Shown piece by piece: positions 1-36,919 of a stretch of DNA of 36,919 bases. Location of the stretch: NCBI GenBank assembly GCA_011389655.1, contig JAABTX010000025.1:1-36919 (forward strand). Reading direction: 5' to 3'. Source of the DNA: Thioalkalivibrio sp. (GTDB lineage Bacteria; Pseudomonadota; Gammaproteobacteria; Ectothiorhodospirales; Ectothiorhodospiraceae). Under the pieces are notes generated by a model that worked only from the letters and a program-made list of their open reading frames with translations, made no database searches and had not been told where the DNA came from. The stretch's first letter is position 1; every line of letters starts with the position of its first letter. Position numbers and translations under genes: made by a program.

Positions 1-89
1 TTCCTGCACTTGCCCGCCTTGCTCCGGCCCTTCTGGCTGTGCTCCATAGTCACCGAACTTTCCGCATGGCCCACTAGCCCTGACGTTCG

Positions 90-269
90 GAAGCGGTGCT
101 TGGGATCGACATCGAGACCTGCCCGACCTGCGCCGGGGCGGTGCAGGTCATCGCCTGTATGGGCGATTGGGTAGTGATTCATGGGACCTTCGATCACCTG
201 AAGACGAAAAACGAAAACTCCGGACCCTTCCCGGCACCGGAAAGCCGGACGCCGTCCCGGCGGGCGTGA
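90..269 (+). pseudogene. Remnant of IS91-type transposase C-terminus
   Basis: Reading from position 90 gives a protein piece with the motif GIDIETCPTCAGAVQVIAC, then DWVVI and HLKTK, ending at a TGA at 267-269. This resembles the C-terminal zinc-binding tail of IS91-like (Y2-type) transposases, where a Cys-x-x-Cys-(Gly)-Gly motif is followed by 'VIACIEDP..I..IL.HL' and a proline-rich end. The same frame has a stop at 81-83 and there is no start codon or catalytic domain, so this is a short fossil and not a working gene. The second Gly of the zinc motif is Ala here. The match is from memory of the family and the piece is only about 60 residues long, so confidence is moderate. Confidence 0.45.
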
Positions 270-273
270 CGCC

Positions 274-690
274 TCACCCCGGACTGCCCAGCCACGCGCC
301 CATCAGAAACCCGGCGCTCGCCACGGCGGTGCAGAGCGCCACACCCCAGGCGGTGTCCACGAGCACGACCTTCAGGGGCCAGCCCTTGAGGGTGGCGAGG
401 TTGGTCAGCTCGTAGGTTGCGTAGGTGAAGAAGCCGAACAGGGCGCCCCAGCCCGCGGCCACGGCCAGCGAGTCCGCCGCAAGGCCCGGCAGCACGGCGA
501 AGATCAGGATCCCGACCACGTACAGCAGATAGAATGCGAAGGCCGCCGGCCAGTTGACCGTCGGGCTCAGAAAGGGTCGCAGTTGCGTCTGGTAGAAGCC
601 GCGGGCCACAACTCCGAGCCAGAGGAGATCGACGGCGAGGAAGACCCCGAGCGTCAGGGCGTATAGCTTGGCGTGAAAGACGAGGTCCAT
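274..690 (-). CDS. DUF2177 family membrane protein
   Basis: This 138-residue protein is almost entirely hydrophobic, with about four transmembrane helices. It begins MDLVFHAKLYALTLGVF and carries the DLLWLGVVARGFYQ segment near residues 22-35, which is typical of DUF2177 inner-membrane proteins. The later block FFTYATYELTNLATLKGW is also characteristic. Length matches the family. An AGAGG ribosome site precedes the ATG on the minus strand. The function of the family is not known. It stands alone, divergent from the quinone oxidoreductase gene and next to the transposase remnant. A longer ORF in another frame over the same bases is a shadow. Confidence 0.85.
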   Translation of the reverse strand: MDLVFHAKLYALTLGVFLAVDLLWLGVVARGFYQTQLRPFLSPTVNWPAAFAFYLLYVVGILIFAVLPGLAADSLAVAAGWGALFGFFTYATYELTNLATLKGWPLKVVLVDTAWGVALCTAVASAGFLMGAWLGSPG

Positions 691-954
691 GGTCTGCCTC
701 TGCAGTCGGGTCGTCGGGGAGGAAGGTTACCCCTGACTGCATAGGGCCGACTACTCCCCTGACGGGTCCCGGAGCCTCAAATCGACCCGGAGCCGCCGCT
801 CCTCCGGCGACATGCGCTTCGGCATCGGTGTCGGTATCGGAGTTGCGGCCTGTTCACCGCAGGTCTCGCTGCGGCTCGGCAGGGGCAGGTCCTTGCCAGT
901 GTAGTGCCTCACCCCCTAGGCTCAGGTACTACGCGAGCCGTTCAAGGAGCGCTT

Positions 955-1953
955 ATGCGTGCAATCGTGTTTGACGAACCCGGCCGCGCCGAGGTGTTGC
1001 GTCTGGCCGAGGTGCCGGAACCGGAACTGACCGCACCGGACCAGGTCCGTATTCGCCTGCTGGCCGCGGGCGTGAATCCCGTGGATACCAAGGTGCGGGA
1101 ACGCGGGATGATGATCGCCGGTGCTCCGCGCAATACGCCCGGTTGCGACGGTGTCGGGATTATCGAGGAATGCGGCAGCGCGGTGCATCGTGCACGGCCG
1201 AGGCAACGGGTCGCATTCTGCTTTGGTGGCGTCGGTGCCGATCCGGGTACTTATGCGGAGCAGGTTGTCGTCCCGGAGGCCGCTGTGGTCCCCGTGCCGG
1301 CCGCTGTTTCCGACGCCGCGGCCGCTGCCTTGCCGCTGGCCTGGCTGACGGCTTGGGAGGCCCTTTTCGAGCGTGCCAGCCTGCAGCGTGGCCACAGTGT
1401 CCTGCTGAACGCCCCCGCCGGTGGCGTGGGCCAGATGGCCGTGCAGATCGCGCGGGCGGCGGGTGCCAGGGTACTGGGGCTGGTGCGCCGTGACGAGGCC
1501 GTCGGGGTCGTTACGGCGCTGGGTGCCGATGTGGTCGACCTGCGCAAGGCCGGGGCCGGGGATGCGCTCAGAGGCTATACCCAGGGTCGAGGTTTTGATC
1601 TGGTGCTGGACAGCGTCGGTGGCGACGGTTTCCGCGAGGGGCTCGAGCAGGTGGCCTACGGGGGCGATCTGGTCACCCTGCTGGCTCCGCCGGCGGATGT
1701 ATCCTGGAATGCCGCCCGGCTGCGCAATCCGCGAATCAGTCTCGAGCTGATGCTGACGCCGATGCTCGAGAACGATCGGCACCGGCTCCGACACCAGGCG
1801 ACGCTGGTCGGCGAGGGGCTGGCTCGTCTGGCGAGCGGCCGGCTGCGGGTAAACCTCGAGGACACACTGCCGTTGGCGGAAGCCGCCGAGGCGCACCGCC
1901 GCATCGAGGCCGGCGGCCGCCACGGCAAGCTCGTGCTGCGGGTCCCCGCATAG
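955..1953 (+). CDS. Zinc-independent NADPH:quinone oxidoreductase (MDR superfamily)
   Basis: This 332-residue protein belongs to the medium-chain dehydrogenase/reductase superfamily, quinone oxidoreductase type. The N-terminal GroES-like domain opens MRAIVFDEPG and includes AAGVNPVDTKVRERG (about residues 37-51) and TPGCDGVGIIEE. The Rossmann nucleotide-binding motif NAPAGGVGQMAVQIAR lies at about residues 152-167. No catalytic-zinc cysteine pattern is visible, so one- or two-electron reduction of quinones or enones with NADPH is the likely reaction. I chose ATG 955 over an upstream in-frame ATG at 904 because AAGGAG precedes 955 at good spacing and homologues start with this MRAI-type sequence. 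It appears to be a single-gene unit; the exact substrate cannot be told from sequence. Confidence 0.88.
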   Translation: MRAIVFDEPGRAEVLRLAEVPEPELTAPDQVRIRLLAAGVNPVDTKVRERGMMIAGAPRNTPGCDGVGIIEECGSAVHRARPRQRVAFCFGGVGADPGTYAEQVVVPEAAVVPVPAAVSDAAAAALPLAWLTAWEALFERASLQRGHSVLLNAPAGGVGQMAVQIARAAGARVLGLVRRDEAVGVVTALGADVVDLRKAGAGDALRGYTQGRGFDLVLDSVGGDGFREGLEQVAYGGDLVTLLAPPADVSWNAARLRNPRISLELMLTPMLENDRHRLRHQATLVGEGLARLASGRLRVNLEDTLPLAEAAEAHRRIEAGGRHGKLVLRVPA

Positions 1954-2094
1954 AGCGGACTCATCCGGTCGGTTGCACCACGAAGCGGGCGCCCCGTCCG
2001 GGGACCAGGCGCTCTGGCGTGCACCAACCCGGCCGGTGCGACGCCTTGTTATGATCGGGCGCGTACTTCAGCCTTCCGGGAGACGAATCCATCC

Positions 2095-2508
2095 ATGTGG
2101 CCGCAGGTCAGCGCCGAGGCGCTCTTCTGGCTGGGCGTCGTATCCGTGCTCAGCATCTTCGGCAGCATCGGCGGCGTGGCCTGGTTCATTGCCCGCATGC
2201 CTGCCGACTACTTCACCCATGAAAAGCGCGAGCCCGTGCGCGAGCTCTATCGCTGGCCCCTGCTGCGCTACCTGGTGGTCGCCCTCAAGAACGTCGTCGG
2301 CGCCGTCCTTATTGCCTTCGGCCTTGTGCTCCTTTTTACCCCCGGCCAGGGAGCACTCACCATCCTCGTCGGCGTCATGTTGCTCAACTTTCCGGGCAAA
2401 TACCGTCTGGAGCGGTGGTTCATTACCCGGCGCGGGGTGCTTGACGGGCTCAACTGGGCGCGAGCGAGGCTGGGGAAGGGGCCCGTGGAAGATCCGGCGG
2501 ACCCTTGA
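2095..2508 (+). CDS. PGPGW-family transmembrane protein
   Basis: A 137-residue membrane protein. One hydrophobic helix lies at about residues 9-32. A second hydrophobic region at about 60-95 contains the LLFTPGQGALTILVGV motif followed by LLNFPGKYRLERW, the hallmark of the PGPGW family of small bacterial membrane proteins, here with PGQG in place of PGPG. The C-terminus is basic and then acidic and probably cytoplasmic. The family has no established function. The gene appears monocistronic; the 278 bases after it hold no recognisable gene. Confidence 0.85.
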   Translation: MWPQVSAEALFWLGVVSVLSIFGSIGGVAWFIARMPADYFTHEKREPVRELYRWPLLRYLVVALKNVVGAVLIAFGLVLLFTPGQGALTILVGVMLLNFPGKYRLERWFITRRGVLDGLNWARARLGKGPVEDPADP

Positions 2509-2786
2509 GGACAGCTTGCGCGTCGCCGAAGAGGGTCGTGCAGTCCGGCCGAAAGCGGCCTCGGGACCGGATGCGCTGCAACAGCAGCGGTGCGCGTCTC
2601 CGGCGCCTGCGAGCGCACGCGAGCAGGCCGGCAGACCTGTGCCTTCAAGGCGCTGGTGGAACCGCCTCCCGGGTCCGGTGTCCACCGCATGGTGTGTCAC
2701 GGGGGGAGGAACGGGCATGATTGACGCAAGACCTCTGCTCGATGAGTTGGTGGGCAGGGGGACACCAGTTGCGGGATCGCCAAGGC

Positions 2787-3351
2787 ATGAAACTGCTGCA
2801 CAATCGGAGACCTGTGCCACGCCGCCTTGGCAGTCGTGACGCCCATCACTGGACGCCTCCGGCGGCCACGATCGCCTTGCTGCTGGCTCCCGGGGCCAGC
2901 GTAGCCGCCGAGGCTTGGCGGTCGTCTTTCTCGGTTACCCCGGTTTGGCAGGGTAACGCCGAGCTCGACCGTGGTGGCGACTTCGATGCCACCGGCATCG
3001 CGATTCGTGTTGGCACGAGCACCGGCTTCGGAGCGGGCCATCGCGCCGGTGTCGCGTTCAACTACGATTACCTCGACCACGACTTTTCGCGGCAGACAGC
3101 GTTCGGCGATGCGCCCTGGGGTGAGGTACAGCGCTTCGGATTCGGCGCACCGCTCCTGTTTAACGGGGCCGGCGGCTGGTTGTACGGCGTCACGCCCTCG
3201 CGTGGACTCGAATCAGGCGTCATCGGTCCTGTACGCGGGGGCAATTGCCGAGGGCGAATTGCGCGTGGAAGATTCCCGCGGCAACAAGCTGCGCGAAGAT
3301 TCCTTCGATCCGGCGCCGCTGCTTGATGCGACGTTCAGGATGCGGTTCTGA
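2787..3351 (+). pseudogene. Broken outer-membrane protein gene (internal deletion and frameshift)
   Basis: The first frame (from ATG 2787) gives a signal-peptide-like stretch ending ...GASVAA, then mature sequence EAWRSSFSVTPVWQGNAEL, GTSTGFGAGHRAGVAFNYDY and LLFNGAGGWLYGVTPS. This looks like the N-terminal part of a secreted outer-membrane beta-barrel protein with alternating residues. After GVTPS the frame loses sense. The sequence resumes in the next frame with SVLYAGAIAEGELRVEDS and ends DPAPLLDATFRMRF, an aromatic C-terminus typical of outer-membrane proteins. The middle of the barrel is missing and the two halves lie in different frames at about 3190-3225, so I call a deletion plus frameshift. 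The intact family is normally considerably longer. An assembly error could cause a frameshift but would not explain the lost middle. Confidence 0.7.
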
Positions 3352-3503
3352 AGGACAAGGTTCGATCTCGAGAGTGCGGTAAGCCTGACGGCCCCGCTTG
3401 CGGATAATCATTGAGACCTGAACTCCATCGGCCCTTCAAGACGTGTCCTTATCAGCTGCACCGCGGGTTTCGTGCGGAGATTCCCTAAACGACCGGAGCA
3501 CAC

Positions 3504-4157
3504 ATGACGCAAGCCCTGAACCTGGATCTGTCCCAATCGGTGGTCGTGGAGACGGCGGCACTGCCCTGGAGTGGTAGCCGCGCCGACGGCGTGGTGCGCA
3601 AGCCGCTGGAGCGGGAGCAGGCCGAGTCCGGCCGTGCCACCAGCATCGTCCAGTTCGAGCCCGGCACCCGTTTCCCGCCGCACACCCATGCGCTGGGCGA
3701 GGAGATCCTGGTGCTCGACGGCGTTTTCTCCGATGACACCGGCGACTATCCCGCCGGAACCTACCTGCGGAACCCGCCCGGTTCCCGCCACGCGCCGCAC
3801 TCGGACCCTGGTTGCACGTTGTTCGTGAAGCTCGAACAGTTCGCACCCGAGGACCGCGAGAAGGTGGTGGTAGATACCTGCGCCGCATCCTTCCAGCCGG
3901 GCATCGGAGGTCTGCGCGTGCTGCATCTGCACAGCTTCGAGAACCAACATACGGCGCTGGTGCACTGGCCGGCCGGAGAGCATTTTCAGCCGCACCGGCA
4001 CTGGGGCGGTGAGGAGATCCTGGTGTTGTCGGGCGAGTTCATCGATGAACACGGGCGCTATCCCGCCGGAACGTGGATGCGCAGTCCGCACCATAGCCAG
4101 CACAACCCCTGGGTCGAGCAGGAGACCCTGATCTACGTGAAGACCGGTCACCTGTGA
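3504..4157 (+). CDS. Tandem cupin protein (ChrR-like cupin domains)
   Basis: A 217-residue cytoplasmic protein made of two similar cupin domains. The first has RFPPHTHALGEEILVLDG (His60, His62, Glu66) and a second motif DYPAGTYLRNPPGSRHAPHS. The second repeats this as HFQPHRHWGGEEILVLSG (His164, His166, Glu170) and RYPAGTWMRSPHHSQHNP. Both keep the His-x-His...Glu...His set expected to bind a metal. The arrangement resembles the cupin_7 domain found at the C-terminus of ChrR anti-sigma factors, but there is no zinc anti-sigma domain here and no sigma gene next to it. A GGAG ribosome site lies just upstream. It could be a metal-dependent dioxygenase or a small-ligand sensor; the sequence does not decide. 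Confidence 0.85.
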   Translation: MTQALNLDLSQSVVVETAALPWSGSRADGVVRKPLEREQAESGRATSIVQFEPGTRFPPHTHALGEEILVLDGVFSDDTGDYPAGTYLRNPPGSRHAPHSDPGCTLFVKLEQFAPEDREKVVVDTCAASFQPGIGGLRVLHLHSFENQHTALVHWPAGEHFQPHRHWGGEEILVLSGEFIDEHGRYPAGTWMRSPHHSQHNPWVEQETLIYVKTGHL

Positions 4158-4542
4158 TTCCGGGTGCCTTGATCGGCGCTGCAAGGCACGGACCGCCATG
4201 GGAACCGCCCGGATTCCGGACGTTCGGGTGCAAGGGGGATCGCGAGGGTGCGGTCAAGGATCACGCGGGGACGGTTTCCGGGCTTCTCGCTGAGAACAGG
4301 GCCAGGCGTGATGCGAATTCGGACCGACTGTGGACCCAATCCGGGGGGTCGGGATTCACAGGCCCGTGCTGCCCCTGCCGGCTGGCCGTGGACGCAGGCC
4401 GGCAGGGTGGGCCCGCTGCGCCTGGCCCACCCTGCGCCGAAGGATGGCGATCAACGAGGAGCGAGAAGGTCGATCAGGGCTACGTTAAAATGGCATGAAG
4501 TAGCTGTCTCACTGACGTCTGGCAACCCCGCAGGAGCTACTC
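4158..4542. other. Intergenic region upstream of sqr
   Basis: No gene is apparent in these 385 bases. They contain one copy of the palindromic repeat described at 4402-4438. The sqr ribosome site CAGGAG lies about seven bases before its ATG. An AT-richer patch, TACGTTAAAATGG near 4481-4493, could hold a -10 element but I cannot assign a clear -35. The GGAATAAA motif found near the sigma-factor gene is not seen here. Confidence 0.5.
4402..4438 (-). repeat. Palindromic GGTGGGCC...GGCCCACC repeat
   Basis: An inverted repeat in which GCAGGGTGGGCC and GGCCCACCCTGC-type arms flank a short loop (CGCTGCGC-type centre). Read on the minus strand it is nearly identical to the two palindromes at 16332-16361 and 16413-16442. 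It is a member of a dispersed repetitive extragenic palindrome family. It sits between the cupin gene and sqr, and could stabilise or end the upstream transcript. Confidence 0.7.
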
Positions 4543-5868
4543 ATGTCCCTGATCCCTCTCGATCCCCCGCGCCCGGATCGCCGCCAGCTGCTCAAGGCTG
4601 GTATGGCCGCTGCTCTGTTACCGCTTTCCGCCCTGGGGGCCAATACCGTGTCCACCCGGGCTCGCGTCGTCATCCTGGGCGGCGGCGCTGCCGGCATGTC
4701 GATGGCCAATCGCCTGGCCACGCGCCTCTCGGGCGCCCGCATTACGGTGGTGGAGCCACGAGAGCAGCATTACTATCAGCCGGGCTGGACCATGATCGCC
4801 TCCGGCCTCTGGGACGCCGAGCGCACTGTGCGCGCCAATGCCGACTTTCGCCCCGCCGGCATCGACTGGCTCAGCCAGTCAGCGGTTGGTATCGATGCGG
4901 ATGCGCGTCGCATCTCGCTGGCCGATGGCAGCACCCTGGACTATGACATTCTGGTGGTCGCCACTGGTCTGCAGCTCGACTATGACCGGATCGACGGCAT
5001 GTCCACGGACCTGATTGGCAGCCACGGTATCGGCAGCGTCTATGCCGGTCACCAGGCGGCTGCGCGCACCAGCGATGCCATCGACGCGTGGCTGGCCAGC
5101 GGTGGCGGCCAGGGGCTCTTCACCATGCCCCAGACGGCCATCAAGTGCGCGGGCGCGCCGATCAAGATGACCTTCACCACCCAGTCGCGCATCAAGAGCG
5201 TCGGCAACCGGGATGACTTCACCCTGGATTATTTCACCCCCAGTGACGACATGTTCAGCCAGCCCTGGAGCAACGAGTTCCTCAAGGAACGCTTCGATCG
5301 CGATGGCATCGCCCGCCATCACGGATGGCATCTGTCCGCCATCGACCCGCAGGCCCGCCAGGCCGAGTTCACCGGGCGCGACGGCCGCACGGAGACGCGC
5401 GACTTCGATTTCATCCATGTGGTACCGCCGATGAGCGCGCCGGACTTCGTCAAGGCGAGCGACCTGATCGCCCAGCAGGGGCCCTTCGCCGGGGAGTGGC
5501 TTGATACCGACATCTACACCATGCAGCACAACCGCTACCCGGAGGTGTTCGGCATCGGCGACGTGATCGGCGCGCCGATCAACAAGACCGCGGCCAGCGT
5601 CAAGGCCCAGGCGCCCGTGGTCGAGGCCAATATCGCCGCCTTCCTGGAGGACCGGCCGCTGCCCTTGCGCCATAATGGCTATACCTCGTGCCCGCTGATC
5701 ACGGCTATCGGCAGGGCAATGCTGGTGGAGTTCGGCTATGACAACGACATGGCCTTCCTTCCGTCGTTCGCGTTCATCGATCCCAGGGAAGAATCCTGGG
5801 CGGCCTGGGTGCTCAAGGAGTTCATGCTGCAGCCCGCCTACTACGCGATGCTCGAAGGACGCGTCTGA
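4543..5868 (+). CDS. sqr: Sulfide:quinone oxidoreductase with Tat signal
   Basis: A 441-residue flavoprotein of the SQR/FCSD family, expected to oxidise sulfide to sulfane sulfur or polysulfide and pass electrons to the quinone pool. A twin-arginine signal is present (DRRQLLKAG at residues 12-20, then a hydrophobic stretch), so it should be exported folded with its FAD and act on the periplasmic face. The FAD-binding motif VVILGGGAAGMSMANRLA starts near residue 42. The redox cysteines are in AIKCAGAPIK (Cys202) and YTSCPLIT (Cys383). These are the only two cysteines, so the third cysteine of some SQR types is absent. GIGDVIGAPINKTAASVK (about 337-354) is the C-terminal FAD-contact region. CAGGAG precedes the ATG. 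A small membrane protein follows 11 bases later, probably in the same operon. Confidence 0.9.
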   Translation: MSLIPLDPPRPDRRQLLKAGMAAALLPLSALGANTVSTRARVVILGGGAAGMSMANRLATRLSGARITVVEPREQHYYQPGWTMIASGLWDAERTVRANADFRPAGIDWLSQSAVGIDADARRISLADGSTLDYDILVVATGLQLDYDRIDGMSTDLIGSHGIGSVYAGHQAAARTSDAIDAWLASGGGQGLFTMPQTAIKCAGAPIKMTFTTQSRIKSVGNRDDFTLDYFTPSDDMFSQPWSNEFLKERFDRDGIARHHGWHLSAIDPQARQAEFTGRDGRTETRDFDFIHVVPPMSAPDFVKASDLIAQQGPFAGEWLDTDIYTMQHNRYPEVFGIGDVIGAPINKTAASVKAQAPVVEANIAAFLEDRPLPLRHNGYTSCPLITAIGRAMLVEFGYDNDMAFLPSFAFIDPREESWAAWVLKEFMLQPAYYAMLEGRV

Positions 5869-5879
5869 GGAGACATGCG

Positions 5880-6242
5880 ATGAAATTTACGCTTGCCGGC
5901 ATCTTGGCGGTGATGGCCCATGCCATCCCGCCTTTTCTACCACTGCTTCTGACCATTCTGGCCGTGCTGGTGCTTGCCCAGTTGCTCGGGCGCCTGCGCG
6001 GCTATCGCATGACCGCCCATCGCTATCGTCCGGTGGCGATCGTCGCCCTGGTGGCGGGGCTTTCCACCTTGTGGTGGCTACCCATGGCGACCCACTCGCG
6101 GCTCGCGTTCGTTGCCACGCCCACCGACTGGGCATTGCTGATAGCGGCGGCGCTCGGCGTGACGCTGATCACCTGGCTGGTGCTGCATCCGCTGAGCTAC
6201 CTGATGCGCGGCCCACGGCGGGGCCGGGGTACGCCAGCGTGA
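5880..6242 (+). CDS. Small three-helix membrane protein, sqr partner
   Basis: A 120-residue membrane protein with three predicted helices at about residues 14-36, 47-67 and 83-108, joined by short basic loops (LGRLRGYRMTAHRYR). It begins 11 bases after the sqr stop with a GAGGAG ribosome site, so the two are probably cotranscribed. It may belong to the DUF5368-like proteins, but I am not certain of that match. Position suggests a membrane anchor or quinone-side partner for the exported SQR; this is inference from context only. No cysteines or metal ligands stand out. The arginine-rich C-terminus should be cytoplasmic. Confidence 0.7.
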   Translation: MKFTLAGILAVMAHAIPPFLPLLLTILAVLVLAQLLGRLRGYRMTAHRYRPVAIVALVAGLSTLWWLPMATHSRLAFVATPTDWALLIAAALGVTLITWLVLHPLSYLMRGPRRGRGTPA

Positions 6243-6288
6243 CGCGGCCCCTCGGTGTTCTCCGTCCGAGAAAGGCACGGGGCCGGGT

Positions 6289-6325
6289 CCTGCCTTTTGC
6301 CCTTGTGTCCCGGGCAAAATGCAGG
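6289..6325. terminator. Hairpin between convergent genes (possible bidirectional terminator)
   Basis: The arms CCTGCCTTTTGCCC (6289-6302) and GGGCAAAATGCAGG (6312-6325) pair with one mismatch around a 9-base loop. The hairpin lies between the end of the sqr operon and the end of the first DsrE gene, which converge. The T-rich and A-rich parts are inside the stem and no separate T-run follows, so Rho-independent termination is plausible but not certain. Confidence 0.45.
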
Positions 6326-6342
6326 ATCTGACCAACGTCGCG

Positions 6343-6801
6343 CTAGGGCTTGATGAGTTGATAGCCGGCGGCGGTCAGATCCATGATCTGGACCACACCG
6401 GCATCGACCCGCGTCGCCCGGGGGGTCAGGGCAGGCTCCTGTCCTCGTTTGCGGGTCACCGCAGCGATGGTGTTACTGCAGGCGGAAAAGCGGACGCCAT
6501 GCCCATTGGCGAGGGAGTCGATGCGCCCGTTGTTGGAGTTGTCGGCAAAGAGCAGGCTCAGACCCGGACCGAAGGCGACGATCTCCACATCCACATTATC
6601 GGCGCCGTAATGGTTGATCAGGTTGTTCGCCACATTCAGCACCAGGGTCTGACGGGCCGGATTGCCGTCACTGATCTGGAGCACGACCTTGTGAGTGGCG
6701 AAGGGTTTTCCTTCAGGAGCAGCGGCAGCGGCGCCCGTGGCGAGCAGCAGCAAGGCAGCAGCGAGCGTGTATGTACGCAGCGTGGTCAGAACGGTGTTCA
6801 T
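6343..6801 (-). CDS. Periplasmic DsrE-like protein 1
   Basis: A 152-residue protein with a clear signal peptide (hydrophobic 13-22, cleavage after about ATGAAAAA) followed by a DsrE/DsrF-like domain. Landmarks are HKVVLQISDGNPARQT (about 37-52), DVEIVAFGPGLSLL (about 71-84) and VRFSACSNTI with Cys108. The C-terminus AGVVQIMDLTAAGYQLIKP matches the end of the second DsrE protein in this island. DsrE-fold proteins commonly bind or transfer sulfane sulfur on a cysteine; export to the periplasm is not the classical DsrEFH arrangement. I chose ATG 6801 because AGGAGA precedes it and a signal peptide follows. It is divergent from the sigma-factor gene and has a GGAATAAA promoter about 200 bases upstream with a long structured leader. 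Likely role: periplasmic sulfur carrier or ligand for the anti-sigma sensor (inference). Confidence 0.82.
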   Translation of the reverse strand: MNTVLTTLRTYTLAAALLLLATGAAAAAPEGKPFATHKVVLQISDGNPARQTLVLNVANNLINHYGADNVDVEIVAFGPGLSLLFADNSNNGRIDSLANGHGVRFSACSNTIAAVTRKRGQEPALTPRATRVDAGVVQIMDLTAAGYQLIKP

Positions 6802-6904
6802 TATCGAAGATCTCCTCTGGCGTTCCTGATTTGTACACGGGGACTCTGGGGTCCATTTGTCTTCCGAAGGCCGTTTCGACGGATATTTCGGTCTTCCTGA
6901 TGGT

Positions 6905-6969
6905 GGCCCGCTGCCCAACTCAGGGCACGGGCCGGTTCGCTCCCGTTTCGGAGGGCTCGGGAGCGAGCC
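6905..6969 (-). other. Two strong hairpins in the leader of DsrE gene 1
   Basis: Between the predicted promoter and the DsrE1 start, GGCCCG/CGGGCC with an inner TGCCC/GGGCA pair (6905-6933) and GGTTCGCTCCCG/CGGGAGCGAGCC (6934-6945 with 6958-6969) form two back-to-back hairpins. They should be transcribed in the 5' untranslated region. Roles in mRNA stability or attenuation are possible. I do not recognise a known riboswitch. Confidence 0.5.
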
Positions 6970-6991
6970 TTCCGGCCAGGTGACTGGATCC

Positions 6992-7019
6992 TAGAGATAG
7001 GCGAGGGTCGATTTATTCC
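6992..7019 (-). promoter_or_regulatory. Predicted ECF promoter for DsrE gene 1
   Basis: On the minus strand GGAATAAA (7012-7019) serves as a -35 and TATCTCTA (6992-6999) as a -10. The same two blocks at exactly the same distance occur upstream of the second DsrE gene at 9058-9085. The conserved CCTGGAATAAATC core is a reasonable ECF-type -35. The transcript would have a leader of roughly 180 bases. Confidence 0.6.
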
Positions 7020-7042
7020 AGGATTCGTACCTGGTCGTTCGG

Positions 7043-7069
7043 GGAATAAAAGGCCAAGCCCTGTCATCC
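7043..7069 (+). promoter_or_regulatory. Predicted autoregulated ECF promoter of the sigma gene
   Basis: GGAATAAA at 7043-7050 is the inverted twin of the minus-strand -35 at 7012-7019, separated from it by 23 bases. A weaker downstream block TGTCATCC (about 7062-7069) could be the -10. If so, transcription begins very close to the ATG at 7077 and the mRNA would be nearly leaderless, or translation starts at the in-frame ATG at 7110. Confidence 0.5.
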
Positions 7070-7076
7070 AGTCAGA

Positions 7077-7634
7077 ATGGAACCCCTTGGAGCCTTCTGC
7101 ACCGCGCATATGCTGCGCAAGCGCATTGCCGCCAGCCGGGATCGTCTTTTCCGTGTGGCGCTTGCGTGGAGCAGCGATCCGATGTGTGCCGATGACCTGG
7201 TGCAGGACACCCTCGAGGTGGCCCTTGACAAGGTACACCAGTTGCGTGACCCGGATCGGCTGTATGCATGGATGTACTCGATCATGCACAACGGCTGGCG
7301 TCACTGCCTGGTTCAGAGACAGCGGCGCCCGGAGTGCGACCTCGACTCATACCCGGTGCTGAGCGACTCCAACCCGGAGCAGGCCAGCGAACGGGAATCC
7401 GCGGTGGTTCGGGTTCGCAGGGCGATCGCCCGGCTCCCGGTGGGCCAACGCGAGGTCGTGACGCTGGTCGACCTCGAGGGGTTCACCTACCAGGAGGTGG
7501 CCGATATTCTGGACATTCCGATCGGCACCGTGATGAGCCGACTCAGCCGTGCGCGCGGATTCCTCCAGTCGGCGCTGCGCAGCTTCTACGACGACGGTGT
7601 TCGAAATGGCACGTCGCTGAGGAGAGTGAAGTGA
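7077..7634 (+). CDS. ECF-type RNA polymerase sigma factor
   Basis: A 185-residue group 4 sigma factor with only the sigma-2 and sigma-4 regions. Region 2 includes SSDPMCADDLVQDTLEVAL (about 32-50), RLYAWMYSIMHNGWRH and the basic QRQRRPE. Region 4 has ARLPVGQREVVTLVDLEGF (about 118-136), then the helix-turn-helix YQEVADILDIPIGTVMSRLSRA. No clear ribosome site precedes ATG 7077; the in-frame ATG at 7110 is an alternative start. Its stop codon overlaps the GTG start of the anti-sigma gene, giving translational coupling. A GGAATAAA element directly upstream suggests autoregulation. Its regulon probably includes the two DsrE genes that share the promoter motif (inference). Confidence 0.9.
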   Translation: MEPLGAFCTAHMLRKRIAASRDRLFRVALAWSSDPMCADDLVQDTLEVALDKVHQLRDPDRLYAWMYSIMHNGWRHCLVQRQRRPECDLDSYPVLSDSNPEQASERESAVVRVRRAIARLPVGQREVVTLVDLEGFTYQEVADILDIPIGTVMSRLSRARGFLQSALRSFYDDGVRNGTSLRRVK

Positions 7635-8353
7635 CTGGGTACAGGAGTTTCTCCGACAGCATGCTGCACGCCTTCGTGGATGCGCAACTGGAAGGCGCGG
7701 ACCGCGAAAGATTGCTTACGGCAATGGAGTCGGATGCGGACCTCCGCGACCGGGTTCACGAGTTGCGCCGGTCCAAGGAATGGGTCCAGCTGGCCTTCGA
7801 AGACATCCGTGCACCGGCACGGCCGGCGCACCGCGGTACCGCGGCCCGGCGTGGTTGGATCCGGCCCTCCCACGCGGTGGCGGCCTCGCTGCTGTTGGGT
7901 TTGGGCGGCTTTCTGACGGGCTGGTTCGTCCAGGAAATCCAGCGTCCTGGTCATGCACTGGCCGGTGCCGTGCTGGCCGCACAAGAGGAGGCCGGGAGTC
8001 TCCGGGTTGTTCTGCACATCGATCGTTCGGATGCCGAGGGGTTCGTATCGATCCTGGACGAGGCGGAGCGTCTGTTCGCGTCGGGCCGCGGCACGCCGGT
8101 GGCGGTCGACGTACTCGCCAACGCAGGGGGGCTGGATCTCCTCCGGACGTCCGTTTCGCCCCACGCCGAGCGGATCGCCGAAATGAGTCGTGAATACGAG
8201 AACCTTCGTTTCCTGGCCTGCGCGAACAGCATCGAGCGGTTGCGCGAGCAGGGGATCGAGCCGGTCCTGGTGAAGGAGGCCGACACCTCGACCACGGCAG
8301 TGGATCACATCGTCGATCGCCTGCATCGGGGCTGGACATACATCGGGACCTGA
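7631..8353 (+). CDS. Transmembrane anti-sigma factor with C-terminal DsrE-like domain
   Basis: A 240-residue protein in three parts. Residues 1-60 resemble the cytoplasmic domain of RsiW-type anti-sigma factors (MLHAFVDAQLEGADRERL, then ESDADLRDRVHELRR) but lack the His-x3-Cys-x2-Cys zinc motif. One transmembrane helix spans about 82-101 (VAASLLLGLGGFLTGWFV). Residues 122-240 look like a DsrE domain: GSLRVVLHIDRSDAEGF, TPVAVDVLANAGGLDLL, LRFLACANSIERL with Cys197, and HIVDRLHRGWTYI at the end. The cysteine motif and the ending match the two neighbouring DsrE proteins. GTG 7631 is chosen because GGAGAG precedes it and it overlaps the sigma stop; a longer upstream reading frame is a shadow of the sigma gene. 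With the N-terminus in the cytoplasm, the DsrE domain should sit in the periplasm and act as the sensor (inference). Confidence 0.8.
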   Translation: MTGYRSFSDSMLHAFVDAQLEGADRERLLTAMESDADLRDRVHELRRSKEWVQLAFEDIRAPARPAHRGTAARRGWIRPSHAVAASLLLGLGGFLTGWFVQEIQRPGHALAGAVLAAQEEAGSLRVVLHIDRSDAEGFVSILDEAERLFASGRGTPVAVDVLANAGGLDLLRTSVSPHAERIAEMSREYENLRFLACANSIERLREQGIEPVLVKEADTSTTAVDHIVDRLHRGWTYIGT

Positions 8354-8393
8354 AGGTCCGGGTCGGATCCGTACGGGATGTTGCCCACGGTTC

Positions 8394-8414
8394 GCCCGGG
8401 CCAGAGGCCCGGGC
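8394..8414. terminator. GC hairpin between convergent anti-sigma and DsrE2 genes
   Basis: GCCCGGGC at 8394-8401 and its exact complement at 8407-8414 form a tight hairpin with a five-base loop, midway between two converging genes. There is no T-run, so it may be a transcript-end structure and not a classical terminator. Confidence 0.4.
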
Positions 8415-8452
8415 TTCACGTGCAGTAGTCAGTGGGCCATGGGGGCAACGGC

Positions 8453-8899
8453 TCAGGGCTTGCTGTAGCTGAAGCCCTGATTCTGCAAATAGGAAATGTG
8501 CGCCACGCCGCTGGGGATGATGTCGTCAGCGGAGGCATCGTACAGCGTATCCAGCGCGATGTTCCGGCCGCTCAGGGTGTTGGCGCAGACGAGAAACTGC
8601 ACGTCCTGCATCTTCAGGTTTTCAACCCGGGCCCGCAGGTTTTCGTCCTCGTTGGCATGTTGCAGCAATCCGAGGCCATCGCCGTGCATCACGACCATGA
8701 TCTCCATATTGTCGGCCCCGACGGCATTGATATGGTTCTGAATGTTTCCGGTTGCTGCCATGTAGCGGCGTTCGTCGTCATAATTCACATGGTAGACGAC
8801 CTTGTGAATCCCGTATTCGAAGTCGCTGGCGGTGGCCATGGCGGGCAGAGTCATGATCAGCGCGAGCACGGTCAGGGTGACTATTCTGATTGGTTTCAT
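8453..8899 (-). CDS. Periplasmic DsrE-like protein 2
   Basis: A 148-residue DsrE-like protein with a signal peptide (MKPIRIVTLTVLALIMTLPA, then MATA-S). Landmarks parallel protein 1: HKVVYHVNYDDERRYMAA (about 32-49), MEIMVVMHGDGLGLLQHA, VQFLVCANTLSGRN with Cys105, and GVAHISYLQNQGFSYSKP at the C-terminus. The HKVVxH, C-A-N-T and terminal GVxxI...QGxxYxKP pattern is that of COG1416-type DsrE proteins. ATG 8899 follows a strong GGAGGAG. It converges on the anti-sigma gene and has its own GGAATAAA promoter about 150 bases upstream, identical in spacing to that of DsrE1. It is a paralogue of protein 1 and probably arose by duplication of the cassette. Confidence 0.85.
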   Translation of the reverse strand: MKPIRIVTLTVLALIMTLPAMATASDFEYGIHKVVYHVNYDDERRYMAATGNIQNHINAVGADNMEIMVVMHGDGLGLLQHANEDENLRARVENLKMQDVQFLVCANTLSGRNIALDTLYDASADDIIPSGVAHISYLQNQGFSYSKP

Positions 8900-9057
8900 G
8901 GGACAAACTCCTCCTGTTCGACTTTTGGCAGTCTTTTCGATTGGTCTCACGGCCTCTGTGATGTATACCCGTTGTCGAGCTGACGGGACTGGCCGGATTG
9001 GTGCGCACCCGTTGGCCGGAGTGCACGGGGCAAGCCTTCCGCCTTGCTCCCGCGCTG

Positions 9058-9085
9058 TAGAGAGACGCTGGGGATGATTTATTCC
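9058..9085 (-). promoter_or_regulatory. Predicted ECF promoter for DsrE gene 2
   Basis: Minus-strand GGAATAAA (9078-9085) with TCTCTCTA (9058-9065) repeats the block order and exact 20-base offset found upstream of DsrE1. The surrounding ACGAATCCTGGAATAAATC is identical at both sites while the spacers differ, which points to conserved function and not just recent duplication. Confidence 0.6.
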
Positions 9086-9108
9086 AGGATTCGTTGCCGC
9101 GGGTTCCG

Positions 9109-9186
9109 GGAATCAGGGTGCGGTACCCGTTAACAGCCTGAGCGGGCAGGGGCGTCGATCCGGTCCTTGTGAAAGAGGCCGACACT
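9109..9186 (+). pseudogene. Remnant of a second sigma/anti-sigma cassette
   Basis: GGAATCAG at 9109-9116 sits exactly where GGAATAAA lies upstream of the sigma gene (31 bases from the opposite half-site in both cases). It is followed within about 40 bases by GVDPVLVKEADT (9151-9186), which matches GIEPVLVKEADT near residues 208-219 of the intact anti-sigma factor. Everything between, that is the whole sigma gene and most of the anti-sigma gene, is missing. The last bases run into the convergent HAD gene. This is what a deletion inside a duplicated cassette would leave. Confidence 0.6.
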
Positions 9187-9862
9187 AGGCCAGCGGCGAT
9201 GTCTCGAAATGCTCCAGGAGGTCTGCGGGGTCGTCGTAGATCGCCGACGCACCGTGCAATTGCCGGTCCGTCCAGCCGCCGCTGCGCAGGGCGATGATTC
9301 GGATTCCGGCGCGTGTCGCGGCCTCGACGTCATATGGGGTGTCGCCCAGCATCACCACCTGCGATGGCGGTGCGTCCGCCTTGTCCAGTGCCGCTTTGAC
9401 GAGCTCCGGATCCGGTTTCGAGGCGCGCACGTCGCTCGAGGAGCTGGTGTCTTCGATCAGGTCCTCGATACCGGCCTGACAGAGCAGAGGTTGCACGGAG
9501 GACTCGCTCGAAGAGGTGGCCAGCACGCGCCGGATGCCTTCATCGCGCAGACGCAGCAGCAGCGCGCGGGCCCCGGGAGTGGGTTGGAGCTGCGTGAGGT
9601 AGCGGTCCATGAAGATTCGGGTCTTTGTGGCACCGAGCTTCTGTCCGGGCCCGCTGTCGCTGGTAAAGCCGAAGGCCTTCGGAATCAGCTTGTCGCCACC
9701 CATGCCGATCAGCCACCGGATCCGGTCGAATTCCATATTCAGGCCCATCTCGTGGGCAGCCTCCACGAAGGCCTGGGCATGGGCATCGTTGCTGTGCAGC
9801 AAGGTGCCGTCGAGGTCGAGGATCACTGCCCGGACGCCGCTCAACACGCGCCCTTTGGCCAC
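9185..9862 (-). CDS. HAD-superfamily phosphatase (phosphoglycolate phosphatase-like)
   Basis: A 225-residue HAD hydrolase. Motif I is VILDLDGTLLHSN with nucleophile Asp16 and Asp18, and a helical cap follows (about 20-85). Motif II is VLATSSSES, the lysine of motif III is in ASKPDPELV, and motif IV is VVMLGDTPYDVEAATRAG. This layout is that of class C1 HADs such as Gph and beta-phosphoglucomutase-like enzymes; the substrate cannot be fixed. The start is a GTG at 9862, limited by an in-frame stop just upstream; the ribosome site is weak. Its 3' end overlaps the anti-sigma remnant. It is the last gene on this strand before the DsrE island. Confidence 0.85.
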   Translation of the reverse strand: MAKGRVLSGVRAVILDLDGTLLHSNDAHAQAFVEAAHEMGLNMEFDRIRWLIGMGGDKLIPKAFGFTSDSGPGQKLGATKTRIFMDRYLTQLQPTPGARALLLRLRDEGIRRVLATSSSESSVQPLLCQAGIEDLIEDTSSSSDVRASKPDPELVKAALDKADAPPSQVVMLGDTPYDVEAATRAGIRIIALRSGGWTDRQLHGASAIYDDPADLLEHFETSPLA

Positions 9863-10071
9863 TGATGCTCATTCATCCGGGTAGTCCCCCCTTGTCAGGG
9901 TGCAGGCGTGGTCTGCGCGACTTGCGCTCAGAAGGCGAGCCCCGCCCCCTGGTTCGCCATCGGGACGGTCGCCGGAGTATCGCAAGTTCGTCCGGACCCC
10001 TCAATGCGGGCGGACAGGGGATGGACCGCCAATGCCCCGGTCGCGCACACCGAGGAACAGCCGCCACGGGT

Positions 10072-12876
10072 CTACCCGTTGGCGAGCTGTCGGCTGGAAT
10101 CCTGAATCTCGAGCATGGACTCGAAGGCAATGGTCGGGATCGGCGGAGAGAACAGGTAGCCCTGGCCGTAATCGCAGCCGATCTCGGTGAGGATGCGTTG
10201 CTGACCCTCGGTCTCCACACCTTCGGCGATGACCTTGAATCCGAGCTTGTGAGCCATCACCACGATGGCTTCCGACACCGCACGGTCGCTGCTGTCGGTC
10301 TCGAGGCTGCTGACGAAGGTCCGGTCTATCTTCAGATAGTCGATGTCGAAGCGCTTGAGGTAGGCCAGCGAGGAATACCCGGTGCCGAAATCGTCGATCG
10401 CCACCTGGATGCCCGCATCGCGGAGGCGGAGCAGCTTCTCGTTGATGTTTACCGCGGCCCGGAGCAGGACCCCTTCCGTGATCTCGACCACCACCGCCTC
10501 CCCGGGCATCTGGATCGACTGCAGGTGTTCCAGCCAGTCGTCCTCGGTCGGGCCGTCGGCGAAGAACTGCACCGGCGAGCGATTCACACTGATCTGGAAC
10601 CCGGGATGATACCGCTTGCGCCATTCCCGCGCCCTGAGGGTCGCCTCCTTGAAGATGTAGTTGCCGATCTGGTGAATTGCGCCGGTCTCCTCCGCGACCG
10701 GGATGAAGTCCGCAGGGCTGATGAAGCCGCGCTCGGGGTGCTCCCAGCGCAGCAGCGCCTCCGCCTTTTCGATGCGGCCCGTGGCGAGGTCGACCACCGG
10801 CTGGTAATAGACCTGGAACTGGTTCCGGGCGAGGGCACGATGCAGGTCCCGAACCAGGCGCATGCGGCGATTGGCGGCCTCCTGCATCGCCCCGGTGAAG
10901 TGGTTGAATCGATTGCGGCCGTCCTGCTTGGCCGCGAACATTGCCTGGTCCGCGTTCTTCAGCAGCACGTCGGCCTTCGTGCCGTCATCCGGAAAGACCG
11001 TGATCCCGATGCTCGCGGAAAGATACGCCTGTTCTTCCCGGAGCTGGTAGGGGTCGCTGAGCACCTCCAGCAGTTTCTTGGCGATGCGGCAGAGCGAGTC
11101 GACATCCTTCAGTTCGTTCAGGATGACCGTGAATTCGTCGCCGCCGATGCGCGCGACGGTATCGGAGTCGCGCACGCAGTCACCGAGCCGTTTCGAGGCC
11201 TCCACGAGCAGTTCGTCTCCCAGGGTGTGACCGAGCGTGTCATTCACCTCCTTGAAGCGGTCGAGGTCGATGTACAGCAGGGCGATGCGCTCGCGGTCAC
11301 GGGATGCGCGCCGGATGCTCTGTTCCAGCCGGTCGACGAACAGGCGGCGGTTGGGCAGGTGGGTCAGCGCATCATAATTCGCCTGGGTCCAGATGAGTTC
11401 GTCGGCCTTCTTCTTCTCGGTGATGTCGGAGAACAGGGCCACGCGCCGGTGCACTCGTCCCTGAGGGTCGTGAATGGTGTTGATCGTGAGCCACTCCGGG
11501 AACACCTCGCCGTTCTTGCGCCGGTTCCAGATCTCGCCCTGCCAGCGCCCGCTGACGTGCAGCTCCTCCCACATGGACTCGAAGAAATGCCGGTCGTGAC
11601 GACCGGATTGCAGGAGGTTCGGCTGCTTGCCGACGACCTCCTCCTGGGTATACCCGGTGGTCTCGACGAAGGCCGGGTTGATCGCGACGATCCGGTTCTT
11701 CTCGTCGGTGATCATCATGGCCTCGCTGGACTTCTCGTAGACCAGGGCCGCGAGCCGCAGGGCCTCCTCGGTCTTGCTTCGCTCGATCGCGATGCTGGCC
11801 AGATTCGCGGCCTGGGACAGCATCGACAGTTCCCGCGCATCGGGGTGATGCGGTGCGCGCCCGTAGAGCGTGAGGGTGCCAAGGAGCCTGCCGGAGGAAG
11901 CGAGAATCGGTTCGGACCAGGCCGAGGCGATATCCGTGCGGGCCGCAAGCTGGCGGTAGGGTTCCCACGCCGGGTGCTGCGCGATGTCTTCGACGATGAA
12001 TCGCTTCCGGGTGTAGGCGGTAGTGCCGCAGGAGCCGACATTCATGCCGATCTCGAGCCCGTCCACGGCCTCGACGTACGCCAGTGGCAGGCTCGGGGCC
12101 GCAGCGGTGACGAGCCGGCTCCCGGATTCGTCCAGCAGCAGAATGCTGCCCCGGATACTCGGGTCCTCGTCCTCGATGCCATGCACGATCGACTTCAGGA
12201 TCCGTTTCAGAGGGGCAGCCTGCGCAAGCAGCTCGAGAACCCGGGTACGCGTCTTCTCGCGCTGCTGCGACAGTTGCCGCTTGTAGCGCTCCACGATCAT
12301 CGCGGTGAGGTTCCGGTTGAAGCGGTGGGCGACGCTCAGCATGAAGACGATGAACACCAGCACCACAACGGGCAGGGCCTGGCCGAGGCCGTCGGATGCC
12401 TCGAAGAAGCGGTAGGCCAACGGGACATTGACCAGAAACACGAAGCCAAAGGCCGCTCCGCGCATTGCGGCCATCGAGGCAACGCCTCCCGCGGAGACAC
12501 CCGCGATCATCAGGGCGAGCAGGATCTGATGAGGGGGGCTCCCGGACGCGAACAGAAAGAAGCCCGCGCTGCCCCAGATCAGGGCCGCCAGAAACGCGCC
12601 CGTCCGAACCGCGATCGACCACGGCCGGATCCGGTCCGCGGGCGGGTCGGCACGAAGGAAATACAGTGTGACCAGCAGTCGGTAGGCGCTGACCAGATAC
12701 ACCGCCACGACCCAGGTCTGGATCGTGGCCCCGTCCACCACCGGCCAGTGCAGCACGGCCAGGATCGTACTGACGATCAGCACGGTCATCACGGAGAACG
12801 GTGTCGCCTCGATGGCCATGCGGACCTGTTCGCGGCGAACCTGCTGCATCAAATGGGCGTCTTGCCTGTCTTCCAT
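10072..12876 (-). CDS. Membrane-bound GAF-PAS-GGDEF-EAL cyclic-di-GMP protein
   Basis: A 934-residue signalling protein. About six transmembrane helices occupy residues 28-182. A GAF domain (about 210-365) includes GMNVGSCGTTAYTRKRFIV. A PAS domain (about 370-490) has INPAFVETTGYTQEEVVG and ends in the usual DITEKKKADE linker. The GGDEF domain has an intact RIGGDEFTV at about 577-585. The EAL domain has KAEALLRWEHPE (about 704-715) and AIDDFGTGYSSLAYLKRF with KIDRTFV. Both catalytic motifs look intact, so it could make or degrade cyclic-di-GMP, with the GAF and membrane parts setting the balance. GGAG lies six bases before the ATG. It stands alone on its strand. A very long opposite-strand reading frame over it is a shadow. 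Confidence 0.93.
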   Translation of the reverse strand: MEDRQDAHLMQQVRREQVRMAIEATPFSVMTVLIVSTILAVLHWPVVDGATIQTWVVAVYLVSAYRLLVTLYFLRADPPADRIRPWSIAVRTGAFLAALIWGSAGFFLFASGSPPHQILLALMIAGVSAGGVASMAAMRGAAFGFVFLVNVPLAYRFFEASDGLGQALPVVVLVFIVFMLSVAHRFNRNLTAMIVERYKRQLSQQREKTRTRVLELLAQAAPLKRILKSIVHGIEDEDPSIRGSILLLDESGSRLVTAAAPSLPLAYVEAVDGLEIGMNVGSCGTTAYTRKRFIVEDIAQHPAWEPYRQLAARTDIASAWSEPILASSGRLLGTLTLYGRAPHHPDARELSMLSQAANLASIAIERSKTEEALRLAALVYEKSSEAMMITDEKNRIVAINPAFVETTGYTQEEVVGKQPNLLQSGRHDRHFFESMWEELHVSGRWQGEIWNRRKNGEVFPEWLTINTIHDPQGRVHRRVALFSDITEKKKADELIWTQANYDALTHLPNRRLFVDRLEQSIRRASRDRERIALLYIDLDRFKEVNDTLGHTLGDELLVEASKRLGDCVRDSDTVARIGGDEFTVILNELKDVDSLCRIAKKLLEVLSDPYQLREEQAYLSASIGITVFPDDGTKADVLLKNADQAMFAAKQDGRNRFNHFTGAMQEAANRRMRLVRDLHRALARNQFQVYYQPVVDLATGRIEKAEALLRWEHPERGFISPADFIPVAEETGAIHQIGNYIFKEATLRAREWRKRYHPGFQISVNRSPVQFFADGPTEDDWLEHLQSIQMPGEAVVVEITEGVLLRAAVNINEKLLRLRDAGIQVAIDDFGTGYSSLAYLKRFDIDYLKIDRTFVSSLETDSSDRAVSEAIVVMAHKLGFKVIAEGVETEGQQRILTEIGCDYGQGYLFSPPIPTIAFESMLEIQDSSRQLANG

Positions 12877-13281
12877 TCAGACTCCATCCTGCCGCGCGGC
12901 TGGCTCTGCGGCCGTCACGGACCGTTGGCTCCGATACCTGGCCATTCGTCCAGCACCCCGAAGCCGCTCTTTCTGCACCGCTCTCGGCAGACTCTCGTTC
13001 CTGACCTCTTGACGTTGTGTCGGCAGAAGCACCGGGTAGTGTAGCCCTGAAGGGTTTTGCTTACTCCAGGCCGCCCCGACCGTCGGGTCGGAAGCCGGGG
13101 CATGCCGGATTGGCATGGCGCTCGGTTGACGGGTGCAAGCCATGGGCGGGACACTTCACCGGAGGGGCCGGGGTTGCTGTCGCGCGCAGGAGAAGGGGAA
13201 ACCGGGCGCTGCGCCTGGCCGCGGCCTCCACGGCGTTTCGGCGCCGTTAAAGAACAACAAACGCTAGCTGGAGAAGACGAG
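12877..13281. other. Divergent intergenic region
   Basis: These 405 bases separate the divergent c-di-GMP gene and CBS-pair gene and should hold both promoters. Short open frames here lack ribosome sites and family features. I see no clear hairpin, repeat or operator. Confidence 0.4.
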
Positions 13282-13740
13282 ATGTCGGTCGGGGAGATCT
13301 GCAACAGAGAAGTGGTGGTGATCGATCGCAATGCATCGGTCTACGATGCCGCCCGAATGATGCGAAATCATCACGTTGGGAGCGTGGTGGTGGTGGACGA
13401 GGGCTCGAGTGCCCCGATGAAGCCGGTGGGAATCGTGACCGACCGGGATCTGGTGGTGGAGATCATGGCGAAGGAGGTGCCGGAGGAGGCTCTGGTCACC
13501 GGGGACATCGTCGCTCCTGAACTCCTGACCGCCCGCGAGTCCGACGGGATCTGGGAGACCATCATGCGCATGCGTGCCATGGGCGTCCGGCGCCTGCCGG
13601 TGGTCAACCCGGGGGGCAATCTCTGCGGGATGCTCACGATGGACGATCTGCTGAAATTCATCACCGACGAGCTGAGTGACATCGTCCGCCTGATCCGCCG
13701 CGAGCAGAACCGGGAGAAGGAGAACCGCCCGCCGTCGTGA
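13282..13740 (+). CDS. CBS-pair domain protein
   Basis: A 152-residue protein made of two CBS repeats and a basic tail. The first runs from VGEICNREVVVIDRNASV to KPVGIVTDRDLVVEIM (about residues 2-62). The second runs from VTGDIVAPELLTA to LCGMLTMDDLLKFI (about 70-128). The GIVTDRDL motif is typical of CBS modules that bind adenosine nucleotides. The C-terminus (LIRREQNREKENRPPS) is charged. ATG 13282 follows GGAGAAGACGA. No enzyme domain is attached, so it probably acts as a separate energy or redox regulatory subunit. A stable hairpin follows the stop. Confidence 0.88.
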   Translation: MSVGEICNREVVVIDRNASVYDAARMMRNHHVGSVVVVDEGSSAPMKPVGIVTDRDLVVEIMAKEVPEEALVTGDIVAPELLTARESDGIWETIMRMRAMGVRRLPVVNPGGNLCGMLTMDDLLKFITDELSDIVRLIRREQNREKENRPPS

Positions 13741-13759
13741 ACGCCGGGAGCACCGGGAG

Positions 13760-13792
13760 ACCGGCACGGTTTGGGTGAGGGCCCGTGCCGGT
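13760..13792. terminator. Stable hairpin after the CBS gene
   Basis: ACCGGCACGG (13760-13769) pairs perfectly with CCGTGCCGGT (13783-13792) around a 13-base loop, 20 bases after the stop of the CBS gene. No T-run follows. It could end transcription from both sides, as the next gene converges. Confidence 0.5.
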
Positions 13793-13868
13793 GCCGTGGT
13801 CCGCTCGCGACCGCGGATGCGGACGTCCCGGTCCGTTCGGCGAGCGACGGTGGCCCAGGTGCTCTCGC

Positions 13869-14324
13869 TCAGGGTCGTGCGTCCAGGCGCTCGAGCATGC
13901 GCCGGCGGTATTCGTCTCTGAGTGACGGATCGGGCCGGTCCGGGTGATGGACGGGCGGCGGTACCAGACGCATTCCGGTGTCCGGGTTGAGGTGTCGGCG
14001 ATCGAATCCTTCCGGTCCCAAGGCGTGGCCTTCGGGCCCCAAGGACCCCGGCGCGCGCTGCACGGTGATGTCCGTGCCGTAGCTGTCATGGCTGATCAGC
14101 GCGTGGCCGTCCGGGTACCGGATGATCCGGGTGTGACCGGTCAGCGGGACCGGTGGCGTCGCGGTATCGGCCGGCCGTTCGGCCGGGCCCGAGACCCGGG
14201 CGACCGCGCAGCCGGCGCTACCCTGCCCGAGGGTCATCAGCACCAGGGCGATCCCCGCGACCGCGGCGATCCGGCGCCCGGCGGCCTTTCGACGACCGCG
14301 ACGGAGCGTTGCGCAGTTCACCAC
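13869..14324 (-). CDS. Hypothetical exported protein at the end of the curlin-like cluster
   Basis: A 151-residue protein I do not recognise. A basic N-terminus is followed by a hydrophobic stretch (about residues 20-33) and Cys39 in QGSAGCAVA, which could be a weak lipobox, so it may be a lipoprotein. The mature part has TRIIRYPDGHALISHDSYG and an acidic/basic end, SLRDEYRRRMLERL. It starts with GTG and overlaps the end of the third repeat gene by seven bases, so translation is probably coupled. Position suggests it is made together with the repeat proteins, perhaps as an outer-membrane-linked partner; that is inference only. Confidence 0.55.
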   Translation of the reverse strand: MVNCATLRRGRRKAAGRRIAAVAGIALVLMTLGQGSAGCAVARVSGPAERPADTATPPVPLTGHTRIIRYPDGHALISHDSYGTDITVQRAPGSLGPEGHALGPEGFDRRHLNPDTGMRLVPPPVHHPDRPDPSLRDEYRRRMLERLDARP

Positions 14325-14620
14325 CGGCCCGCGGCGGCATGTGCCGGACGGCCGGTGGACCGCCTATCGTGGCCGGGGGGTGGTCGCCGTGCGCCGTGCC
14401 CGGTTTGCACGCAGGCTCGCTGGCTGGTCTGATTGATGTTCACGCGACCCTCCTGATCGGTCCGGTTCGTGTTCGTGTCGCCGCACTGGCTGGTCCGGTT
14501 GATGTTCACCTGGCCCACCTGGACCGTGTCATTGCCGTTCGACTGCGCCGCCGCCGGCGCGGCAAGGACGAGCAGGATGCCGAGACCCATCGTCGTGACG
14601 CTGGATGATCGAGACTTCAT
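14318..14620 (-). CDS. Small secreted curlin-like repeat protein (third of three)
   Basis: A 100-residue protein with a signal peptide (to about residue 25, APAAAQ). It then has three 11-residue repeats starting at Gln34, Gln45 and Gln56 and closing at Gln67. Each follows Q-x-G-x-x-N-x-N-x-T-x, for example QVGQVNINRTS. This is the strand pattern of curlin (CsgA/CsgB) repeats, where Gln and Asn ladders stack in a beta-solenoid amyloid. Cys46 lies inside the second repeat and Cys70 just after the last. The tail from about residue 70 is rich in Arg, Pro and Gly and looks unlike the rest, so the original stop may have been lost or a frameshift occurred. AAGGAG precedes the ATG. Confidence 0.7.
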   Translation of the reverse strand: MKSRSSSVTTMGLGILLVLAAPAAAQSNGNDTVQVGQVNINRTSQCGDTNTNRTDQEGRVNINQTSQRACVQTGHGARRPPPGHDRRSTGRPAHAAAGRW

Positions 14621-14760
14621 GTCGGTCTCCTTGAATCTTGGGGGATCGGTAGGTGCGGAGCGTGTGCGGCTGGGCTCCCCGGTACCGGCGGCGCGGCATC
14701 GTCCCGCGATCGCGGGCTCGGGTGTCGCGTATGCCGGGCAGGAGCCGGGGCCGCATTCCG

Positions 14761-15045
14761 TCAGGGGGTTGGCGGTCGGCGGTAGGAGGGACTGCGGTAC
14801 TGCCTGACCTTGCTGCTGTTGATGTATCCGCGCTGTTCCGTGCGTGCCTCGTTGTCCGGGCCGGCCTGGACGGTTCGTGCGAAATTCATGTCGCAGTTCT
14901 GGCGCAGGCTGGAACGATTCTGCGAGTCGTTCTGAATGTTCACCTGGAAACAGGGGCCCTGGCTGCGCTCGCCCGGTACGGTGGCGGCGGCGAGCGGTGA
15001 CAGCAGCAGCGCAGCCAGGCCGAGGATCGGAATCGGGTTCTTCAT
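14761..15045 (-). CDS. Small secreted curlin-like repeat protein (second of three)
   Basis: A 94-residue protein with a signal peptide (cleavage near residue 21, LAAA-T). Glutamines fall 11 residues apart at 38, 49, 60, 71 and 82, with repeats such as QAGPDNEARTE and QRGYINSSKVR. The repeats are more degenerate than in the flanking proteins and include Cys32 and Cys51, which could form a disulfide. The C-terminus is basic and proline-rich (YRRPPTP). AGAGG precedes the ATG. It lies between the other two repeat genes on the same strand. The degenerate repeats and cysteines would suit a nucleator- or cap-like role beside more regular fibre subunits, but this is inference. Confidence 0.65.
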   Translation of the reverse strand: MKNPIPILGLAALLLSPLAAATVPGERSQGPCFQVNIQNDSQNRSSLRQNCDMNFARTVQAGPDNEARTEQRGYINSSKVRQYRSPSYRRPPTP

Positions 15046-15104
15046 GGGTATGCCTCTCTGGGTTTCGCGGGTTGCGGCGCCCGGCGGGCGGGCGCCGTCC
15101 GAGG

Positions 15105-15434
15105 TCAGTTGCGCCCGCGACCGCGGGTGAGGTGGCTCCGGTTGGTGAAGCCGTACTGATGGGTCTCGTTGTAGTTGTAACGCCCGAACTGGCCCGACTG
15201 GTTCCAGTTGTGATCGCCCCGCTGCCGGGTGCGGTTGGCGTTGTCACGGCCTTCCTGATAGGTCGCGTTGTCGTTCAGGGACCCGATCTGCCGGGTGTCG
15301 TTGGTGTTGATGCGACCTTCCTGGATGGTGGTGTTCATATTGCTGCCCGCGGCGGAAACCGGGCCGGCGGTCAATGCAAAAAGGGAAGCCGCGGCAAGCG
15401 CGAGCGGCAGGATCGGGGTCTTGGCGTCTTTCAT
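15105..15434 (-). CDS. Small secreted curlin-like repeat protein (first of three)
   Basis: A 109-residue protein with a signal peptide ending near VSAA-G (residue 29). Glutamines occur at 38, 49, 60, 71, 82 and 93, exactly 11 apart. They head five repeats and the start of a sixth: QEGRINTNDTR, QIGSLNDNATY, QEGRDNANRTR, QRGDHNWNQSG and QFGRYNYNETH. Gly two residues and Asn five residues after each Gln are conserved, as in curlin strands, where two such strands make one 22-residue repeat. The tail is basic (LTRGRGRN). ATG 15434 is chosen because AGGAG precedes it and a signal peptide follows; an upstream in-frame ATG at 15515 lacks both. It is the promoter-proximal gene and best candidate for the main fibre subunit. 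Confidence 0.75.
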   Translation of the reverse strand: MKDAKTPILPLALAAASLFALTAGPVSAAGSNMNTTIQEGRINTNDTRQIGSLNDNATYQEGRDNANRTRQRGDHNWNQSGQFGRYNYNETHQYGFTNRSHLTRGRGRN

Positions 15435-15762
15435 CTTCAGGTTCTCCTGGTTGCTGCCTTCAGTGAGTGTCTCTTGCAGGGTTTCCGGCGTTCCGGATGG
15501 TTGAATGGCCTCCACGAGCCGGACACCGCAACGGCAGAACCGCGCTGGCGCCTTCTGCCGGACCCGGGTTCTTCCCCGAGGTCGGACTCAGGATAGGGGG
15601 AGGCGTCTGAACCCTCTCTGAACGGAAGGAATGCCGACCCGTCCTCTCCTGCTCCCGCCGCGTGGCGTCAGCCATGGACCCGGATTCGGCCTCCGGTCAG
15701 GAGCGGAGGGCGCATGGGTTATCGTGGGAGGCATTCGGCTCACGTCGGAAGGAGGGATGCGA
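15435..15762. other. Divergent promoter region of the curlin-like cluster and CPBP gene
   Basis: No gene is seen in these 328 bases, which lie between the divergent repeat-protein cluster and the CPBP protease gene. Both promoters should be here, but I cannot place convincing -35/-10 elements. GGAAGGAGGG at 15747-15756 is the ribosome site of the CPBP gene. Confidence 0.4.
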
Positions 15763-16335
15763 ATGGACCTGCGCCAATTGGTGCAACGCCACCCGTTGCG
15801 GGCGGGGATGCTCTTCCAGGCGGCACTGATCCCCCTTGCGCTCTTGCTCGGTGTCCTGCTCGGCATACCGGTGCTCGGTCGCTTCGAATGGACGGTCGAT
15901 GCGGTTGCGATGGGCGTGCTCGCCACCCTGCCGATGCTGGGCCTGCTGGCGTTGCTGGCGGGCAGCGGGCTGCGGGTGTATCGGGTGCTGGAGGCCCAGG
16001 TGCGCGATTTCCTGCAGACGCTGTTTCGGGATGCGCCGGCCGGTTCGGTGGCGCTGCTGTCACTCCTGGCAGGCTTCGGGGAAGAGATGCTGCTGCGTGG
16101 CGTGCTGCAGGGTGGGCTCGCGGAACATCTGCCCGTGGCACTGGCGATTCTGCTGGCCGCGATCGTTTTCGGGCTCGCGCACTACATCTCCGGGTTCTAC
16201 TTTCTCTTTGCCACCCTGATCGGGATCTACCTCGGCGTGGTCTATCACGTCACGGGGAATCTGGTGGTGGTGGGGATCACCCATGCGCTGTACGACTGGA
16301 TCGTGATCCGCATCTACCTGCGATCCGGTGCGTAG
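15763..16335 (+). CDS. CPBP-family intramembrane glutamic endopeptidase
   Basis: A 190-residue membrane protein with several hydrophobic helices. It has the three motifs of CPBP (CAAX protease/bacteriocin-processing) proteins: FGEEMLLRGVLQG (Glu-Glu-x3-Arg), VFGLAHYISG (Phe-x3-His) and VGITHALYDW near the C-terminus. The substrate is unknown. ATG 15763 is preferred over 15757 because the GGAAGGAGGG site ends directly at 15757 and is better spaced from 15763. The last codons, from CATGCGCTG through the stop, are duplicated just downstream with an 81-base period, and a palindromic repeat is attached to each copy. The duplication leaves this gene intact. Confidence 0.88.
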   Translation: MDLRQLVQRHPLRAGMLFQAALIPLALLLGVLLGIPVLGRFEWTVDAVAMGVLATLPMLGLLALLAGSGLRVYRVLEAQVRDFLQTLFRDAPAGSVALLSLLAGFGEEMLLRGVLQGGLAEHLPVALAILLAAIVFGLAHYISGFYFLFATLIGIYLGVVYHVTGNLVVVGITHALYDWIVIRIYLRSGA

Positions 16336-16550
16336 GGTGGGCCAAGCGCAGCGGGCCCACCGCAGGCGCTGTACGAGGGGGTCGTGATCCGCATCTACCT
16401 GCGATCCGGTGCGCAGGGTGGGCCAAGCGCAGCGGGCCCACGGTTCTGAGCATGCCGGTCGGTGGTGGGCACACTTCGTTTTGCCCACCCTACGGGCTGG
16501 ACGAGGGCGTTGTGATCCGCACCTACCGGCGAACCGGTGCGTATGGCGGA
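16282..16550 (+). repeat. Duplicated 3' end of the CPBP gene (two 81-base copies and a degenerate third)
   Basis: Bases 16282-16362, covering the last 17 codons or so, the stop and a palindrome, are repeated at 16363-16441 with few changes. The period is 81 bases and so keeps the reading frame (ALYDWIVIRIYLRSGA versus ALYEGVVIRIYLRSGA). A third, more diverged partial copy occurs at about 16491-16550 (GLDEGVVIRTYRRTGA). The second and third copies lie past the gene's stop and have no start of their own. Confidence 0.8.
16332..16493 (+). repeat. Cluster of palindromic GTGGGCC / GTGGGCA repeats
   Basis: Three inverted repeats. Two near-identical GGGTGGGCCAAGCGCAGCGGGCCCAC-type elements occur at 16332-16361 and 16413-16442, and a related GTGGGCACACTTCGTTTTGCCCAC-type element at 16461-16493. 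The first two match the element at 4402-4438 on the opposite strand. They are dispersed extragenic palindromes, here carried along with the duplicated CPBP gene end. Confidence 0.75.
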
Positions 16551-16560
16551 CCGGTACGAC

Positions 16561-17403
16561 CTACTCGCCGCTGTGCAGCAGCAGGCCGCGCTCGCGTGCC
16601 AGCGCGAATACGCGCATGAACAGGGCCGCCCCGAGCACGAGATAGACGAGGTTCAGGGCCAGGGCGGCGGCGAAGTGGCCGGTGTGGAAGCCCTCGTCGA
16701 GCAAGACCGCCCGCATGCCCTCGAAGACATGGGCGGAGGGCAGCGCCAGCGCCAGCGGTTGCAGCCATGCGGGCAGCACCTCGATCGGGTAGTAGATGCC
16801 CGAGATCGGTGCCAGCGCGAAGATGGCCACCCAGGCCAGGCTCTGTGCGCCGAGCCCGAAGCGCAGCACCAGGCCGCTGATCATCAGGCCGAGCGCCCAT
16901 CCGGTCACCAGCAGCTGCACGAAGAATACGATCAGCGGTAGACCCATCGTGAAGATCGAGTAATGGTACAGGGGTATCGCAAGGAGCGCTGCGGGCACCA
17001 CCCCGATCAGGGTGCGCAGCGTGCTGATTCCGAGCAGTGACGCGATCAGCTCCCACGGACGCAGCGGGCTCACGAACAGGTGCCCGAGGTTCCGCGAATA
17101 CAGCTCCTCGTAAAAGGGCAGGGTCACGCCGAGCTGGGCGCGGAACAGCACGTCCCACAGCAGCACGGCCGCGAGGAGCAGCCCGGCCGCCTGCGCCACC
17201 CACTCGCTGTGTCCGGTGAAGAACTGCGTGATGAAGCCCCAGAGGATCATCTGCATTACCGGCCAGTAGGCCAGTTCGAGCACTCGGGGCCAGGAACCCC
17301 GCAGGAGATAGACATGCCGCAGCAGCATCGCGTAGCTGCGGTTCAGCGATTCCCCCAGGCCCTGCCGGGTACCGGGGCGCGGCGCTCCGTGGCGGTCAGC
17401 CAT
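16561..17403 (-). CDS. ABC-2 type exporter permease
   Basis: A 280-residue integral membrane protein with about six helices. It includes FYEELYSRNLGHLFVSPLRP (about 97-116), a cytoplasmic segment typical of ABC-2 permeases, and the FALAPISGIYYPIEVLP block near the fifth helix seen in NodJ/daunorubicin-type exporters. The ATPase gene upstream ends at 17396, so the ATG at 17403 overlaps it by eight bases; a TTG at 17412 is the alternative start. The overlap indicates a two-gene exporter operon. The exported substrate is unknown. Confidence 0.88.
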   Translation of the reverse strand: MADRHGAPRPGTRQGLGESLNRSYAMLLRHVYLLRGSWPRVLELAYWPVMQMILWGFITQFFTGHSEWVAQAAGLLLAAVLLWDVLFRAQLGVTLPFYEELYSRNLGHLFVSPLRPWELIASLLGISTLRTLIGVVPAALLAIPLYHYSIFTMGLPLIVFFVQLLVTGWALGLMISGLVLRFGLGAQSLAWVAIFALAPISGIYYPIEVLPAWLQPLALALPSAHVFEGMRAVLLDEGFHTGHFAAALALNLVYLVLGAALFMRVFALARERGLLLHSGE

Positions 17404-18115
17404 GGCGGGCAACGTCCAGGAAGACCTCTTCGAGGTTGCGTCGCCCGTAGCGCGCCCTCAGCCCCTCCGGCGTTCCGTCATCGACGATGCGGCCGCCCCG
17501 CATCATCAGCACGCGGTCGCAGAGACGTTCGACCTCGGGCATGTTGTGTGACGCCAGTACCATGGTCGCACCGGTTTGCGCCCGGTATGCCTCGAGCCAG
17601 CCCCGGATGCGATCTCCGGTGTCCGGGTCCAGTGAGGCGGTGGGTTCGTCGAGGAGCAGGAGTTCCGGTTCGTTGATCAGCGCCTTGGCCAGCGCGACCC
17701 GGGTCCGCTGGCCGGCCGAGAGCTCCCGGTAGGGCCGGTTGATGAGGGACTCCAGTTCGAGCTCCTCCGCCAGCTGGTGGATGCGCGCCTTGAGTCCGCG
17801 CACGCCGTAAAGGCGTCCGTACACGACCAGGTTCTCGCGCACCGTCAGGCGCTGGGGCAGGTCGATGTAGGGGGACGCATAGTTCATCCGGTTGAGCACT
17901 GCGTAGCGGTCACGAAGCATGTCGGCACCAAGCACGCGGATATGTCCGAAGGTGGGCGTCATCAGGCCCAGGAGCATTGCCAGGGTCGTGGTCTTGCCGG
18001 CGCCGTTCGGACCCAGCAGGGCCGTGGCCGAGCCGGTCGCGATGTCAAAGCTGACCGCATCCACGGCGGTGGCGGGGCCAAAGTTCTTGGTGAGTTCCGA
18101 GACTTCGATCGCCAT
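17396..18115 (-). CDS. ABC transporter ATP-binding protein
   Basis: A 239-residue ABC ATPase. Walker A is LLGPNGAGKTTTLAM (about 33-47), the signature is ELSAGQRTRVALAKAL (about 131-146), Walker B is LLLLDEPTASLDPDTGD, and the H-loop is in VLASHNMPEVERL. The sequence is of the ABC-2 exporter class (CcmA/NodI-like). It overlaps the permease gene downstream. The signature has SAGQ where many relatives have SGGQ; this variant is common. AAGGAGG lies about 14 bases before the ATG. It would power the exporter encoded downstream. Confidence 0.92.
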   Translation of the reverse strand: MAIEVSELTKNFGPATAVDAVSFDIATGSATALLGPNGAGKTTTLAMLLGLMTPTFGHIRVLGADMLRDRYAVLNRMNYASPYIDLPQRLTVRENLVVYGRLYGVRGLKARIHQLAEELELESLINRPYRELSAGQRTRVALAKALINEPELLLLDEPTASLDPDTGDRIRGWLEAYRAQTGATMVLASHNMPEVERLCDRVLMMRGGRIVDDGTPEGLRARYGRRNLEEVFLDVARHG

Positions 18116-18333
18116 TCGAGTAACAGTGCCTCCTTGCGTCGGGAGCGGTCACGCGGCATGGGACCCGGAAGCGGCCCGCCCGTTCCCCCGGGAACGCCGC
18201 GGGGGGCGGGCCGGTCCACCGGATCGGTGGCACGGGCTGCATTCCGGACATGCGCGAGTGCGATGACCACCGAGGGGTGGCCTCCAGCCGCCGCCGCGGC
18301 GAGACTACCATCCTTTACTGGAGAGGAGAGGAT

Positions 18334-19500
18334 ATGGGCGGGTCGTTTCGCTACTGGATCAGGGTTTGCTGGGTCGCCATGGCGCTGGCCGGTCTCGCGA
18401 GCACGGTTGGGGCGGAACAGAACGGGCAGACCCGGGGGGCCCTGGCCGAGTATTCGGGGAGCCTGGACCGGGCGCTGAACGACACGGGCATCCCATGGAC
18501 TGCGGAACGGGACAGCCTGATCGCGGCGGCGTTGAACGACTGGCTGACGTGGATGCGGCCGACGCTGATCGACGCCTACGAGCAGTACATGTACATGCGT
18601 CACCTGATGTGGCCGGTGTACGCGCAGGCGGGTCTGCCGGAGGCCCTGCTGTTCGGGATCCTCGCGAAGGAATCGGGCGGTCGCGTGCACTCGGTGTCGC
18701 GGATGGGCGCGGCGGGACCGCTGCAGTTCATGGGCTATACCGCGCTGCGCCTGGGCCTGCGCATCGATGGAGAACGCGACGAGCGCTTTGATCCGCTGGC
18801 TGCCACCCGGGCCAACGTGGCCTATCTGGGGGAGCGGTTCATTGAGCATCAGGGCGATCTCACGCTGGCGCTGGCCGCATACAATCTCGGAGAGACCCGG
18901 GTCCTGCGCCTGGCCCGCGCGCTCGATGAACCCAGCTTCTGGAACCCGGATTTCTTCCGGCAGTTGCCGAGGGAGACCCAGGAGTACGTCCCCTACGTGC
19001 TGGCGGCGGCCCTGCTGTTCCAGGACCCGGAGACCCATGGCGTCGCATTCCCGGAGGTGGATGCCGTGCCATCACAGATCGAACTGGCGGAACCGAAGAC
19101 TCTCGCCGAACTATCGATCTGTCTCGGGCAGGAGGGCAGCCGTGCCGGATGGTTCCGGACGCTGCGCAATCTCAATCCGCATCAGGATCACGATGTGCGT
19201 CTTCCGGGCGGCTCCGCGGTTCAGGCGCCGGCCGCGATCGCGGCGCGGTACCCGGAGTCCTGCCTGAACGGCGCGCGCAAGGAGCTCGCGCGTCGTCTGC
19301 ACGCCTCCCGCGAGGAGCGCCGCGCCCTGCTGGCGGTGCGGACCTACACCGTGCGCAGCGGCGATACCCTGTCGACGATCGTAAACCGCCAGGGATGCCC
19401 GAGCCTGCGGACGGTCGCCGAAGCGAACGGCATTGCTGGCCCGCGCTACCTGATTCGGCCGGGTCAGCGGCTGCAGCTGGTGGGATGCCGGGTTCAGTGA
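18334..19500 (+). CDS. Lytic transglycosylase with LysM domain (MltD-like)
   Basis: A 388-residue exported cell-wall enzyme. A signal peptide ends near residue 27 (TVGA-E). The SLT domain has the catalytic Glu113 in GILAKESGG, the GAAGPLQFMGYTA motif (about 125-137) and LALAAYNLGETRV (about 178-190), typical of family 1 lytic transglycosylases of the MltD type. A LysM domain for peptidoglycan binding is at the C-terminus (about 335-384), including YTVRSGDTLSTIVNRQGC and YLIRPGQRLQLVGC. It has one LysM, whereas E. coli MltD has more. It is not obviously a lipoprotein. GGAGAGGAGAGG precedes the ATG. It is divergent from the ABC exporter operon. Confidence 0.9.
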   Translation: MGGSFRYWIRVCWVAMALAGLASTVGAEQNGQTRGALAEYSGSLDRALNDTGIPWTAERDSLIAAALNDWLTWMRPTLIDAYEQYMYMRHLMWPVYAQAGLPEALLFGILAKESGGRVHSVSRMGAAGPLQFMGYTALRLGLRIDGERDERFDPLAATRANVAYLGERFIEHQGDLTLALAAYNLGETRVLRLARALDEPSFWNPDFFRQLPRETQEYVPYVLAAALLFQDPETHGVAFPEVDAVPSQIELAEPKTLAELSICLGQEGSRAGWFRTLRNLNPHQDHDVRLPGGSAVQAPAAIAARYPESCLNGARKELARRLHASREERRALLAVRTYTVRSGDTLSTIVNRQGCPSLRTVAEANGIAGPRYLIRPGQRLQLVGCRVQ

Positions 19501-19684
19501 GGCCGTGATTCAGTGCTGGCAGCACAGTGTGCCGGTAGCCTCAGCGGCCGACCATGAGCCGGCGGCAAGTCGCCGCACTGCATGCGGCACTTGCGCCTTC
19601 ATCCTTCGGGGTGGCGCGGATCGCGATGATCGTTAGTGACGTGCTGTTGATGGCCGATCAGCGCCGCACCACCCCGAATATGGC

Positions 19685-20218
19685 TCACTGTTCCGGCGGC
19701 TCCTCGTTCACCAGGCGGTCCCAGGCCGAGGTGGCCTCGGACCAGGCCGCTTCCGCGGCTTCACGCGCATCGGACCCGGTCTCTCCTGCGTAGTCCCGGG
19801 CTGCTTCCCAGGCCCTCCGGGCGTCCTCCCGGGCCTCCGCCGCTGCATCCCTTGCCGTCTCCGCTGCTTCCCCGCCTTCCTCACGTCCGACACGCAGGGC
19901 TTCCTCGGTCTGTTTCTGTGCCTCTTCAGCGAGCTGCTGGGCACGATCCCAGAGCTCTGCCGCCTCGGCATCCTCTTCGGGCGCGGCGTCTCCAGTGGCT
20001 GGCGGTTCTTCATCAGGCGGCGGTTCGCTCCCGGGCATCGCTTCGGAAGCGGAGTCCTCTGCAGGCGGCGCCTCGGTCTCGGGGGGTGGCGTCGGGCTGA
20101 CCTGCGGTGGCGGTTCGACCTCCTCCGGAGCGGTGGGCTCGGGCACGTCGGTGTCGTTGGGCTGGCAGCCCGCAAGCAGCAGCCCCAGGGCGATTCCAAA
20201 CAGCAGCATGTAGCGCAT
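19685..20218 (-). CDS. Lipoprotein with Pro/Glu-rich linker and Ala/Glu-rich helix
   Basis: A 177-residue lipoprotein: MRYMLLFGIALGLLLAGC is a clean lipobox signal with Cys18. Residues about 22-85 are rich in Pro, Glu and Thr and should be extended. Residues about 86-165 are rich in Ala, Glu and Arg, with repeating stretches such as EAAETARDAAAEAREDARRA that predict a long single helix or coiled coil. AGGAGGAAG precedes the ATG. The layout suggests a tethered periplasmic spacer, somewhat like Lpp-type or apolipoprotein-like helices, but I recognise no specific family. It converges with the MltD-like gene. Confidence 0.75.
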   Translation of the reverse strand: MRYMLLFGIALGLLLAGCQPNDTDVPEPTAPEEVEPPPQVSPTPPPETEAPPAEDSASEAMPGSEPPPDEEPPATGDAAPEEDAEAAELWDRAQQLAEEAQKQTEEALRVGREEGGEAAETARDAAAEAREDARRAWEAARDYAGETGSDAREAAEAAWSEATSAWDRLVNEEPPEQ

Positions 20219-20536
20219 GTCGTCTTCCTCCTGTTGGCAAACAGCCGGATCGGCCTGAAACCCATGATACGCCCCTTTGGATGGAGCGGAAGCTGCTGTC
20301 GGCGCGGCCCATCCGCGCCGGATTCCGCTGGACCCGCGCCGGCCACGCGATGCGGTGCGCAGCCGCCGCACAGTGGATCCCGGAGACGGCGTGCCGGACG
20401 GGCCCCTGCCGTCTACACGTCCGATGCACCCCGTAATCTTGCCTTGCCCCTTCATGCGAATGCTCGGCTTCTGCCATGATGGCTCCATCGCTTCCGCGCG
20501 AAGCTGACCTCATCTTTCCCTCCGGGAGCCCATGCG
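20219..20536. other. Intergenic region upstream of gltA
   Basis: These 318 bases lie between the divergent lipoprotein and citrate synthase genes and should hold both promoters. I see no clear gene, repeat or operator. GGGAG lies about seven bases before the gltA start. Confidence 0.4.
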
Positions 20537-21856
20537 ATGAATGAAACCCTCAATCCGAATCCGATTGCCTCGGAGCCCGCGGTCCTGTCCCTCGACGGGA
20601 ACGAGTACACCCTGCCCGTCGTGGAAGGCAGCGAAGGCGAGCGCGGAATCGATATCGGCCGTCTGCGCGCCGAGACCGGACACATCACGCTGGATCCCGG
20701 CTACGGGAACACCGGTAGCTGCACCAGCGCGATCACCTTCATTGATGGCGATGCAGGCATCCTCCGTTACCGGGGGATTCCGATCGAGCAGTTCGTGGAC
20801 AGCCCGACATTCATCGAGGTTGCCTGGCTGCTGATCTTCGGACATCTGCCGAGCGAGACCGAGTACAAGGACTTTTCCGAGGACCTGACCCGCTTCGCGC
20901 ACATCGACGAGAGCATGAAGCACCAGTTCGAGGGCTTCCCGCGCTCGGCGCCGCCGATGGCCACCCTGTCGGCAATGATCAACGCCCTGTCCTGCTATCA
21001 CCTGGATCTGCATGAGCTGGAGGACGACGGCGAGCTGCGGCATGCGGCGGCACGCCTGATCAGCAAGATCCGCACGATTGCCGCCTATGCCTTCCGGCAC
21101 TCGCGCGGGCTTCCCTACGTCTACCCCGACCCGGGCCTGCGCTACGTGCCCAACCTGCTGCACATGATGTTCTCGCAGCCCTACAGTCAGTACGTCTGTC
21201 CCATCCTCGTGCGCAAGGCCTTCAATCTCATCCTGATCCTGCACGCCGATCACGAACAGAACTGCTCGACCTCGACGGTCCGCATGGTGGGCTCGAGCGG
21301 AGCCAACCTGTTTGCATCCTGTGCCGCAGGAGTCTCTGCGCTGTGGGGACCTTTGCATGGCGGAGCCAATGTCGCGGTGCTGAACATGCTGGAGCAGATC
21401 CACCAGGGCAATATTACGCCCGAGGAGTACCTGCGACTGGCCAAGGACAAGGACAGCAACGTGCGGCTGATGGGTTTCGGCCATCGCGTGTACAAGAACT
21501 TCGACCCGCGCGCCCAGATGCTGCAGAAGGTGGCAGAGGAGCTGCTGCCGCAGATCTCGGGCGATGACCCGCTACTGAAGATCGCCCGCCAGCTGGAGGA
21601 GATCGCGCTGTCCGATCCCTATTTCGTCGAGCGCAAGCTGTACCCGAACGTGGACTTCTACAGTGGCATCCTGCTGCGCGCGATGGGGATCCCGACGAAC
21701 ATGTTCACGGTGATCTTCGCGATCGGCCGGCTGCCCGGCTGGATCGCCCACTGGTGGGAACAGCAGCAGACGCCGGGTGGCCGCATCGCGCGGCCCCGGC
21801 AGATCTACACCGGGAACGGGCTGACCGACTACCTCCCCATGGAGCGCCGCCCCTGA
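20537..21856 (+). CDS. gltA: Citrate synthase
   Basis: A 439-residue citrate synthase, condensing acetyl-CoA with oxaloacetate at the entry to the TCA cycle. The catalytic regions are intact: LILHADHEQN (His236 and His239), LWGPLHGGANVAVLN (His274), GFGHRVYKNFDPRA (His316) and LYPNVDFYSGI (Asp373). The N-terminal extension before the core and overall length match the hexameric, NADH-sensitive type of gammaproteobacteria. It appears to be a single gene; the 3' flank is a palindromic repeat array. The terminal sequence GLTDYLPMERRP is normal for the family. Confidence 0.97.
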   Translation: MNETLNPNPIASEPAVLSLDGNEYTLPVVEGSEGERGIDIGRLRAETGHITLDPGYGNTGSCTSAITFIDGDAGILRYRGIPIEQFVDSPTFIEVAWLLIFGHLPSETEYKDFSEDLTRFAHIDESMKHQFEGFPRSAPPMATLSAMINALSCYHLDLHELEDDGELRHAAARLISKIRTIAAYAFRHSRGLPYVYPDPGLRYVPNLLHMMFSQPYSQYVCPILVRKAFNLILILHADHEQNCSTSTVRMVGSSGANLFASCAAGVSALWGPLHGGANVAVLNMLEQIHQGNITPEEYLRLAKDKDSNVRLMGFGHRVYKNFDPRAQMLQKVAEELLPQISGDDPLLKIARQLEEIALSDPYFVERKLYPNVDFYSGILLRAMGIPTNMFTVIFAIGRLPGWIAHWWEQQQTPGGRIARPRQIYTGNGLTDYLPMERRP

Positions 21857-21865
21857 CACGGCCTC

Positions 21866-21999
21866 GCGGGAGCGGCCTCGTGGGAGCGGCCTTTGTGGCA
21901 GCGGCTTCGTGGGAGCGGCCTTTGTGGGAGCGGCCTCTGGCCGCGATGGCCGTGGGCACTCACCACAACGCCGCATCGCGGCTGGAAGCCGCTCCTACG
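21866..21999. repeat. REP-like array after gltA
   Basis: Five near-identical units of about 14-15 bases (GGGAGCGGCCTTTGT and variants) run in tandem from 21866. They are followed by an inverted pair in which GGGAGCGGCC...GCCGCGATGG faces CCGCATCGCGGC...GCCGCTCCTAC. This is the GTAGGAGCGGC-type repetitive extragenic palindrome found in many gammaproteobacteria, with an unusual tandem expansion of its head. It lies between convergent genes and may stabilise the gltA transcript. Confidence 0.7.
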
Positions 22000-22040
22000 G
22001 ATGTCCCCGGGGGCCGGGCGGGTCGACTGTCTCGCGCGGT

Positions 22041-22502
22041 CTACTTGATGAACGGCACGTCGGCGATGCTCTCGGGCGTGATCCGCTCCATGCAGTCCCG
22101 GATCTCGCCATCGGCATCCGCGCAGTTGAGCACATCGTTCAGCAGCACACGCCCGATGTCCCCGCAGGCGAGGCCGCTGATGGCGAATACCCGGACGCTG
22201 GTCCGGCCCGCCGCCAGGGGGGCAGCGTCCACCGCCAGCCGCCGGGCGATCACGCCGTCGGTGTCGAACATCACCAGGTCGAGCCGCAGCGCCTCGAAGG
22301 ACTGCGCGCCGCGGTTCTCGAGCACGATGTAGGCGCGGCAGGCGTCGCCGTCCGGCTCCAGCTTGTTCAGCTGGATGTTCAGGGATCCGGCATCCTGGGC
22401 GAGCCCGGGGGCCGGAGCGAGCGCCCAGAGGACGATCAGCAGCAGCGGGAAGATGCCACGGCCGAGGCGGAAGGAGCGGTGTGACGCAATGGCAGGAAGC
22501 AT
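22041..22502 (-). CDS. Exported four-cysteine protein of the TonB operon
   Basis: A 153-residue protein with a basic N-terminus and a signal peptide ending about GLAQ (residue 36). The mature part looks like a beta-sandwich: LNIQLNKLEPDGDACRAYIV, LENRGAQSFEALRLDLVMFD, RTSVRVFAISGLACGDIG and VLNCADADGEIRDCMERI. Cysteines 55, 113, 127 and 137 could form two disulfides in the periplasm. AAGGAGAAC precedes the ATG. It is the last gene after exbB-exbD-exbD-tonB on the same strand, 92 bases after tonB. I do not know its function. I have the impression that similar proteins accompany TonB-type operons in other proteobacteria, which would need a search. Confidence 0.7.
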   Translation of the reverse strand: MLPAIASHRSFRLGRGIFPLLLIVLWALAPAPGLAQDAGSLNIQLNKLEPDGDACRAYIVLENRGAQSFEALRLDLVMFDTDGVIARRLAVDAAPLAAGRTSVRVFAISGLACGDIGRVLLNDVLNCADADGEIRDCMERITPESIADVPFIK

Positions 22503-22594
22503 GAGTGTTCTCCTTGCTCGTTGGATGTTCAGGTCGATGCGGTGAAACGGGCGGGACGCCGGTTGGTCCTTGGCGCATTCGGTTTCGTTTCGGG

Positions 22595-24037
22595 TCAGCG
22601 CTCGAGACGGAATTCTATCGGAACCCTCACCTCGAGCAGGTTGGTCCCCAACTCCGGCGGGATCGCCGGCAGCGGCTGCGCGCGTCGGATCAGGTGCTCG
22701 ACGGTGTTGTCCAGTAGCGTGTGGCCGGAGCTTCGCACGATCGCGTGGTTCACCACCATGCCGTGGCGGTTCAGCGTGAATGCGAGCCATACGGTACCTT
22801 CCTCACCGCGTCGCTGGGCGATGCGCGGGTAGTCCTTGTGCCGGTCCAGCCAGTCCCTGAGCGCCGCAAAATACCGCTCCTCGGCTCCCGCGACCTCACG
22901 CGTCTCCGGGGCGGGTTCCTGCGCGGGTTGATCCGGTACCGCGCCCGCGTCGCGAGCGGGCGCGACCTCTGCCGCGGTCTCGGTCGGGGGCGAGATCTCC
23001 CGGGCGCCGGTCACGGTCTGCGGCGCCAGCTGGGCGCCTTCGAAAGACGGAATCGTTTCCGTGTTGGCGGTCGGGGGCATCACGGCGGCGGATTCCCGCG
23101 CGCCGATTGGAGCTGCCGCGAGCGGCACCGGATCCGCGGTCACCGGCGATGCCGCCCTGACGGGTACGTCAGCCGCGACGGCGGCCTCCGCGATATCCGC
23201 AGCCGCGGTGGTTTGCACGGGTTCCGCCGGCAGTGATTCCAACGGAGGCTCGGCAGCCGCGGACGCAGCCGCTGGCAACGGCTCGTCCGCGGACTCCGGC
23301 TCGTTCGCTGTGACCGACTCGACGGGAAAGGCGGGTGGCGCCAGCGCAGGCTCCGGTACCATCGGTGCGGCCCCGAGTTCCGGCTCCACGGCGGCGGCCG
23401 TCTCGACCGGCGACGGGGACAGGGAGGCCTCGGATGCGGTGGGCCGCGGCTGGACTGCGAGTTGAGGCTCGAGCGCGGGGAGCGTCTCGAGCGGCGCGGT
23501 GGAGGATCCGCCGGCGGGCCGGGCTGGCAGGTGTTGTGCCGCGGACGGTTGGAGGGTCAACGTAGTGTCGGTGGTGGGGAGGTGGGGTGTTGCGGCGGTT
23601 GCCGGCGGCGATGGTTCCGGTGCCGGACTCGCCCCCACCAGCTCGGCGACGGACTCCGTCTCGCGGGTGGGGGAGACCTCCCGAGGCGCCAGCGACGGCG
23701 CGGCCTCCACCGCGACCTGCGGGGCTGGTTCCGGGACGGGCACGGGGCTGGCCGTAGCCGCCGGCGCTGCCTCGGGCGGGGGATCCACAGACGGCACCGG
23801 GGCGGGCGGAGCCGGCACGGCAGCGCCTCCCGGCGCGGTCGGGTCCTCGGGCGCGATCGCCTGGATGGCCTCGCGAAACCCGGGAAACAGCGTGACCTCG
23901 AGGCCGGCGGGGTCGCCGGAGGCCGCCTCCCGCGATTGCTCTTGCAGCAGGCTCATCAGGATTGCGGCGAGGGCCAGGTGTGCCAGCAATGCGAAGACCA
24001 GGCCCGTCAGCCAGTGTCGAAGGCTGGGGCCGGTCAT
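22595..24037 (-). CDS. TonB-family energy transducer with very long Pro/Ala-rich linker
   Basis: A 480-residue protein. One N-terminal transmembrane helix (about residues 10-29, GLVFALLAHLALAAILMSLL) anchors it. A long region of about 50-375 is rich in Pro, Ala, Glu and Val and should span the periplasm. The C-terminal TonB domain (about 385-480) has YFAALRDWLDRHKDYPRIA, GEEGTVWLAFTLNRHG and the LPAIPPELG and VRVPIEFRLER ends. It passes energy from the ExbB/ExbD complex to outer-membrane receptors. Total length is roughly twice that of E. coli TonB, all of it in the linker. Its ATG overlaps the stop of the upstream exbD by four bases. No TonB-dependent receptor gene is in the window. Confidence 0.88.
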   Translation of the reverse strand: MTGPSLRHWLTGLVFALLAHLALAAILMSLLQEQSREAASGDPAGLEVTLFPGFREAIQAIAPEDPTAPGGAAVPAPPAPVPSVDPPPEAAPAATASPVPVPEPAPQVAVEAAPSLAPREVSPTRETESVAELVGASPAPEPSPPATAATPHLPTTDTTLTLQPSAAQHLPARPAGGSSTAPLETLPALEPQLAVQPRPTASEASLSPSPVETAAAVEPELGAAPMVPEPALAPPAFPVESVTANEPESADEPLPAAASAAAEPPLESLPAEPVQTTAAADIAEAAVAADVPVRAASPVTADPVPLAAAPIGARESAAVMPPTANTETIPSFEGAQLAPQTVTGAREISPPTETAAEVAPARDAGAVPDQPAQEPAPETREVAGAEERYFAALRDWLDRHKDYPRIAQRRGEEGTVWLAFTLNRHGMVVNHAIVRSSGHTLLDNTVEHLIRRAQPLPAIPPELGTNLLEVRVPIEFRLER

Positions 24038-24456
24038 CGGTCGGGGAGGGTCAGCAGTTCCAGTCTTTCGATTCCCGACGCGCGCAGCCGCTCCATCACC
24101 TCGACGACTCGGATGGCCTCCGTGCGCCCGTCGGCCTGCAGACGGACACCCGGACCGTCGCCGGAGGCGGTTGGCCGGTTGCCGACCAGGACCTCCAGCT
24201 CTGGCAGAGTTACTGATTCTCCTTCGATCGCGAGACGGCCATCCGCCCCCATGAAGACGGTCAGGTCGTCGGTGTGCGGATGGCTGCCACTCGCGGACTG
24301 CACCGGCTCGAGTTCGAAGGGCGCCTGGATGCTCAGGTGTCCAGTGATCAGGAAGAAGATCAGCAGCAGAAACACGATGTTGATCAGCGGCAGCACACGG
24401 GCATCCTCGTCCGGGACCCGTTGCTGGCGGCGGAAGAAGCGGCCGTCGCCGATCAC
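24034..24456 (-). CDS. ExbD-like protein with Asn in place of the membrane Asp
   Basis: A 140-residue ExbD/TolR family protein: a short cytoplasmic N-terminus, one helix (about 21-40, VLPLINIVFLLLIFFLITG) and a periplasmic domain with LRASGIERLELLTLPDR at the end. In ExbD and TolR the helix normally carries an essential Asp in a P(M/L)IDV motif that takes part in proton flow. Here it is PLINI, with Asn26. The gene overlaps its neighbours by four bases on each side, so all three are coupled. The partner ExbD upstream keeps the Asp. A mixed dimer is likely (inference). Confidence 0.85.
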   Translation of the reverse strand: MIGDGRFFRRQQRVPDEDARVLPLINIVFLLLIFFLITGHLSIQAPFELEPVQSASGSHPHTDDLTVFMGADGRLAIEGESVTLPELEVLVGNRPTASGDGPGVRLQADGRTEAIRVVEVMERLRASGIERLELLTLPDR

Positions 24457-24860
24457 GGTTGCGCGTCCCGGACCAGGGAAAGGTTGACCGCGCCGGTCTC
24501 CGCCAGTCGGTCGAGCACGGCCACGGAGCGCTGGAGGCTTACGCCGGGCGCGGGTTTTACCAGGACCGCGGTGCCCGGCGCGGCGGCCACCCTGGCGGCC
24601 ACCCGTTCGATGATGGTGGCTAGCGGGAGCGATTCCCCTGCGAACCGCAGACCGTCGGCACGCAGCTCCACCAGCAGGGCGCCTTCGACCGAGCCGCCCG
24701 CCCCGGCGGTGTCGGCAGACGGCGCCGCGAGCTCGATGGCACGCCAGTCCACGAAGCTGGAGGCCAGCATGAAGAAGACCAGCAGGATGAAGACGACGTC
24801 GATCAGTGGAGTCAACCCGATCAATGCGCGCCGGCGAGTCCCTTTGACGATCATGGCCAT
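24453..24860 (-). CDS. ExbD biopolymer transport protein
   Basis: A 135-residue ExbD protein with a basic N-terminus and one helix at about 15-36 containing LTPLIDVVFILLVFF, with the conserved proton-linked Asp21. The periplasmic part includes VLVKPAPGVSLQRSVAVLDRL and ends GAVNLSLVRDAQP. Length is normal. The next gene, a second exbD, starts four bases before this one ends. ExbB lies upstream, separated by about 250 bases, so this gene may have its own promoter or be in one long operon. An ATG at 24854 is an alternative start. Confidence 0.88.
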   Translation of the reverse strand: MAMIVKGTRRRALIGLTPLIDVVFILLVFFMLASSFVDWRAIELAAPSADTAGAGGSVEGALLVELRADGLRFAGESLPLATIIERVAARVAAAPGTAVLVKPAPGVSLQRSVAVLDRLAETGAVNLSLVRDAQP

Positions 24861-25112
24861 GCGCGCCGCCCCAGAGGAGGAAGATCGGTCACGTATCGCC
24901 CGCGCTCCCCAACCCTCCCGCGCAAGCGGGAAGGGAGTATTCCGTGCGCGCTGAGCGCGAGGTTCAGGCTAACTGTCATGGCGCGCGGCGGCGACCCCCG
25001 AGGATGAAGATGTGCGCCACGGAAGACCCGGAAGGCCACGGACAAGACGTGAATATGCTTCGTCCCATGAAGGCCCCTGCGCTTGCCGGGGAGAGGAGAA
25101 ATGCGCGGCGTG

Positions 25113-25838
25113 CTAGCGGCCGGCGTTGGCATCGGCGAGCACCTCGTCCGTGGGCGGTGGTCCAGGCCTGCTGCGCACGGATCCGCGGGACAGGTCGTCC
25201 GTGAATACCCGGGTCACCAGGTCATCCATGCGGTGGCCCAGGCGCTCCACGCGTGCCTCCAGCCAGTTCAGCAATGCGACCACCGGGATTGCGACTGCGA
25301 GGCCCACCGCGGTGGTCAGCAGGGCCTCCCAGATACCCCCGGACAGCACCGCGGCGTCCACCTGAGTGCCCGCCAGTTCCAGGGCCTGAAAGGCCTTGAT
25401 CATTCCCAGCACGGTACCGAACAGGCCCAGCAGGGGGGCCAGGGAAGCGATGACCTCCAGTGGCCGGAACCCGCTGCGCAGGCCCTGCAGCGCCACGTTG
25501 CCGTAACGGACCATCTCATCGCGCACCCTGGGTTCGGGCAGGCCCAGACGAACGCCGCGCAGGCCCCGGGCGAGAAGCTGTGACGCGGGATCGGGCGAGC
25601 GTTCCGCGCGTGTGATCGCTTCGTGCAGCCTGCCGTCGCGGTACAGGGCGAGGGCCTTCTCCGCCGTGCGCCGGTGGCCGACGCGCACGCTGGAGAAATG
25701 CGCCATCTTTGTCAGGATGATGGTGAGTGCCAGCACCGACATCCCCAGGAGGATAACGACCACGGGACCGCCCAGCTCCAGGAAGGTGAGCAACCGATCC
25801 CGGCCCCAGGCCAGTGCGGTGAACTGATCGAACATCAC
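25113..25838 (-). CDS. ExbB/TolQ/MotA-family proton channel protein
   Basis: A 241-residue membrane protein of the ExbB/TolQ family with three helices. The first is at about 23-46 (LGGPVVVILLGMSVLALTII). The second and third are at about 128-150 (EVIASLAPLLGLFGTVLGMI) and 168-193 (GIWEALLTTAVGLAVAIPVV). The Gly-Leu-Phe-Gly-Thr-Val motif and Thr-Thr-Ala-Val-Gly-Leu motif are diagnostic. It forms the channel that holds the ExbD dimer and drives TonB. Two ATGs are adjacent at the start (25838 and 25835). It is the first gene of the exbB-exbD-exbD-tonB set. Confidence 0.92.
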   Translation of the reverse strand: MMFDQFTALAWGRDRLLTFLELGGPVVVILLGMSVLALTIILTKMAHFSSVRVGHRRTAEKALALYRDGRLHEAITRAERSPDPASQLLARGLRGVRLGLPEPRVRDEMVRYGNVALQGLRSGFRPLEVIASLAPLLGLFGTVLGMIKAFQALELAGTQVDAAVLSGGIWEALLTTAVGLAVAIPVVALLNWLEARVERLGHRMDDLVTRVFTDDLSRGSVRSRPGPPPTDEVLADANAGR

Positions 25839-26292
25839 AAACCTCGCTTGTCAGCGTGCAAGACCGCGCCCTTGTGGCGCCGGCGCGAGAAGGGCCGGGA
25901 ACGACGGCCGGGATCGGCGCCGCGTGCCCGCCCCGGACCTGCCCGGCAAGCGCGGGAGGGGGTGCATTGCGCGGGGCGGCGTGTATCGCGACGGTTGTGG
26001 CCCCCGCGCTACAGGCGCTGCCCGGACGGATCGACGGCAAGTTTATGGGTAACGGCCGGGACCAACAAATGGGCAGGCCGGTGCCTGCAGGCCCCTGTGG
26101 CACCCCGGGTCGCGGATTGCGCCAGGAGCAGCGCGAGACAGGCGACCGTGGAACGCCCGCACGCCGGATGGACTATCCTCCCGGGATGGCGAAGAGGTGG
26201 CCCGGTGTCTTCGGGGACGGCGCGCGCCGGCGCCTCGGACAGACTCCGGTCGGCGCGTTGGAGCGGGGGCGACGGTGGCATCATCCACAAAC
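25839..26292. other. Divergent intergenic region, no gene seen
   Basis: These 454 bases lie between the divergent exbB gene and the methionine-core coiled-coil gene. Short frames here lack ribosome sites and recognisable content. I see no clear iron-box, repeat or hairpin. Both promoters should be in this stretch. Confidence 0.4.
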
Positions 26293-26799
26293 ATGCCGCA
26301 GGGGGGGATGACCCGGATGGGCCGGATGGCCCGGGTGGTCGGCATCGGCGTGGTACTGGCCGGTGCGGCGCTTGCCTTCGCGGGAATGGGGCTGTTCATG
26401 TACCAGATGGGCCGGGACATGAGCGCGATGACGGAGGCCGTCGGCCAGATGGGTCGGGACGTGTCATCCATGACCGGCGACATGGAGTACATGGTCGGCG
26501 ACATGGACCGGATGGCGGACAGCATGGTGCAGGGCCAGGCCAGCATCCTCGATGACCTGGGCCGGGTCCGCGTGCGCACCGAGCTGCTGGCGCGGGACAT
26601 GCACGGGATTCAGACGGACATGCACGACATGACCATCAGCATTCGGGGGATGGCGATCGACATCCGGGGCATGGACGATTCGACCGGCCGCATGACGCGG
26701 GCGTCCGGCGTGATGTCGGACTCCATGAGCCGAATCTCGGTGGACATGGACCGGATGACGCGGCCGGAGAGCCTGCCGCCGATGTCGCCGTTCCGTTGA
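26293..26799 (+). CDS. Membrane-anchored coiled-coil protein with methionine core
   Basis: A 168-residue protein I do not recognise. One transmembrane helix lies at about 14-37. The rest is a predicted coiled coil in which the a/d core positions are mostly methionine. In the first half they are Met43, Met46, Val50, Met53, Val57, Met60, Met64, Met67, Met71, Met74 and Met78, spaced 3-4-3-4 without a break. A second unbroken run goes from Met103 to Met155, with Ile at some positions. In total 27 of 168 residues are Met. Asp often precedes Met (GDM, RDM, VDM). Possible roles are oxidant scavenging or soft-metal binding at the membrane, but this is only suggested by composition. Starts at ATG 26308 or 26317, after the GGGGGGG tract, are also possible. 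Confidence 0.75.
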   Translation: MPQGGMTRMGRMARVVGIGVVLAGAALAFAGMGLFMYQMGRDMSAMTEAVGQMGRDVSSMTGDMEYMVGDMDRMADSMVQGQASILDDLGRVRVRTELLARDMHGIQTDMHDMTISIRGMAIDIRGMDDSTGRMTRASGVMSDSMSRISVDMDRMTRPESLPPMSPFR

Positions 26800-26919
26800 G
26801 GGGCTGCAGAACCCGCAGGGACGCAAGGGCCCATCAGCGGTCTTCGCGGGCGCTGGAGCGTCCATTCGCGGACTCGTGTGGCCAGGGTCGCCGGCTGAGC
26901 CATTCGGCGGCGCGGGCGT

Positions 26920-27387
26920 TCAGTGACCGCTGCCGGTCCCGGTGGCGGCGGTGGGCAGCGGGGTGAAATTCAGCACCGCCGCGAACTCCTCGGGCGTAAA
27001 CAGGGAGGCCACCAGGGGCAGGAATTCCTCGTCCTCGAGCCGCGTGTGGTCGCGCAGTATCCGGGCAAAGGCGTCCAGGTCGTCCGCAGGGGTATCCGCG
27101 TGCATGCCGGTGGCGAGGGCCCGGAGCGCCCCGTGGTCCTTTCCGAGCCGCATGCACAGGGCGAAATGGGTCTTGTCGCGCTTGAGCAGGGGGGCGAACA
27201 TCGTCTGCTCTTCGTGCTGAAGGTGTGCCTCCAGCTCCTGCGCGTAGTAGTCCCTGACCAGCCGGATGCCCTCGGCGCGGCTGGCGTCGCTTCCCTCGGC
27301 GGCCAGGGCCGCGATCCGCTCGGAAAGGGCCAGTGCCCGTTCGTGTTCCCGGTGCAGCATCTCAAGTTCGGGGCGATCGTCGGCCAT
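26920..27387 (-). CDS. Hemerythrin-like HHE-domain protein
   Basis: A 155-residue four-helix protein of the hemerythrin HHE class, expected to bind a di-iron centre. Candidate ligands are His12/His15 (MLHREHERAL), His55, His58 and Glu59 (ELEAHLQHEEQTMF), His85 (GKDHGALRAL) and His114 with Glu118 (LRDHTRLEDEEFLP). It may sense or scavenge oxygen, nitric oxide or iron. GGAGGAAA precedes ATG 27387. It appears to be a single gene, facing the coiled-coil gene on the other strand. A longer upstream frame is not supported by a ribosome site. Confidence 0.88.
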   Translation of the reverse strand: MADDRPELEMLHREHERALALSERIAALAAEGSDASRAEGIRLVRDYYAQELEAHLQHEEQTMFAPLLKRDKTHFALCMRLGKDHGALRALATGMHADTPADDLDAFARILRDHTRLEDEEFLPLVASLFTPEEFAAVLNFTPLPTAATGTGSGH

Positions 27388-27666
27388 GGGTTTCCTCCGC
27401 CAAAACTGCGATGATAGCAACTCGACCCGCCGCGGCGACCGCGGTCTCCGGATTCCCCGTGCACCCTCGGCACGATGCACTTCGTCAGACCCCTGGCCAG
27501 CCTGCGGTTGCTCGATGGACGCGGGGCGCCCGCCTGCGCTCCATCGGCATCGAGCGCCCCGCGTGCCCGGATAGCATCCTGCGTCGGCGACATCTGTGAC
27601 ACACATCAAGACGTAGCGACGTCCCCGCGCAAAGAATGAATCCACAGCCCATGGAGGCCTGAAGAC

Positions 27667-28098
27667 ATGCTGGATGTCAGTGACATCATGACACCGAGAC
27701 AGAACCTGGTGGTCATGCGCCCCGAGTCAACCGTCGAGGAGGTCCGGCGGGCAATGGCCGCCAACAAGATCCGACACCTGCCGGTGCTGGACGGGGCCGG
27801 CACCCTGGTCGGTCTTGTGTCCCAGACCGACGTGCTGGTGGCCGGCAATGGCGAAGCCCGCGTGGTGCGGGAGATCATGATCCGGGATCCCGAAACCGTC
27901 GACGAACGCGAAAACGTACGGCATGCCGCGCTGCTGATGGTTCGCCGCAAGCGCAGCTGCCTGCCGGTCACCCGCGAGGGGGAGCTGCGCGGGATCGTGA
28001 CCGACTCCGACTTCCTGGGTGTGGCGATCACCCTGATGGAACAGTCCGAGGCGGTGGAACCCGACGCCGAGGACTTCGAGAGCCCCGACGAGCTGTAG
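27667..28098 (+). CDS. CBS-pair domain protein
   Basis: A 143-residue protein consisting of two CBS motifs. The first is DVSDIMTPRQNLVVM to LVGLVSQTDVLVAG (about residues 3-60). The second is VREIMIRDPETVDE to LRGIVTDSDFLGVAI (about 67-119). An acidic tail follows. It resembles the other CBS protein at 13282-13740 in layout but differs in sequence. GGAGG lies about ten bases before the ATG. It lies upstream of proV, which has its own degenerate CBS-like C-terminus, but a 240-base gap with a hairpin separates them. Ligand is probably an adenosine nucleotide. Confidence 0.88.
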   Translation: MLDVSDIMTPRQNLVVMRPESTVEEVRRAMAANKIRHLPVLDGAGTLVGLVSQTDVLVAGNGEARVVREIMIRDPETVDERENVRHAALLMVRRKRSCLPVTREGELRGIVTDSDFLGVAITLMEQSEAVEPDAEDFESPDEL

Positions 28099-28105
28099 CC
28101 CTCCG

Positions 28106-28135
28106 CTGCCGGGAGGAGCCCGCATTCCCCGGCAG
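28106..28135. terminator. Hairpin after the second CBS gene
   Basis: CTGCCGGG (28106-28113) pairs exactly with CCCGGCAG (28128-28135), eight bases after the stop. No T-run follows, so its terminator role is uncertain. Confidence 0.35.
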
Positions 28136-28338
28136 TTCGCCCGGGTTTATCCGCGGGGGACGCCGGTGCAGGCATCGCCCGGAGCCGCGCCAACCCACGG
28201 GAGTGGCAACGCGCAGAGATACCATCCGGGAGGGTATCCGGCGGGCCCTCCGCAGGACATGTGTTAGGGTATCAGCGCGTCCTGTCCCGAGCGCGGGCCA
28301 TGTGGCGTACCTGTCAGGCAACAGAGGATGCTTGTAGC

Positions 28339-29565
28339 GTGATCCGTGCAGAGAACGTGACCAAGATCTTCGGGTCCGATCCCGAATCCGCAATCCCGCT
28401 CCTCGAAGAAAACAAGACCAAGGACGAGATCCGCGAACTGACCGGGCAGACGGTCGGTGTGAACAAGGCCAGCTTCGACATCCAGCAAGGCGAAGTCTTC
28501 GCAATCATGGGTCTGTCCGGATGCGGCAAGTCGACGCTTATCCGGTGCATCAACCGCATCATCGACCCCACCGCAGGCCATATCTTCTTCAAGCATCCGG
28601 AGCGCGGGGAGCTGGACATCACCGAACTCGACGAGGAGGGGCTGCGCGCGTTGCGCAAGGAGAACATGAGCATGGTGTTCCAGCACTTTGCCCTGCTCCC
28701 GCACCGCACCGTGCTCTCCAACGTCGGGTACGGACTGGAGATCCAGGGGCGCCACCGGCGGCAGCGGCGGGAGGCGGCGCAGCGCGTGCTCGACATGGTC
28801 GGACTGGGTCCGTGGGGCCGGAGCTATCCCTCCGAGCTCTCCGGTGGCATGCAACAGCGTGTCGGGCTCGCCCGGGGCTTGGCGACCGACGCCGAGGTGC
28901 TGCTGATGGACGAGCCCTTCTCGGCGCTGGACCCGCTGATCAAGGTCGACATGCAGCAGGAACTGACGCGAATACAGCGGGAGCTGCACCGGACCATCCT
29001 GTTCATCACCCACGATCTCGACGAGGCGATGCGCATCGGCGACCACATCGCGATCATGGAGGACGGGCAGATCGTGCAGATCGGCAGCCCCGAGCAGATC
29101 CTGGTCAACCCGCGCACCGAGTATGTGGCCAAGTTCGTGGAGCACGCCGATCCCACGGGCGTGATCACGGCCTCCACCATCGCCATGCCGCTGGACAGCG
29201 ACGAGTTCCTGTCGGCGGGCGAGCGCGACGGGATTTCATATCTTCACAGGAAGGACCTCCCGCACGTCCGTTACGGAATGGACCGGGATAGGCGCCTGCA
29301 CGATGTGCAGATGGATGAACAGGATGTGCCCGTGCGGCGTCTCGAGGAGGTCCTCGAGGATGAGGACGCGCGCCCGGCGGCGTCGGGACGGACCGGTGTG
29401 GCGCTGACCTGTGGCGAGGACACGGTTCTGCGCCAGATCCTGCGCAGTCGTCTCGTGTCAACCCTGCCCGTGGTGGTGACCAACGGGGACGGGCGTGTCC
29501 TCGGGCTGATCGACGACCCTGAGCTGATCAACGGGATCCTCGAAAAGCGCGGGCAGATATCCTGA
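28339..29565 (+). CDS. proV: Glycine betaine/proline ABC transporter ATP-binding subunit
   Basis: A 408-residue ATPase of the ProV/OpuAA type. Its N-terminus has the family's NVTKIFG and an extended segment with LTGQTVGVNKASFDIQQGE. Walker A is MGLSGCGKSTLIRCINR, the signature is ELSGGMQQRVGLARGLA, and Walker B is VLLMDEPFSALDPLIK, followed by ITHDLDEAMRIGDHIA. The C-terminus holds a CBS-like region (TCGEDTVLRQILRSR, then VVVTNGDGRVLGLIDD), the part that senses ionic strength in this family. The start is most likely GTG 28339 because VIRAENVTKIFG is where homologues begin and AGAGG lies upstream; ATG 28300 would add 13 unrelated residues. It heads proVWX, importing compatible solutes under osmotic stress. 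Confidence 0.93.
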   Translation: MIRAENVTKIFGSDPESAIPLLEENKTKDEIRELTGQTVGVNKASFDIQQGEVFAIMGLSGCGKSTLIRCINRIIDPTAGHIFFKHPERGELDITELDEEGLRALRKENMSMVFQHFALLPHRTVLSNVGYGLEIQGRHRRQRREAAQRVLDMVGLGPWGRSYPSELSGGMQQRVGLARGLATDAEVLLMDEPFSALDPLIKVDMQQELTRIQRELHRTILFITHDLDEAMRIGDHIAIMEDGQIVQIGSPEQILVNPRTEYVAKFVEHADPTGVITASTIAMPLDSDEFLSAGERDGISYLHRKDLPHVRYGMDRDRRLHDVQMDEQDVPVRRLEEVLEDEDARPAASGRTGVALTCGEDTVLRQILRSRLVSTLPVVVTNGDGRVLGLIDDPELINGILEKRGQIS

Positions 29566-29658
29566 AAACCGCGACCGGGGGCTTCAGCGTAGCCGCGATC
29601 CGGACGCCGCCGTCGGTATTCGACGCCGATCATTCAGCAGACCATAGGCAGCCATCGC

Positions 29659-30555
29659 ATGGGTGAACTGTTTGAATTCCTGCACGCGTTAATGAACGAC
29701 CCGTTCGGGTTCATCGACCTGCCGATACGCCAGGCCATCACGGACGGCGTGAACTGGATCGTCGCCACATTCCGGGACTTCTCCCGCACCTACATCAGTC
29801 CGCCGGTGCGAGGCGTGATGAATGGCGTGCAGTGGGCCCTGGATTCGGTGCCGCCGGGGATCTTCATGCTGGCGACCTTCATCCTCGGCTGGTGGGCCGC
29901 CTCCTGGCGGGTGGGCGTCTTCGGCGTGGTCGCCTTCGCGCTGATCGGCTTCATGGGCGTGTGGGACCAGATGATCATCACCCTGTCGCTGGTCGTGACC
30001 GCGGTCTTCTTCTGCGTACTGCTCGGTCTTCCACTGGGGATCCTGAGTTCGCGCAGCGACCGGTTCTACGCCTTCATGCGCCCGGTGCTCGACATCATGC
30101 AGACCACGCCGCCCTTCGTGTATCTGGTGCCGGCGGTGATGCTGTTCAGCATCGGCAACGTGCCCGGACTGATCGCGACCATCGTGTTCGCGATGCCGCC
30201 CGTGATCCGCCTGACCAATCTGGGCATCCGCCACGTAAATTCGGAGTTCATCGAGGCGGCGCTGGCCTTCGGTTCCACGAAACGCCAGATCCTGTGGAAG
30301 GTGCAGTTCCCGCTGGCGATGCCGACGATCATGGCCGGGTTGAACCAGACCATCATGCTGTCGCTGTCGATGGTGGTCATCGCGGCCATCATCGGTGCCG
30401 GCGGGCTTGGGCTGGAGGTGTACGCAGGCCTCGAGCGGCTGAACATCGGCCAGGCCTTTGTCGGAGGTATCGGCATCGTGCTTCTGGCGATGGTGCTGGA
30501 CCGGATCACCCAGGGGTTCGGGGAGAAGGCACCGGGCGTGGGCGACCGCGACTGA
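29659..30555 (+). CDS. proW: Glycine betaine/proline ABC transporter permease
   Basis: A 298-residue inner-membrane permease of the ProW/OpuAB type. A long N-terminal segment (about 1-60) precedes the first helices (about 66-110). The core has PLGILSSRSDRFYAFMRPVLD and TTPPFVYLVPAVMLFSIGNVPG. The EAA loop that docks on the ATPase is EAALAFGSTKRQILWKVQFP (about 201-220), and GAGGLGLEVYAGL follows. It lies 93 bases after proV and 161 bases before proX on the same strand. The ribosome site is weak. Confidence 0.93.
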   Translation: MGELFEFLHALMNDPFGFIDLPIRQAITDGVNWIVATFRDFSRTYISPPVRGVMNGVQWALDSVPPGIFMLATFILGWWAASWRVGVFGVVAFALIGFMGVWDQMIITLSLVVTAVFFCVLLGLPLGILSSRSDRFYAFMRPVLDIMQTTPPFVYLVPAVMLFSIGNVPGLIATIVFAMPPVIRLTNLGIRHVNSEFIEAALAFGSTKRQILWKVQFPLAMPTIMAGLNQTIMLSLSMVVIAAIIGAGGLGLEVYAGLERLNIGQAFVGGIGIVLLAMVLDRITQGFGEKAPGVGDRD

Positions 30556-30716
30556 AGGCCGGATCCCGGAGCCCGCAATCCAACAACCACCCGCTGCAAG
30601 GAGGTGATTGCCACCGCTGAGTCCATCCGGAGAACGCGCCCGTTCCGGGCCGCGTGTCATGCCTCCCCAGGAGGTACAGCGGAAACCGTCAGATTCGCAC
30701 AATAATGGAGAACCCA

Positions 30717-31757
30717 ATGATGCAACCAGAACAACGCAAAGCCCGCGGTGTGGGCGTACTCGCGGCGGCCGGCGCCCTGACCCTCGCCACCGCCATGAAC
30801 ATCGGCGTAGCGGCAGCGGACGAGCATCCCGGCGAAGGCGTCACGGTCCAGCCGGCAGTGGCGTCGTGGACCTCGGCAGTCCCGGTCAGCTGGGTGTTTG
30901 TCGAACTGCTCGAGGAATTGGGCTACGACGTGCAGAACCCCATCTCGCTGTCCAACCCGGTGGCCTATCTTGCCATCTCCGAAGGGGACGCCCATTACTG
31001 GCCGAACGGCTGGTTCCCACTGCACGAGCCGCAACTGCCCGAAAACTTCGGCGATGAGGCCACCCTGTTTGATGCCCACTGCCCGGCCTGTGGCGTCCAG
31101 GGATACCTGGCCGACAAGGCATCGGTCGAGGAATTCGGCATTACCGGAATCGACGACTTCAAGCGCGAAGAAGTGCGCGCCGCCTTCGATGCGACCGGCG
31201 ACGGCAAGGCCGATCTCTTCGGGTGCCCGCCGGGATGGGGTTGCCACGAGGGGATCAACGCAATGCTCGACAAGTTCGAGCTGCACGACTTCGTGAACCA
31301 CGTGGATGCCGGTTACGCGGCGAACTTTGCCGAGGCCCTGTCGCGCATCGAGGCGGGAGACTCCGCGCTGTACTACACCTGGGGCCCGAGTGCCTGGTTG
31401 CTGTCGTTGGTGCCCGGTGAGGACGTGATGTGGATCAACGCGCCCGGGATCGTCGAGGACGAGGCGGAGCTTGCCGAGGACATCGCTGGTGCGGTGACGG
31501 ATCCGATCTACATGGGATACGTGGCGGCGGATATCCAGGTCGCCGCGAACAACGACTTCCTCGAGGACAATCCGGCGGCCGCGGAACTGTTCCGCCAGGT
31601 CTCGCTCCCGCTGGTCTGGGTCAGCGAGGTGGACCAGCGGATGGACGCGGAGGATCTCTCCGATCCGATGGTCCGGCCCCTGGCTCAGGAATGGATCGAG
31701 GCCAATCGTGAAACCGTCGATGGCTGGCTCGAGGCCGCTCGCGCAGCAGCGGACTGA
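30717..31757 (+). CDS. proX: Glycine betaine/proline-binding periplasmic protein
   Basis: A 346-residue substrate-binding protein of the ProX type with a signal peptide ending near VAAA-D. Motifs include VQPAVASWTSAVPVSWVFVE, HYWPNGWFPLHEPQ and GCPPGWGCHEGINAML, and aromatic residues such as Trp in YYTWGPSAWLLS that form the betaine-binding box. Cysteines in DAHCPACGVQG and GCPPGWGC may form disulfides. ATG 30717 follows GGAGA at eight bases; ATG 30705 lacks a site. A hairpin (CCGG...CCGG, 30627-30648) lies between proW and proX, a possible 3' stabiliser that allows more binding protein than permease. A strong terminator follows the gene. Confidence 0.93.
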   Translation: MMQPEQRKARGVGVLAAAGALTLATAMNIGVAAADEHPGEGVTVQPAVASWTSAVPVSWVFVELLEELGYDVQNPISLSNPVAYLAISEGDAHYWPNGWFPLHEPQLPENFGDEATLFDAHCPACGVQGYLADKASVEEFGITGIDDFKREEVRAAFDATGDGKADLFGCPPGWGCHEGINAMLDKFELHDFVNHVDAGYAANFAEALSRIEAGDSALYYTWGPSAWLLSLVPGEDVMWINAPGIVEDEAELAEDIAGAVTDPIYMGYVAADIQVAANNDFLEDNPAAAELFRQVSLPLVWVSEVDQRMDAEDLSDPMVRPLAQEWIEANRETVDGWLEAARAAAD

Positions 31758-31775
31758 GTAACCCCGAGTCCTGCA

Positions 31776-31814
31776 AAGAGCTCCGGGCGATCGTGCCCGG
31801 GGCTCTTCTTTTTT
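31776..31814 (+). terminator. Rho-independent terminator of proVWX
   Basis: AAGAGCTCCGGGC (31776-31788) and GCCCGGGGCTCTT (31795-31807) form a 13-pair stem with one G-U pair and a six-base loop, followed by CTTTTTT. This is a textbook intrinsic terminator 18 bases after the proX stop, and the strongest one in the window. Confidence 0.9.
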
Positions 31815-31899
31815 GGGCCCTGCAGACGCGGTGGCGTCGTGCGGCCTGCGCCGGCGCGCCGCCGCCCGGAGGCGCTTCCGCTCGGGCTGGTCGGGGTTC

Positions 31900-32796
31900 T
31901 CAACCATCATGGGCGCGGCGGGGCGGCCGCCACTGCTGGACCACGTTCCCGGCGATGATGAGCACCAGACCGAGCAGCGTAGCCGGCAGGACGGTTTCGC
32001 CGACCAGGAAATGGATGAACACCAGCGACAGGAACGGGGCCAGGAAGATCAGGTTGCCGACCCGGGCCGTGGTCGCGGACAATCGCAGGGCGTGCAGCCA
32101 GAAGACGAAGGCCAGTCCCATCTCGAAGGTGCCCACCCAGGCCGCCCCCAGCCAGCCCTGCCAGCTCGGCCAGGTCAGTTCCGAGAACAGCAGGGTGGTG
32201 ATCAGCACCAGCGGCAGGCTGAAGGCAAAGCCGATCAGCAGTGCAGCGACCGGGTCTCCCCGGTGGCGCGTGTTGTAGATCCAGTACAGCGCCCAGATGA
32301 TGGTGCTGCCCAGCGCCAGCAGGACTCCCGGAAGGCTGGTGAACGCCATGTCCAGCGGGCGGCCCTCCGTGGCGATCACCACCACGCCCGCGTAACTGAC
32401 CAGCAGTGCGATAAACCCTCTCGTGCCGATCCGCTGTCCCAGCAGCGGGATGGACAGGATCGCCAGGGTGATGGCCCAGGTGTAGTTGAGGGCCTGCGCC
32501 TGCTGCGCCGGCAACAGGTCGTAGGCCTGGAACAGTACGATGTAATAGAGGAAGGGGTTGAGCACCCCCAGCCCCGCAAGACGCCACCATGCAGTTGCGG
32601 TCTGCTCGCGCAGACGGTCAATGCGCCCCTGTACCGCGAGAACCGTGAACAGGACCAGGACCGATACGGCATTCGAGAAGAGCAGGAGCTGGAGCGGGTC
32701 CAGATACTGCAGCGACAGCTTGAACGCCGACGCAACCGTCGACCACAGCAGCACCGCCGCGCCGGCATAGGCATAGGCAAGCCCCTGGCGGGTCAC
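31900..32796 (-). CDS. DMT-superfamily (EamA) transporter
   Basis: A 298-residue membrane protein with about ten helices made of two EamA repeats. The first is at about 7-140 (LLWSTVASAFKLSLQYL, and NPFLYYIVLFQAYDLLPAQQA). The second is at about 155-285 (LLALGSTIIWALYWIYNTR, and FEMGLAFVFWLHALRLSATT). These proteins export or import small metabolites such as amino acids or sugars; the substrate cannot be told. It starts with GTG and a weak ribosome site, 43 bases after putP on the same strand, so it may be cotranscribed with putA-putP. Confidence 0.88.
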   Translation of the reverse strand: MTRQGLAYAYAGAAVLLWSTVASAFKLSLQYLDPLQLLLFSNAVSVLVLFTVLAVQGRIDRLREQTATAWWRLAGLGVLNPFLYYIVLFQAYDLLPAQQAQALNYTWAITLAILSIPLLGQRIGTRGFIALLVSYAGVVVIATEGRPLDMAFTSLPGVLLALGSTIIWALYWIYNTRHRGDPVAALLIGFAFSLPLVLITTLLFSELTWPSWQGWLGAAWVGTFEMGLAFVFWLHALRLSATTARVGNLIFLAPFLSLVFIHFLVGETVLPATLLGLVLIIAGNVVQQWRPPRRAHDG

Positions 32797-32839
32797 CGCA
32801 TCGGCTGCCTGCAGGCCGGCAAGGTCCCTGCGCTCGCGA

Positions 32840-34309
32840 TTATTCCGCGGTCAAGCGGCGGGACTGCGCGAACTGCTGCTCGACCTCGACCGGGGGACGG
32901 CCCGTCAGCTGGCTGACCACGACGATCGCGACGGTTGCAAAAATGAAACCCGGAAGCAGTTCGTAGACATCGAAGACACCGCCGGACAGCTCCTTCCAGA
33001 CGATGACCGTCAGCGCACCCACCACCATGCCGGCCAGGGCGCCGTTGCGGTTCATGCGCGACCAATAGAGGGACAGGATGATCACCGGCCCGAAGGCCGC
33101 GCCAAAGCCACCCCAGGCGTAGGACACCAGGTCCAGGACCCCGGCCTCGGGATCCATCGCCAGAAGCAGGGCGATGACCGAGACGCCGATGACCGCCGCC
33201 CGGCTGATCCAGACCAGTTCCGCCGCGCCGGCGTTGCTGCGCACCATGCCGCGATAGAAGTCATTGGTGATGGCACTGGCCGAGACGATCAGCTGCGAGT
33301 CGATGGTGCTCATGATGGCGGCGAGGATTGCGGCCATCAGCACGCCGGCCACCCAGGGATTGAACAGCGCCCGGATCAGCTCAATGAGCACGGTCTCGCC
33401 ATCGGCGAGCGGCGCATCGGCGAAGTAGGCGATTCCCAGATAACCCGTCGCGACGGCACCGGCCAGTGCCAGCACCATCCAGCTCATGCCGATCAGGGTG
33501 GCGCGCGGGACGTCCCGCTCGGAGCGCAGGGCCATGAAGCGCGCGAGGATGTGCGGCTGACCGAAATAGCCGAGACCCCAGGCCAGCAGGGAGATCATGC
33601 CCATGAAGGTCATGCCCTGGAGGATCGCCGTGTGGCTCGGGTCGACCCCGACCACCTCGCTCTGGACGCTGCCCCAGCCGCCGACCAGCACGACCACGAA
33701 CATGGGCACGACCAGCAGTGTCAGGAACATCAGGATGCCCTGCGCGAAATCGGTCCAGCTGACCGCGAGAAAGCCGCCCAGGAAGGTGTAGCTGATGATC
33801 ACGATGGCACCGACCCAGACTGCGGTCTGGTATTCCATCCCGAAGGAGCTCTGGAACAGCAGGCCACCGCCGACCAGACCCGCCGAGATGTAAAGGGTGA
33901 AGAACACCAGGATGACCACTGCGGAGATGATGCGCAGCAGCCGGGTGCGGTCCTCGAAGCGGTGTTCGAGGAAGTCCGGGATGGTGAGGGAGTCATGCGC
34001 GAGGGCGGTGAAGCGGCGGAGCCGCCCGGCGACGAACACCCAGTTGAGGAAGGCACCCACGACCAGACCCACCCCGATCCAGAGTTCGCTCAGCCCGGAG
34101 ACGTAGACTGCACCGGGCAGGCCCAGCAGCAGCCAGCCGCTCATGTCCGACGCCCCGGCACTGAGCGCCGCGACCCCCGGGCCGAGGCTGCGCCCGCCGA
34201 GCACATAATCCGAGAGATTGGTCGTGCTGCGGTAGGCGATGATTCCGAGGGCCAGCATCGCTGCCAGGTAGGCGGCAAAGGTGGCGAGCGTTGGCAAGGG
34301 CATGTTCAT
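32840..34309 (-). CDS. putP: Sodium/proline symporter
   Basis: A 489-residue sodium:solute symporter of the PutP type with about 13 helices. Landmarks are YRSTTNLSDYVLGGRSLGPG (about 26-45), ALSAGASDMSGWLLLGLPGA (about 49-68) with the Ser-Asp-Met-Ser-Gly-Trp core of PutP, LGYFGQPHILARFMALRS, and ILAAIMSTIDSQLIVSASAI with Ser-Thr sodium ligands. It imports proline with sodium, as expected in a salt-loving bacterium. AAGGAATTCCCTC precedes the ATG. It lies 113 bases after the putA stop on the same strand, so the two form a proline use unit. Confidence 0.95.
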   Translation of the reverse strand: MNMPLPTLATFAAYLAAMLALGIIAYRSTTNLSDYVLGGRSLGPGVAALSAGASDMSGWLLLGLPGAVYVSGLSELWIGVGLVVGAFLNWVFVAGRLRRFTALAHDSLTIPDFLEHRFEDRTRLLRIISAVVILVFFTLYISAGLVGGGLLFQSSFGMEYQTAVWVGAIVIISYTFLGGFLAVSWTDFAQGILMFLTLLVVPMFVVVLVGGWGSVQSEVVGVDPSHTAILQGMTFMGMISLLAWGLGYFGQPHILARFMALRSERDVPRATLIGMSWMVLALAGAVATGYLGIAYFADAPLADGETVLIELIRALFNPWVAGVLMAAILAAIMSTIDSQLIVSASAITNDFYRGMVRSNAGAAELVWISRAAVIGVSVIALLLAMDPEAGVLDLVSYAWGGFGAAFGPVIILSLYWSRMNRNGALAGMVVGALTVIVWKELSGGVFDVYELLPGFIFATVAIVVVSQLTGRPPVEVEQQFAQSRRLTAE

Positions 34310-34422
34310 GAGGGAATTCCTTGAAAGGGGCCTGCAGCGCGTGTGTGAATGAGTCGGGAGTCATGCAACAGGCACCCTCCACCCAGGAAAACACACTAGT
34401 GGCATCCACTTCCGCCGGCAAG

Positions 34423-36919
34423 TCAGGGCGCCTGGTCGGCAGCCGCGAGCAGGCTGGCGTTGCCACCCGCCGCCGTGGTGTCGATGCACAGGTGGCGCTC
34501 GACCACGTAGCGTTCCGGCGCGATCAACGTGGTCTCCAGCGGCACGATGGGCCCCGGCCGCCCTGCGAGGGCGATGCGCAGGGCGCGGGTCCAGGCTTCG
34601 GGACCGGCAGCCGCGACGGCCAACACCCCGGTCATGCCGGTGAGGGCATCGGTGGCGACTGTGCCGTCCAGCCCCGTCACGGGAGCCCCGGCATCGATCA
34701 GGGGTTGTGCCGCAGCCTGCGCACGCGGCGCGGCGATGACCACCGGGCAGCCCGCTCTCAGGGCCTGCACCGCCTGGGCCATTGCGGCTTCGATGCCGGC
34801 CCCCAGGCACAGCACCAGGCCCTTCGGATGCAGGCCGAGGCGGTTGCTCTCGCCGGTCGGGCCTGGCAGGGTCTGCGGTTCCGTGTCGAAGGCCGTTGCT
34901 GCCGCGAGGGCCTGATGCAGCAGGCCCTCGCGTCCGGGCAGGGACCGTCGCAGGACATCGACGCGGTCCGTGCGCGCCGCCCAGTTGCGCCCATCCAGGC
35001 GCTCGATCGCTGACTGCAAGGCCGTTGCGCGGATGACCGGGTCCTGCGGTGCCTGCGTCGGGGCCGGTGGTGTGACCCGGCGTCCGAAGCGCGTGAGGTA
35101 CAGCGGTCCGCCGGCCTTGGGACCGGTCCCGGACAAGCCCTCGCCGCCAAAGGGCTGGGAGCCGACGACGGCGCCGATCTGGTTGCGGTTCACGTAGATG
35201 TTGCCGGCCCGGATACGGTCCACGACCTGCTGCACGCGGTCATCGATGCGCGTATGCAGTCCGAAGGTGAGGCCGTAGCCGCGGGCGTTGATGGCATCCA
35301 CCACGCGATCGAGGTCGCGCGCCCGGAAGCGGGCCACGTGCAGCACGGGTCCGAAGACCTCGCGCTCGAGGTCGTCGATGCCGTCGACCCGAACCAGCGC
35401 CGGTGCCACGAAACGGCCGGTCGCGGGCACCGGCAGCGCCTTGATCAGCCTCCCGGCCCGCGCCTGCGCATGGACGTAGCCTGCGATATCCTCCTCGGCC
35501 GCCGCGTCGATCACCGGCGACACATCGGTGTCGGTCTGCCACGGATCCCCGATGACCAGGGCATCCATCGCCCCCTGCAGCATCTCCAGCAACCGCTCCT
35601 CGGCCTCCTCCTGGACATACAGCATGCGCAGGGCGGAACAGCGTTGACCCGCGGACTGGAAGGCCGAGAGCAGGATGTCACGCACCGCCTGTTCGGTCAG
35701 GGCCGTACTGTCGACGATCATGGCATTGAGCCCGCCGGTCTCGGCGATCAGTACGGCGTCCGGTCCCGCATTCCCGGCAAGGCTGCGATGGATGATCTGC
35801 GCGACCTCGGTCGACCCCGTGAAGCAGACCCCGGCGATGCGTGGATCGGCCGTCAGTGGGCCGCCGACACCGGGGCCATCCCCGGGCAACAGCTGCAGTG
35901 CCGCCTCCGGCAATCCCGCCCGCCGCATCAGCTCGACCGCCCGGGCGGCGATCAGCGGTGTCTGCTCCGCAGGCTTCGCCAATACCGCGTTGCCCATCGC
36001 CAGGGCGGCAGCGATCTGGCCGGTGAAGATCGCCAGCGGGAAGTTCCACGGGCTGATGCACACGAACACGCCGCGTCCGTGATGCGGATCGTCCGCTTCC
36101 AGTCGGTCGGCCTCGGCGGCGTAGTAGCGCAGGAAATCCACCGCCTCGCGGACCTCGGCGATGCCGTCCTGGAGGGTCTTGCCGGCCTCGCGGCTGGCGA
36201 TGGCGATCAGCTCCGCAACGTCTTCCTCGTAGAGATCGGCGACCCGCCGCAGGATGGCGGAGCGTTCTGCGACCGGCCGCGCCGACCAGTCCGCGAAACC
36301 GGCCTGCGCCGCCTCCAGGGCGCAGGCAACCTCGTCCGCGGTTGCATCGTGGACCGTGCCCACGATCCGGGCGGGATCGGCCGGCGCCACCGCGACGCGC
36401 TCCGCGCCCGCCGGTGGGCCGGCGCTTGCAAGCATCGGGCCGGCCTCCCAATGGGCGTCCGCGAAGGCATCGCGTGCGGCGATCAGCGGCCCGCTGGAGG
36501 CGGGTTCCTGGATGCGGTAGCCGCGGGAATTGCGTCGCTGCGGCGCGAACAGATCGATTGGCTGACGAATGGCCGGATTGCTCACCGCGCCACCCAGGGC
36601 CCGCAGCTCGCCTACCGGATCGCGGGCGATCTCGGCAGGAGTGATGCTGGTATCGACCACCTGGTTGACGAAGGAGCTGTTGGCGCCGTTCTCAAGCAGT
36701 CGGCGCACCAGATAGGCGAGCAGGTCGCGATGTGCCCCCACCGGCGCGTAGATGCGGCAGTGCGCGCCGTGCCCGTCGCGCACGCTGGCGTGCAGCGACT
36801 CACCCATGCCGTGCAGGCGCTGGAATTCGAAGCTGTCCGGGTCGTCGCCGGCCATAGCCAGTACAGCCGCGCAGGTATGGGCGTTGTGGGTCGCGAACTG
36901 CGGGTAGATGCGGTCGCTC
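34423..36919 (-). CDS. putA: Bifunctional proline dehydrogenase / P5C dehydrogenase (5' end outside window)
   Basis: The C-terminal part of PutA, open to the window edge. The visible beginning YPQFATHNAH and then FEFQRLHGMGESL is the end of the FAD-dependent proline dehydrogenase barrel. The glutamate semialdehyde dehydrogenase domain follows, with CISPWNFPLAIFTGQIAAAL, FTGSTEVAQIIHRSL, AETGGLNAMIVDSTAL and the catalytic Cys in SAGQRCSALRML. The C-terminal domain ends with ERHLCIDTTAAGGNASLLA, typical of long PutA proteins. It oxidises proline to glutamate in two channelled steps. Whether it has the N-terminal DNA-binding domain of trifunctional PutA cannot be seen. It precedes putP. Confidence 0.95.
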   Translation of the reverse strand, partial: SDRIYPQFATHNAHTCAAVLAMAGDDPDSFEFQRLHGMGESLHASVRDGHGAHCRIYAPVGAHRDLLAYLVRRLLENGANSSFVNQVVDTSITPAEIARDPVGELRALGGAVSNPAIRQPIDLFAPQRRNSRGYRIQEPASSGPLIAARDAFADAHWEAGPMLASAGPPAGAERVAVAPADPARIVGTVHDATADEVACALEAAQAGFADWSARPVAERSAILRRVADLYEEDVAELIAIASREAGKTLQDGIAEVREAVDFLRYYAAEADRLEADDPHHGRGVFVCISPWNFPLAIFTGQIAAALAMGNAVLAKPAEQTPLIAARAVELMRRAGLPEAALQLLPGDGPGVGGPLTADPRIAGVCFTGSTEVAQIIHRSLAGNAGPDAVLIAETGGLNAMIVDSTALTEQAVRDILLSAFQSAGQRCSALRMLYVQEEAEERLLEMLQGAMDALVIGDPWQTDTDVSPVIDAAAEEDIAGYVHAQARAGRLIKALPVPATGRFVAPALVRVDGIDDLEREVFGPVLHVARFRARDLDRVVDAINARGYGLTFGLHTRIDDRVQQVVDRIRAGNIYVNRNQIGAVVGSQPFGGEGLSGTGPKAGGPLYLTRFGRRVTPPAPTQAPQDPVIRATALQSAIERLDGRNWAARTDRVDVLRRSLPGREGLLHQALAAATAFDTEPQTLPGPTGESNRLGLHPKGLVLCLGAGIEAAMAQAVQALRAGCPVVIAAPRAQAAAQPLIDAGAPVTGLDGTVATDALTGMTGVLAVAAAGPEAWTRALRIALAGRPGPIVPLETTLIAPERYVVERHLCIDTTAAGGNASLLAAADQAP

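Follow-up and report, generated by a model that had tools for sequence, protein, structure and literature searches.

Genes and domains of the island

The window studied here, a whole stretch of 36,919 nucleotides of DNA from a Thioalkalivibrio sp., contains an island in which the genes of an ECF sigma factor and its anti-sigma factor lie between two genes for free-standing DsrE-like proteins. The sigma factor (7110 to 7634, forward strand; 174 amino acids, or 185 with the in-frame upstream ATG at 7077) has the ECF architecture of regions 2 and 4, both above the Pfam cut-offs (Sigma70_r2, PF04542; r4_2, PF08281), and the GTG start of the anti-sigma gene (7631 to 8353, forward strand; 240 amino acids) overlaps its stop codon by 4 bases. 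DsrE1 (6343 to 6801; 152 amino acids) and DsrE2 (8453 to 8899; 148 amino acids) are encoded on the reverse strand and are probably exported, each having a likely signal peptide, read by eye from the sequence. Gene calls, Pfam and matches to the PDB structure 1L1S thus confirm the island as first proposed, that is, an ECF sigma factor, a membrane anti-sigma factor with a DsrE-like domain and two free DsrE proteins.

DsrE proteins are known as cytoplasmic sulfur carriers. Among the three domains of the island, DsrE2 alone passes the gathering score of PF02635 (34.8 bits vs 22.7); the Pfam search gave no PF02635 match for DsrE1 or the anti-sigma domain, and the NCBIfam search no assignment for DsrE1 or the anti-sigma C-terminus. 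The PDB sequence search did give one, since all three match 1L1S (anti-sigma residues 124-238, E 4.8e-8; DsrE1, 4.3e-9; DsrE2, 1.3e-11), which a profile of the anti-sigma family matches with an E-value of 1.6e-20. This structure, MTH1491, is a free-standing archaeal protein of unknown function, recorded in the PDB as a “protein of unknown function”, whereas here the domain is fused to an anti-sigma factor; we call it DsrE-like because it matches the Pfam-positive DsrE2 and because of its neighbours in the fold search.

Structures were predicted for single chains. The anti-sigma model (mean pLDDT 85, lower, 51-81, in the linker and membrane part at about residues 60-120) has helices to residue 57, a long helix at 79-103, taken as the membrane helix, and an alpha/beta domain at 124-239 (8000 to 8347, forward strand), the putative sensor, which is predicted to have the DsrE fold. 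Foldseek gave 1L1S as its best match (E 1.1e-9; TM 0.90, target-normalised), and the six matches below 1e-3 comprise three structures named DsrE or DsrE/DsrF-like (3pnx, 2hy5, 2qs7), the engineered DsrE-like 8uja and two unnamed proteins, 1L1S itself and 2pd2, while the predicted fold of DsrE1 superposes on 1L1S with a TM of 0.91. The model thus upholds the DsrE fold proposed for the anti-sigma C-terminus.

The cysteines singled out in the original prediction, Cys108 of DsrE1, Cys197 of the anti-sigma factor (codon 8219 to 8221, forward strand) and Cys105 of DsrE2, are where they were said to be, each the sole cysteine of its protein. Cys197 and His129 are both kept in 73 of 73 anti-sigma factors and Cys108 in all 38 aligned DsrE rows, and the position, shared with the cysteine of 1L1S, is conserved in both families. 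No Pfam family matches the anti-sigma domain at the N-terminus. Zinc anti-sigma factors (ZAS) carry an HxxxCxxC motif, and this class was rejected for the island protein, the motif being present in 0/73 relatives.

A survey of sigma genes beside such anti-sigma-DsrE fusions yielded 73 loci, and in 54 of them a free-standing DsrE gene lies no more than 2.5 kb from that of the anti-sigma factor, which argues that the arrangement is not chance. No DsrE gene was found within that distance in the other 19, of which 10 are cut by the end of the locus; the nine with enough flank include a paralog in the same genome (C309).

Promoter sites and the genes behind them

Every transcription unit of the island is preceded by an ECF26-like site (GGAATAA, 15 bases, CATC or TCTC). 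The predicted sites of DsrE1 (6994 to 7019, reverse strand; TCTC) and of the sigma gene (7043 to 7068, forward strand; CATC) stand back to back, and a third, with TCTC, precedes DsrE2 (9060 to 9085, reverse strand). The first two recur in another genome (G003), before DsrE1 and as a sigma-type site where the contig stops ahead of the gene. The ECF26 target consensus is GGAAT(A) at -35 and CGTC at -10 (PMC6527743); the island sites keep GGAATAA at -35 but have CATC or TCTC at -10, where most relatives have CGTC (61/72 sigma genes).

Across the family, the motif, a pattern picked after the island sites had been seen, lies upstream of 66/72 sigma genes, 27/72 DsrE genes and only 3/610 other genes, with none in the reversed control; this count excludes 10 loci repeating a genome region already included and genes with fewer than 200 bases upstream, and tallies as “other” the sigma-like matches that fail the length or E-value filter. 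The idea that these genes are chance neighbours was rejected on these counts. We infer from these sequences that the sites are used in the cell.

The CGTC version gives the sharper regulon. Thirty Thioalkalivibrio genomes, close relatives whose counts are therefore not independent, hold 96 such sites against 9 in the reversed control, and the genes behind them are soxA (27), soxY (23) and soxB (2), 52 sox genes in total, followed by sigma genes (23), rhodaneses (11), GGDEF genes (5), ccoN (2), DsrE (1) and two unexplained; these downstream genes were mostly typed by BLAST against few references, with only representatives checked by HMM. In the genome of the island itself, GGAATAR-N15-CGTC has three occurrences, one each ahead of soxY, of soxA and of the gene for the sigma paralog. 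Gene calls come from our own codon-usage caller and not from annotation, and starts may be off; the soxC start in one locus (L072) differs between two gene callings, one full length and one shorter. The gene after soxA that served as SoxX reference has no NCBIfam match, and its name rests on position.

Outside the genus, the CGTC counts do not rise above the reversed control, with 8 vs 8 for seven other genomes of the family and 26 vs 21 for 21 genomes of other families; only the kind of gene that follows some of the sites there (sigma, soxB) favours the motif. Eight more distant genomes gave 40 sites against 11 in the reversed control, the typed ones preceding sigma, DsrE and sox genes; among the 30 loci fetched from them, many sites sit inside genes or have no downstream gene. 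In Cupriavidus, a soxC-cytochrome-soxY-soxZ-soxA cluster diverges from the sigma gene, and a site lies roughly 250 bases ahead of soxC. The sigma/anti-sigma pair has soxYZA nearby in seven loci and soxB in five (one representative of each checked). SoxB scores above cut-off in 54 of the 56 genomes with a full-length anti-sigma-DsrE protein, the other two having no above-cut-off soxB, vs 58/218 of the remaining genomes. A scan of genome contigs with the island anti-sigma factor as single query gave no matches, an alignment-based scan did, and a plasmid scan with the anti-sigma factor found only a free DsrE gene, in two records of one Methylosinus strain, beside soxZ and soxB. The motif thus supports a link, at the level of sequence, between this sigma family and sox, rhodanese, DsrE and sulfite-dehydrogenase-like genes; together with the co-occurrence of soxB, it lends support to the sulfur-linked sigma switch originally suggested.

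Relation to known sulfur regulators

The sigma factor is similar to those of the ECF26 group, some members of which are already known to respond to sulfite (PMC3511301, PMC6527743); Staron et al., as cited in PMC3511301, gave the group the tentative label “regulation of thiosulfate oxidation”. In Sinorhizobium meliloti, RpoE4-EcfR4 and RpoE1 control the sulfite dehydrogenase SorT (PMC3511301, PMC6180224), and RpoE4 is the nearest to the island sigma in our tree, with weak support (82/56) and a long branch. RpoE6, another known member of the group, is represented by the sole pSymA match (1.3e-22), named presumptively from an unannotated record, which groups elsewhere. RpoE4-EcfR4 is, like the island, a sigma/anti-sigma pair with a -35 GGAATA and sulfur-related target genes; its -10 contains GTC, as does the CGTC of most relatives of the island, and its anti-sigma factor has a cytoplasmic N-terminus and a membrane helix (PMC3511301, PMC6180224). 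The helices of our model would fit the same plan of an N-terminal anti-sigma domain and one membrane helix, and the sequence similarity to the S. meliloti anti-sigma factors is weak (E 0.066 and 0.004). They differ in the sensor: phmmer finds no 1L1S match in EcfR4, and no DsrE sensor is seen in it by sequence; proteins of the EcfR type have a periplasmic C-terminal domain called RsiW-like (PMC6180224), whereas a DsrE fold is predicted here. Neither DsrE nor a sox regulon is met in the available portions of PMC3511301 and PMC6180224.

Other systems share one trait or another. SigE-SorAB of Starkeya novella pairs an ECF sigma factor with a neighbouring sulfite dehydrogenase and uses GGAAT and CGTC, but targets sulfite oxidation and is described as a stress response, with DsrE unmentioned in the paper (PMC6527743). 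ECF sigma-2 of Arcobacter butzleri, likened here by description only, activates sox and also nap genes, again with DsrE unmentioned (PMC3445524). The cysteine of DsrE3A of Metallosphaera cuprina accepts thiosulfonate from tetrathionate, yet this protein is a sulfur carrier and not a regulator (PMC4175335). A search of the open-access literature found no description of a DsrE sensor domain or of sox/DsrE promoter sites in this form. The earlier claim of an undescribed switch thus holds for these two elements, which are new, and not for the sigma factor itself, which is ECF26-like and has known sulfite-responsive relatives.

A putative periplasmic sulfur switch and its alternatives

We consider it likely that the island encodes a periplasmic sulfur-sensing sigma switch, ECF26-like and with a new sensor domain. 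The cytoplasmic N-terminal domain of the anti-sigma factor would hold the sigma factor at the inner membrane, with the DsrE domain in the periplasm as the sensor. The signal would be extracytoplasmic oxidised or sulfane sulfur (thiosulfate, tetrathionate, polysulfide or sulfite). It could arrive by itself or be passed on by Sox or DsrE proteins, and would load the single Cys197 or bind beside it; because known ECF26 signals are sulfite-linked, it is perhaps something other than thiosulfate. Once released, the sigma factor would transcribe the DsrE genes as well as the operon it belongs to, while sister copies of the switch would act on sox genes and, within one related genus, also on molybdate genes and a gene resembling that of sulfite dehydrogenase. 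On this reading, DsrE proteins free in the periplasm would be products of the regulon, probably carrying or removing the same sulfur and so closing a feedback loop; they need not join the sensing step, since 19 of the 73 loci have no DsrE gene within 2.5 kb.

Sulfane-sulfur-responsive repressors act in the cytoplasm. SoxR and sHdrR likewise control sulfur-oxidation genes and respond to sulfane sulfur, but they are ArsR-type repressors, a different kind of protein from a membrane anti-sigma factor that senses in the periplasm (PMC10451225, PMC12423496), and the sensing of external sulfur by sulfur-oxidation regulators has been called poorly understood (PMC11582611). A probable membrane-spanning switch, with a single invariant cysteine in a predicted sensor of sulfur-carrier fold, would explain how sulfur-oxidising cells could perceive external sulfur. 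Genome sequences show its likely targets in Thioalkalivibrio and, though fewer of them, in other beta- and gammaproteobacteria. For sulfur oxidisers this offers a concrete mechanism that can be tested, as well as a sulfur-responsive regulator that is ready-made and comes with short, well-defined promoters.

By its sites, the island sigma factor is of another subtype than the sox-type copy, which speaks against the reading above. There is a substantial chance, somewhat short of even, that the island is a sulfite-stress system like RpoE4, whose DsrE domain senses sulfite or an adduct, with only the paralogous sigma factor (C309) as the thiosulfate/sox regulator. Searched for the CATC type, five genomes yielded 29 sites, with 4 in the reversed control; among the 29 are sites before SorA/SoxC-like molybdenum enzymes in G031, G034 and G036 and before ModE-ModA in the last two. 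In L045, moreover, SorA-like (below cut-off, two genes before sigma) and SorB-like genes lie directly upstream of the sigma gene, and RpoE1 and RpoE4 respond to sulfite (PMC3511301). Against this, the three genomes belong to a single related genus, none of the enzymes tested against the NCBIfam SorA, SorT and SoxC models is above cut-off, and the SorA-like gene of the island's own genome (C103) has no island-type site upstream; no sox or sulfite gene follows the CATC/TCTC form in that genome. The CATC regulon is also less sharp than the CGTC one, because several sites are intragenic, have no downstream gene or stand before genes with no obvious connection to sulfur, for example a PstS-like gene and a long one that diverges from sigma.

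It is also possible, if rather unlikely, that the DsrE domain is a docking module and not a chemical sensor, forming mixed oligomers with DsrE1 and DsrE2, whose abundance or sulfur load would set sigma release. The single fold and cysteine position of all three domains, the motif before DsrE genes and the frequent DsrE neighbours agree with it; the nine well-flanked loci without a separate DsrE gene, C309 included, speak against it. We regard as doubtful the further idea of a periplasmic relay, from Sox sulfur to free DsrE to Cys197, in which sulfur flux, and not a diffusing metabolite, would determine how far sox, DsrE and sulfite-handling genes are transcribed.

A general thiol or redox stress switch, in which any electrophile or oxidant at Cys197 would free the sigma factor and the sox link would reflect the life style of the host, seems improbable. 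The invariant cysteine would suit it, as would a thioredoxin-TPR gene preceded by such a site in both G000 and G003. In the island's own genome, it is the only gene beyond the island that follows a site of CATC/TCTC form. Its site (C204) also overlaps the start of an opposite-strand gene, and is one of eight GGAATAA-N17-TC occurrences in the genome, three being the island sites and one that of soxA; those at C192, C295 and C357 were taken as chance, with no gene called downstream on their strand. Among the 96 CGTC sites, however, 52 precede sox genes and 11 rhodaneses, and no oxidative-stress gene was recognised there.

A duplication scar (9058 to 9185) includes a copy of the 6992-7047 promoter block (9058 to 9113; 77% identical) and a remnant of the anti-sigma 3′ end (9150 to 9185, forward strand; 86% identical to 8251-8286), the latter the trace of a lost second sigma/anti-sigma copy. 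This scar, and the presence of close relatives of the island copy in only 2/30 genomes of the genus, could point to a decaying, inactive island, which is very improbable given that all four reading frames are open, the invariant residues are kept, and G003 retains 75% anti-sigma identity and both promoter sites.

The DsrE-type anti-sigma factor and its family

The sigma gene (7110-7634, plus strand), with sigma regions 2 and 4 present, is followed on the same strand by an anti-sigma gene (7631-8353) that overlaps its stop. DsrE1 (6343-6801, minus strand) diverges from the sigma gene, and DsrE2 (8453-8899, minus strand) is the next gene after the anti-sigma factor. The island exists as described in the original prediction, and a sequence count also agrees with it in finding one cysteine each in the anti-sigma factor, DsrE1 and DsrE2.

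Among the three proteins, Pfam recognises a DsrE domain in DsrE2 alone, and the sequences of all three match the same PDB entry, 1L1S, whose record names no function (anti-sigma residues 124-238, 4.8e-8; DsrE1, 4.3e-9; DsrE2, 1.3e-11). The proposed DsrE-like nature of the anti-sigma C-terminal domain was borne out both by a profile search, where a profile built from 41 aligned anti-sigma factors reached 1L1S at 1.6e-20 and aligned a 1L1S cysteine with the one that is invariant in the family, and by a structure check. The predicted model (mean pLDDT 85, lower across the linker and the membrane part) consists of a helical N-terminus, a long helix that presumably spans the membrane, and an alpha/beta domain, whose nearest solved fold is 1L1S (TM 0.90 on target), followed by named DsrE structures such as DsrEFH. 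The closest fold to the DsrE1 model is likewise 1L1S, then DsrE structures. The pair would share the build of other membrane sigma/anti-sigma pairs, but with a DsrE domain in place of the usual periplasmic part.

Matches to the window anti-sigma factor were found in 37 of 58 genomes, own genome counted, and a scan with 13 aligned anti-sigma factors gave 72 loci. Their hosts are Thioalkalivibrio, Thiobacillus, Hydrogenophilales, Thiohalobacter, Gallionellaceae, Rhodocyclales, Cupriavidus and others, and seven loci (L135-L141) match by the N-terminal part only. In a set of 73 anti-sigma factors, from which repeat loci were taken out, C197 and H129 are invariant and the zinc motif HxxxCxxC is absent from all; five have a single cysteine and the remainder two to five. 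A separate DsrE gene lies within 2.5 kb in 54 of the 73 loci; of the 19 without one, 10 are truncated by the locus end. Short open frames of 68-107 aa, resembling the N-terminus and devoid of the DsrE part, also occur in several Thioalkalivibrio (G000:C33:4757-4942, at locus L035 of the window's own genome; G003:C227, in a same-genus relative; G010 and G012).

In the sigma tree, the partners of DsrE anti-sigma factors fall together (97/98) in a group of 73 rows that includes a single long-branch intruder; within it, the window sigma pairs with that of locus L071 (98/96). The nearest reference, with weak support (82/56), is RpoE4 of Sinorhizobium meliloti, a sulfite-responsive ECF26 factor whose locus was picked out by its adjoining sulfite oxidase gene. 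Contig C309 of the window genome carries another complete sigma/anti-sigma pair.

Full-length members of the family co-occur with soxB. A full-length anti-sigma-DsrE protein (match starting at position 8 or before and ending at 237 or beyond) was found in 56 of 274 genomes of the class, and soxB above its cut-off in 112 of the 274. The gene occurs in 54 of the 56 genomes with the full-length protein vs 58 of the 218 others (Fisher 4e-23, uncorrected for kinship); the two exceptions are G135, with a match below cut-off, and G091, without any match.

Predicted promoter sites and a probable sox-linked regulon

The consensus given for ECF26 promoters is GGAAT at -35 and CGTC at -10 (PMC6527743), the rpoE4 promoter being one example (PMC6180224). 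A -35 box of this type precedes all three transcription units of the window at a fixed spacing, with predicted sites GGAATAA-N15-CATC before the sigma gene (7043-7068) and GGAATAA-N15-TCTC before both DsrE1 (6994-7019) and DsrE2 (9060-9085). In the 3.46 Mb of the own genome, GGAATAA-N17-TC occurs eight times vs two for the reversed control, and three of the eight are the island sites; as this pattern was chosen after seeing them, tests on other genomes weigh more. Across the family, GGAATA-N16-YVTC was found at most 250 bases upstream of 66/72 sigma genes and 27/72 DsrE genes, vs 3/610 other genes (one of them soxX) and 0/73 anti-sigma genes, whilst the reversed pattern was found 0 times. Many Thioalkalivibrio loci have the DsrE gene downstream of the anti-sigma gene and in the same orientation, where a promoter of its own would be unneeded.

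Whole genomes were also searched for the sox-type form, GGAATAR-N15-CGTC, and the downstream genes were typed from the site surroundings. In 30 genomes of the window's genus there are 96 sites vs 9 for the reversed control, counts that are not independent because sites are inherited among close relatives; the spacers vary between these relatives and both boxes stay the same. The genes behind them are soxA (27), soxY (23), sigma (23), rhodanese (11), GGDEF (5), soxB (2), ccoN (2) and DsrE (1), with two unexplained. Representative SoxA, SoxY, SoxB and CcoN score above NCBIfam cut-offs, and Pfam checks covered two of the rhodanese genes and one of the GGDEF genes. The own genome has three such sites, before soxY (C158), soxA (C301) and the paralogous sigma gene (C309).

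Outside the genus, the site count is not above the reversed control, either in the seven further genomes from the family (8 vs 8) or in 21 genomes of other families (26 vs 21). Sites in three genomes of one related genus (G031, G034 and G036) and in G045 again precede sigma and soxB. Eight more distant genomes hold 40 sites vs 11 reversed; those typed lie before sigma, DsrE, soxY and a cytochrome gene linked to soxY, one precedes a metallo-beta-lactamase-fold gene (best NCBIfam hit sulfur dioxygenase, far below cut-off), and many have no sensible downstream gene. Cupriavidus sp. BIS7 has the gene order soxC-cytochrome-soxY-soxZ-soxA divergent from sigma, and a site lies some 250 bases ahead of soxC. 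Near the sigma/anti-sigma pair, soxYZA occur in seven loci and soxB in five (BLAST clusters, one representative each checked).

The GGDEF genes behind the sox-type motif (GAF-GGDEF in the one tested) belong to five Thioalkalivibrio genomes (L151, L169, L197, L217, L230), which might connect sulfur sensing with cyclic di-GMP. The two ccoN genes, of a cbb3 oxidase, are at L154 (G010) and L194 (G012).

The window subtype and the history of its island

The window copy is of another subtype than the sox-type copy. A CATC -10 likewise precedes sigma in G045:C52, G031, G034 and G036, early-branching tree lineages whose placement relative to that of the window is not firm, and at L071 GAATAA-N15-CATC and GAATAA-N15-TCTC can be seen by eye back to back. 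In five genomes, GGAATAA-N15-YMTC gives 29 sites vs 4 for the reversed control. Behind them are SorA/SoxC-like molybdenum enzymes in three genomes of one genus (the SorA-like proteins below NCBIfam cut-offs), ModE-ModA in two of these three, and, among others, genes for a cytochrome c and a PstS-like protein. The genes behind such sites in the window genome and G003 are DsrE1, sigma and a YbbN-like thioredoxin-TPR gene. Given the SorA/SoxC-like and ModE-ModA targets, sulfite or a related species may be what the window copy responds to, and no targets are firm beyond the copy itself and the two DsrE genes. A gene for a ModA-like substrate-binding protein, just below the NCBIfam cut-off, lies 3' of the anti-sigma gene at L117:2350-3306 and in its cluster (L097, L101, L106, L109); these are sox-linked loci, and the gene fits the molybdate theme of the CATC sites.

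The island also carries traces of duplication. The block 6992-7047 is repeated at 9058-9113 (77% identity), and the 3' end of the anti-sigma gene (8251-8286) at 9150-9185 (86% identity), with alignment scores of 115 and 68 vs shuffle maxima of 35 and 34. In G003, DsrE2 is missing between the anti-sigma gene and the next, HAD-type gene. The scar at 9058-9185 is most simply read as a second island that would have lost its sigma and anti-sigma genes by deletion, leaving DsrE2 and its promoter.

A putative sulfur sensor and its neighbours

One cysteine of the DsrE domain, C197, never varies across this family, which has ties to sulfur oxidation. Tetrathionate has been reported to donate a thiosulfonate to a cysteine of a DsrE homologue (PMC4175335). 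In the likeliest mechanism, C197 would be loaded by a periplasmic sulfur species, oxidised or sulfane, which the free DsrE proteins may either deliver or remove, after which the sigma factor would be freed, via proteolysis or a shape change, and would transcribe DsrE and sulfur-oxidation genes. The single cysteine of the window anti-sigma factor excludes an internal disulfide there; 68 of 73 relatives have more cysteines.

The ECF26 factors RpoE1 and RpoE4 are described as responding to sulfite (PMC3511301), and the same source relates that Staron et al. tentatively labelled ECF26 'regulation of thiosulfate oxidation', a label that no experiment backed. In Arcobacter butzleri, sox genes have an ECF factor as activator (PMC3445524), and in an arsenite transcriptome of two Thioalkalivibrio, DsrE/F-like genes changed and sox went up in one (PMC6620896). 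In the open-access literature searched, we found neither a DsrE-domain anti-sigma factor nor ECF control of sox in these bacteria.

Adjoining the island are a sulfide:quinone-reductase-like flavoprotein (4543-5868; NF049943 1.2e-56, below cut-off), whose start looks Tat-type by eye, and a DUF5368-like protein (5880-6242, just below cut-off); neither gene has the promoter motif. Further away, 3504-4157 encodes a protein of two ChrR-type cupin stretches (PF12973 1.2e-63), in which Pfam recognises no anti-sigma domain. On plasmid pOB3b1 of Methylosinus trichosporium OB3b (L054), two DsrE genes and then a gene of the DUF302 type come after soxZ-soxB, the sigma pair not being found within the 12 kb covered. 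Eighteen loci have a porin gene close to the pair (the one tested is Porin_O_P), adjoining DsrE1-type genes in L037, L088, L097 (3358-4686) and L109, possibly for uptake of a sulfur anion. Finally, a thioredoxin-domain protein resembling DsbH (the one tested is DUF255), whose BLAST cluster covers 15 loci, is encoded directly 3' of the anti-sigma gene at L076:6707-8509 and from L078:1511 on.
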